DNA from: Cucumis sativus
Lineage: Eukaryota > Streptophyta > Magnoliopsida > Cucurbitales > Cucurbitaceae
Assembly: GCF_000004075.3 (NCBI RefSeq)
Contig: NC_026657.2
Span: 1,984,001 to 2,048,000, forward strand
Reading direction: 5' to 3'
Length of the DNA: 64,000 bases
Shown piece by piece: positions 1 to 64,000 of this stretch. Numbering within the stretch: the first letter of the stretch is position 1; each line of letters starts with the position of its first letter. Position numbers and translations under genes: made by a program. The notes beneath the pieces are model-generated. The model was not told the origin of the DNA and ran no database searches. It saw only the letters and a list, made by a program, of their open reading frames with translations.

Positions 1-3000
1 TATCTATGGCGGCTTCTTTTATCAACAAATTTTATCTTTCAATGTTGGTGTCTCTCTCTAAAAGGGCAAACAAGAATTGGCTCTCTTTCCAAAGATTTTG
101 AAATTTATATATTAAATCTAGCAATACCTACGTAATTCATACGATATCATTCCAAGAAATGAGCATTCCGATATTGTCTTTAAATATCTATTTAATTTTT
201 GGTGATATGATTTTTAAATGATACAAACTTCTAACCTATTAGAAGATAAACAATTTTCCGATGTACATGTGAAGAACACCCTATGAACTTTCTTTGTATT
301 ATATTTGTTTTCAGGATTTTCCGATAATAAGTAAGCATACCTGGTCGAAAAATCACACCTGTCTCCCTTCTTATGCATTCAATAGTAAATACCTTTAATT
401 GGAAGAAGCATATATGCTCCCCAACCATTTTCTTATGCTGTCAACTTTCTTCCTAATAAATTCTTATTATGTATATCAATCTTTTTCTAATTCACTTCGA
501 CTAGAGAGTAGAAATAAATCGACTAAATAATTGCATGCATGGAAAGTATATTTCATTAAGAAAATCGTTTTAGTAAAAGATTTTTTTTTCTTTTTTACAA
601 TATTCGTAGAAAATCGAACTCATTCTAACTTTTCAAGGGATAGTAATGACTTTTTTTATTGTATATAAAAATTTTATTTAGAGATTGGATATTCAATTTG
701 GTGACAATATTTGGATATACATTGACTTGTAAAAATACTTTTTTGAAAAAAGAATAGATTTAACAAAAAGGGACCTATTTTGACGGCTCTAAGTGCCATG
801 TGATTGGTTTTTATTTATTTATTTTAATGAAAATTTATAGAATATATTGTGTTTTTTTTTTAAGTTGTCATATGATTAATTGAGTCAAAATAGTTCTACT
901 TTTATTACATATATATTCTCCCTATAATTTAATTTATAATTATAAGGTAATATGATATTTGTAAAGTTCTCATGTGTCCTATTATTGCCTATTTGGGTCA
1001 AAATAGTTCTACTTAATTATAATTACGTATCTCTAAAATTTACAACTATACTTTATGATTTTATAGTATGTTTTTTTAGTGGTGTGTGAGAATGACACAA
1101 ATATAAAAATGGCCTTATAAATTATTTATGCGTTTATAATAATTTTGAATCAATTATATGCAGAGCTCAAGCACATGTTAGCAATTTATAAGATTCAATT
1201 AGATGCAAAATTACAATTTTATTTTATTATAAAACCGTTACCATTAAATATTTTTTATATTTCTAAAATCTATTACATATAAATAATTAAAGTTATTTAT
1301 AAAGAGAGTTAAAGATTACAAAAATAATATTGTAAAGGTAAATATTGTTAAAAATATGAAAAAAATCTGAAGTATACTAAATTTGACAAAATATTTTAAA
1401 CTGGTAAAATTTTAGATTATAACAGTATGATTAAAATAAACACTAATAAAAGTAGTTATATTAATTTAAAAAGGCCACTGATATTATTATATATTGGTTG
1501 TTGCATGTTCTAAATTTGATTGAATTAAAAAAGAAAAACCATTGATATACAATACTTTCATGAAAGTGGAGGAAGAAGGAAGGAATCTAAAAAGCAGCAC
1601 CCAACATTAATTAAAGTGAAAGTTTAGAAAAAGAATAATAATTTCATGCTAAGTTAAGTGAACCTAATGAAAATAATTATTCTAGAAGCCTTATCCAAAT
1701 ATACACACCTCTCTCTCTTAACTTCTAGAAGCACATATATATATATATTAGTATTAAGAGTATATGTATTGATTGTATGTTTTATTATTATTGTTATAAT
1801 TGTTGGGTTAGATAATAATTTGTATTTTGTCTTCTATATCTATGGTTTCTAAAAATGGTTGGAAAGTGGCAACTCAATTTCTAACTATTGGAGAATCAAT
1901 CAATATAAATATATCACACTAACTTTTCAACAATGTCTAAATAATTTTATATAATTTTATATTTTATAAATATAGAAATATTCTTCCATCAAACATTATC
2001 CAATATAATTTAACTCTTAATTTAAGACAATGACGTTATTAGATATATAACAATAAAGTATAATAAAATTTTATACCTATTATCAACCATATCTATCGTG
2101 GTATTAATAGTAAATATATTTTTAAAGTTTTATTATTTATAATAATTTATTTTTAAAATATTTTTGATATTTTATATTATTTACTTTTAATATTTAATCT
2201 TTAGAAATGTGATGTTTGGATATATTTGTTTTTTTTTCTTCTAAAAGAATCTCATGTTGATTTTTTTATATGGAGTTTGAATTTGAAAAACAAAAACGTT
2301 AATTAGAGAGTGTTAATGGATAATAACGAGAAGAAGAATTCTTCATCCTTAAAAGAAATCTATTAATTTTTCTAATGATAATTTAACAAAATAAAATTAA
2401 AAATAAATAGAAATTGTTTAATCCTTAAAAGAAATCTAATTATCTACAAATATAAATAAAAATTAGAGCTATATTATTGTTGGAGAAAAAATAGAACTTC
2501 TAGATTGATTTAGATCATACCATAATAAGAAACTCAATCATGATTAAATAACAAATCTACTTCTTTAACTTTTATGTTTATTTATCCTTAAAATAAAAAG
2601 AACGGTGTATAATAGATTTTTTAATTTTCAATTATGTAAAAATACTTAATACATTTATAAACTTTTAAATATTAAAGATCTATTAAAAGCAAAATTCAAA
2701 CGGTAAATTATTATAATAGACAACAATTATTAAAAAAGTTTATGAATCTATTATATACCAAACTAAAAGTTTAAGAAATTTTAAAATTTAAGGATTAAGG
2801 TTGTATCAACACAAGGTTACGTTCAAAAAGTCATTTTAAAAACAAATTAAGTGTTTGTAAAACATATTTAAATAGAATCACCCTGAAAAAAAAAAATATG
2901 TTAGTTTTTATTTACGTTTTTGTCACCTAATTAAATATATTTTCTATTTTCTCTGAGTTAAATACATTGAGTTTTATTTTTTTGAAATTTCGATTTTCTT

Positions 3001-6000
3001 TTTCTTAAAAATAAACTATTTTCCTTAATATTTAAATATTAATATATAACAAACAAATTTATTTGCTAAACAATAACTTTACATTTTAAACTACCACAAA
3101 CAATTTAAAAAAAACAACAGTTGATTAGATTGAGAGTCTATTTTAATTATTATATTGAAAATAAGATATTTTTGTATTTGATTATCAAAACACTATAATC
3201 TTTTCTTTTTAAATTTAAGATAAAATTTATTAAACTCCATTTTTCTTCTTTTAAAAGCACAACTGACAACGATTATTTAAAAGCTACATTATTCTCAAAC
3301 GAAGCCTAAATAAAAGAAAATTATATGCGTTTCTAGGACTAAAGTAGTCATTTAACAATTTTAAAATATAAACAAAAAATTTATTATATGTTAACTAAAA
3401 AATATATATTGATTTAATAAATAAATAATGTGAAATAACATGACTTGTTCTTTCTATACTTAGTTGTCACAAATGTATATAATTAATATATTGTTATTAA
3501 GTTAACTTTGTAGAATTCAAAGTTAATATGAACTATAGAAGAACAAAATTAAAGAAATTAAAGATTCAATACAATCTTCAAAAAGTGCAAGTTGGTTGAA
3601 AAATGAAATATATTGCCATAAAAGTGATGACTTGTTCTTGAGATTGCATTAAATTTCACCTCATCCGAAAGCTATCATCAACTTTAATTTGTACATGAAA
3701 AAACAAGTTGGGGAGCCAACAATTTATTGTTAACACTTTTTCAAAAAGTCCCTTCAATAATACTATTTCATTTTGGTCAAACCCCAATCGAGATCGAGAA
3801 AATTCATACGCTTTTTAGATCATGTCGTTTTCCAATTTAGCTCTCACTGTAAATTGTTGATTTTATCGTTATTTTATTAGTATTGTTGTTGTTATGATTT
3901 GAAATAGAAGAAAGTTTCAAATGAGAACAAAACTTTAAACTTTATCAATTAGATACCAGCTCATGTTAGATAAAAGTTAACTAGATCGTGGCCGAAAATA
4001 TATATTTAATTTATTATTATATTTAAATTTGTGTAACTTACGTGTGTGGGCATGCAACTTTAAAATATTTTTAAATAAACTGGAGTGGAAATCAGAAAAT
4101 CTCAACTTTGGACTTTTCTTTTTGTTTCTAATAAAGAAAGTTTGCACTAAGTCTTAAAGTAAAAAAAATATATTACTAGCTAGAAAATAAATTGCAAGAG
4201 CAGTAATTATTTTTTTCGTTGATTTATTTTTTCTATTATTATTAACAATAAGACCATCTCTCATCAGCATCAAAAACTCAATTAGATTTGTCACTATAGC
4301 GATGACCACAATCGACTAAAGCATTGACGTCATGTCTACAAAATTGTTTGAATGAATTAAATTCTACAATTTGCATTTATTATGGCACTGGAACTTTTAA
4401 GTACAAGACTAATAATGCGACGAGTTTAGCGGTATGGAATTAGATGTTGCCAACCTTTTTAAATTTTGCAACATATAGTGTATTATTAGTTTGTTGTAAG
4501 TTTTTTCTACCGCAGTTCAAATGGATGTATTGTAAATAAATATTTATTTGATATGTGTAAAAAAAACAATGAAGATCTAGTGAGAAACCAAATTAGTTAG
4601 CTTTTACCCCTTAGAACAAAGAAAATCACATTGGGCATTAAATTTTGGTAATTGATTCAATAATTTGATTATTTTGACTTTTAGAGGTCAATGAAAATCA
4701 TTTGAAGTAGTTGAAATCTTGTAAAATACAATCTCTCCATAATTTATTATTATTATTTAAATAAATAAATAAATAAATAAAACCCTCATGGGAAAACAAT
4801 CCAAATGAAACAAATAAAGAGAAAAGAGAAAATCTTTGTGACCAATGTGAATCTCTAAGTTCCAATTTATTTAATTGGATATCTCAATACAATGTATTAG
4901 AGAAGAAAAATTCTATTTAAATTTTACAAAATCAAAAGTTATGCATTAAATAATAATTAACACCCATAATAATTAATAATTTAATGATGATTTTGGTATT
5001 AAAGTCAAAACTACTTTTAGTAGAAATAATATATACCAATTCAATTAAATAATAAAATTATGTCCTCTTTTGACCTCAAAATCTCATCTTATTAATTTTG
5101 CATCCACATTATATTCTTTGAAAGTGCTTTACCCTTTCTTTAGACTTTTTCTCAATTATATAATTATATTTGAATATTTCAATTTAGCATTATAGATGAC
5201 AGACATTAATTAAAATAAATATTTATTAAAGCAATTCTTTCTTATTTCATCCCATGTCACATGTGACAAAAGATAAAATAAGTTTATGATAGAGTTAAAA
5301 TTATTAATATAATCTTTATATATAGTTTTTATTATAATTTTGTCTTGTTGATTTTTTATAAATATTTTAACACTTGATTTATTGTTAATGATCATGACAT
5401 GTTACTGCTGTCAAGATGGATGTCATATTTAGTAACAATTAATACTTTTGTTTAATTAATGGGTCTATAAATCAAATATTAGTTTTTTTAAGGGAAAAAA
5501 CTCAAATGAACAGACGTCATGGGTATGTCGATCATCACCATATTTGAGATTCTAATTAAAAATCTTAATGTTTTTCAGATAATGTAACCCTATTGTGTTA
5601 TTATTCAAATTATGTTATTTTTTATTTGTATTATTATTTTTCTTTTTTATTACTATATTTATTATTTTTAATCATAAAAAAGTATGTATCGGACTATTTA
5701 TAATTTTCAGTATGAATTAAAATAGTTTGTATATAATAGAAATTATTGATTAGATTACTTGTAAGTTCATCTAATATAAATTTTCTAATATATTTTATAT
5801 AGGTTGAAATTTGTACACCACATAACTTAAAACTATAAACTACTTGGTTTTAGTTCATAATTCATACTTTTTGTGTACAAATTATCCAATAATTAATATA
5901 TTATTTAAGGTTTAATTTTTGTTTGGACTAAATCAATATTCTATAAAATTCTATTCATCATTATTGATATTCTAATTAATTTAAACTTACTTTCTTCAAG

Positions 6001-6850
6001 AATAAAAAGTTAACAAGATAAATTAATTATAATTTAAAAAATATTTATACAATAATATATAGAGATATTTTGTGGATATATAAATTAATTTTTCTGGGAT
6101 AATATTCATATAGATTATTAAAGCGAAAACCAATAAATTTAAAAAATAATTATCATGGTTATTTAGCTTAAATCTAACATTTTCTGTCCAAACAAATTTT
6201 TAAATAATATGAGTATGTTTAGACTCATTTTTTAGATTATAGATTTTCTTTTCTAAACCATTTTTCGAACTTAATGATTATTTAAACACCCATGAATTTA
6301 GCTAGCTTAATAGTAAAATTGACTTTCACCTAAGTTCAAGTCTCACTCATGCTGTTCAAACACTCCATTTATGTAGAGGTAAGAACGATAGATCAAAAAA
6401 TCGAATCGACCAACCAAAATCAATCAAGACAACAATCGATAAAAGATAGGAAGAGTTTAGTTGATACTTCAGCTTGCAAAAATTCTAAACTAACAACATT
6501 TTTATAAAATTATAAAAAACCTAAATTGTCTTCAACCAATAAATTTAGGATTTAAAGTTTGTACTTCTTTAGGGTCGAAGTCTGAACGAACATTTACAAA
6601 GGCGATCATAGTCAATTAGACAGCATAGATGGAAATGGATAAAAAAAGAAAGAACCAAAAACAAAATTTGAATCATTATCTTACCCAAATGAACACAAAT
6701 TTACATAATTATTAATATTAGTTAAAGAAAAAAATGATTTATTTTTCCGATGTAAAAGAACAAAAAGAGATGGGAAAGAGGAAGGAAAGAGCATGCACAG
6801 CAAGCAAAAAGACCATTTTACCCTTGATTTTGTAATTAACAAAACTGACA
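1..6850. other. AT-rich intergenic spacer
   Basis: No gene is supported here. The stretch is strongly AT-rich with many poly-A/T runs and only short random ORFs of about 60-75 codons that lack family resemblance. An (AAAT)n-like microsatellite lies near 4750-4781. A phrase containing gtcaaaatagttctactt occurs twice, near 883-903 and 993-1012, which suggests a small decayed repeat. Confidence 0.7.
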
Positions 6851-6856
6851 ATACAA

Positions 6857-7076
6857 CGGCCGTCGGATCACTCATTTGACTCAATCCAACGGAAGAGATT
6901 AATTCAATCAAATAAGAACGAAGCTTCCACTATGTATCACCCAGAAGCCAAAGCTAAGAACCAAGAAACAACTTCAAAAACTATATAAATACCTTTCACC
7001 ACTCTTTTCTTCCACTCTCAATTCATATCCCTAAATTTCCGTTGCCAATTTCTTCAGTTATCTGTCTCTCATTTTA
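6857..7076 (+). promoter_or_regulatory. ERF5-like core promoter and 5' leader
   Basis: A TATA box (ctatataaatacc) lies at about 6981-6993, roughly 90 bases before the ATG, followed by a CT-rich leader typical of plant 5' UTRs. Farther upstream are gccgtcggatc at 6859-6869, a motif recurring near other genes in this window, and a TTGACT W-box-like core at about 6875. TATA position and leader composition are read directly; W-box function is inferred from the known WRKY response of this ERF group. Confidence 0.6.
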
Positions 7077-8111
7077 ATGGAATTCGTCGATCTCGAAGAA
7101 GCCGTTGCGTTGGAGAATATCAAGCTTCACCTTCTCGGCGAACTCTCTCCCTTCCCCAGAATTTTACCTTCCAATGATGATAACCTCTGTGTTTCATCGT
7201 CTGACCGTTCCGTCAGTTCTGGTTCTTCATCCACATCGAATTGTGTTCTTAACATCTCTGATTTCTTCAATTCCGATGAAATCTTCCAATTCTCCTCTGA
7301 TTTGATGCCAACCCAGTCGTCGTCTGTGTCTTCAAACGACGATTTCTTTGGATTTGAGATGAAACCTAACGTTATCGATCTAACAACACCGAAATCGACT
7401 GAGTTAGTTGAGTTTGAGATGAAACCTAGAGTTTTTGAGGATTTTAATTCGAGGACTCGGTATAGTAATAGTTCGATTGAAGTTGAATCGAAGATTAGTC
7501 AGGTAACGAATTCGAATCGGAAACGAGCGAATTTAAAGATCTCCCTTCCGAATAAGACAACGCAATGGATTAATTTTGATTCGGCGGTGGAGAAGAAGAA
7601 TCGGGTTGTGGTAGAACAGAGGAGTAGAGATGTTGAAGCGGAGAGGAAAGTTCATTACAGAGGTGTTCGACAAAGGCCTTGGGGAAAATTTGCCGCTGAG
7701 ATAAGGGATCCTACTCGCCGTGGTTCTAGGGTTTGGCTTGGAACATTTGAGACGGCGATTGAAGCGGCGAGAGCGTACGATCGTGCGGCTTTCAAGCTTC
7801 GAGGATCTAAAGCGATTTTGAACTTTCCATTGGAAGCTTCGAATTCTTACTCGGAGGCGGTCGTGGTTGGGAAGCGACGGAGGGAGGAGGAGGAGGAAGT
7901 TGAGGCAGTGGTGGTTAAGAAAGAGAAGAGGGAAGAGGAGGAGGTGAAGCAAGTGGGTACCGACGTTAGTTACTTGAAGGATATGCCGTTAACGCCGTCG
8001 TCTTGGTCGATGGTTTGGGACGGCGAAACCAAAGGAGTTTTCAATATTCCGCCGTTATCACCGTTATCTCCTCATCCGGCCTTTGGTTTTCCTCAGCTTA
8101 TGGTTGTATAA
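7077..8111 (+). CDS. ERF5: ERF5/ERF6-like ethylene-responsive transcription factor (AP2/ERF group IXb)
   Basis: This is an intronless 344-residue nuclear transcription factor expected to bind GCC-box DNA. The AP2/ERF domain spans about residues 193-250 and carries the [19 protein letters not shown] and [16 protein letters not shown] signatures, with Ala and Asp at the ERF-type (not DREB-type) positions. The N-terminal segment IKLHLLGE, the VIDLTTPKS segment and LKISLPNK before the AP2 domain match the ERF5/ERF6 subgroup. The C-terminus (about 322-344) has [14 protein letters not shown] and ends QLMVV, the CMIX-type motif with SP sites that MPK3/MPK6 phosphorylate in Arabidopsis homologues. 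Acidic/basic low-complexity runs lie at 266-291. The start is the first ATG after a TATA box and leader. Family knowledge suggests rapid induction by wounding, ethylene, chitin or cold. ERF5 versus ERF6 versus ERF105 cannot be separated here. Confidence 0.95.
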
Positions 8112-11100
8112 AACAATTTGGTGGAAAAATTTCCCCCTTCTTTTTTTTTCCTTTCTTTTCATTTAAATAAATAAGAAATTGTCTTCCTTTGTTTATTTGT
8201 TAATCATATTTTCCCCAACGAAATTCAAATTCAAATTCATCAAAATCTGTGCAATTCCTTAGATTTTATTTTGGTGAAATTTATTTGAAAAGAAAAAAAT
8301 TGCTAAGATAATCAATTTTACATAAGCTCACACCGATCATATGAAATAAATAACAGAAGTATTCCAAGATTAAAAGGACACTTACCAAGATGACGTCCAA
8401 GATAAGAGATAACAAATAATAAATAAAGGTAGAACAAATCTGCAGTTTATGAAAAAAAAAATTAGGTTTCATGAGTTTTTTTTAATATTATATGTATAGT
8501 AAATATTTTTTAAATTGTGTTCTATAATTTTTTTTTGTCGTCTAGGTTAGGAGGGGTTAATCAACATTTTTCATCAAACGATAAAAAGAACCATATAAAA
8601 CTTGAGAAGGAAATGAGTAAAAGAATGTTATTGGTAATGTATATATACCATATACTAATTTACACAATAAAAATTGTACTTAAAAAATAACAAAATAAAT
8701 TAAAATATTTATAAATATAGAAAAATAATCACAATAACAAAATAAATTAAAATATTTATAAATATAGAAAAATATTAGTATTTAGATTATATGTGAAACT
8801 TTGCTATTTTTATAAAAAAAAAATCAGCACTTTGTCATTTAATTTCCCTCTAAATTCTTTGATTTTTATATAATTATTATAAATATTTATCCATCAATGT
8901 TTCCCATTTAAAATTCATCCTATTTAAGTGGTACTGCATATTGTATGATTTTGATAGCTATGTACAAAAATGTAGTGACAACATAAAATATTTTTTAGTT
9001 CAACATCATGTAAGACATCAAACTCTTAGTATTAGAGTACATATTTTAACATGTTGAGAAAAATAATATATGATAAAGTTTGATAATTAGCTATCTATTA
9101 CTTTGGTATCTATTTTATTAAATGCGAAACCTAACTTGTTTAAACTCCATTTAACTTACATACATATATATATATATATATTAGTGATAAAAAAAAAATG
9201 ATGAAGTTGAAGACAAAATTAGAGAGTAAATAAAAAGAAAAAGAAGTAAGAAGATGAGGTATTTAATTACATCATGATGAGACATAAAATAAAAATATAA
9301 ATGTAAGAATGTGAATGGAATATAAAATATTAGATAAGGGAAAGTTTGGAATGAGAAAGTAAAGGAAAGCAGAAGCGAAACACAAGGCGTTGCCTATCGG
9401 TGGGGTGACGTCATAATTTGTGGGAAAAGGAAAGGTCAAAGCGGTTTGACGAAGCAATGCTAATTACAAAGTAAAGATAGATATGATGAATTTTTCAATA
9501 CACTCACGTGCCCATTTGGACTCTTTTGAATTCTTCCCCCACTCTTTTCCTTTTTCTTACTTTGACCCCTTTTTTTTTTCCTTATACATTTCTTGGATCC
9601 AAATTTATTTTGAACTTCAAAACCAATGTTTGACGTCCAAGTTTCACATTTTATGACTAATCATTTTTAGTACCTTCAAAATATGGTTTACAAATCTATT
9701 GCGTCAAAATTCCATATTTTAGATTTTTCAAATATTTTTTTACCTATAAAGCAAACTTAAAATTTAAGTAATAAATAAATGTTAATTGAGTTGAGTTTAT
9801 ATTTGCTATATATATAAAATCGAATTGAGTTTAGCTTACCAAATTGATAATTTAACATATCTCACAAATATATTTATAGTGTTGAAAAAAACATTTACAT
9901 TTGCCACAAAGATTTATTATCTTATTTCTTGAGGACCTTCTTTGCATCATTTTTTTTCTTTTTGGTGGCTTCCTTTCTTTTCTTCACCCAATATTTTCTT
10001 TTTATTAAACAAATATATTTCATTATTTTCTTATAAAGATATTTGTCAAGTTTTTTTTTTCTTTTTTGTGTTTTGTTTTATGAATTGTAAATAGTTTTTC
10101 AAAATTTTATATTTTTGAACAAAATTATTCTTTTATTCTATAAAATAAATTAAAGTACTAAAAAAATATTATTGTTACAACAAAATATCATTGTCTAGTA
10201 GTAATCAACAATAATAGACATTAATATATAGTGATAAATGTTTATCACTATGACATTTTGCTATGTTATATAGTTCCATCGCTATTGAAAACAATATCTT
10301 TCTAATAATATAACAATAACGCATGGTCAGTTTGTATGATAATAAACATGGTTGAATATTTCAAATAATTTATTATTGGAAGTGACTGTTGAAAACTTTT
10401 TACAAATTTTCAGTGCAACTTTGCTCTACTTAACATGTCAGATAAATAAATGCAGGATGAAAAAAAATTTGACTTTTATAAATTGAAATAGTTTAATTTT
10501 TGTAAGTTAGACATTTCTTTTACATTAATTTTTTATTAATGTTCATACCAAAAGTCCATTTCAAAGATGTGTGGAATCTTTCAATTCTAAGTTAATTGCA
10601 AACTAACTCATTAATGATATTATAATTATGGTTTAAATATGTACATATGAAAGACAATTTATGAACTTTTAAAAATGGGTAGTTGGTACAAAAGAAGACC
10701 ATTTTAACAATTTATTATTACCAAAACAATTATTTTTTAGTGCTATACCTAATGATTATTAGCCAATATCTTATGCATATCAAAATCTTCTCTTTGTTTT
10801 TTTAAAGCAATTTGTCTAATTTTCATGACCATTAATAGCTTCTTTTTTTTTTCCTTAATTAAGTCCACTTAGAAAGGTTTATTATTTATAGGTTAAAACA
10901 TATTTTTCGTAAACTTTTATCAAAGCAACAATTTAATATTTAAACATAGTTTGTAATGATTTAGTTGTTTTTTTTTTTTTAAACTTAATTACAGTTTAAT
11001 CGTAAAAAACATATTTCTTACCCTTTTACATTTACAAGTAACTAACATAAAATATATGAATATTTGCAAAAATAACAAAAAGAAAACTATGATAATAGAG

Positions 11101-13900
11101 TCTATGTTACTACATTTTTTAAATTGTAAAAGTTAAATTTAGAACTATATAGCCTTTTGAAATCATTAACTTCTTGTCCAATATATCATAATTCGCAATA
11201 TACAAAAAAAGATGTGCTATAAACTATTTATTTTTTTTAAAAAAATTGTCATATGATGCAATTTTCTTAAAAGAAATAATTAAAATTAAGATTAAAGGTT
11301 AATTTTTATTATTTTATGGATAGATTTTGTATTTCATAAAATGTAGAATTCTTAATTAATTAGTTTTTTGGTTTTTTTTTTTTCATTTAATGTTCTCTAA
11401 TTTCTACTATAGGGACTCATTGGTAATGACTAAATTCTTATATAGTAAAATACAGAAATTAAATTGTTTATATGATGGGCTCAACATAGTCTTGATTGGA
11501 CTTAATACTAACTTTTGAACTTGGGCTTTTTAGGCTTGAATTCTCAAGTTTAGCCCAGTCCACTTTTTTACGTTTTAGTGAGATTGGGCTAAATTAGGTT
11601 TGGAGTCCAATGAATCAAATGATAGATAAAAGCGATATTATTTGAGTCGAGTACTTTTCTCTTTTGATATTAATTTCAATCCCAAATTACATTTTTAATA
11701 TTTAAGATTTTATATACAAAAATTATTCCATCCAACAAATCTCAAAATATGAAGTCTCCAATAATATTTTAATTTATTTGTTTTATATTTGCATTAATTA
11801 CGTTTGACGGTCTAAAGTATGATGTCACGTGTTATTACACTCTTAAACTTTCGATAACAACAACTAAGCCCTTTTACTTATAAATATGTTAAAATTGGAT
11901 CATTAAGCTTACAATAATTGTAAAACTTGGTCCACAAATGATAAAAATTTAATTATCAAACTCATAAAATCAGTATAAGTTATACGGTTACGTAAGTTTG
12001 AGGGTCTAATTTTAAATTTAGATAAGTTTGAGATCTTGTTTTTTTTGTTTTGAAATTTTAATGGTATAATTGCAACTACTATTATCTTACTTTAGAAGTA
12101 GTTTTTGCAATTTAACCTATATAAAAATAATAATTTTAACTTGTGTGGATGGAAACATGTCTTTGAAATTATAATAACACAATTGGAATCATAAGGGCTA
12201 AATATGTAATTTCCTTAATAATAATAATAAAAATAAAAAAATTGTACTAAGTCACGTGATAGTACCAATTCATTTTCCATCACGCTCTTCAAGAAGCATG
12301 TTTAAACACAAGGTTTATACTTTTATGGTTTCATTTCAAAATCAACTGATAAAGTAAGAACTAACCCTCATCTATCTTATAAAAGGTTTGAGTATACTGG
12401 TTTTTTCAATGTTGGATTATCAACATAAAGTAGTTTATGTTATATAAGTGTCCTGGTATTATGTTATTTCACCCTGTAACTTGTGAAGTTTGAAGTGGTT
12501 CAATGACATTAAAAAACAACAACGTCATTGATTCAATTAGAAAAACTACTAGAAAACTTATGAATGTGAACAAGAGTTCATGTTAGATGAGTGTACTGTT
12601 ATATGGAACTCTATGGTACCTTTTCTAAGAGTGACTTTTTAACTATTTTTTTTTCGTGTATTGAATGTTCTATACGTAATTCTACTACCAAACTATTCAA
12701 ATAATAATAAAATTTGACAAAGAATCCACTACTATACTCCAACTCTTATTATTATAATTAGAAATTGAATGTTAACAAACCCTCACATCAAAATGACCTA
12801 ATTTCTTCATTTCCAATTTCAACCACCATGTATTAATATGAGAGAAAAAAAAATCATATATTTGTGTGTCATCATACAATAATCCAAACCAAATTAAATA
12901 TACTATATGCGAATCTTTTAGGCTCATATAGTTTTTTCCCTTCAATAATTACTTAATTATTTATTTAGGCACTACATAAATAAATAAATAATTCCAACCA
13001 TGGTAGACAATGACTTGTGTGTGTGTTTTAAGGCAAATGTAATCAAAATTAAGATGGGATTTCTAAAGCTTTTGGTTTTATGTTGAATTATGAAAACATT
13101 CCAAGTGTATGATGACAAGGATAACCTAACAAAATCCTTTTGTAGCTTATCCATTTGAAACACCAAACAAACAAGTGGAATATGCCTTGGTTTTCCACTC
13201 TCTTCAAGGTTCTTTGTTCTCTTGTTTTTCTCATTTCTCTTGTTTCATTTTTCAATCTCAACAACACATTCATACTCTTATTTATTTAGTTTTTTAAGGT
13301 TTTGTAACTTTTAACAATACTCCACCCACTTATGGTTTTTCTTTTTTTTACTGTATAGGACGTTATAAACTATGTATTTGAAAACATATTTACATCCATC
13401 CTCGAACTGACATAAAAGTTTTGAACTATATTGCCCATGCAGGAAGTTGAGGTTTGATTAAGATTCTAGAAAAGGATCAGCCTAAGCTAGGAGTAGAGTG
13501 AATTACCTCACTGTACTTAGAACAAAGTGAATAGAGTGGCATGGTTGTTATGTGACATGATACAATATAATTGTCTATTGTGCTATCTCTCAGTGGTTTT
13601 TTTCTTGTTAAATAAAGTAAAAGAGAGATGAGGTTTATTATCGAATTCTTTTAAATGGAGAGTATATTAATGATAATATGGAATTTTACTGTATTTACGT
13701 TGAAAAGTTTGAAAACTCCTAATTGAAAGAGAACTTTTTGAAATGTTTATGGAACTTAAAGGAGTAATTTTTAAAATAAAAGATAAAAATTCAAAAATGT
13801 TTGTTGTAATTTTGGCAAAGTAAAAAACTAAAGTGGTAATTCAATCAGGTTTAAAGCATTTTCCAAAGAAATTGGCGCATAGATTTGATAATTCGAATCT
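8112..13900. other. Intergenic spacer between ERF5-like and NUDT8-like genes
   Basis: No coding gene is supported. The sequence is AT-rich with poly-T tracts. It contains a short tandem duplication at 8687-8773, a palindromic TGACGTCA bZIP/ASF-1-like site at 9406-9413, and three isolated G-boxes (CACGTG) at 9505, 11826 and 12253. An (AT)n run lies near 9163-9181 and a short (GT)n run near 13016-13026. Small ORFs at 9.3, 13.0-13.3 and 14.0 kb have no recognisable domains. Confidence 0.65.
8687..8773. repeat. Tandem duplication of about 41 bp, AT-rich
   Basis: The segment beginning aataacaaaataaattaaaa recurs directly after a 4-5 base spacer, with almost no differences between copies. It lies downstream of the ERF gene in non-coding DNA. 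Confidence 0.75.
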
Positions 13901-14374
13901 TTCAATGACTAAAAGAATAAAAACTCTTACCTTTTCTGATTCTCTGACTCCGTACTCCAAGTCTCCAATGGATGTGTAACGTTGTTCATTCTTGGGTAAG
14001 ATATTTTATTGGAGCATGCTTTTCATGAATTTTTCTTTTTTTAAATTGTTTTATACAATTCATGGATCCCAAATTGCCAGAAGTATCGCTGGACTTGATT
14101 TCATTGTCGTTTTCATATACCCCACCGAAAACCCAATACCACACATTATTTCCAATTCCAATTCTGTCAGCTTTTTTTTAATCTCTCTCAATTCCATCAC
14201 TATTTTTACTCAAACTCTCTGATTTCTGCGTTTCCCCCTTCTTGTTCCCTCCGAATTTCGATCATTTCTATGGGTTTTCTTTACATTTAAGTACAAAGGT
14301 TTCTTTTATGGAGATTTTATGAAAACCCCACTTCGTTTTTTTTACGATTCTTTGAGTTTTTCCCTTCCCCATTT

Positions 14375-17300
14375 ATGGATATGTCGTTGTTGGAACCTAA
14401 ATCTGTGGTTTCCTCACCATTTTCAAGCTTCAGACACCAAGTTCAGAGGTTTTCTAGGTGCTCTTCTTGTATAGGTAGTTTCTCCTTGTATGTTTTTAAA
14501 GTTTGAGTGCTTTGTTTGTTGGGTTTGATTGTTTCTTTCTTCCACATTTAGTGTTTGATTTATTGATTATTCTCATTTTTGTTTTCTTGTTGTTCGTGGA
14601 ATTTGTTTTTGAGGTTGGATGTTTTTGGATGATGGGTTCTTTTGAAACCTGGTTTCCATTTTTGTGTTTAGGGAAATTTTCCAGGGCTTCTTATTCAAAT
14701 GGTGTGCCAAACAAGGCGTACTGTAGTGGAGCTGTTAGTTCAATTGGTCAGGATAAACTACCAGCTGAAGGTTTTACTCATCAGATAAATGGAACTAATG
14801 GATTGAGTTCAAAGCTGTTTTCAAGAGATCGTAGATTGTTAGATGCAGTTGATGATCAATATGATGGAATTGTCATTGATCCGAATGGATTGCCTTCAAA
14901 TCCGGTTGTCTTTTCGTCCAATCTTCGTTTCTCTCTTTCCCATTGGAAAAAGAAGGTAAAACTTCTCTATTTCAAGTTAGATGGTTATATTTCCACTAAA
15001 GATTGAAGTGACGTCTTCACTTGAACCATATATAATTTGGTCGTTTTGAAATTGTATTTTTGTTAGATGCAAGTAATGTACAAGCTCATCACACATCGAT
15101 TTTCACAACCTTTCTGTTATCATGGCTATTTGATCGTTCTTCAAAAGAAATAAGACGTCACGTCATTTTCAATCTGTTCGAATTCTTGAGGATTAGATGT
15201 CATGTAGAAACCTCAAAATTTTCTGAACTGCACTAGACAATTCATGACTTACAAATTCCACATATGTTTCACACCATGATTTTCTTGTCCAATTCAATCT
15301 AGTTCCATATTTCAGGTGCAATAGAGACATAAACTTCTACATATTCAGTGAGGATAGTATACTTAGAATCTCTTCTGCTGCAGGGAAAGAAGGGAGTTTG
15401 GCTTAAGTTGCTAGTCGAACAGTCAGAGCTAATCCCTATCGCCCTAAAGGTAATGCTCTCCTTCTTCATTCTTCTTGGATTCGCTCAAAACATAGAGAAC
15501 GTGTATTTGTACGCCTAGCATGTTCCTCTGAGATTAGTTATTTCGATCACAGGCAGGATTTCAGTACCATCATGCTGAGCCAGAGTACCTGATGTTAACT
15601 TATTGGATACCTGACGGACCCTGCATGCTTCCTTCTAATGCTTCGCATCACGTCGGGGTTGGAGGGTTTGTCATCAATGACAGAAATGAGGTATATTCTC
15701 TGCTGAGGTTTACAGGTGAAACATTAAATTAAATTGCCTTGCTTTGCTTAAAGTTTCGCAATTTGATTTCACAAACCTTGGATATATCTTTTTCAAGGCG
15801 TTGGTGTTAAAGAGTCTTAAGAAACAAATCAATAAGTTGTTCTATTTTCTCGACTCATCGTTTGCAGCAAATTCTAGTCGACATTCGTGTAATTTGACTC
15901 CGAAAATCTCTTTTTCAAAACAGAGTAGGCCTTTTACGAGCTTGTCTATTTACCATTGCCAATCTCCAACATTGCTAAACATTAGATTTAGACAATGTGC
16001 TAAATCTAAACCGTCGCTATCTGATTCATTGAAAACAGGTCTTGGTAGTGCAAGAAAAATACTGTTCCCCAGCATTTGCTAATTTTTGGAAAATACCAAC
16101 TGGTTTCATTGTTCAGGTACTTGGCTTGAATCCCGATTCATCGTCTTGCTTTTACATTTTAGATTTGGAGATTCTTTTTCAATTTACATTACTCTTTTGA
16201 TATATATTTTTTTTAATGTTGATCAGAAGGAAGAGATCTATACGGGTGTTACTAGAGAAGTTAAGGAGGAAACTGGTGTACGTATTTTCTATCATGCCTT
16301 TCTACTACTCTAAGCTTTCTCTAACAACTTGTTTTTCGTCCTTCCGCGAAAAGAAGCGATGATTTCAGTCAATCAATGAGATAAAACGTAGAGAGAACCT
16401 CCTGATTAGCCGAAGGTGTTACAAAAGATCTCTAATCGACTTAGATATCAAATGAATAATTACAAAAATCTTAGAGAAAGCTGTCAATCAGAAAAGACAT
16501 AACTTCACTTATATCTTCTTTGTACAGTGCAAAAGTCTTGTTGTTTCTTTCTAACCAAATTGTGACCCACATAAGAGTCCCCACTGGAAGGTATCCTCCA
16601 AAACGTTGTCGTCGTCTTGTCATAGAAGTCCCAATGAAAGATGCTTTGCTGAAAATATCGACCTGCAGGGGATTACATTATTTGTACTCCAACATCAAGT
16701 TGTTCTTACACTGATGCAAATTTGAAAAAAGAATCTAACTTGAAAAATCTTCCACTTTTCAAATAAACTTAGCAACTCCTTTTAGAGCCTCATGAGATAA
16801 GTATTTAAGATAACTAATCAAATTTGTGGGTCCTAATAGATTCTCTTTTCTTTGCAGATTGAAACTGAGTTTATTGAAGTAATAGCTTTCAGGTAAAACC
16901 AGTTGATTTTCTTCATTTATAAAGCAAGAAACTTTTGAATTTCTTGCACTGTTTCGCCTTGTTGAATGTCAATCGAGATTCAAGTATAAGTTTTTTGATG
17001 CATTGGGAGAATATTTCTCTGATTTTTCGAATGTTGATCTAACATTGTTTCTCTTCCATTGTTCTAGGCATGCTCACAACATAGCGTTCGAGAAGTCAGA
17101 TTTGTTCTTCGTCTGCATGCTTAGACCTTTATCGACTGAGATTATTGTGGACGATCTCGAAATTCAAGCAGCAAAGGCAATTTTTCTAAACTCAAAGACT
17201 AATCACTCCTTCATTGTTTTGTGGATTGAAAGTTAAAATCATTTCTCTGGTGATTTCAGTGGATGCCTTTAGCTGAATTTGTGGAGCAATCTCTTGTAAA

Positions 17301-17466
17301 AGAAGATGTGATGTTTAAGAAGATTATCGACATCTGCATCGCCCGACTAGATAAATATTATTGTGGCCTAAACGTTCATCAACTCGTCTCGAAATTTGAC
17401 GGTAAACTGTCGTCACTTTACTACAATACTATCGAAGGAGAAGATCTAACCTGTACCGGAAAGTGA
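14375..17466 (+). CDS. NUDT8: NUDT8-like Nudix hydrolase, probably plastid-targeted, nine exons
   Basis: Exons read from splice signals and homology are 14375-14474, 14672-14955, 15384-15449, 15553-15690, 16039-16116, 16227-16277, 16858-16892, 17068-17176 and 17260-17466. Phases all agree and give 355 residues. The complete Nudix box (G-x5-E-x7-REVKEETGI, residues 218-240) is assembled from exons 5, 6 and 7; it supplies the metal-binding Glu residues that hydrolyse nucleoside-diphosphate-linked substrates. The pre-Nudix region (LLDAVDDQYDGIVID to LTYWIPD) and FRHAHNIAFEKSDLFFVCM after the box are typical of the plant NUDT2/5/6/7/8/10 class. The Ser/Arg-rich N-terminus looks like a transit peptide, as in NUDT8. 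Intron 8 starts with GC (AAG|GCAATT), not GT; the junction AAK-WMPLAEF fixes it. Exon 1 is the least certain part. The natural substrate is unknown to me. Confidence 0.92.
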
Positions 17467-17997
17467 AGGAAACAATCTGGCCTTTGCTCATTGCCAATTT
17501 GATGTGTTGTAGTTTCATCCATTATGTTCATAGCTGATATAGTATATAGAGCATATAATTACAAAACTATTGGTAGTATATAACATAATGTTAGAGCACA
17601 ATTTAGATGTGCTTCTTTGTACATGCTTCACTATATAAATAAACAAGAAAATGCTATTTTATAAGCATCACCATTCCAATTTGATTTCAATTCCATCACT
17701 ATCTCCTGTTTTTACATACTCTTTTAACTCTCTATTTTGTATCTAATAGTAAATTTTGTTTGGATTCAAACACGTCTATGCTCTCTGAAAATAACTCCAG
17801 TTTATCTAATGTCGAAAATTTCACCTAGATCATAAAATAGTAAATACTACCAACAATGCAAATTTTAAATAATTTTAGTGTATCTGAGCGTGAGTTATGA
17901 TAATTGGAAACTTCGACTATTATAATAAGGGATTCAAACATTGAATGAGTTATAATAATCCATTTGATTCAAGGTAAATTGTGGGTTCAAATACTTC
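17467..17997. other. NUDT8-like 3' UTR and spacer
   Basis: The 3' end of the Nudix gene lies here. AATAAA-like signals occur around 17636-17642 (ataaataaac). No other gene is visible before the transposon boundary at about 18000. Confidence 0.55.
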
Positions 17998-18001
17998 TTA
18001 A

Positions 18002-19594
18002 GGGGCCGTTTGGGGAAGGAAAAGAAAGGAAATGACTAAGATAATCATTTCCTTGTTTGGCCCATGGATTAAGCCGAGAAAGGAATATCATTAAACCCCT
18101 TTTTCCTTCTCTTTCCTCATTTATTACTCTACTTTTTTTCACTTAATACTTTCATTTTTCAATATAATCTTTCTCTTTCTTCTCATTCTTCTCTTTACTC
18201 ATTTATTTCTTATCTTTCCTCATTTATTTATTCTTCTTTCCAATCCTCTTATTTTTTCTCTTTCCCAAACAAATTAACAAATTAATTCACCACTCTTCTT
18301 CTTCATTCTTTTTGTGCCAAACGAATTAGTCATTTTCTAGTATGTTAGCTTATCGTTATCAGAAAGAAAAAAATATTAAAAATGAAAGAAAAAATAAAAA
18401 CAACATAATATAATTTTTTATTGTATAGGATTGATGATTCAAATTTAAAATACAAAAATAAATTTTGTATTTTATTTACGGTACAATTTGAATAAACAGA
18501 TTTTACATAAATGAAAAAAAAAACAATTTGTTTGTATTATGTATTGTGTGTACGATCCAATTTTTTTTATACAAAATAAATTTAAAAATTAATACATATT
18601 TTCTGTGTTGGGGTTACAATATAAACGTTATTTTAATACAATTTTCTCGTCGTTTTGGAAAACAATATAAACAAAATAAATAAGTTTAGACAAACACAAA
18701 AAAAAAAAAAATAATAATTTTTGTTTGTATTTGGTTTATAGAAAACATTCCATAAGCATTTCTTACACATTGAAAAAAATATAATTCAATTTCTTTCTCA
18801 TATGGGGTTGCGGTAGAAAAACAAATAATTGCCATAAATTTAAAAAAATAGCATATTCTTTTTAATGTATTGGATTTACGGATCAAATTGAACACAAATG
18901 AAAAAATAAATAATACAATTTATGTGTGAATTAAATTTACGGTATAAATTTCATAAACACATTACACAAAAAAAAAATTAATACACTTTATTTTGTGCAC
19001 TTGATTTAATGTTAAAAAAGAAAGAAAAAACTGTTGTACAAATGAGAAAAAATACTTTACTTTTGAAAATATATTAGGTGTACGTTACAAGTTAAAAAAA
19101 AATATTTATACAAAATCAAAAAAAGAAAATCAATACAATTTTTTCAACCTAACTAAAAAAATGAATTTGAATACAATTTTTGGTTACGAATGTTTTATGG
19201 TGCGAACAGTTTAAACAAATGCAAAAAATATTATCACATTTTTCATTTTGTATTAACAAAAAAAAAACAATAATTTCATTTACATAAAAAAGAAAAATGT
19301 ATCTTTTCTCATATTGGGGTTAACCTACAAATAAAAAAAATTACATAAATGTAAAAGAATACAATTTTTTTTTTGTCACAATCATTCCCACATAATCTTT
19401 CCACTAAATAATACTTATCCCAAACAAGTATTATAATAATCTCCCATAATCATTTCACTTAATCCTTCCTCCAAACAAGAATTATAAATAATCCTTCTCC
19501 CAAACAAGGATTATAAAAATCTTTTCCTCTACTTAATCCTCATTTTTTTCTTATTCCTTTTCCTTCTTATTCATTTCCTTCCCTCAAACGGCCC
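18002..19594. mobile_element. Non-autonomous PIF/Harbinger-like DNA transposon
   Basis: Terminal inverted repeats match. The left end reads GGGGCCGTTTGGGGAAGG and the reverse complement of the right end reads GGGCCGTTTGAGGGAAGG. Both ends are bordered by TTAA (left 17998-18001, right 19595-19598), consistent with a TTA/TAA-class target site. Subterminal segments resembling tttcccaaacaa and ccaaacaag followed by attataa recur at both ends. The roughly 1.6 kb interior is AT-rich and has no transposase-like ORF; the longest is a 69-codon AT-rich frame. It therefore depends on a transposase elsewhere. The superfamily call rests on terminal sequence and target preference. Confidence 0.75.
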
Positions 19595-19598
19595 TTAA

Positions 19599-19996
19599 AA
19601 TTTATCTCGATCATTTTAAAAGTTAGAATTTTATTTATAAAAAAACTTCATCAAACAATCTCTATAGTTTGATAAACTAAACTCTAACATTCTTGTAGAG
19701 GTAAGTATTGGGAGGGAATTTACAATTTAACCTTCTTTTTTGGGTGAAGTTTTGTAATAGAAAACAAATTAAGGTTGGGTAAGTTTCATCTATGCCCAAA
19801 GTCAATGTGAATGAAATGCAAAAATTAATCAACAAAAAGGAGAAATGCCATTTGATATTATAGCTTAAGGCAATGTTAATGTGCTAAAAAAAATACATAT
19901 ATTATTTTAAAAACTAATTTTCAAATATAGCAAGAATGAACAAAAAAAATATTTACAAAATATATCATTAATATAATATAAAAGTTTGATATATTG

Positions 19997-20031
<35 letters not shown>

Positions 20032-21100
20032 ATAGGACATGAAGGGTTAAGTATTGAGCAAATGGTAGGGTAAGACTTCACTATCTCTTTCAATTCCCCA
20101 AACTAAATTCTCTTCCCATTAGCTAAAGACTTTAGTCTTTGGACCAAGTCTTCCTTTTTTATTAAAGTTTTCCTTTTTCTTTTTACCCGTGAAAACTAAT
20201 ATAATTCTATTGGCATACAAATGTGTTATCATATTTTAAATTTTATTATATTTTGGTCTATAAACTTTGAATGGTTTAAATAAAATATTAATTGCTTTTC
20301 AACAACTTTAACAGTCTATTTGGTCCGACTCTCAAACCAAATTTCACACATTAACTATACACTCTTGTCCATGGCTAAACTTTGGACAAGTTTTTCCAAG
20401 AAGACTATTTTTACTAAATAAAATAAACCTTTTTTTAAAGAAAAAGTTTAATATTTTTTAATAAATTAAACATAAGTTGTTTGATATACATATATTTTTT
20501 AATTTTTTAGAATATTTGGATGTTAACTAATTATATATAAAGATATGTTTGGATTTGTGTTAATCCTAATTATATAAATTTGAACTTCTCATTTAGTACT
20601 TCTGTCTTAAAAGGAACTCAATATAAAAAATCATAACTTGATTGGTTGATGTATGCCTAAATTGACTTAGTACATACAACAATAACATATCCATATTTTA
20701 ATATTTGAGTTCACTCATTTATTAAATACATTCCCACATTCTTCATTTGGGTTCATATTAAATTATTTGTTTGTTTTCCTAAACTTTAAAGACATATTAT
20801 TATATATCAATTCAATCTCTCTTGGAAAAGGGCATAAAGAGATAATTGGACATAAAAATCATCTAAACTTTCATTGAAGTAATTTGTTAAATTATTGAAC
20901 CTTGGAGGGCTAAAAAGATAATTTAACATAAAAATCATCTAAACTATACAAACTTAACTCCTAAGTCAAATATTTATGTTCCAAAAGAAAATTCTCAATT
21001 TACTTCTCCCTAAAAAGAACCCAAAAAGAAAAGAAAGAAAAAGAAAAGAAAGAAAAAGAAGAAGAAGAAGAAGAAGAAGGCTATCCACATTCAACACCAA
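19599..21100. other. Intergenic spacer with long poly-A tract
   Basis: No gene is supported. An uninterrupted A tract of about 31 bases lies near 20000-20030. The short phrase cataaaaatcatctaaact occurs twice, near 20850 and 20928. A GA/GAA-rich microsatellite lies at about 21015-21079, immediately before the next gene's TATA region. Confidence 0.65.
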
Positions 21101-21120
21101 TAATCTATGTATATATAGTA
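21015..21120 (+). promoter_or_regulatory. Core promoter of the ATL22-like gene with (GAA)n tract
   Basis: An A/G-rich tract ending in about seven GAA units (to about 21079) is followed by a tatatata element at 21109-21118, roughly 95 bases upstream of the ATG at 21206. The leader between them is CT-rich. Confidence 0.5.
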
Positions 21121-21205
21121 CCTCTCTAAATCTTGCTTTCCCTTAAAGAATTTTAATAAAACACTCTTCTCTGTTTCATTTCTTTTACTCTCAATCTCTC
21201 CCACC

Positions 21206-23097
21206 ATGAAAAGAATCTCAATCCTTTCCTTCTTCTTCTTCTTTCTCATCTCTCCCATTTCCACTAATTCCCAGTTTCCTTCTTCATCAACAACTCATTG
21301 CAACCATGGTTGCCCCAAAATCCAATTCCCTTTTGATTTCAACCTTTCCTGTTCATCAAACACCACGAGAATCCACTTCAAAACCTATGATTCTCTTTCA
21401 ATCAAATCCATTTCCTATGATCAAAAAAGACTTGATCTTCTTGACCTAAACCGTTGCGTTCACGCTGCTTTTCTCAACCTAGACCTCTCCCTCACCCCGT
21501 TTCGTTACTTCTACGTTGTCAAAGATTACTTGTATCTTAACTGCACAACCAGATTGGTATCATCCTCTTCGACATCGATACCGTGTCTGAGTCGAGACGG
21601 GGAGTACTATGTGTACGTTGTGAAGCCACCATTGATGGGAAGTGGTATACCAAGATTTTGCAAGGAAGTTAAGAGAGTGAAGATCCCATTTGAGTATAGT
21701 CCTTATCTTGATGATGGTTCTTTCGGACTTGCCTTAACTTGGGGTTTTGATGATCAAACTAAAACAAAGTCCCAAATTGAGTGTTTCTTTAAAGCAACAA
21801 GTTTTCAAGGTAACATTACATTCTTTCCTTCTCTTTGTCACTAAGGAAAAAGGAAAAGCTAAAACAAGAATCTTTTCATGTTCATTGAGTACTTATTATC
21901 ATAATTCATTCAATCAACTTTTGATCATCTCATGGCTCTCTTTCTCTTATAGCCCTTTAGAAAACGAACTTTATTGCTATTTAGTCCCTTAGATTTTTTA
22001 AAATTAAAACCTGTACTTAGCATGAATTTATCAAAATGAAGATTGGTTATCTCGAAGAGTAAATATTTTTAAAAGAACTTTTTTTCTTTCTCGATATAAA
22101 GTATTTCTTGAAAACCCCTTTAATAATACAAAATTGACAAACAGTATACTTAGAGAATAATTAAAACATACTTAAAGGACCACTCTATAAATCTATTTTT
22201 TACAAACACCTTTTTTGTAAAGCAATTTTTAAATAGTCCCCTATGTCACTTGCAATCATACCAGTGTTAATTTATTTGCAAATTGCTATTTCTTTCTTTA
22301 TAATCATATTATCAAGAAACGACTTTGAATTTGCTATTTCTTTCTTTATAATCATATTATCAAGAAACGACTTTGAACATTCAAAGTCCAAAATTTGGAA
22401 AATTCTGAACACATGAACAGTCACATGTCTTTTTCTTTCTTAATTATTTCGATAATTATAATTTCAATTTCTTATATTATACGTTTGATCGATATCTACA
22501 AAGTCTCGAGATTGAGACAAATGTTTAGTGATTATTACCGTTAAATTTCATTATCAAGGAAAATTATACAAAATAAAATCCTAATTTGATGTTGATATGC
22601 CTACTGTGCCACAGTGTCACCAAATTAGAAAAAAAATGGCTTTCTTTTGTATCATTAATTTACATATCCAATTAATGTTTTGCTTGGCTTTAATTTTTTA
22701 AGTAAACTTAAGAATTTTTGTCCTAAGTTTATATATATACATATAGAAATAAAATATTGAAAACTAAATTTAGGATTTTTAAAGGTTGTATTTATTATAA
22801 AACTATTTTCAAGAGCTATTAAAACAAATATAATATGTTATATATTGACCATGACTTTGATCCATAGAATAAATGATATTAATAACAATTATGTTTTGTG
22901 CAGTGGTAGGCATTAGCTTGCTTGTGGCAATGGTGGCAATGGTGGCAATGGTGGCAATATTAACAATGGTGATGATGAAGAAGAAATATTATGAGTCAAA
23001 AAATAAAAATTATTCAAAGGAAGAAGGTGAGAAAAAGATGTTTGAACATTATTCATATGAACCACTCAAAACTGCTTCAAATGACCCATTACTTTGA
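21206..23097 (+). CDS. ATL22-like membrane protein with GUB_WAK-type ectodomain, lacking RING
   Basis: Two exons (21206-21809 and 22904-23097) join in phase across a 1,094-base intron to give 265 residues. Residues 1-22 are a hydrophobic signal peptide. The ectodomain begins CNHGCPKIQFPFDF, the cysteine pattern of the GUB_WAK galacturonan-binding family, and continues with NRCVHAAF, YLYLNCT and IPCLS blocks and an LTWGF segment typical of ATL20/21/22-like proteins. Exon 2 encodes one membrane span (about residues 203-223) followed by a short basic tail ending ASNDPLL. In ATL20-22 relatives this exon continues into a RING-H2 domain; no C3H2C3 pattern is present here. A cell-surface binding protein without E3 activity is the inference. 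The membrane span contains a nine-base tandem repeat (gtggcaatg) coding for repeated MVA. Confidence 0.75.
22283..22378. repeat. 48-bp tandem duplication in the ATL22-like intron
   Basis: Two adjacent units, 22283-22330 and 22331-22378, both start ttgctatttctttctttata and appear identical by eye. Near-identity points to a recent slip or repair event. Confidence 0.85.
22923..22960. repeat. Nine-base coding minisatellite (gtggcaatg)n
   Basis: About four units of gtggcaatg lie inside exon 2 of the ATL22-like gene and encode Met-Val-Ala repeats in the membrane span. The unit keeps the reading frame, so copy-number changes would lengthen or shorten the helix by three residues. Confidence 0.8.
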
Positions 23098-24380
23098 GCC
23101 TATTTTGGTTTTTTTTTTTTCTTTTTATTATTAATATAATCTTTTGATTTCTATAGTTGGAGATGTATTTTTAGTTCATGTACAATGTTCAACTTTACTT
23201 TTTGTATTTTTAATAAATCTTAAAACAGTTCTTATAGTGTATTGATTTTATTACTATATATATATTGAATGACTCGACTTGCAATTTGGCATCATCCTCT
23301 TGTGTTGTTGTAATAATAAAAAATTAATTGAGATAGTAAAAAAGAAATGCAACGTTTAGAAAAAAAAATATGTCAATTATAGCTAAACTAAACTGTTTTT
23401 TTTACACCTAATCCAAATATCAAGTAATCAAATTTGTAACTTTTCTTTAATATTTTAAATATAGAAGTTGTCATAATAAGATTTCTTCTCGTAAGACTCT
23501 TCTTGAAAAGTCGTTCAAACAATTTTTACCGACCTATCTTGGATGGGATCACCACCAATATTTTCTTGAAAAATTATTGTTTTTGTCGTTGTTGATAGTA
23601 ATATTTTCAAAAAATTTCAAATCTTAGATATTCTTAATTTTTTTTCATTATTTGGTATAGATTTCTCATGACGTGATTTCTCCTACCAATTTCTTAATTC
23701 GAAGGTCGTGAATTCTAGTGAATGAGTGCAACGCTAGTCCAATTTCCCCCAAACTCTTCACTCATTTTCTTAACCTTCAACTTCAAGCAAGATTTCTTAA
23801 TCCAATTCTTCACCAATTTTCAAACTCCCACGAAGTTCTAGAATCAATTCAAAGAACGAATCAAATCAGAGATTAAAAGGCGAAAAACCCACTCAGGTAT
23901 TTCATCGAACACCTTCTCCACAAGCACCAACACCAATACAAATCACACATTGATCTTGTTGGCTCCTCCGCCTCAGATCAACAAGCATCAAGACTATCAC
24001 GAACCTGATATCCTCTGTTGTGGATGCAATCGGCCGATGATGTTGATCGGAGTTGAGAACTCGACTCTTTGCTACATTTGCAATGCAGCGCCATCGACGT
24101 GTGGGTTGGATTGTACGTTGTCACCGACCAAAATTTTAAAAAATGTAACCTTCAACCCAACCCATAAAAAAGCTCAATCCAACCCAACCCTTACAATTTG
24201 GGTTGGATAGTTCGTATTGTCAAGTTATTTGAACACCCTTAGTATTATATCATATAGTGTTTTGCAGAAAGTGGTAACATGATGTTCATTTCAAATGCGA
24301 TATTGAGGTTTGTTAACATTACATGTGTCTGTGTTTTTTAATGGTTTGTAAAGAATGATTTTTTTTTTCGAAATTGTGAT
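23098..24380. other. Spacer with an unrecognised Cys-rich ORF and a MITE-like fragment
   Basis: An 86-codon frame at 23950-24210 (+) contains CCGCNRPM and CYICNAAPSTCG. It has paired cysteines but no family I recognise, and no clear upstream exon was found. From about 24150 the frame runs into ccaaccc/gggttgga sequence ending aacacccttagta near 24236, which resembles the right end of the hAT-like MITE at 28.6-29.0 kb. The ORF is more likely a remnant than a gene. Confidence 0.4.
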
Positions 24381-24383
24381 AGA

Positions 24384-24447
24384 ACTCCATTATAAGATTG
24401 TGGTGGGAGGGCACTTGCAATCCCAATTAGACCATTATTGTTAATTT
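24384..24447. repeat. Left copy of a ~60-bp diverged direct repeat flanking the HD-Zip II pseudogene region
   Basis: A segment with aagattgtggtgggagg, cacttgcaatc, caatt and ttgttaattt resembles one at 26589-26647 (aagatcatggtgggag, cttgcaatctcaattg, ccttaattt) in the same orientation. The pair brackets the 24.4-26.6 kb segment that carries the pseudogene. Confidence 0.5.
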
Positions 24448-24874
24448 GAAAGAACATCCTAATTGAACATTTTGTGATGTAATACACATTTTTGTTCATG
24501 GATGTCACACCTCGCTCTGCACACGTTTTTACTTGTCATGCGAGATGCTTTGAGTATCTTTGACGCGTTAAATGCTAAAAACATCCAACTTGAGGTTCTT
24601 AATCTTTGCTTAGTCGTTTGACTTTTTAAACTTAACCTTTAGGCGATATAAACACTTAGTGTATTTGGGAGATATGGGGAATTATGATTGAGTCTAAAGC
24701 TCTATACCTGTTTGGGCCTCGGTTTACCATAAATGGGGATTGGGGTTATCCTAATCTCTCATATTCCCTCTCTTTCCCTCTATAACCCGTCTCATAAACC
24801 CCTTAAACCCTTCTTCCATTCCAACTGTAATCCTTCGAAATGATCATCTGTAATTTGTCCGCTATTCTGATGGG

Positions 24875-24924
24875 TTTCCTTCTCTATTACTCGTATTGAT
24901 TTCCTTCTCTATTACTCGTATTCC
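24875..24924. repeat. Tandem duplication, 25-bp unit
   Basis: Two adjacent units begin tttccttctctattactcgt, at 24875 and 24900. They differ only at the last two bases. Confidence 0.85.
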
Positions 24925-25079
24925 TAGTTTCGTTTACCTCCCCATTTTCTTTTCCCCTCTGTTGAAACCCTTTTGCATTTCGTTGATGGCTGCGTTTGCA
25001 GGTTGCCTCTAAAACGGATCTCTTCGTCTCTGTGGTTTCATTGGCCCGTTAGTCACACCCGCTGCCTCCGAAACCAAAT

Positions 25080-25226
25080 CCTTCCTCTCTATGTTTCGAT
25101 TAAGGGCTTTGCTGTAACAATTAGATGTTCGACTTCCCCTTGCCACTCCGATGATGTCTTGCCGCTTCGATTTGGCTCTTTTTCGATTTTGCCAATCCTT
25201 CCTCTCTATGTTTCGATTAAGGGCTT
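25080..25226. repeat. 30-bp direct repeat pair
   Basis: The segment starting ccttcctctctatgtttcga and ending gggctt occurs at 25080-25109 and 25197-25226. The surrounding 24.9-25.4 kb is less AT-rich than its neighbours and has short overlapping frames without recognisable domains. It may be a captured or rearranged fragment adjoining the pseudogene break. Confidence 0.8.
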
Positions 25227-25424
25227 CATGTGACAGATGCTACCATGTGTTGAACGAAAGAGTTCGCATCGGTGGAGCATGGCACGGGTGGCGCTCTTTT
25301 GGAAAGGTTAGTGTAGTTGATGATGAACACGAAAATTGTTTGTACTCTGATTCCTTCTTTCAAATTTGCACATTGGTTTCCATTTTTTCACATTTGCATT
25401 AATTTTCACATTTGCACTAAGACG

Positions 25425-26101
25425 TTGGAACCAAACTTCGACTTGTCTCGGCCGGAGACCCAACTGTATCGCCAACTCCAACGTTTGCTCTTGCAAAAAT
25501 TTACTATAACACCCCATCAATTTTCCCACAAATATAGCCCTTTGTTTTTCCCCAGAAAACCTTCCATACTAACAAAAACAAACCATTCGAAGACTTACGG
25601 GATTGAGACTATCATGTTCTTCAGAGCTTTCTTTCAAAACGGCCGACTGATCTTCAGTAAACCGAAACCTTTTTCGACAAGTTCCACCATCTTTTTCATC
25701 ACTTATCCTTCTCGAACAAGCTCCATCCCCATCCACATCTTCATCGTTCATCTCATGTTCAATCCATTTCCCATACACACTCGACCCCGTACTGCTAGGC
25801 TTCGACATCCTCGCCTCCTCTTCATAATCCGCCGTCGACGGCGCCATCCGATTCACTTCGATGCTTCTGAGAAGCGATCTCCCTGTTTCCGATGTCCGAT
25901 CAGCAAAAAGTTCAACACCTGATTCCATAAATTTCAAAAACCCCTATATAAATTTTTTTTCTTTAAAAAAATCCCGATTGGCGATGCTATGTTAGAGAAA
26001 TCGAACCTGAAGAAGCATCATTAGTCCCAGAATTGAGATGTAGAGGAGGAGAATTGACGGTCAATCCAAAATTTAAGCTGATGGTGTTTTGAAGGGATCA
26101 T
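25425..26101 (-). pseudogene. Truncated HD-Zip class II (HAT1/HAT2-like) pseudogene
   Basis: This is a decayed paralogue, in the same orientation, of the intact gene at 46675-48213. The ATG at 26101 and first codons (MIPSKHH) survive, but a 5-base deletion soon after shifts the frame and removes the N-terminal LxLxL repressor motif. The acceptor of the second exon reads ctg|ATC where the intact gene has cag|ATC. The second exon (about 25604-25886) is colinear and open but diverged in the homeodomain arm (CRKRFRFTEDQ in place of [11 protein letters not shown]). The third exon keeps [13 protein letters not shown], then homology ends abruptly at 25425, exactly before the NRRAR residues of recognition helix 3. 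The leucine-zipper exon is absent. A residual transcript could exist, but no functional HD-Zip protein is expected. Confidence 0.88.
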
Positions 26102-26492
26102 GGTTTTGGATTGTGATGAATTTGAAGAAAGAATTTGAAGAAAGAATTTGAAGTAAGAATTTGAAGAAGAAGAAGGGAGAGAGTTGTGGTTGAAGAAAAA
26201 GGGGAGAAAAGGGGGTTTGTATAGAAAGAAATAAAGAAATGGGGAATTGAATATAATTGTTATTTCCTCCATTTTACATGCAAAGTCGATACTTAATTCT
26301 CAAGCTTTAGTTCCTGATAATTTAATTTACGTATGATCTGAAATTTGTGATCGTTATCGTAAAAGTCTCCTCAAAATTAAGTGTTTGGTTTTAGTACTAA
26401 TGGCTTGATTAGAATGGAGTAGTGATTTTTTTTTTTTTTCTTTTTTATAAGTTTGTTGATCGACCTAAAAAAGAAAAATGAAAAAGAAAGAC

Positions 26493-26560
26493 TAACCATA
26501 GTTGAGAATGTGGTTAAAGAATTAAACCATGGTTAAAGGTGAGTGTGATATTTAATTTAC
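26493..26560 (-). promoter_or_regulatory. Upstream conserved block of the HD-Zip II pseudogene
   Basis: This 68-base segment, which includes aattaaaccatggttaaagg and gagtgtgatatttaattta, matches 48953-49021 upstream of the intact HD-Zip II gene with only about four differences. It is better preserved than the pseudogene's coding exons. It contains the palindrome aaccatggtt. A duplicated cis-regulatory element is the simplest reading. Confidence 0.6.
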
Positions 26561-26588
26561 GATTGAATTTATTTAACGTAAAAAATAA

Positions 26589-26647
26589 CTTCATCGTAAG
26601 ATCATGGTGGGAGTTGCTTGCAATCTCAATTGAATCATCCTTAATTT
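26589..26647. repeat. Right copy of the ~60-bp diverged direct repeat
   Basis: This is the partner of 24384-24447. It lies just beyond the upstream conserved block of the pseudogene and may mark the limit of the duplicated or rearranged segment. Confidence 0.45.
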
Positions 26648-26649
26648 AA

Positions 26650-27553
26650 TAAATATTGCTATATCTAGTGATTTGATATCTTAGTAGTTGGATGTTCTTC
26701 CTTGTATTACTAAAAAAAGTATCTTAGATATCCTATATTTGTTACCTAATGTTACAAAACCAACTCAACAAAATCATCATAATTAATAACAGCAGAAAGT
26801 CAACAATTAATTTATAAATGAATGAATGATAATGAACATTTTTGTGTGGGTTTAAGTATCAAATTTAATGATTGTTATAGGTTTAATGGCATCAAGTTTA
26901 TTAAGAGAAGTGGGCCACATTGCCATTTCCCATTGTCACCCATTTTAATGCAAACATAATGCTATAACAAACTCAATCTTAAAAGCTGAGTTTTTCCACC
27001 TCTTATTCATTTAAAAATTTTGTCTTCTTGTTTACATATTCTTAATTATTCTTTATTATCTGTTTTTTCCTTCTCGGATTGTCAAAGTAAGACCGAATCA
27101 TCAATGTCGTAAAAGAGATGAGAGGAGATCGATGTTGGGTGTTGTCAATGAAATAAAGAGAAAACTGAGAGAGAGCGAGAGACCAATAATCTACTATAAC
27201 CGAAGTTCCATTTTGATAATTTCACACTAAGGTAAAACATAAGCAAAATATAATATTTGATGCCAAATTTGGGTGATGATGCGGACCAATAAATGCTCAC
27301 ACCACACACCACACCTTTTTAACAATCAACCATAAAGACCCACTAATTGCCAGCAACAATCCTTCTCCAATTCCCAAAACCCCAAGTCTCCTTTTCAGAC
27401 CATCTTGTGTGAAACCCCTTTATTTGTCTCACAAAATCTTGGGGAAAAGGATGAAATTCATACGCCATTACTGGAATTTTCTCAACTTCTTACTCATTTC
27501 TATAAATTTCTCTCCTTTTCTCTTCTCCTTCTTCTTCTTCCTCAATAATCCCC
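26650..27553. other. Intergenic spacer and PPT 5' leader
   Basis: No gene is supported. The last 250 bases are CT-rich and probably hold the promoter and 5' UTR of the thioesterase gene. An overlapping frame starting at 27409 is out of frame with the thioesterase signal peptide and lacks resemblance to the family. Confidence 0.55.
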
Positions 27554-30500
27554 ATGGCTGCTTTTCCCTCTTTAATCCCCCTTCTCTCTTTGGCTCTGGT
27601 TTTTGCTTCGATTCCGATTTCTCTTTCACTACCCTTCGTTGTACTCCATGGTAAGAACTTATTTATTTTGAAACCCCTTTCTTTTCTTAAGCTTTTTTTG
27701 TCGACGTTTCTTTCACTTGCTCTGATGGGTTTTTTGTTTCTTAACTCTATAATTCTTAGTTTGATTTTTTATTCTTGATTCTTGATTCTGTATTTGGGAT
27801 GCTTTTGTGGCTGGCTTTACTGTTTGAATGCTAGTTTCTTGTTGTTGAAGTTCCCTGGAATTCAGTGAGGATCATTGTTTTGTTTATTCACGTCGGAGAA
27901 ATGGAGAGACCTGACGAACTTTAAAGAATAGGATGTTACTTAATCGTGCAACTTTGTGTTTGTATAATATGAAATCATAGTCCATAAAATCCAAATGAAT
28001 ATTAGCATTTGACTCGAGAACGTTGATCCCAATTGAGTATTATAAGAACATGTCAAAGATTTTTACCTTGTAAAAAGAGATAGAGACATGCCACAATCTT
28101 TAATGAGTGTTTGAGTCAAAGGTGAAGTGAGTTATTATAACTAACGCACGACAATCCGAATTATTCAACTCATATATATTATATGAGTTGTGTTGGATTA
28201 GTTTAAAATGTGGATTAGTTTGGATAAAAAATTTTGGTTTTTTTGTTGGGTCTTAGGTTTAGAATTGAAAATTTTTGTTCAATCCAAATTAATAATATAT
28301 ATTTTTTATTATTTATTTAAAAAAGTTAAAGTTGGAAGTATTTTGTTAAATGATCATGTACGAAGTTAAAAGATCCTATGAAAAGTTAATTGATTATGTA
28401 AGAAGTAAATAATCATTTAAAGGTAGAAAACTAAATGATCGTGTAAGAGGGATAAATGATCGTTGGGTTGAAAATTAAAAAAAAAAACTCAATCCAACCC
28501 GACAACCCAATCCAACACAACCAAAAAACAATACAACCCGACAATTTTTCAATTAATTTATGAAATATATATGAATTCCTCTTTTCATTGTTAATTGATT
28601 TTGAGATGGAACTTCGTACTTGTTTAATATGTTGGTGGTCAATGGTAGGGAGGTAAGTCCAACCTAAATAACCTGACAACTCGAACTACCCAACTCATAT
28701 ATATTACATGGATTGGGTTAGATTAGTTTATAATGTGGGTTGATTTGAATTGAATTTTTTGGTTTTTTCTGTTGGGTCTTCAGTTGGGGTTGAGAAGTTT
28801 GGTTTAACCCAACTCAAATTAATAATATATATCTTTTTATTATTTATTTAATAAAATAAAGTTATGAGTATTTTGTTAAGCGATCTTGGGTTAATTCAGG
28901 TTGTCAATCCAACCAACCCAAAAATATGGGTTGGATTGAAAATGTCTCCTAACTCAACCCATTTACACCCCTAGTAAATGGTGATAAATTATTTGATTGC
29001 TTCCTCTACAAGAAAAGCTACCATGGATATATATATATACCCATTTATGAAACTTCAGTTGATGTCGACGTTGTTGTCGTAAAGTTTCTTTTGTTCATTG
29101 TATACTTGCCTTTTGCTTTTTCTAAAGTAGAGGAAAAGTTTTGGTTAGTTATACAAGTTAGATATAAACATTAACATGTTTTATTGAGAGATTTTAAAGC
29201 AAAGTTGACATTAGAAAATTTTTATTTTATTGTTCGTCACATCAACATGATTGTGTTTCAAATCCAATGGTGGAGTTTACCAAAATCATAAAATTATTTA
29301 GAAAAGCAAAATCACAGAATGAGTAGAAGGTACTCTTTGTAGTCTATAAAGCATTGACACATCAACTAGTATGTATATTTTCGTCATACCAACTCTGTTC
29401 AAGGTTGGATTATTGTTGTTTGGGTGAGTTGCTGTTAACCTGCCTTGACCATCATACATAAATCATTCGATATATATTAAAGATGAGAACATAGTTTACA
29501 ATTCGTATTAGTTAGATGTAAGAATCAATGCACAAACAATATCTTCAATCACCATTGGCATGAGACATTCTGTTTGAAAGTCTGAATACCATTGTCAAAC
29601 AATTGCTAAAGGCTTGTTGTCTTTGAGAAAAACGCACCATAAGCTCATAAGATTAGCTCCACTGTTCCTGCAAACCAAAGAAATAACGTTATCCTTTTTC
29701 CGGTCATATAAAACACTTGAAGAGTTCTATTGATATGTTTTTGATGAACTTCTTTTTCTACTCATGGCAGGTATAGGAGATCAATGCTCACATCAAGGAG
29801 TTAAAAACTTCACTCAACTACTTAGTAACTATTCTGGTGTTGAAGGATATTGCCTGTATGTTTACATAATACCCATCTTCCCATTCTTCCCATCTTGATT
29901 TTCCAAGTAATCTTTAGATTAATTGTATTGTGGGATCATGAAGCTAAATAGAATAAAGTTGATTTGAATATGATCATTTTAAGTGAAACAAGTTACCGAA
30001 TATTATATCAATTCAAAGCACTTTTTATCTTTAAAATAGTTCTCCCAAATCCAACCTTAATGAGCTTAAAGAAACTTAAGTTTTACTGAAGAATAATGAT
30101 TTTCAATTCTACCAGTGAAGTTGGGAATGGAGCGTGGGATTCTTGGTTTATGCCTCTTGAGAAACAAGTAAGACCTTATTAAAACTTATCATTAGAGGTC
30201 GTCCCATTATAAATTAAATATACTATACTCAACTTGAATTAACTGAAGTTTTCTCCTACTTTCAGGCTGGAATAATTTGTGACAAGGTGCAAAAATCGTC
30301 ATGGCTACTTTATTCACTTCATCTCTTAAAAGTACCTTAATGTTGAATGGTTTGGTATGAAAAAAATGCAGGTGAAGAAAATGGAGGAGTTGAAAGAAGG
30401 TTACAATATGGTTGGTCTCTCCCAGGTAATTTATCAGAACTACATCTTTACAAACTTGAATCCAATGTGATATCATCTTTGCCATTTATTATGTACCAAC

Positions 30501-32014
30501 AATGCCAATAGAACGAGGATAGGTCGTAATAACTATATAAACTTTTGAAAGTGATATCATCTTATACACTGCGATTCTTGCACACTTCCGCAAAAGGATT
30601 TTATAAATTTTCTGTTTGGCTGAACAGGGTAACTTGGTCGGCCGAGGAGTCATCGAGTTATGCAACGGAGGACCACCAGTGAGATCCTGATTAAGATCTT
30701 TTCTAGTCCTTTGATAATGTTAGAAAACTTCGTTACTATCTCTATGTATCTCCCCATTGCTCATGTTCTTGTCTTGTTCTGTCTAAAGGTTAAGAACTAT
30801 ATATCTTTAGGAGGCCCTCATGCTGGTATTGCTTCTGTTCCTCTTTGTGGTGTAAGTTCTGAATTTACCTTTCATTCTTCAGTTTCTGCATCTTTTCTGT
30901 ACACAAACATACCTAAGTCTCAATACTTTCCAATTTGTATGGTCCTTGTTTAAATGGGTTTTGGCTTCTGCAGTCAGCTATTTTCTGCCGCCTTGCAGAC
31001 GAACTCATTAAGTCAGAGATCTACAGCGATTACGTTCAAGTACATCTCTGACCACCTATAACTTTTCCTTTTCTTTTCATTTTTGACATGTCTTATTAGA
31101 TTCAACTCTGTTTTCAATTTTGACCATTCAGCTCTAAACATGTTTTATCCTCTGTTGACTGTCACAGGATCATCTAGCTCCGAGCGGTTATATCAAATTA
31201 CCAAACGTGAGCACTATTTTCTAAAAAATTTCCTCAACTAATCCTGCCGATCACAAACCTTCATTTTTGCGGCTGCAATTTTGCTTTTTGTCACTTGAAA
31301 CTTGTACACTTTATCTTCTTGTTTCCTTACTGACATCGGTTTCTCATCCCAACATGGAGCTTAAAGTAACTCATTAGCTTTTACTTTCAGGCTATCCCTA
31401 AGTATTTGGAGAAATGTAAGTTTCTACCAAAGCTCAATAATGAACTCCCACAAGCGAAAAATTCAACGTATAAGGAAAGATTCAGTAGCCTACAAAACTT
31501 GATACTAATTATGGTAGGTGTGAAAAGGCTTGAGTTTCATGTCAAAAACGTCCCAAAACTATGTTCCCTGTGGCTACATGAAAATTCAGCTAATCAATAT
31601 CTCCTATTCTTATGTAATCTTTTTCAATTGTCCAGTTTGAGCATGACACTGTTTTGGTCCCCAAGGAAACCTCCCTGTTTGGTTACTACTCGGATCGTGC
31701 TTTGAATTCAACTATACCTGCACAACAGGTAAGGGGAAGTTCCTTAACAGGCCATGGTTTAGCCAAGCTAACCCACATGGCAATAGCTTCACCTTACAAC
31801 ACATGGTTTTTGTAAACATCTATAGTACTTCTGACGAGCTAAGTATGATAACTTCTACTGATTTCTGCAGACAAAACTCTACACTGAGGACTGGATTGGT
31901 CTGAAAACCTTGGATGAAGCTGGAAGAGTGAAATACATAAGTGTTGCTGGAGATCATGTTAAAATTTCTAACAGTGACATGAGAAAGTATGTGATACCAT
32001 ACTTGCAAGGATAA
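27554..32014 (+). CDS. PPT1: Palmitoyl-protein thioesterase 1-like, 12 exons
   Basis: Exons are 27554-27650, 29771-29855, 30116-30167, 30266-30286, 30372-30425, 30628-30678, 30789-30851, 30974-31039, 31168-31206, 31391-31513, 31636-31728 and 31871-32014. All junctions are GT-AG and in phase, giving 295 residues. The enzyme removes thioester-linked fatty acyl groups from S-acylated proteins in the lysosome/vacuole lumen. Residues 1-25 form a signal peptide. PFVVLHGIGDQC is the start of the alpha/beta-hydrolase fold. The nucleophile motif GLSQG puts catalytic Ser at 102, split between exons 5 and 6. ISLGGPHAGIASVPLCG is the family hallmark, and AGDHVKIS gives the catalytic His at 277; an Asp near FEHDTVLVP is the likely third member. 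Exon 4 is only 21 bases. Intron 1 (2.1 kb) holds two related MITEs. The 3' end faces the DSP8-like gene, with about 400 bases between stop codons. Confidence 0.94.
28135..28555. mobile_element. Degenerate hAT-like MITE copy in PPT intron 1
   Basis: This copy shares long segments with the better-defined element just downstream: cccaactcatatatatta-like, gttgggtct, caaattaataatatat, attatttattta and agtattttgttaa, in the same order. It is longer because of an AT-rich internal expansion, and its ends are unclear. Being inside an intron, it is spliced out. Confidence 0.6.
28646..28973. mobile_element. hAT-like MITE, ~328 bp, in PPT intron 1
   Basis: The left end reads TAGGGAGGTAAGT and the reverse complement of the right end reads TAGGGGTGTAAAT, a short imperfect terminal inverted repeat. 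It is flanked by eight-base direct repeats, gtcaatgg (28638-28645) and gtaaatgg (28974-28981), with one mismatch. An eight-base target duplication with this type of end fits the hAT superfamily. It carries no transposase. The interior contains many ccaaccc/gggttgg phrases. Confidence 0.7.
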
Positions 32015-32411
32015 AGAATCAGTCGGATGGGTGGATCTGGGAAAGTTAATGAACACCACAATATTGATTAAATATGAGCACAGCAGTAAAGAAAAGAGCA
32101 AGATAGTTAACAAAACAAAGTTCTTTGAATCCTAATGAACTATGCAAGCCTATTTTACAAATATATACAGAAATTATAAAAGAATAGATCCATCCCTATG
32201 TATTCCAAGAGAGGTGCCAATGTTCAATGAAGAGAGTTAAATTTATGAAATATGAGAATTGCATTAACACATTCAGAATGAAAGCATTTTGGACAATATA
32301 ATCTCACTTATAGGTACATATTAACAATTTCAATTCTGCCTGGTACATATTTTGTTATATTTTATCATATATATGAGATAAGTACAGAAAACTTGTGACC
32401 TCTGAGTTGGT
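32015..32411. other. Overlapping 3' UTR zone of convergent PPT and DSP8-like genes
   Basis: About 400 bases separate the two stop codons of genes that converge. The zone is AT-rich with several AATAAA-like signals on both strands. 3' UTR overlap, and so natural antisense transcription, is possible but not demonstrated. Confidence 0.5.
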
Positions 32412-35400
32412 TTAATAGACATGGATGTCCACGCTGAACCCTTCCAAATGAGTAGCACTAAGTGAACAGCCCTTCCCGACACCTAGATCATCTCCTGAAA
32501 TCTTCTGGCTATGGTGTTTTGCTCGATAGCTGAGCCACAAACAAGAGATTCTTGTGAGTGCTGCCTGACCAGCAACACGAACCCTGCAGACTACACTTAA
32601 ATCTGCCCAGATATCACCCATGTCACTTTGGATGATACTTTGGTCATATCCATCCAGATCGGATTCTTTTACAACAACTACAGAACTATCATCAAATGCA
32701 ATAAGATCATGCAACGATCCTGATACTTCCTTTCGTGTATCATCTATGTGGCAGAAGGAAACATCCTTCTGCACAACCAGGTGGTAGAATTCCAGAACAG
32801 CCTGCAATAAGACACCGCCAATTAAGATGCACACTCTAAGAATTGTCATTAAGTCCAAACTGGGATAAAAGTAATTCAAAGTGGGTATGAAATATGGCAT
32901 GCACATGCACATGCAAATGCAGCCAGGGAGTATATGTGCTTCATTTAGGTCGATGTCTGGCTCAAACTGACATCGGTTTCAAAATACCATCCCCCCACCC
33001 ACAAAAAACAAAAAAGACTAGAAACGAATTTGAAGACCAATGTGACTGCTCAATGAAAATTAATAAAACTGAACAACTAGTCGGGCCAATATCATCAAAA
33101 TTTTCAGCTTTTTTGGTTTAAACTTACAGCCAGTAAGATGACTGCCATCTAAACTGTTCATCCTCAGGGATAGAAGAAAAAAGTTCACTCATTAAACCGC
33201 AGAATCCATCATAATGAAAAGCCTCAGGAAGTTAACAAGCCATAAGGTAGAGAAGCTTAAGAATACCTGCCACTGTGATGCTGCTAAAAGCACCCTTGGC
33301 CTGATTGATTTTACATGCTTGTAAGCTTCATCTGGCGTCATTTGCTTGTATTGCACCTGTACACCAACACAAAGCCTCAGAAAAACAAAGCCTCTTTAAT
33401 TTATAAACTGAAGAAAACAAGTTGTTTTGTGTGTGTTCAATGACTTACCAAATAGCAGATAACAACAGTTGTGCTACGCCCTCGTCCAGCTTTACAATGA
33501 ACATATGTAGTCTGTCCAAGTGATGCATTTTCTTTGATAGCAGCATAAGATCAAAAAATGAAATTATTCAATCAGGAAAAGTTGGACACCATAAACTTGA
33601 ATGTTGCACATATTTTCATTTGGTGAACATCCCTTTCACTAAGCAATAAAATAGAAATGAGCAACCAGAGGGTGGAAGCTGAACGAGTTTAGTAGAAGAC
33701 GCGTACTGTGGATGAAATTTACAGCAAGGCAAATGTCACTCAATAGAGGTGCAAAGCAATAGTCTCTAGTCGGAATGGTCAGATGATCAATTTCATGATC
33801 CTGCAGTAGTAAAAAGGCAAAAATCATTCTTAAACAAATTTAAGTCACGTGTAGATATGGGAGAAAACCTACAATAATCGAGTCAGCTGACACAGCCTCA
33901 TATCAGATCAGATGATTATTTACACTTCAATTTTCCATCATAGCTCAAATTCAAACACCTTCTTATAAGTAAGGATATGGCATTGGAAGTCTCTCAAATG
34001 CCATCTCATACGTCCTTCTGACACCTTGTTGCTCTGGCAATGTGGAAGAGAGGTGGGAAGGTTTTAGATTGCTGAAGCAAAGGTGGCAATGTTTCGAACA
34101 AAGATGCTGAGGAAAACTACTTGCTCTCTGAGCTAACCAAGTGAAGTTAAAAAGGTGCAAATTTTAACTACTTATGTAATCTTCCTTCCTCAACCAAGAA
34201 ATATGAAGAGAGGCCTAAATGAGGGTTTCAGAATTAGGAAGGATAATTTTCATCTCTCTAGTTTGGAATTTACAAATATGTCACTATCTAGTATCTTCCT
34301 TACATTGTTAGGTAACAAGACCCTTTTACATTAAGTCTGACCTACTAACATGACATTTAACTTTGTTATCTAGTTTCAGACAACTGTTCAACGTTAGGTG
34401 AAAATCACTGTGCTTAACCAAGATGGGTATGTTGATGCGTACTTACCTTGTTTGTATCTCCATGTTTCCTTGGGACACAACCCTATAGCATCCTCTTTCA
34501 AGATCCTCCGTTCGAGAAGGTTCAAAAGAGACATTCCTATGGGAGGAAATTTTCTTTTGAAGGGAGGAACAGATGCCGTGACTCAATTGGTGTTTGAGTC
34601 AGATTCACTTCACTTTCCTCCCCTTTTTCTAAATCCCACTGATATTAAGAGGTCCCTTGAAGATGTTTGAGGCACATTGAGAATTGGGAAGGCATCAAAG
34701 AAGGGGGTGGAGTGCATTTACTTAATTGAAAGACACTATCTATGCCAAGCAAGGAAGAGGATTAGACGAAGGGAATCTTAACTGTAAGAAATAGCCTCAG
34801 CCAAGTGGCAGGAAGTTTTTGCCAATAGAAATAGGCTTGTTATATCCAAACAAATAGGATCCCGTATTAGTTTCTAGCACTTAGCAGCACCTTCTGACAT
34901 CCATAGAAGGCACTTTCCTTCCGCCTCCCTCACTCTCATAGTTTCACTTAACACATCTCTAGAGAATCTATCACTAACAAAATGCATTTAGTACAATACA
35001 AGCACATTCAAAAGACACTTACACGATATAAAGTTGAGGGAACCAAAGTCTCATATGGCTCGTTTAGTGTTATCACTCCTCGAACGCCAGCCTCCTTCAA
35101 ATGAGGAACATCAGCAGGGAATGGAACAGCACCTAACAATATAAACTGAAAAGAAAAAAAATGACATTACAACGCATATCACTTGCACTCCGATAATAAT
35201 GCGTTCTTTTGTCATCTGGGATTAGGGAAGAAATTGACAAGATCAACAATATATACCTCATCAACCTTGTCCCACCAACGAAACTCCGTCTGAAGCTTAT
35301 TTCTGAAAACATTATAAAGCAAAGTGGGATAGAAAAGTACACGAGCCCCAACTCCAACAACGATCCTTTTCACATCAGACCTAACAATGCTCTGACTCTC

Positions 35401-35481
35401 CAAATTACTAACAATAACACCCGAATATCCCTCTTCCCCACTCTGCAACTCTCCTTCCTCCTTCAGTTCCTCAATATACAT
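32412..35481 (-). CDS. DSP8: DSP8/PTPMT1-like dual-specificity phosphatase, six exons
   Basis: Exons in transcript order are 35481-35257, 35145-35023, 33800-33707, 33531-33449, 33356-33267 and 32801-32412. All phases agree, giving 334 residues, close to Arabidopsis DSP8. The start MYIEEL, GARVLFYPTLLYN and FRWWDKVDE match this family, which includes the phosphatidylglycerophosphate phosphatase PTPMT1 acting in phospholipid synthesis. The active-site P-loop HCKAGRGRS spans residues 159-167, with the nucleophile at Cys160 and Arg at 166. IPTRDY and RPRVLLAASQWQ are further family motifs. The long last exon encodes a plant-specific C-terminal region (ESDLDGYDQ, RVAGQAALTRISCLW). The frame stays open upstream to 35550, but 35481 is chosen from homologues; an acceptor (ttatttgag|GC) just before it suggests a 5' UTR intron. 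Whether its substrate is PGP or phosphoinositide is not decidable here. Confidence 0.93.
33801..35022. other. DSP8-like intron 2, with ORF remnant
   Basis: This 1.2 kb intron contains a plus-strand frame (34398-34670, 90 codons) antisense to the gene, with no domain I can name. The frame is followed by further short open stretches broken by stops up to about 34800. It may be a decayed insertion. One G-box lies at 33846. Confidence 0.45.
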
Positions 35482-36125
35482 AGCCTCAAATAAAAAAAGC
35501 CCCAAAAATCGAACTACAATAAACAAAAAAGAATAACCAAAGAACAACAATTATCTCGAATACATAAACAAATAGACAAAATTTCAACCGACAAACATGA
35601 TTATACACAAACAATTAACACCCACATCGTGAAAACCTAACATTCATTCCTAAACAAAAACCCCATTAATTGAAAAAAAATTGAAAAAAAAAAATCGGAG
35701 AAGATCTCGATGGAAGAAATACAGAGAACGAAATTCTCACAGAAGTCGCCACCGTCCCGGTATCCAGAAAAGAAGAAACCAACAGAAGGTGCGATTGGTG
35801 AAGAGGAATAACAAGGATCGAATTGGGGGGGAAAAGGAAATTGAGAAAAAATGATGGAAATACTTCAAATACGGAACCCTAGAATTTGGTTTGGGGATTG
35901 AAAAGGTAGCATGGATTGGATTCTACTCCAACCATTTTGCTTAAACATTGAATGAAACCGATTGATGAGAGAGAAAATTAAAGGTAGAGAGAGAGAGAGA
36001 GAGAGGAAGAACTCCGGCAAATGCTCTAAGGAGAATCGACGAATTTGGTTCGAAATGGTAATGTTAAAGTAACTTGACGGTCAGAAATGTTGTGTCCCAG
36101 CGAATTTATATAGGGCCACGTGTAT
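35482..36125 (-). promoter_or_regulatory. DSP8-like promoter, 5' UTR and probable leader intron
   Basis: On the minus strand a G-box (36117-36122) is followed within five bases by a TATATAAA box (36105-36112). A (CT)n tract, seen as (GA)n at about 35985-36004 on the plus strand, lies in the leader. Several out-of-frame ATGs lie between 35480 and 35680, which makes a spliced leader intron likely. Confidence 0.6.
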
Positions 36126-37621
36126 GCATGTCCTTTTGCATTCCTCGAATTATAACTCACAGTCTGTCACTTTAAATTTTGAATTATGAAATCCTATAGA
36201 TTGAATGACAATTCACAATATTACATTACATTAATAGTCGATATTGTACCAACCAATCAAAATGGACTTTTTCTTTTTCTTTTTCTTTTTCTTTTTTAAT
36301 CTTAACAAATAAGAAAATTAATTTTATTTTATTAACCCATTACAAGTTATAGCCTCATCAACTCATCCAGGATGATCTTCCCATTAAACCTCATCTCATC
36401 CTAAGTTTTGTTGGATTGTTGGATTAGATTACATTAATTTTTTTTCTATTTTGGTTAGGGCTTGAATTGAGTTTTTTAGATTATCCAGTTTTCTAACACT
36501 CTAGACATCGTTAAAAGTTTATCAACGTCTAAGTGTATCATTAATAAAACATGAAATCTTACTTATATGTATGTAAGTTCAATTTACTAATTATATACAT
36601 TTCGATAGCTTTTGGTGGAGGTTAATTGTTTATATAAAAAATTAACCAATTCAAATGTATTACTATACAATTCTTATTTAATTATAGATATAGCGATTAT
36701 TCAATATTCCTTTTTTGTAAGGACTAAATTGAGAATTTTAGATTAAAAGATAGGAATTTTATTTATATATATATATAAAAGTGAAAGATGGAGGACTAAA
36801 GTTTCGACTTTAGAAAAGATGATATACATTAAATTCTCTTTAAACAAATCTCACTTTGTAATCATTTTAATAGTTACTCGTATTTTTTTTAATATCTAGA
36901 TTTTGTAATGTAAAATAAGATAAAACTATATATATTCATTAATTCATCTAAAGTCAACGCTAATGTAATAATATTGACAAAACCATGCATGTTTAAATAT
37001 TTTGACGATGAAATAAAAGTTAAGAACGATGATGATTATTCTTATCTTTTAAACTTCAAATTTGTTGACATTTTGATCTTTAAATATTGAAATTGTGATT
37101 TATTTTATCTACCCATCGATCGTTTAAGATATGAAATTTCAAAATTTTACATCAAAATGTATGACTTCAACAAATAAAAATTAGTAGTCATGACAAGGAA
37201 ACATTGTTTAGTCCATTTAGCGGTTTGTACTATTGGGTTTTGTACTAATAGTATTTAATATGTGCTCACTTTTAGTTAATTATTATTAAAATTTTGTTAT
37301 TATATAGTTTTTAGGATAAGAACAAACAAATCCGCCAAAACCATGCACGATAATGACACAAAGTTATTGTTATCATAAGTTTAATTTCACATATGCCAAA
37401 ATAAACCTAATTACAGGATATGTACTATCAATTTTGATACTAAAAGTTTGATTCCCCTCGTCTCACATTTTGTCAAAAAGAACTAATTTCACGAACACGT
37501 TTGTTATCATGGATATATATATTGATAATGGTATCACCCAATGACATTGATGGATTTTTTTTGTAAATGAATAAAATGATTAGTATTAATAATTATATGT
37601 TGTTTTTACTTATAAACTAAG

Positions 37622-37930
37622 GTCACGTTTACTTCAAGGTAGGTGTCATTCGATAACGGTAATCTCAAAAGTATACCTTATTTGATTATGTTGTTATTTA
37701 CAAGTGTTTTGTAAACAGGCTTACAATCAAGAAACACAATTTGATCGTGAAGACCAAGGATAATCAATGTAATTATGTTAGAAAATACACATGGATTACT
37801 AATCGTGAAGACCAAGGATAATCAATGTAATTATGTTAGAAAATACACATGGATCTACTAAGAGATATCATTTTCACTCTTAATCATTTCATTTTTTCCA
37901 AGTCCTCTACAACTTACTTGAAGGAGTGAC
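37622..37930. mobile_element. Possible degenerate Tourist-like MITE
   Basis: The left end GGTCACGTTTACTTCAAGG resembles the reverse complement of the right end, GGTCACTCCTTCAAGTAAG, with gaps. TAA precedes the left end and AAA follows the right. Termini of this type occur in Tourist/Harbinger MITEs. The match is imperfect, so the call is tentative. Confidence 0.35.
37744..37854. repeat. Tandem duplication, 58-bp period
   Basis: The 53-base segment beginning atcgtgaagaccaaggataa occurs at 37744-37796 and again at 37802-37854, identical by eye. Confidence 0.85.
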
Positions 37931-40614
37931 CAAATTCCAAATAGATTTATCTTGAAATTAAATTCTCTGAAACTGCAACTGAAAAATAACCTATTTTTAG
38001 TCATATTTGGCTCAATTGATCTATCTTCATGAAAGTTGTAGACAATCCAATAAGCTTTCCAACTATATCAAATGGTGCTTCTAATTTCTCATCTACACTT
38101 CGGGCTACTAAAAAAACTAGAGATGTCTCATATTCATGCACAGATACAGTAAATTGTCTTCTCCATCAATTTTCCTTCAACTTAACATCAAATTTAGTTC
38201 AAGCATGCTTCATAAACTTTGTTAGAATTCGAGTTAGCTTTCAAACATGATAGGCCTCAACTTGTGAAACTAATTGCAGTCAACAAAAACATCAGAAGTG
38301 TGCTATGTGAACCAAGAACTGTGATGACTGAACTCTTCTCTTGAAATTCCCTGCCTTTTCCACCTCTAATCTCTCTAAAACCTTCTTCCTCTTCTTCACT
38401 CTGTTTGGCTCTGAAATTTGGATGGAAAAACGATGGGTATGAAGTTAGCAGTGGATGAGTTTCTTAACCTCTTCTCTCTCCCCTTTCTTCTTTCTTTCCT
38501 TTTCTCCTTTATTTAATTTTTCTATTCCATTCCTTTTTTCTTTATTAAATATAACTAACACTAATCCACTTCTCTTTTCCTTTCCTATAATTTACTTCAA
38601 ATATATAAACTCCAAGTATAAGCTTTACTTTTGCTATTTTCCTATCACAAAGCATAACAAACTTTACTTTTTATTCTTTGAAATGGACATAGATTCAAGG
38701 AAAGTCTTGAGTTTACAAAAATGGCACCCAAAACGGCCGAGAAATAGTCAATGTTAAAAATGACTAAATTTTGGTAGGGTTAAAAAGTCCTCATATACAT
38801 TTGTGTGTGTGTATTTGAGTACAATATTGTGCAAAACAAACAGAATAATAAAACCCTATAGCTAAGCTTTCTTTCTTCCTTTCATCAACTAAGGTTGGAT
38901 TCTCCAAATGCATTTGATGCTTTTCATTAAAAAAAATACTAATAATAAGTGGATAGAAAAAGCCGTGACGTAATTGGGTTGTTTGATTTATTCAATATAA
39001 ATTTTCAAATTAAAGAATCGAAAAAATTGATCCACATGTATCAAATCAAATAAATCGATTCCTTTTATACTCCCTATTTGATAAGGTTCAAATTAAAATT
39101 AAAAAAAAAAAACATATATGTTGACCTAAAAATTAAAAATATATAATATATAAGAATGAATTTCTAGATTTAACTAGTTGAATACAAAAGTGTTTGGAAA
39201 AAGAAAGATCAATTAAGTTAAAAGAACTGCAACATCAAATATGAATTAAATCACTTTAACCTAAACATATCAATTATCATTTTAAAAAGATTCATATGGT
39301 TACTTACGTTAAATATTATTAAACACGTGAAAGAAAGAAAAGAAAAGAAAAGAAAGAGGTATGTGTGATGTTTAAGAAGAGGCTAAGTAGGGTTTTCAAA
39401 TGCATCAAAGTATTATGCAAAAGAAATTTAATTTTTATATATATGAAGAAAAATAGAATAAAAGAAATAAATATAAAACATATATTGAGCTTCCCATTAA
39501 AAAGCTTAGCGTAAGCAGTCCAAAAGAAGAATCCTGACCATTTCTACGCAACCCATTTGCTCTTCCCTTTTTCTCTATTGCCATTTGTGTCCTCATCTTT
39601 AATTCCCAATTATACTCTCTCTTTTTTTTTTTTTCTTTCTTATTTCTTATCTTTCATTTTTTCTAAGTTCAATTTAGTCTGCCTTCAGCCTTCAACATTG
39701 AGGAGTACAAATCAACCGTTGGATGGTTAGTTTTAATTAATTTTTGTTTTATTTTCTAAATGACTATTTAGATTTTTCTCAAATCGTTGTTGACTGGGTT
39801 TCTTCTATTCTTTAAGTGACCGTTTTTGGTTCGATTGGATCTCACTTTTAATGTTAATTATCATTGAACTAAATTCATTTGTTAACTAACGAGTGATTGA
39901 ACCTCTAACATTTTGGCTGGTTAACACATTAATGCTTAATTAATAAAATGGTGTGATTTTTAAAAATAAATTCATCGGTAATTTCTTGTATTTTTTTGTT
40001 TTTTTTTTTTTTCATTTTTAGTTTGTAGACTTTTAAATGTCTAATTTTAGACTTTTAAATTACAACAACACTTAATATGTATTCCTTGTAAATGAATTCT
40101 CAACAAAATTGGTTCAATAACAATAATAATTTTCATGCCAAAAAAATATTATTATTATTATGTGAACAAGTTTCCAAAATATGCTAATGGATTAAAAATT
40201 TGAAAGAATTTAAGTATTGAATGTAGGTAGATTATAATTAAATATTTCAAAATACATTAACTAACCAAAATCTATTTTCAATTAATGTTAAATCAGTCCT
40301 CTTACTTGTTTTTCTTATTGTAGATTTTTATTTAGTGGGTGTACCTTAAGTTTGAAGTTTGATTATGATTATACAAATTTTTATTAGGAATTGATAAATA
40401 CGATCTAATATGTATTTATTTTTCCTAAAATATTAGAGAGAAGGGTAGATTAGTCAATTGCTAAGGAACCGTTAAAAAGCAGTTCAAAAAGGCAAAGCTT
40501 CAAATTGTTCTTTGTTCTTCTCTTTAACTCCTTTTTCCTTCGCCATTAAGTCTTCACCCTCACCTTCATCCCTCCATTTTTTCCCACTTCAATTCATTCC
40601 TAAACCCTTCATCA

Positions 40615-42297
40615 ATGGCGGAATCAGATGTTCTCACACCACCGCAAAATCACTCTACTCCCTCTCCAAGTAAGTTCAATACTCATTTATTGTACAAACT
40701 TATAACCGCCATTTTCTTTCTTCTCATTCTCCCTTTAGTCCCTTCCCAAGCCCCTGAGTTTGTTAATCAAACTTTACTCACCAGAAGCTGGGAGCTTCTC
40801 CACCTTCTTTTCGTCGGAATCGCTGTTTCTTATGGCCTTTTTAGCCGTAGAAGCGATGAAAAAGAAGATGAAATTAGTGTTTCTAAGTTTGATAATGTTC
40901 AATCTTATGTTTCTGGTTTGCTTCATGTTTCCTCTGTTTTTGATGATGAACCTGAAACTCCTTCTGCTAATGATGATGAAAATAAGGTCCAAACATGGAA
41001 TAATCGGTATTTTAGAAATGAATCTGTTGTTGTTGCTGAAGAACGTCCTGTGGATAATGAGCAGAGAGTTAGGAGTGAGAAACCTTTGCTTCTCCCTGTT
41101 CGTAGTTTGAAATCTCGTGTTGTTGTAGATGATGAGTTTAGATCTAAGAAGAGAGTGAGTTCTAGAAGGTTATTGAGTAATTTGAAGAGGAGTTCGAATG
41201 TGGAGTTTGGAGGAGTGAATAACCTCGATGAAATTGACGATAAGTTGAATGAGAATTTCGTTCTTCCATCTCCGGTTCCATGGCGGTCGAGATCAGGGAG
41301 GATGGAGAAGCAAGAAGAAGCTGATAATCCTTCCATGGAGGACTCCGAATCGAATCGGATCGGTTCTAGGTCTCCTAAGCCTCAAACTTCAAAATCTTCC
41401 CGAGCCAGTGCCATTCCTCAGAGACTATCTCCCTCTCCCTCTCCATCTCCAAGGAAACCATCTCCTTCCCATAACGTGTCACCAGAATTACAGGCCAAGA
41501 GTGCAGAGGATTTGGTGAGGAAGAAGAGCTTCTACCGCTCTCCGCCTCCACCGCCACCCCCACCCCCGCCACGTGTTCGAAGAACTTCCTCGATGAAACC
41601 AAGCTCATGGGTGAACGAGGATGATGTACCTCATCAAAAGGAATTGAGAAGAAGCTACACTAGCAAGCCCAGAACCATAACTCGTGATACGGGAGATGAT
41701 ACTGATATGATGATTGGAGCTAATTCTAGCGGCGAAACACAACCTAGACATTATGTTGATGGTCTATCAATGGGAAAATCTGTTAGAACAATTAGGGCTG
41801 GCGAAGCTGTGAATGAACCACCAAGAAGAGGGAGAGAATTTAGTGTGAATGATCAATTGAAGGGGAAGACGATGATGAATGAGAATACCCATGTCCAAGA
41901 TTTTGAAGAAAACCCCCTTGAGTCTCCAGATGAAGATAAAGAAGAATTAGTTGAAAAGCTAACAATGGACACCGACGTTGACGAAGACGACGACGATGAC
42001 ATGGAAAGCGAGGTAGAAGGGAATAGCATGGTGGGGAAGTTTATCAGGGAAGACAATGGAGAACCTTTTGATGTGAAACGGAGAAATAGAGAGGACGAAA
42101 GAGGTTCGAGTAATGAAGAAGAAGAAGAAGAAGAAGCAGGAAGCTCTAGTAATATTGGCAATGATGGAGGACCGGATGTAGATAAGAAGGCTGATGAGTT
42201 CATTGCCAAATTCAGAGAGCAGATAAGGCTTCAAAGGATTGAATCATTCAAAAGATCAAGTGGACAAATACGTAAAAACACTACAAAGCAAAGTTGA
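40615..42297 (+). CDS. DUF4408/DUF761-domain membrane protein
   Basis: This is an intronless 560-residue protein. Two hydrophobic segments near the N-terminus (about residues 24-43 and 59-76) with RSWELLHLLFVGIAVSYGLFSRR fit DUF4408. The C-terminus (about 522-551, VDKKADEFIAKFREQIRLQR) is the DUF761 signature. The long middle is disordered, with Ser/Pro-rich repeats (SPSPSPSPRKPSPS), a ten-proline run before RVRRTSS, and acidic stretches (DEDDDDDMESE, EEEEEEEAG). Arabidopsis and cotton relatives are called cotton-fibre or hydroxyproline-rich-like proteins, and their biochemical role is poorly known. The start is the first ATG after a CT-rich leader and is followed by a typical MAESD opening. 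I infer membrane attachment with a cytosolic tail. Confidence 0.88.
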   Translation: MAESDVLTPPQNHSTPSPSKFNTHLLYKLITAIFFLLILPLVPSQAPEFVNQTLLTRSWELLHLLFVGIAVSYGLFSRRSDEKEDEISVSKFDNVQSYVSGLLHVSSVFDDEPETPSANDDENKVQTWNNRYFRNESVVVAEERPVDNEQRVRSEKPLLLPVRSLKSRVVVDDEFRSKKRVSSRRLLSNLKRSSNVEFGGVNNLDEIDDKLNENFVLPSPVPWRSRSGRMEKQEEADNPSMEDSESNRIGSRSPKPQTSKSSRASAIPQRLSPSPSPSPRKPSPSHNVSPELQAKSAEDLVRKKSFYRSPPPPPPPPPPRVRRTSSMKPSSWVNEDDVPHQKELRRSYTSKPRTITRDTGDDTDMMIGANSSGETQPRHYVDGLSMGKSVRTIRAGEAVNEPPRRGREFSVNDQLKGKTMMNENTHVQDFEENPLESPDEDKEELVEKLTMDTDVDEDDDDDMESEVEGNSMVGKFIREDNGEPFDVKRRNREDERGSSNEEEEEEEAGSSSNIGNDGGPDVDKKADEFIAKFREQIRLQRIESFKRSSGQIRKNTTKQS

Positions 42298-45200
42298 AGA
42301 TGAAAGATTATGTATCATATAATACCCCTTCTCTTCAGTAAGTTCATCAAAATTTGAACTCCAAATCATTCAACTGACATTATAGAGTCATTTTCTAATT
42401 CTAACACTTTTTTTTTACATGATTTTCTTCTTTGATCACCAAGTTTCAATTCTCTGGAAAGTGTTTCATCTCCTCCAAAAAATTCATCCTCTGGATTTAT
42501 ATGATTAGATGATTCTGTATTTCATCAGGCATCATCCTATTAATATGTTTGTTGATCTACAGTTGAAACAACAACAAGGCTAATTATGACTTCAGTTGTG
42601 TATGTAATGTGTTTGAAAGTTTTTTTCTTTTCTTATTTGGCTGTTCAATTAGATGGAATAGTTTGTTTCACTTTATCAACTATATATATAAACTTTTGGG
42701 TTAGAAAGTTATAGTGGTCAATGTCAAATATTCTTTATCCTTTTTTCTTGGATTTATTTTCTTTCTCTTTTCTCCAAATGTAATTTTTGAAAAGTTTAAA
42801 TTCGATGCTTTTAATGACTTATTAAAAATTGAAACGTATAGCTAAAAATATACAAATCAAAACAAACTTATCACAAATGGAGTAAAATAAGTATAGTCAA
42901 GGCATGTTTGAGAATATTTTTTTAAGAGGAATTGCTGTCATAAACTCACTTTAGATAATAAAAGTGAATCAATTTAAATATGTTTGATTTGAGTGTTCTT
43001 TTCTAAAATGTTATGAATCATTGGGTGGGCCAAGCCCAAAGGAACATTAACAAACACCCAGACCACAACCCAAATCAAGTAATATTTGGGCCCATCAAAC
43101 CTGAGAGAGAGAAAGCCCTAATGAATTGAGCCTTTTAGATATGCCCATTGTATTAATTTCTTTTTAAATACTTTTTAAGTTCAATTTCATTACATATCAT
43201 TGAGTTTATATTCTTTTTTAGTTCAATAAATGTGAAAAAATTTCATCATCAATCAACATTAAGGTAACAAACGTTTCTCTACTCAGCTGTGCAATTAGAT
43301 AAGTTTAAAATTAAATATAAGATTGTTATTTGTGTTTCATCATGACAATCATATTTCTTGGTTCGATAGCCATTTCAATTTTTTGTTTATGTTTTTTTCT
43401 ATTTTAAATTCTGTTTTTAAGTTGTTTATTAAAAATAGAAAGTGTATACGTTTCATAAACTGGTTTTATTTTCTGTTTTTAAGACCAAAATGTATTATTT
43501 TGAAAGTTTTCTTTTTTCATTTTCAATTTTTGCATCTTGTTTAAAAATTAAAAATTGAATCAATTACCTATTTTTTTAAAATTGTAGTTTGTGCTTTTTA
43601 TAGCTTTATATTTAATCAAAATGTACTACCCACACATATTTCGTGTTCATAACATAATTCAAAACTAAATTAGGTTAATTGTTTGGATTTTTAATTCTAA
43701 AGATTAAGAATCAAGAAAAAATCTTTTTCTTCTCAAGAATTTAACTAAAAGTTCACAACTATTGTTGGAAGAAAACTAACACAATTTTCAAAAACTGAAT
43801 GAAAATTTTGCAAATTTCAATATATTTTCAAAACTATGGGGTTTGAAACATTGGTTCATGTTTCCTTCTTACACTTCAAAAAGACAAACCTAGTAAACCT
43901 AATCTATAGTAATAATAACAATAATAATAATCTTTCTTCTTTGTCACAAAAGTAAAATTTAGATGAAAAAAAATCCCCTAAAATATGGAGTATTGTTCAA
44001 CAATTAACAATGTGTTTTTGTTTTTGGATTAGTCTTCCTTTTCATTATTAAAAATGATTATGCAGAGCCAATCATACAAATCTTGAACCAAACACTAATC
44101 CCTCAATTTTTGGTTGCTTTGTCCCAATCAATACACAATTCAATGATGAGATTCATTAACAATTAAGCTTTTTACAAAAACAAAAAAAAAATTCCTATGT
44201 GTGTTTGGTTCATTCATTGTATTTATCTAAAATCAAAAGAAAAAGAATAAAGTTAAGAGATTCAAATATTCACAATGTTGCACATATGGTTTAATATTTA
44301 CATGTTTTGGAGATTTGTGTTTGTTTGATGTATAAAATTTCAAAAGTGTGATAAATTTTGTGTCTAATAAATCTCTGAACTTTCAATTTTGTGTTTAATA
44401 GATTCTTCACAGGTTTTTTATATTAAATATGTAATCGAACTTCATGTCTACAGAGTAACCTTTATTTATGTGCGGAGTAAATTGATGAATTTTAAAGTTT
44501 TAAAAAGTGAAGATGCATTTCATAACCATTTGATTTGATTTTTTATATATATAATTAAACGTATAAACATTATTCAACTTCTAGTTTTTTTTTTTGCTTT
44601 GTTATCTACTTTTATTTTACCGATGTCACATAAAAATTGAAAGCTATAAAAAGTTGTTTCGTTTTTAAAGTTTGAGTAAGAATTCAACTCTTACTTAATT
44701 TTCAAAACAAAATACGTAATGATTATCAGACAATTTTTTTATTTTGCAAATTATAAGTAGAAGATTGGATTATGAAAAACTTAGAGAGGAGTGAAGAGTC
44801 AATCTCTCTCGCACACATCTTAGTTGATAGTTTAGTTTAAATGACACCTTCAAACTTTCAATTGTAACAATTGAGTTCTTAAACTGATATAAACGTTAAA
44901 ATTAGACTCTCATATTTACGATATTATAAAAATTCTTATGTATAAGTTTTTGAGTTCAAACTTTTATCATTGTTCGAGAGTCCAATTTCTACAATTAATT
45001 TAAGTTTGAGAGATTCAATTTAAAAAAAAAAAAAAAAACCCTAATTTAGACAATTGAAAAACTTGATGAAGTCGTTGCAACTACTAGCATACTTCAATAT
45101 TGGTTTTTTTGAGCTCAAGCGAGTTGGGTTCGGTGATGACATGATCTTCATCCATACAAGTCAGTTCTTCAATCTCCACCTCATTGTTATACTAACAAAA

Positions 45201-46560
45201 ATTGTTTTTACAACATCAACTATATTATTTCAAAGAGTTTATTTGTATATTTAAAACAATTAGAATATATATATATATATAACTAATTTATCTAGCTCAT
45301 CAACTTTTTTTTTTTTCCTCTATGAATCAACAAATTACAAATAAATGTAAATTTAGATTAAAAAAAAATCGAATTACAACCACAAGATTAAAAATCACAA
45401 ATATAATATTAAAGGAAAAAACTAAATTAAAGTCTAAACACATTGAAGATCTAACACAAATTCCATTATTAAATGCTATGACTTAGATTTGAGATACCAA
45501 AATAATAATAATAATAATAACTGTGGCTCACATTATTTTTATTTGGTGTGTGATTGTTTATATTCTAAACTTTTGACTCTTGAATTTTGATTATTAAACT
45601 TTATATTTTACTTTTAATATTATTATACTATGATGTGGCATCACTAAAATATATACTAATAATAATAATAATAATAAAGAACTTTATGAATTGTCTACGT
45701 AATGTATTAAAAATATAGTATTTTATCTCAATACGATACGAAGTTTGAAAATAGTATATATAGAAGCTATTAATTAATTAATTAAATTTTGTGATTGATT
45801 TCTAAGATTAGACAACATAATGATGTAACTTCATTACACTAAATATGAGTAAACATGTCCATAATCAAGTGGCTACGTAATGTGTTGTTTTCTAACAAAA
45901 GAAAAAGAAATGATGTTATTGGACTTGATATATAGTTTAAAAATTAGCATATAAAACTCAAACCAAAAGTCAAATATGCTGTGTGTTCATCAAAAGAGAT
46001 GAGTAAATTAATTGATGTACAAAACAAGTCCTATGTTTCTTTATATATATATTTATAACTCTTTTTATTTACAAATTTAATAAAAAAATCATTTCCTATT
46101 TAGGTTCTTTCGATGTCTAATACAGATTTTTAAAAATAAATTTACCTTTTTCTAGTTTATAAAGAAAGCTACGTCTTCCATTTCAATTCATCCCACACAC
46201 GAAGCCATTTAAGAGTTGTTACTTAACAAAGTTTTCTTATTCCATGAAAAGTTTTTTATTTTAATTCTTGTATTTATTACCATTTTTATCATTGTTTTGT
46301 AGATCTTTTTCTTTTTTCCTAATATAAGGTTGCAGTAGAAACAATCAAGAATTATATTTAAAAAAAAAAAAAAGTATAATAACAAATTAAATTGAAGATT
46401 AGTTTGGATTTGAATAAAAAAAAAATTAAATTAGGCATCTCATTCTTCACTTTACAACTCAAAACCCCTTTTTCTATCACCTTCCAACCACATATATATA
46501 TATATATATAGAGAAATATAATAGATTTTTTTTTCCCCTCCCCTAAATATTACAAAGAAG
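42298..46560. other. Intergenic spacer with simple repeats
   Basis: No gene is supported. The first 400 bases probably include the DUF761 gene's 3' UTR. (AAT)n microsatellites lie near 43911-43931, 45502-45521 and 45656-45677, (AT)n tracts near 45267-45281 and 46494-46512, and poly-A near 45022-45038. A stretch at about 44350-44430 reads like the dispersed aaatctctgaactttcaatt-type repeat also seen at 60.6-61.0 kb. Confidence 0.6.
44345..44540. repeat. Dispersed 'actttcaattttgtg' repeat, copy 1
   Basis: The phrases tctgaactttcaattttgtg, taatagattcttcac and a later tttaaagtttt resemble the segment in 2OGD intron 2 (60640-60990), where taaactttcaattctgt and similar phrases recur. It has no coding potential and is a probable old interspersed repeat. 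Confidence 0.45.
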
Positions 46561-46674
46561 AGAAAAAAGGGTATTGCTTTGTTGCCGCTAAGACAAAAGA
46601 AACTAAGTCTAACTCAAGCCCTAATTATAAGAAGAGATGGGCCGAAGATTTCATTGCCCTGGGTAATGGGTTAT

Positions 46675-48213
46675 TTACGAGCGAGGGTGAAGGGCGTTGA
46701 AAGGCCGGGTGGGTATGGGGGAGGCCCAGGGGTTGATGTGGTGGATAGGGCGAGCGTGGTGGGGCTGAGATTGGGCCTGGCCCATTCGTGTGACAGTGGG
46801 CTGGGGGGCTGATGTGGAGGAGGGCGGAACAGCGACACGCTCACACGAGGGGCACATGGTGAGGGTGGTGGGTGGGGTCATGTGCATGTAGAATTGTGGG
46901 GAAAGTTTGAGTGCTCTCAGTTCTTGTACTTCTTTTTGCAACCGTCTATTCTCCTCCGTTAGATTTTCACAGCATCTCTTTAGGAATTCGCAATCTACTT
47001 CCGTTTGCTTCAACTTTGTCCTGTTTCAATCAATATTCCTAAATTATTAATTAATCATCAATTATTACCCATAAACACCCCTTTCTTTTCCTTTTTTTTT
47101 AATTAATACTAACATCATACCACAATTTAACTCTTTAACTTGTACTAAATCTAACTTAATCAGATGGTGTAAGACAAATTGACGGATCTACAAAATTTGT
47201 TCACACAACCTTTATTATTAACTGAAAATAACCTTAATAATCCCATTCCACTTATGCTAAATCCGTGGTTACACATAAAATAAAAGTTTTTCTTTCTTTT
47301 TTTTTAAAAAAAAAAACAATTTCCATTATCAGAAGCTTTGTCAACTGATTGGATAGAAAAATAGTTTTAATTGGATAAAATAAGAGCTTTAAGGAGTAAA
47401 GTATATAATTTTGTAGAATATATGGTGAATATTATTGTTATGTTGACTAAAATGGAATGGACTTATAGGTGAAGGAAAATTCCTGACCTTGCTCTTCTAT
47501 TTTGGAACCAAACTTCGACTTGTCTTGGCCGGAGACCCAATTGTTTCGCCAACGCCAACTTTTGCTTCTGCACAAATTTATCATAACACCCTCATGAGTT
47601 TTCCCTCAACATAAACCGTTTGTTTCCCGATAAAATCTTCCATACTAACAAAAATAAAGCGGGTCGGTCTCATTCGGACCGGATTCGAAGACTTACCGGA
47701 TTGAGAGTATTATGTTCTTTGAAGCTTTCTTCCAAAACGGCGGACTGATCTTTAGTAAGCCGAAGCTTTTTTCTAGAAGTTTCACCGTCTTCTTCATCAC
47801 TAATTCCTCTCGAACAAGCTCTATCCCCATCCAGATCTTCACCGTTCATCTCACGTTCACTCCGTTTCCCACTCACACTCGATACCGTACTGTTAGGGCT
47901 CGACATCGCCGCCTCCTCTTCACAATCCGCCGTCGACGGCGGCATCCGATTCACATCGATGCCTCTGAGAAGCGATCTCCCTGTTTCCGATGTCCGATCT
48001 GCAAAAAATTCAACACCCAATTCCATAAATTTCAAAAACCCTTTTTAATTAAAAAAAAAAAAAAGAAGAAGAAGAAAATCGGGATTGGCGATGCTGTGTT
48101 ATGGAAATCGAACCTGAAGAAGCATCATTAGTCCAAGAATTGAGATGTAGAGGAGGAGAATCGAGGGTTAATCCAAGGGTTAAACCGAGATTATGGTGTT
48201 TAGAAGGGATCAT
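46675..48213 (-). CDS. HAT2: HD-Zip class II homeodomain-leucine zipper factor, HAT1/HAT2-like
   Basis: Four exons in transcript order (48213-48114, 47998-47697, 47567-47488, 47020-46675) join in phase to give 275 residues. The N-terminus has overlapping LxLxL EAR repressor motifs (LGLTLGLTL, residues 9-17). The homeodomain runs from about [17 protein letters not shown] (107) through [14 protein letters not shown] (163). The zipper follows, with Leu at 174, 181, 188 and 195. The class II CPSCE redox motif is at 217-221, and the C-terminus has INPW and ends HPRS, as in HAT1/HAT2. The protein should be a nuclear repressor binding CAATNATTG sites as a dimer. Arabidopsis relatives act in auxin, brassinosteroid and shade responses. 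A TATATAAT box on the minus strand lies at about 48331-48338. A HAT1 versus HAT2 assignment is not possible; they are co-orthologous in my reading. Confidence 0.95.
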
Positions 48214-48420
48214 GGTTTTGGATTGTGATGAATTTGAAGAGAGAATTAAGGGAAGAGAAGGGAAGAAGAGAAGAAGGGAAGAAGGGAAAGGGAAGAGAGT
48301 TGTGGTCCAAGAAGAAGGGGAGAAAAGAGGGATTATATAGAAAGAGGAAATAGGGGAAATAAATAAAGAAATGGGGGAATTGAATATAATTGCTATTTCT
48401 CAAAATTAATGATGGAAAGG
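48214..48420 (-). promoter_or_regulatory. HD-Zip II core promoter and leader
   Basis: On the minus strand a TATATAAT element lies at about 48331-48338, then a CT-rich leader of roughly 90 bases runs to the ATG at 48213. The pseudogene copy has the corresponding leader but its TATA reads TATACAAA at about 26212-26219, consistent with decay. Confidence 0.6.
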
Positions 48421-48952
48421 AAAGGAAAGGAAAACAAGTAAAAGAGTGTCAGAGGAAAAGCCCCTCCAATTATCCCCAATCATCACTTTTGCCTCTTCAA
48501 AATATGCCCCCCCTCCCTTCCATTATTTTCACTTTTTCTATTTGTTTTTCATTTATATTGTTTCAATTGAGTTTTTTATTTATAAATTTACGTACAAACT
48601 AAATACTTTCATTTTTCAACTTTAGCTAGCGATAGTTTAGTTGATGTGATTTCAAATCTATATTTAAATGATTTGAAATATTTAATTGCTATGATAAAAT
48701 TTTTATTAAAATAAAGTGTTTGGTTTAATGAACAAAATTTGATCTCTTATTAGTTTGTTGATTTAGGTGTGTATTTCAATAATATTTTTTTATGATACGA
48801 ATAATATTATTGTAAATTTTAAAGTGTAGATTGAGACTAAATAGTTACTTTCTGAAAATGTAAGGTACAAAAAATGTGATTAGTCAACTTTTTTAATTTG
48901 AATTGAGGGAGAAAAATGGTATTTGGTTAAATGTAAAAAGGAAAAAGAAAGA

Positions 48953-49021
48953 GTAACCATGGTAGAGAATGTGGTTATAGAATTAAACCATGGTTAATGG
49001 TGAGTGTGATATTTAATTTAC
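48953..49021 (-). promoter_or_regulatory. Upstream conserved block of the HD-Zip II gene
   Basis: This segment is about 94% identical over 68-69 bases to 26493-26560 upstream of the pseudogene. It contains aaccatggtt as a perfect palindrome. It sits about 740 bases upstream of the ATG here, versus about 390 in the pseudogene copy, so the block has been retained while spacing changed. Confidence 0.6.
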
Positions 49022-50884
49022 AAACTTTTTTCACTTTTTGGGTTTACCCTCTTCTCTTTGGGTATCATGTCTTTGGCTTCTTTGCTTTTGGTTCTTTTTC
49101 ATGAGTGCGATCAAAAGCCTCCCCTTTCCATTTTTGCTTTTTCTTTTTTAAAACTATCTATATTTTTTACCAAAAGTTTTACGTTTATCACAAAAACATT
49201 TTAAATATATTGAAAAAATATAGATGGTTACAGTTAGGAAACGAAACGAACATGGTTAATTTTAATAATATAAAAATTAGAGAAAAACCATAGACTTTAA
49301 TCATAATTTATTATTTTTTTAAAAAAAAGAGTAAAAAGAAATGATTTGAGCAATAAACTCAAGACTAATGATAATAATAGAAGGAGGAAGGGAGATTAAA
49401 CGTGGGTCGTTGAAAAAGGAAGAGAGATGAGATGAAGGGTTGAGATGAAAGGAAGATGAAGGGGGCCCAATATATAATTGAAGGAGATTTTTTTAGTTAT
49501 TGTAAAAAGAAAGAAAACAGCGAAGCTAAGACAACCATCAAATCATGAGTGAATGGGTATGATTGGAATCAGACACTTAACCTTTTCATTTCATTCATTC
49601 AGTCTCCTTCCACTCTTCCTTCTGGCCCCCACCTTATCTTTTTTTTTTTTTTTCCAACTCTTAAAATTAACTTTTTCTTCTCAAATTAAATTATTCATAA
49701 TAAATCCTACTGCTCTATCATATTATATAAATATGTATCTTTTTATGTATAACCTTTTTTTTTTTTCTTTTAGGGTGAGAACACTTCGAATGCTTCTACC
49801 TTTGTTGGAAGTAATAATTTAAGGTATTATTTCAATTGCCCTTTTACCTTTTTATATTAATCCTTTAAATAATATTAGTATATGAGACTAATAGGGTTTA
49901 AACCGATAATTATTTAGTTTAGGTGTATTTTTATATATTAAGTGCAAGTAGGAAGGTAGGTAGAATGATGGAAAATAATTGAGGTTTGGTTAATTTGAAA
50001 TAGTGATTTGGAATGGTTAGGGTAGAAGTTTTGGATATCTAAAAATTGAAAGTGAAAATATAATAAAGAAAGAAAAATGAGAAAGTGATAATTGTAAGCG
50101 TGGAACTTCAAAGATGGCGAGCCGACAGCATCCTATGGTCGCCCTCTAAATCTCAAGACATGTTACCTTTTTATATATATTCAATTTTATTATTATTATT
50201 CTTTTTTTATTATTGTTATTTCAACTTTCTTTCTTTATCCATTTCATAATTTTTAAATACATATTTTTAGTTTGACTATTTTCTTTTGGTTTTGAATTTC
50301 ATTTCTCTCAATTATACTATTTTTATACCATTTTGCAAAAGAAATTCTATAATCAATCATCCTTTGAAATAATTTAATTATTAACTTAAATCACATTCAT
50401 CATTGAATTGATCATGGAGGTTTGAAACAAAGATACAAGATATTCATGTATTTTTAAGTACTATTATGTCGACTAATTTAAAGTAAATAAGCTATTATTA
50501 TATGAAATTTTGATGTATTTTTAAGTTGAATAAAGAGAAAATATAAATAATAAATATAAGAAAGAAAGTGATTGGGTGTGGATTGAGAAAGAAATGGAGG
50601 ACTGAATTATTGTTAAGTGAGAAAAGAGAGTAATATAGTATTTAGAAAGGGAAGAATGAAGAAAAAGAAGTGAAAAGGTTAAAAAGATGGGAAAATAGAG
50701 AAGAAGAAGAAATGTGAAGGGGACAACAATGATTGGAATATGATTTAATGAGAATATGATATTATTGTATTGGTGGGTGAAATGAATTTTAATAGAATAT
50801 GATTCATGGAACCAAAAATGAAAGAAATAATTGAAATAATAAGGAGGAGAAGAAGAAGAAAGGGGGACAAAGGGAGGTGGTGTT

Positions 50885-50956
50885 CACGTGGGAAGGGGTG
50901 TTAAGAAAAGCGTGATTTTAAGGAAGGTCACGTGGCCCAACAACATGTGACACGTG
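50885..50956. promoter_or_regulatory. G-box cluster 1 (three CACGTG)
   Basis: CACGTG occurs at 50885, 50929 and 50951. A TCP-type GTGGGACCC follows at 51029-51037. The surrounding 200 bases are GC-rich relative to the neighbourhood. Confidence 0.6.
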
Positions 50957-52864
50957 CGCTCACACCACGGACAACTGTTCTTTTCTTTTCTTTTTTAAAA
51001 AAGAAAAATGAAAAATGAATGAGGAAAGTGGGACCCATGGGAGAGAAATGGGAAGTGGTGGTGCCATGTCACTTTGCCCTCTCAGGTCCCGACACTCCCC
51101 TTCTCCTCAATCATTTGAACTAATATTATTATTATTATTAACAATCTTTATTTATTATTATATATTAAATCATATTTTATAAAATCTTATCACCTTTCTA
51201 TTTCTTTCACTATTGCGCGTCTACTACACGCTCCCCTTTCCTTTTTACAATACTTATTCCTTTCCCTTTCTTTTTTCCACTTTACATTCTTACCTAATAC
51301 TTACGTTTTTTATATACTAATCACCTCTATTTTGTAAAACGATTTTAATAACTCAATTTAAGTTAAATTATATGATTAAATGATGCAAACTTTTGAAAGT
51401 TCAAATATTTACAATCAACTAAGAGATAGGTAATGAAAACACCAAACATAATGTTAAGACATTTATGTTTTGTGAAAACAAAAGAAAAAGAAAAAAAATA
51501 CATTTCTGTCTCTATGCTTAATTAATTACTCTACCAATAATAATAACAATAATTAAAGTGGGCAACTCCTTGTTAAATACTATACCACCTTTTTTAGATT
51601 CTACCATTTAATAATTTATGACATGACCACAAGAGACCTTGTGAAAAATAATTCTTTTTCCTTTCTAAAAGGATCATTATTATAATTCATTATTGTTGTT
51701 ATTATTATAGGTAGGGAATGGAATATAATAGGCTAGAGGATTCAAAAATGAAGACATCTATGTAATTAATATTCCAATGTCTAATACAACTGTTTTCAAA
51801 TAAATTTATTTCTGTTTAATTATAATTATATAATCATTCTATAACAATTTAAACACCATTGCTTATTTTCCAATCATTTAAAACAAAGACTATTGCAAGA
51901 CAATTATTATTAATTTTTCTCCTGACAAAATTAGTTTTAAGAAAACATTTGTTGTACGTTAATATTTTTTGGGTTCAAAATTTGCAAAAGTAATTATAAT
52001 ATTATTTAAGGTTGCAATTCTTTTTTCTAGGTACTTTATTCAAAATTAAGTGATTATAATGATACGATCCCCTCAATAGACCTTACTAGATTAATTTGTA
52101 AAAAGATATTCTACTAGAGAAGAGATAATACTATAAACTGTGTTTTGAAAAGAAAATATTATAATCAATTAACTATGGTAATTAACTAAAAGTGTTTGCA
52201 GTGGAGTGATTAGAATACTTTTAAAAACTAAAAATAAAGCAATGACTATTACCTTTTTTATTTAAGAGAATAAAACCTAAACATATAAATGGATTATTAT
52301 AAAATTTATCTAATTACCAAAAATCCTAACAATAATTTTGGTCTTAAAATCTAATTTCCAATCAATTAATGAAACTTTAACTAAAACAATAATCTCATAA
52401 CATGATAGTTCTTTTTAGGGGATGGAGACAAGAAATTAATCTTAGAATCTTTATTTTTTATGATCATTGTGACTTTGTATGGACTCCATATAAATTTATT
52501 AACTATATACAAATTAAGACGGTTTCTTAACCATATAATTTTTTTTCTTTAATTGTGTTTGTCAATCAATTTTCTTAATATGTATATAATATAAAAATAA
52601 ATAGAAAAGTGGGGCGCGTGAAACAAAGGCTGTAATGGAGGGAGTGGGAGAAAGGAAATTGGAAATATATGTTGGTGTAGTAATGATAGAAGCAATTGAA
52701 TTGTGTTTTTAGATAACAAATCAATTTGAATTATTGTTAATATTATTAATAATAAATACATTTAATAGAAAAAGAAGAATTAAGTGTGAATTAAAATAAA
52801 AGAAAATCCCGACAATATGTTGGATTATGATTAAGGTGTCCCCACTAGTGCGTGCTAGCTGTCC

Positions 52865-53022
52865 CACGTGTCCCCTCCCTCTCCTCAATTATTATTTAAT
52901 CTCTCCTCATTTATTTTTCCTATAAATATTTCCCCACTATGCGACAAAATTACCCCACACGTGGGACCCCCACGCTTCTTCTCACCCCGTACGAGGCTCT
53001 CCCCCCATGTGATTTTCACGTG
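52865..53022. promoter_or_regulatory. G-box cluster 2 (three CACGTG)
   Basis: CACGTG occurs at 52865, 52958 and 53017. The middle one is fused to a TCP-type site, reading CACGTGGGACCC. A TATA-like element (tataaatattt) lies between the first and second. Confidence 0.6.
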
Positions 53023-54950
53023 AACCCTCCCCCACTCTCCCCTCTCCATTTCCCCATTTCACCCCTTCCCTCTTTTTTATTTCTCTCTTCCTTTCTTTAC
53101 CTCTCACATTCAACAAATCCCCAACACAAATTATTACCTCTATATTTGGGATTTCTTCATCATTCCATTTTTTCTTATTATCCAATTAAACTCTCTTTTA
53201 AATCTTTTTTATATACCCTCTCATTATCTCCAGTCCCCATCCTTCAATAATTGAGAGTTATCTGGACCCTCCTTTTTTTAATTAGTTGAAATATATATAT
53301 ATATATATATATATGAAAACGATATATTCATTACTTGTATCAGTATATAGTATATCTCACAACTGCTTGGACACATGAAGGAGGGTCGAGAATGGCTTTC
53401 GTATCTCCTTTACCTTTCATGAGATTAGATTTCAATCATTCTTCAAAAATTGATTGGGTTTTATGGGTCTTTTTTCTCTCTTCTCCTTCAGAAGATTAAA
53501 CCAGTGACTATTGTAGTAAAGTATTTTGCGTGCGACGGGGGATGAAGACAAAATTGAAGTTGGAAATACATTCTTGGTCCCCATCTCTACCAGATTAGAT
53601 TGAATCAAAGAAAAAAAAATTCTCTTGTCTCCAATTAAATGAGAGAATTCCAGCCTGTTTCGAGTAAAGTCTATTTAATCCTGTCTATTTAATTATAATT
53701 CATATCAAACATGTCTCATATCTACATGAGTTTGTCTAATCTTTTTTTTACTTCCCTAGAATCAATTAGAATCTTGGTGGATCACCTCATTAATATCATA
53801 TTCCTTCAAACCAACCAATTCTATTCTAGTTTTTGTTCCCCTTTAATAACATTAATTAGATTCGTTATTTAATCAAATCTATATCATTCAACTTTTCTTT
53901 ATTACCAATAACCAAACTCATCTTATTAATATCCTCTACTTTTATAATTCATCATGCAACTTTCATCAATCATGCCAAGAATATAATTTCTTTTCCCCTA
54001 ATCATTCATAACTAATTTTATAAACTTAAATCTTTTCATTTATTCACTTAATTAAGCCATATTATTATTATTATTATTGTAAAAGAACTTTTTTCATAGA
54101 GTAAAAACAAATCTCATATGATACTTTTCTTAATTTTATTTTACTATTAACTATTTGATACACCGACTATTTACGTATTTAATTACAGCGATATAAACTT
54201 AAAACAACAAAAAGTCGTATTAAAATATAATATTGTTCTTTATTTTACATGGATTACATACTATGTCAATGTCATATAACCATGACTTTTTATTTATTTA
54301 TAAAAAAAAAACCATATTTTACTCCAAACATGAATAAATATACATTTAAAAAAAATAAAACATAAAGTTTACAATCCAGATCAAACTCTTACTTTGGTAG
54401 ATATAATAGCAGATAAATTTTATATGGAATAACCATCTAGTGATTATACCTTCAAATAAAGTTTATTGTTTTATATATGTAATAAACCATTGAAATCAAC
54501 AACTGGTAAAAAGAAAGAAAAAAAAAAAGTTAACATGTAAACCATCCCAGTTGAAAGCAAATGTGAAAAAGTCTATATTATAATATTGATAAAGAGAAAA
54601 GAGAGAGAAAAAAAAAGTCAAAAGTCCCTCAACTGTCCAAAACGCACACATTCTTATCTATATGAACACATAACATGAAAGAAAAAGAAAAACAAGTTGA
54701 CCATAACATTAAGCTCAAATATGAATATCACCCATATGAGAAAGGCATTAAAACATGAAACCTCGTTTTTGAAGATTGGTAAGACTAAAATTGTTAGGGT
54801 GGGATTTAATATAATAAGAAGGAAAAGGTTAAATAATATATATGTAGTTGAGAAAGAAATATAAAGAAGGGTTTATGTATATATATATATGATGTAGATG
54901 TAGGAGGAAAGTAAAATGAAAAAGAAGCGAGGAGAAAATTCCAAAAGGTT

Positions 54951-55126
54951 CACGTGAAGGAAAAAAAGAGATGAAAAGAAAGCAATAATTGGGAAGGATA
55001 AATATTATGGAAGAGGAAGGGGAAGGGATAGGTTCCGACAAGTGAATATTTGGAAGAGAAAAGGAGGAGAGAGAGAGTGAGTGTTTAGAGAAAACACACA
55101 TAAGGTGAGCACGTGAACCGCACGTG
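54951..55126. promoter_or_regulatory. G-box cluster 3 (three CACGTG)
   Basis: CACGTG occurs at 54951, 55110 and 55121; the last two are 11 bases apart, one helical turn. agggaccacgg follows at about 55133-55143. Confidence 0.6.
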
Positions 55127-55419
55127 AAGCAGTAGGGACCACGGTGCTGGTGGTGGTTGCTTCCTCATCCCTTTTTCTTTTTTCTTTTCTTTTTTTTATA
55201 TTATATATTTTTTAAGAATGGAAATTCCCAACTTACCCCTTCCGGATTGTCCAATCATTTGAAGGATGAAGACTGGGTGGGCGGGCCCCCACAGACAACG
55301 CCACATTAAACAAAAACAAAACCAATGTTTTCTTCTTCTTTTTTGTTGATTAGACTTATCGGTTTCCGGTTAGTCTATGTCATCCTCATCCACCCAATCT
55401 TTTTACTTATTCATAATAT

Positions 55420-55461
<42 letters not shown>

Positions 55462-56425
55462 GTAGATGGTAAATATAATTTTAGACTGTATTTCCTTGTC
55501 AGACTTGTTTGGAATAATCAAATATGTCACCTTTACAGTAATCGTAATAGTAATGATAGTGAAATTCACACAATATAATCAATTTGAGCACTCTTCGTTT
55601 CACTATGAGATTGTTGATTGCAAGGAAACAACAACAATAAAATCAAATACTCGAACGAGTATTTAATAAAAGAGTGGAGATTACGAATAGTAGGTATCAA
55701 AAAGGTTTAAATACCTAAGGTATAAAAGTGTATTGTTTTGAGATCTTTAACTTTAAATTAAAATCAAATTCAATAACTAAAAGTGTTATCATGCACACAT
55801 AAAATAACGTTGCATGTTTGAGAAGGATACGATAAGTGTCTTTCAGGAGAAGTATACGATGAGTACAATTTTTTCAAAATCTAAAGCATATAATTAAAAC
55901 AAACTTCAAAGTTCATAGATATCGTGCTATTTTGAAGATCGTACGCAAGATATTTTTCCCTTTTTTCCTTTTCATTTACCGATCATTAGGTATGTAATAT
56001 ATTTTTTCTAATTTTGTGTTTCACATTATTTGTTGATTGAATAAATCAAATAAGTTTCATTTCATCACTCTCTCCTCTCTTGTTTCTCCCCGTTCATGTC
56101 TTCCTCTACTCTTCACCTAATCTAATCATGCTATTTCTTGCCATGTGATTGTTATTAATTTTAATTTTATTTTAAAAGTGCTTTTGGTAGATATTTATGA
56201 GTTGTTTGGAAATCTTCTAGTTTGTATATTATACATGCTCCTAATTTTTATGGGTTATGTACATTTGATAAAAGGACACATGAATTATCTAATTTGGTTA
56301 TTATTATTCTCGTGTTGTTTTAATGTAAAACAATTCCCCCCCTCCACTCCCTAAAGTCCTATAGTTAAAATGGAAAAAAAATAGAAGAGAAAATGGGTTT
56401 GGAAAAAAGGTTTAATCTTTTCCAT

Positions 56426-56951
56426 CACGTGGGTCCCACGTGGGTACAAAACGGACAGCACATCACACGTGTAATGTGTCTAACCCGCACGTTCACTTTC
56501 GGTCAAAGTAACTCTGTCTTCCGCCAGATCCGGTCAACGGTCAAACCCTCCCAAAACAAAATTAAATTATATATAATAATATAAGAAGAAAAAAAAAAGA
56601 AAAAATCATTTCCTCCATAATTATTTGTACCATTTTCCCAATCATACCCTTCTACCGGAATACCCAGTTCTCTTTTCGTACGATCCCCTCACAACCGTCG
56701 GATCCAACTCCCATCCGCCGTCCATCTCTCTCCCCACACGTGCATCTCCCCCTTGCCACGAAGCACCCCTAGGCCCCACGCACCAGAAACCATGTGACCG
56801 CCTGAGCTGGTCACCATGTGATTCTCAGATTCACTCCATCAAAAACGATTCGTTTCGTTAATCGATAATTTAATATTAATTAATCAACAAAACTTAATTA
56901 ATTAAATCAGTTAAATAAAAAGGCTGTCGTTGTTGAGTTGGACTACACGTG
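56426..56951. promoter_or_regulatory. G-box cluster 4 (five CACGTG, with a dyad)
   Basis: CACGTG occurs at 56426, 56437, 56466, 56737 and 56946. The first two form the 17-base inverted repeat CACGTGGG-T-CCCACGTG (56426-56442), which also embeds a TCP-type GTGGGTCCCAC. An aaccgtcggatcc motif lies at 56693-56705. Confidence 0.65.
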
Positions 56952-59355
56952 CAATCGTACCAAAGATCCCAAAAATGATTTTTCCTTTTCTTTTTTTCTC
57001 TTTATAATAAAAATAAAAGGTAAAAGACATATGAGCCCATGCCAACGCAATAAAATAATAATTTACAATATGATTAGCCAAGGGTAATTGGGAAAAATCT
57101 CTACGATAAAGGTATGATTTTCGAGGATTTTGTCTGGAGGAGCATGTTTGGTTGGTGGAATTTTTATTTATTTATTAAGAATGAAAGTGCTTATAATAGC
57201 ATGCTCCAACTTTTAATAAAGGGTTTTTCTTCTTCTTCTTCTTAATTAATATTATTAAAAGGGACAATTTGGAGAAAAAATACAAGTCAAAAAATATATT
57301 TTTATTCTAATCTTAATATTTATAATAATCATATCATTGCTTCAAATGATTTCATTCCTATTTTCCCAATCATACTCTATCATAAGATATTCATGTTCTT
57401 TTTCTTTTTTAAGTTCCTACAAAGATTATTTCAGTTTTGCATTTAATTATGATGTTGGCTTTCTACTTCAAATAAACCTTTTTTTTTTCCCAAACTTTTC
57501 ATTAAAATAGTTATAGAATGAGTATGAGAGTAATATTATTTAGCTACCGAATATTTTCAAATATAGCAAAATTACCCAAAATATTTAAGAAAATATTGCA
57601 AGATATTCAAATTTTATAAATGGTAGATTGATAAACTTTTATTAATGTTTGATAAGACAGTGATATAAGTCTATTATATTATTTCTTTTAATATAATGTA
57701 TCGTCGTAGAATTATGAGATAAACTTTGTTAACGTTGTTGGTTTAGGAGGTTATATTTGGAAGTTGAATCATAAGGACATAATTCAATATTTAATAAATT
57801 ACACATGTGTATTATTATTTGAAAAATATATTATATTCAAATAAAGTACTTTAGTTTTAAAGTACTTGGAGAAAATAAAAAGTGTATGTTAAATGATAAC
57901 AAGTTCTTTTAGCATTTTATTTGATGGTCATGCAACTATTTTTAAATGCTTATCAATGAAGTATGTTGAACTAAAAGTGTTTACAAAAGGGCACTTTTTG
58001 AAATTAGGTTATATATATATATAGTGTTAACATGACATGTAAGTATAATATTATATTTGTTTTTGAAAAATTTCAAATATAATAAAATTGATAAAATAAT
58101 TACAAAAAAAATATATAGTAAAATTTTAGATTATATTAATTATAAATTTTGATAATTGAGTGAATGGCATTAATAGATACTAATAGAATAACACAATCGA
58201 TAGACACAAACACAAATACGTTATTATTGGAATATATTAAATGAAACCTCAATTTATAATTTAACTCCTAAACTTTATTATGTGTATATTCACTGGTTAA
58301 ACTCAATTATTAAGTAATTCTCTATACATAAGTAGACATGTATAAAATGTGATAAAAATTATTAAAAAAACCTCTACAATCAATTTGGTTTACATTTCAA
58401 TAATATTTTTCTATAATATTACGATAATTCCACCGTTTAAGTAAGAAGGGTGTATGCACTTTTTTTCTTTTATCACGAACGCGGTTTTAATAATAGATGA
58501 TGCATATATACACCAGTTTTTTTTACTTTAAAATGTTAATTAAAGCAACGTAACGCGGATTGATTTGATTACATTTAAATATAGAAGATATTTAAGAAAC
58601 CTTAAACTACGTTAAAATTGGACGGTGAATCACAAATCTTAATTCATATCACTTGAAATAATAAAACCACTAAACTTGAAATAAGAGATAATTACGAGAT
58701 TTGCGATCTAATTTGTAATTACGAGATAAAACTATTTTAAAAGAAACACACACAAACCCACGAGAATAATACCTTAAATGTAAAAATGACAAATGAAGAT
58801 CATGATATAAGAATGCAAAATAAGGAAAGAACGTTTGAATAATGATTAAATTTGTTTCACTAAAAATAAAAAACATAAAACTTTGAAACATAAACGTGGT
58901 CTACTTGCATTATTATATGAAGATTCTATTCTAATTGACACCACATGCATTATCTTCTATACATCTTTCCCTACCCTTTTCTTTTAAAATACCATTCTCA
59001 TTTATGTATTTTACTGTCTATTTTAATATCCATCTAAAATATTAAATTAGATTAATAGAGTATGAAAAACACAAAGTACACAAACTAAATAAATGAATTT
59101 GATCTTTTTACAAATTCAATAGAATTTAATAAATTGATCCTAAGTTTGATAAAATTTTCATAATAATATCTACGACATGGACGGAACTAAACTAGTGTTA
59201 TTATTTGAAAAAGAATAAACTAAACTATAATTTGAGATACGATAGTTGAAGTTATCTTAGTTGGAGTTATTTGAATGTATCAAATTAATCATGTTAAAGA
59301 AAAGAATATTAAACAATATTTTAACTAAAAGTTAGTTGTCTCCAACTGTAGTCCG

Positions 59356-59388
59356 CACGTGTTCTTTAGAAGCTGTAGTAAACACGTG
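59356..59388. promoter_or_regulatory. G-box pair upstream of the 2OGD gene
   Basis: CACGTG occurs at 59356 and 59383, with a related tacgtg at about 59400. The pair lies about 720-750 bases upstream of the dioxygenase ATG, within likely promoter distance. Confidence 0.55.
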
Positions 59389-59447
59389 CTCCCAACTGTA
59401 CGTGTGAATGGATTTTTTTTGTTAGAAGCCACGAGAGGGCAATGAAG

Positions 59448-59506
59448 TTGGGCCTTTTGGCCTAATATCTTTCCCATGGCCGATATTAGGGTGGGCCAAA
59501 AGCCCA
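59448..59506. repeat. Inverted repeat with GGGCC/GGCCC arms
   Basis: The left arm ttgggccttttggcctaatatc (59448-59469) pairs with gatattagggtgggccaaaa and the following gccca (59482-59506) across a 12-base loop, with a small bulge. TGGGCC/GGCCCA are site II-like TCP motifs. It could be a hairpin-forming element or a small inverted insertion remnant. Confidence 0.6.
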
Positions 59507-59914
59507 GTTCCAATGCCTTGTTTATGAACGGCTTTAAGGAAGATTGTAGCCGAAAATCAGTTTAAAATGACAAACGAAAAAAATGGAGAGAGATAGAGTA
59601 GGCGGTAGAAAACACCAACGATTCACATCAAATTTTAGCTACATGTTTAAATTTGTTATGAGATAAAGTTTAAGGTATCAAAAGAAAATATAGTGAGTTA
59701 AAAAGATAATAATATATAAATGATCAAGTAGTGTGCTTATAAAATGAGACGTGTATAGAAAAATGGACTAACTTTGGTCTAAGGCCAAACCGGGTTGGTT
59801 CGTAATATGAATTCATGTGTGTCTAGAGAGGATGTTTGACTTTGGACAAAGCCAAAGCAACTCTCTCAACTAGAACGATACCATCTCATCATGCATTTTT
59901 TTTTAAAACTGAAT

Positions 59915-60106
59915 GTTGCTATATAAGAAAAGATAGTGTTTCAATAAGAAAGGGGAAAAGATTGGAATTCGAGTTTGTGAGACCTATGCTAACACTGTTT
60001 GAGATATAGTTAAGTATTTTTGGTTCATAGTCCTTAATCGACCAAAATTTTATGTATTTATAAGAATAAAGATTCTTCCAACTAAAACTGCTTTCTTCAA
60101 TCCAAA
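59915..60106 (+). promoter_or_regulatory. Core promoter and leader of the 2OGD gene
   Basis: A tatataag box lies at about 59920-59927. The transcription start would fall near 59950, leaving a leader of about 155 bases before the ATG at 60107. Confidence 0.5.
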
Positions 60107-63100
60107 ATGGAGTCAGCTCTACAACTCCCAATCATTGATCTCTCCTCTCAAGATCGCGACGCCACGGCTCTCTCAGTCCGCCAGGTTCGTCATATAATTT
60201 ACGAATTCAACTTTCTCCATCGTTTCCCCCCTCTAAATTCTGACTGAATTCCGTTTTCTACGGTTGAAAATTGATCACAGGCTTGCTTAGATTACGGGTT
60301 CTTTTACATAATCAATCATGGCGTTGAAGAAACGTTGCTCGAGAGAATGTTCGACGAAAGCAGGAAGTTCTTCTCTCTTCCTGTTGAGGAGAAGATGAAA
60401 CTTGTTCGGAAGGAACATAGGGGCTACACCGCTCTTTATGCTGAGAAACTCGATCCCACCGCCTCCAATGATATAGGTTTTTGTTCCATGTCTGATTTGA
60501 AATTTATGCATTGTGATTTCAAGCTGTGCTTATGAATGTTGAAAATAGGAACTTATGAAAGGGTTAAAGCAAACCCATTAGTAAATCAAACAAACTTAAA
60601 CTACTAGTTCTTGTTCTTAATTTTCACGTCCGTCTTTATCTGGTCTCTAAACTTTTTAAAATATACAACTTTCAATTTGTGTATAATGAGTCTTTAAACT
60701 TTCAATTCTGTAACCGTGATATGTTATTATTATTATTTTTAAAATAGTTGATAATTGAACCTTATGTCTATTGGTATCCTAAAATTTAAATTTGTGTTCC
60801 GTGGATACACGCATTTTAACCGTCTGAGAATCTATGAGATACAAGATCGAAAGTTTAAGACCTTTCTAGACACCTTTTAGTATTCACAAACCTTTTGGAA
60901 CAAAGTTGAAAGTTTAGATACCTATACAACTCTTTTAAAAGTTCAACGATATAATAGGTACACAATTGAAAGTTTAGGAACTAAATTTGTAACTTTAACC
61001 GTAAAATAACTACAAGATAAATAGATTGTAATACCCCATAACTTCTTGCTTTCAAAATGTAGCAATCTTTGAAGACACCTTGTATGCTGCTAAACTATTC
61101 TAATATCTGGGTTGCTTATTACTCAAAACAATAATAGCACAAGAATAATATAATTACTGTTGAAACGCTTATGGTTTTACAGAAAGGTGAAACAGGGTCT
61201 ATCATGGAGTATACTAGTGCCCATTTTTTATAGCCTGTTCTTTCTCATTTTAAATTGGACTTCTTTCTTGTAATTCACCAATAAGGTGTTTGAGATTTCC
61301 CCCCTCAATGGAATCGTTTCTTCAATTAAAAAGGTCAGTGCCTGTGTTTTAAGAGAGGACTTGTTAGCCAAGCCCATTGACCAGTTCCTATTCAATTGTT
61401 TTTATGTGAATAGGGGATGCAAAAGAGAGCTATTATATTGGCCCTTTGGCTGGGAATGCAACTGAAAGCGACTTGAATCAGTGGCCTTCAAGAGGTGAGC
61501 AATGAGTTTATTTTTGGAAAAGATTTGAATTTCTTGACTATTGTTTTGATCAACTGTTACTCTTTCTGGCAACGAAATGACAGAACAATTGCCTTCTTGG
61601 AGAGCTACGATGGAATCCTTCTATAAGCAAGCATCGTAAGTTTAAATGTCTTTGGGTTAAATTTTAGTACATCTTCGTAGTATCAATGTAGTAATAAAAT
61701 GGGTACTATGTTGTTTCGAATGCATGCTTTGTTCACTGGACTCAAAAAGTATTCGTGGGATGTTTATGCTGGACAGTTACATTGTTTGAATTTGGTCTGA
61801 CTGTAATATCTTGCTCTCTCGTTGGCTGCTACAGGCTAGTTGGAAGACAAGTAATATCTTTGATTGCATTGGCTTTGAATCTGGATGAACATTACTTTGA
61901 GAAAATTGGTGCCTTGAATAACCCGACAGCATTTCTTCGGCTTCTACACTACCCAGGTTCAGTGACACACGTCACTTTTAATGTGAAAACTAAAGGAAAG
62001 AAGAAAGTAAATGTTCATTTGTTGAGCCTGCTTCCACCCCCTTGGTCTTTCTCCAAACCAAAATTTGATGTTGTCTTCTATTAAATAGAAAATTTAAAGA
62101 GGTTGGAGATGATTTTTTCCTTTTGTTTTAGTGTTGAAAGGCGTTGGCCTGTTTCTGTTTTAACAGGGACGGAATGAGAAATGAAAAGTGAAAAACAAAT
62201 GGAATGTAAGTAAAGAATGAAGGTGATGGAATGAGAATAAAACATGTATACAAAAATTATTTTGGTTCAGAAATGAGATTACTAGGGTATTCTTCAGAAT
62301 GAAAATCACATTTAAGTTTATTTGGGATTAAAACAAGTCATAAGAAGAAGATAAAAAAAAGTAGAATACTGATCGATCTAACAAAACGAGGGTGTGAGAT
62401 TAAGGTGCAATTATACTCGTTCCCTCATTCTCATTTCTTTGATCATATACATGCTTAGGGGTTGTTTTGGGCACTGAGTTCTGAGTATGGAGTTAGGAAG
62501 TTTATGTTTGGAGTATAGAGTTATTTAGTCTGAAGTTTGAAAATATTAGAGGAAGGAAGATGAAGTTTCTAAATAAATATGCAAACTTTAATAGCTAATA
62601 CTATTAAAGTTTGTAGAGTTGAATTATTTAACACCGACTTATAAAATTGCTAGGGGAGGGGTGTTTGGCAACTTGAGTAATTTGGGAGAGTTAGGTTGGG
62701 TGGGTGAAAAAAACCAACACACCGTTTGGTTCACCAATAATTAAAGAAGTTTATTACCTTATTATCCGCATCAACTCACATTTCTCACCAAAGAAAACTC
62801 ACATTTCTTACCTTGTTTATTTGTTTCAACTCTCTCAATTATTTCCAACCCAACTCAACTTTGTGTTTTTTTCGCTAACCATACGCCCCCTTAGTATTTT
62901 GTTTCGTCTTCAAGTTGAGGGATGCAATCTTGTTGATAATCTACTCACTATCTTGAACTCAGGTGACTTGAGATCTCTTGATGAAGGAATATTAGGTGCT
63001 TCTGCACATTCAGATTATGGGATGATCACTCTCCTTGTTACCAATGGCATTTCCGGACTTCAGGTATTGAGATCTTACCTCTTAGAGAAGATTGTGTGTA

Positions 63101-64000
63101 TTATGAGGTGAAAGTCTCGTGTCAAGTGGCCATGATGCAACAGGTATGCAAGGAAAAGTTTGATCGTCCGCAAGTCTGGGAAGATATCGTCCCTATAGAA
63201 AAGTGAGTTCAAAACTCGATCATAAAATGATGTTCTAAACGACACCAATAGGGAAGGGTCATAACTGTTTATAAAAGAATAATTTTCTCTTGGAATTCAA
63301 AGCATGAAATTCTCTGATTTTGCAGGGCATTCATTGTTAATGTTGGGGACTTGATGGAAAGGTGGACCAACTGTTTGTTCCGGTAAAGATCAATGATGTA
63401 CATTATGATAAATGCTAGTTGGAGTAAAGTAAGAACTAAATTCTTTTATTGGTTATTTGATCATTTTTTGTGTGAATTACAATAGGTCGACTCTACATCG
63501 AGTGATTCCAGTTGGAGAAGAACGTTATTCGGTAAGGTCCATTCACTTGTTTGGTTTCTGATACTAGAGCATGAATTCTAAAATATTCTGCCTATAAACC
63601 TTTCCATTAACTGAAGAAACGACATGTTGGGAAGCCTATTTGGAGGAATTTTTTTTGTGTTATCCTTTCCAAAGACGGTAATTTTAGCTTGAAATCTCTC
63701 ATTTTGCAGGTGGCTTTCTTCTTCGATCCCAATGAAGATTGTGTTGTGGAATGTCTTCAAAGTTGTTGTAGTGAGTCATCTCCCCCAAGGTATTGGCATT
63801 CCCTCCTTTTATAATACTATCCCCAAAATCTTATACAATGAAGTGGTGTTCTAAGAAGAGTTAGATTTTTTCTTTTAGAAGTAAAAAGAAGACTTTCATT
63901 AAGGAAAAAAAAAAAGAACGAATACACAGATATATAAAAAAGTACAATCCCATGTAAAGGGGACCTCTCTAGTCAAGTAAAATGTGACTTGCTGAGGAAT
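60107..64000 (+). CDS. 2-oxoglutarate/Fe(II)-dependent dioxygenase, partial at right edge
   Basis: Ten exons are visible: 60107-60184, 60281-60476, 61414-61494, 61584-61635, 61835-61956, 62963-63063, 63144-63202, 63326-63382, 63486-63531 and 63710-63789. All are in phase, encoding 290 residues before the window ends inside an intron. The protein couples 2-oxoglutarate decarboxylation to oxidation of an unidentified substrate, probably in the cytosol. LPIIDLSS and ACLDYGFFYIINHGV form the DIOX_N domain. Iron ligands are His192 and Asp194 (AHSDYG) and His253 (STLHRVIP); Arg262-Tyr-Ser264 binds 2-oxoglutarate. GDLMERWTNCLFR and CVVECLQSCCSESSPPR suggest the At3g46490/At3g49630 clade (isopenicillin-N-synthase-like), not GA or ACC oxidases. 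The last one or more exons are missing. Intron 5 carries a MITE and intron 2 an old repeat. Confidence 0.92.
60640..60990. repeat. Dispersed 'actttcaatt' repeat, copy 2, in 2OGD intron 2
   Basis: Phrases such as tctaaacttt, taaactttcaattctgt, gaaagtttaga and gaaagtttaggaactaaatt recur with local direct repetition. It resembles 44345-44540. It is non-coding and spliced out. Confidence 0.45.
62458..62890. mobile_element. PIF/Harbinger (Tourist)-like MITE in 2OGD intron 5
   Basis: The left end reads GGGGTTGTTTTGGGC and the reverse complement of the right end reads GGGGGCGTATGGTT. TTA flanks both ends (62455-62457 and 62891-62893), the target site favoured by this superfamily. A second GGGGTGTTTGGCAACT motif near 62659 hints at a nested or internally duplicated copy. 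There is no transposase. The right end lies only about 70 bases before exon 6. Confidence 0.6.

Follow-up and report, generated by a model that had tools for sequence, protein, structure and literature searches.

A dense G-box array upstream of a cucumber HD-Zip II gene as a candidate distal control region

Why an interval of cucumber DNA with no recognisable gene should carry a dense group of G-boxes (CACGTG) is the question raised by this locus. The window, i.e. the whole stretch analysed, comprises 64,000 nucleotides of Cucumis sativus (contig NC_026657.2, positions 1,984,001 to 2,048,000), and positions are those of the window unless given as coordinates of chromosome 1 (C1). A recount agreed with the earlier note in finding 16 CACGTG between 50885 and 59388, each at the place reported, and 7 in the rest of the window. 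From the base composition of the region 0.43 would be expected, approximately one per 20 kb, in line with the one per 20-25 kb estimated previously. Dinucleotide shuffles of the whole window (n = 100) contained on average 2.16 CACGTG and at most 8, and the 23 observed were reached in 0 of 100. When 48.3-60.0 kb was shuffled in 250-bp blocks, which preserves its GC-rich islands, the mean was 0.40 and the maximum 3 (n = 1000), compared with the 16 observed. Among the 24 palindromic hexamers of equal composition, the second commonest occurred 3 times in the region, the range of the others being 0-3.

The cucumber genome contains 24,927 CACGTG in 226.6 Mb, or 0.94 per 8.5 kb (20,365 for the control GTGCAC). 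The highest number per 8,504-bp window was 6 in C1:1-846 kb, 5 in the 200 kb of DNA that precede ten further HD-Zip II genes and 4 to the left of 48.2 kb in the 64,000 nucleotides themselves. The density had been put forward for checking against other DNA; it was not matched by the genome rate, and none of these sampled 8.5-kb windows reached 16. Denser spots occur at shorter scales, with 7 G-boxes in 0.65 kb (L034) and 6 in 0.75 kb (L031), and a further locus (L033) has 10 in 8 kb. Close pairs of G-boxes (gap up to 30) numbered 5 in the 8.5 kb of the array, compared with 0.025 expected at the genome rate, and among the 50 close pairs listed for C1:0-15.9 Mb no 8.5-kb window had more than 3.

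Fourteen of the G-boxes lie within four GC-rich islands (A-D, no strand assigned; GC 0.42-0.51, compared with 0.26 in the remainder of 48.3-60.0 kb), flanked by an HD-Zip II gene on the left and a 2-oxoglutarate/Fe(II) dioxygenase gene on the right. Island A (50860..51110, GC 0.48) has G-boxes at 50885, 50929 and 50951, a PIF-type PBE box (CATGTG) at 50944 and GTGGGACCC at 51028. Island B (52830..53070, GC 0.51) has G-boxes at 52865, 52958 (fused to GTGGGACCC) and 53017, CATGTG-N5-CACGTG at 53006-53022 and, near 52921, TATAAATA followed by CT-rich DNA. The G-boxes of island C (54930..55310, GC 0.42) are at 54951, 55110 and 55121, and those of island D (56400..56970, GC 0.42) at 56426, 56437, 56466, 56737 and 56946, with PBE boxes at 56791 and 56815. 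CACGTG is the top over-represented hexamer of the islands (14, compared with 0.17 expected), and PBE boxes are also over-represented (4, compared with 0.47 expected, reached by 2 of 1000 shuffles). The islands are 2.7-8.7 kb upstream of the HD-Zip II start codon and 3.2-9.2 kb from that of the dioxygenase gene, the array being roughly halfway between the two genes. No G-boxes are present in 57.0-59.3 kb, and dispersed repeat remnants that resemble many places in the genome are found between island D and the dioxygenase gene (57553..58157, as 57553-57644 and 58047-58157, no strand assigned). The remaining two G-boxes form an unstranded pair at 59356..59388, which precedes the dioxygenase start by about 0.7 kb, adjoins TGGGCY-type sites at 59449, 59492 and 59501 and is most likely part of the dioxygenase promoter.

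Several of the G-boxes had been described as joined to TCP-type sites. Fusion to GTGGGNCCC was found for 3 of the 16 (52958, 56426 and 56437), but the description was overstated, the GTGGGNCCC at 51028 being separate; all 4 occurrences of GTGGGNCCC in the window are inside the array region. Two of the fused G-boxes belong to one G-box/TCP-type/G-box element, CACGTGGGTCCCACGTG (56426..56442, no strand assigned), with G-box starts 11 bp apart. It is the sole place among 90 CACGTGGGNCC matches listed with an opposite-sense partner 6 bp on, and 56426 is therefore, among these matches, the sole CACGTGGGNCCCACGTG in the genome. As a genome-wide element the composite is weak (90 CACGTGGGNCC, compared with 64 for the control). 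The spacing CACGTG-N5-CACGTG occurs 77 times in the genome, compared with 2 for the reversed-word control, whereas other spacings average 19.6 occurrences. The array has two of the 77 (55110/55121 in island C and 56426), with their G-boxes one helical turn apart.

The left neighbour, given previously as an HD-Zip II gene reading away from the array, was identified by exon matches, frames read and Pfam as an apparently intact gene of this class (46678..48213, minus strand), which we take to be HAT1/HAT2-like. Its four coding exons are at approximately 48213-48097, 48005-47691, 47585-47481 and 47043-46678, the edges being approximate and the junction of exons 1 and 2 guessed. The product has HD-ZIP_N (PF04618), Homeodomain (PF00046) and HALZ (PF02183) domains above the Pfam cut-off, i.e. 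the homeodomain, leucine zipper and HD-Zip N terminus of class II, and the CPSCE motif is present in the reading frame. The dioxygenase gene on the right (60107..63800, plus strand; exons read by eye, 3' end approximate) has Pfam DIOX_N and 2OG-FeII_Oxy domains, and about 11.9 kb separates the two start codons. In tandem with the HD-Zip II gene is a truncated copy, limited to the 5' part and a portion of the homeodomain (25425..26560, minus strand), which lies in an interval (12258-33846) from which CACGTG is absent. An 87-bp stretch upstream of the intact gene (48935..49021, no strand assigned) matches 26474-26560, which precedes the tandem copy, with 93% identity in a self-BLAST; it contains no G-box and falls outside the array. 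Several 60-column windows of the 5' part of the gene also matched the copy at 0.90-0.95 in a gapped alignment, so the 87-bp stretch is not clearly better conserved than the rest.

The earlier description of the interval as gene-poor was borne out. Rfam gave nothing above the gathering score in 20-64 kb, ARAGORN found no tRNA between the HD-Zip II and dioxygenase genes, and no credible Pfam match was obtained for the 12 ORFs tested of the 22 of at least 40 amino acids between the genes. A hidden RNA gene in the array is not supported by the Rfam and ARAGORN results over these ranges. Islands A-B and C-D had no other match in the genome except an AT run, in a search that skips simple repeats, and as far as this search sees they are therefore not a transposon family; with the AT run as the only match, a transposon or tandem-repeat origin is unsupported. 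Comparison of the islands with each other gave nothing at E 1e-4, and the repeats among the matches listed were solely low-complexity T- or A-rich stretches (e.g. 55172-55215 and 56562-56605).

HD-Zip II proteins take part in adjusting growth to light. Judging from the sequence, we lean towards 50.9-57.0 kb being a distal cis-regulatory region of four modules (islands A-D) that would act mainly on the HD-Zip II gene starting at 48.2 kb, in the manner of the gene spaces of bigfoot genes. Long-range control regions of this kind are known from plant regulator genes, and the array is most likely another. The density of sites, clustering beyond the local composition, pairs one helical turn apart, islands that are single-copy as far as searched, the lack of a recognisable gene inside and the apparently intact HD-Zip II gene support this. 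The islands would be open chromatin, and every module would offer several G-boxes to bHLH and/or bZIP factors acting as dimers. Binding would be cooperative, by factors of growth and of light/brassinosteroid signalling (PIF, and BES1/BZR1 together with bHLH partners), and the many inputs would give a sharp transcriptional response to shade, light or hormone.

The earlier note had regarded class II HD-Zip genes as classic PIF targets. The excess of PBE boxes agrees with this, as do Arabidopsis ATHB2 and HAT2, which PIF7 targets directly and whose accessible chromatin responds to shade according to the available text of PMC12690957, both PIF7 sites of ATHB2 having G-boxes; HAT1 is a direct target of BES1 and also its co-repressor (PMC6163518, from the part available). 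However, the ten other HD-Zip II genes have 30 G-boxes in 200 kb of upstream DNA and an array at none, so being a PIF target is insufficient alone to explain the array, and the array as a general property of HD-Zip II genes is rejected. In favour of the distal reading, the closest HD-Zip II paralog has 5 G-boxes in 4 kb upstream. Between the array and the upstream DNA of the ten paralogs there were short matches only, mostly AT-rich and none with a G-box, and the best match of G-box flanks was reached by 114 of 200 flank shuffles.

That the array serves the dioxygenase gene, or both divergent genes, rather than chiefly the HD-Zip II gene would accord with the distances of the islands from the two start codons and with the pair at 59.4 kb in the near promoter of the dioxygenase, but is unlikely, given the G-box-free, repeat-bearing 57.0-59.3 kb and the finding, reported in the available portion of PMC3708275 (citing Freeling 2007), that extensive gene spaces rich in conserved noncoding sequences (CNSs) occur mainly at genes for transcription factors and at 'response to' genes. 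A purine content polarised by strand beside the islands (purine fraction in 200-bp bins 0.73 to the left of A, 0.74 to the left of C and 0.23 from 53000 in B), and the resemblance of TATAAATA and the adjoining CT-rich DNA to a plant 5' leader, would fit islands that are not distal enhancers but promoters of transcripts missing from the annotation, either long non-coding RNAs or small-peptide genes. The Rfam, tRNA and Pfam results above argue against such transcripts, which we consider distinctly unlikely, and the two readings overlap, since enhancers can be transcribed.

CACGTG is bound by the PIF, BES1/BZR1, bZIP and MYC families alike. The sites could thus be bound chiefly by bZIP (ABA/HY5/GBF) or MYC factors, giving stress or jasmonate input and not shade/brassinosteroid input, and ACGT pairs are linked to salt and drought genes of Arabidopsis and rice in the accessible text of PMC3622567. 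This is possible but rather doubtful, as the extended form ACGTGGC is present at only 1 of the 16 G-boxes (50929) and CATGTG is enriched beside them, although CATGTG doubles as a dehydration-response box (PMC3708275, available part). A chance or compositional by-product of GC-rich islands, having no function, would fit the lack of a G-box-containing stretch shared with the paralogs, but is very improbable considering the block shuffles and the palindromes of the same make-up.

Beyond this locus, close pairs are most numerous, among those listed for C1:0-15.9 Mb, in two regions that are upstream of BIM-like bHLH paralogs. Two colinear stretches are common to both regions, one of 26 bp (96%, E 3e-6) and one of 21 bp (95%, E 0.003). 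The 21-bp stretch includes a G-box, and in the flank test 4 of 500 shuffles did as well; the sharing suggests that close-pair clusters can be under constraint. Neither cluster is unambiguous: the one at C1:2.019 Mb is nearer to a WD-repeat-like ORF (C1:2016046-2016469, reading away) than to its BIM-like gene, and the one at C1:4.011 Mb is directly past the end of a PHD-like ORF. Tentatively, CACGTG pairs exactly 11 bp apart, on the same helix face, might be selected genome-wide in plants for cooperative binding of two factor dimers, as a counterpart of the animal clock tandem E-box, and close-pair arrays might be a hallmark of the DNA that controls brassinosteroid/light transcription factors, here the HD-Zip II gene and both BIM-like paralogs. 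ACGT-N7-ACGT is a spacing peak in rice that the authors of PMC3622567 called noteworthy and previously unreported, but their two dicots have no N7 outlier in the text available, and this reading is therefore weighed lower. Against the distal control reading, the commonest G-box spacing in Arabidopsis PIF4 peaks is 30 bp, not 11 (PMC9477738, part available). Titles and abstract beginnings among the literature matches listed did not describe the locus, and comparable G-box spacing was solely in PMC3622567. If the distal control reading is true, one 6-kb stretch would be a test bed, in a crop plant, for the way in which G-box number and spacing set how a growth regulator responds to light and hormone, and the excess of one-turn spacing would give a concrete prediction of cooperative binding, bearing on the rice peak.

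Among known systems, the bigfoot genes (Freeling et al. 2007; grass definition in PMC3708275, from the portion available) are alike in that they encode transcription factors, have over 4 kb without genes upstream and show discrete islands in which the G-box and CATGTG are the leading motifs; the locus has the G-box enrichment, the transcription-factor gene and, with 11.9 kb, more than the 4 kb. Bigfoot genes are, however, defined by conservation between homeologs or orthologs of at least 4 CNSs, one per kb, whereas the array was compared within the cucumber genome, where its paralog matches have no G-box. The ATHB2/HAT2 sites share the HD-Zip II gene with upstream sites, PIF7 sites with G-boxes in the case of ATHB2, but about 90% of the accessible sites there are at most 2 kb from the TSS (PMC12690957, as far as available), whereas the array starts 2.7 kb upstream and its binding is putative. 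The N5 G-box pair equals ACGT-N7-ACGT, which ranked among the higher spacings relative to control words in rice and Arabidopsis, although N0 was the sole peak common to four species and N7 no outlier in Arabidopsis, soybean and sorghum; these counts concern ACGT repeats in plant promoters (PMC3622567, available text), whereas full G-boxes were counted here genome-wide with a reversed-word control. Two CLOCK:BMAL1 dimers bind the E1-E2 tandem E-boxes of mammals (PMC3043000, part available), in which two E-box-type sites are likewise about one helical turn apart, with a spacer of 6-7 compared with 5 at 55110 and 56426; the N5 pairs of the array may be bound cooperatively.

The 16 G-boxes (CACGTG) that the earlier note had counted between 50885 and 59388, against 7 in the rest of the window, were found in the same numbers on recount, and 14 of them lie inside four islands, A (50860-51110), B (52830-53070), C (54930-55310) and D (56400-56970), which are GC-richer as claimed (GC 0.42-0.51 versus 0.26 outside). 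A genome-wide count (226.6 Mb, 88 contigs; the window is C3:1984001-2048000) gave 24,927 G-boxes, or 0.94 per 8.5 kb compared with 16 in the array. Dinucleotide shuffles (n = 1000) of 48.3-60.0 kb, carried out inside 250-bp blocks so that the islands kept their GC, contained on average 0.40 and at most 3 G-boxes. Among the sites listed for the first 846 kb of C1, no more than 6 shared an 8,504-bp window, and an 8-kb C1 stretch chosen for its pairs (L033) had 10. The G-box density in 50885-59388 is real and strongly non-random.

No second copy of islands A-D was found in a genome search. The islands contain four CATGTG boxes (PIF-type), a number reached in 2 of 1000 shuffles, and all four TCP-type GTGGGNCCC sites of the window; fusion to GTGGGNCCC is seen in three of the G-boxes. 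Purine bias flanks islands A, B and C, and TATAAATA is present in island B, leaving room for transcripts from the islands. Dispersed repeat remnants at 57.55-58.16 kb separate the array from the 2-oxoglutarate-dependent dioxygenase gene on its right (start 60107). A further G-box pair is located about 2.8 kb past the right end of the window (C3:2050768 and 2050825; positions 2768 and 2825 of L029), one of its G-boxes being fused to GGNCC (CACGTGGGTCC).

The genome contains 664 close G-box pairs (gap up to 30), versus 165 for the reversed word, and five are in the array; the maximum in C1:0-15.9 Mb was three per 8.5 kb among the 50 pairs listed. CACGTG-N5-CACGTG occurs 77 times (control 2), about four times the mean of 19.6 over the 30 other spacers (N0-4, 86 pairs, control 25; N6-10, 156, control 20, partly repeat families; N11-20, 198, control 33; N21-30, 147, by difference), with a Poisson tail of 8e-23 that is too optimistic because some N5 pairs have an identical spacer (four of 50 listed matches have CATTG). 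Among the matches listed for N9 and N10 spacers, the pairs CACGTGAGGGTGAGGCACGTG and CACGTGTCACTCTACRCACGTG are each found at several loci and look like dispersed repeat families that carry G-box pairs. The array has two of the 77 N5 pairs, at 55110-55126 and 56426-56442, for which P is about 0.001 with 16 sites; a CATGTG-N5-CACGTG is located at 53006-53022. Going by the 90 listed CACGTGGGNCC matches, the element formed by the pair at 56426-56442, CACGTGGGTCCCACGTG, occurs nowhere else in the genome, and 56426-56471 is one of 25 triplet matches genome-wide (control 7). According to the available excerpt of PMC3622567, ACGT-N7-ACGT, equal to the G-box N5 spacing, is a peak in rice and raised against control words in Arabidopsis, and N7 is no outlier in Arabidopsis, soybean and sorghum. 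In the portion available of PMC9477738, Arabidopsis PIF4 peaks are reported to have 30 bp as their commonest spacing, an argument against PIF4 being the factor that reads the 11-bp pairs.

The left neighbour is, as the earlier note had it, an HD-Zip II gene (HAT1/HAT2-like) on the minus strand, apparently intact, with its start codon near 48213. A truncated tandem copy at 25.4-26.3 kb (25425-26560 including an upstream stretch, compared with 47502-49021) has no G-boxes nearby within the window. The two have 93% identity over an 87-bp upstream stretch that contains no G-box; the longer BLAST match in the 5' part of the gene is 80% with gaps, and some windows of that alignment reach 0.90-0.95, equal to the upstream stretch. 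That the array is a typical feature of HD-Zip II genes was rejected: ten others, picked from genome matches, had 30 G-boxes in 200 kb (20 kb upstream of each), the closest paralog (C3:6.69 Mb) having five within 4 kb. No stretch with a G-box was common to the array and the upstream DNA of the ten, and a G-box flank test against these paralogs was negative, its best match being reached by 114 of 200 shuffles.

Five other dense clusters were compared, namely three of the other triplet places and the two regions that had three close pairs each among those listed for C1. The C1 clusters, C1:2019435-2021713 (L033 with L035, L036) and C1:4011326-4011977 (L034 with L037), are each upstream of one member of a paralogous pair of bHLH genes that carry the motif SKHSATEQRRRSKINDR, have N termini resembling that of BIM1 and are taken to be BIM-like; Pfam gave no match for their N-terminal parts. 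Between the first cluster and the first BIM-like exon seen there are about 7-9 kb, and closer to this cluster, at about 3 kb, is a WD-repeat-like ORF that reads away from it; the second cluster is 4-5 kb upstream of its own BIM-like exon, just past the end of a PHD-like ORF. The clusters were tied to the BIM-like genes because both upstream regions have colinear short stretches in common, one with a G-box; the flank test between them was reached by 4 of 500 shuffles. In a third cluster (L031, C3:39638714-39639464), which immediately precedes a GATA zinc-finger gene, six G-boxes fall within 0.75 kb, so that three of the five can be linked to transcription-factor genes; no gene was identified in the DNA read around the remaining two.

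The likeliest reading of the array is a distal control region, built of G-boxes, that would act on the HD-Zip II gene. In the available parts of the sources, BIM1 and BES1 act together and elongation in shade is reduced in bim mutants (PMC7383782), HAT1 is a target and partner of BES1 (PMC6163518), and PIF7 targets include ATHB2 and HAT2 (PMC12690957), which points to a brassinosteroid/light theme that the G-box clusters may have in common. Distal G-box control regions of such a kind have already been described.
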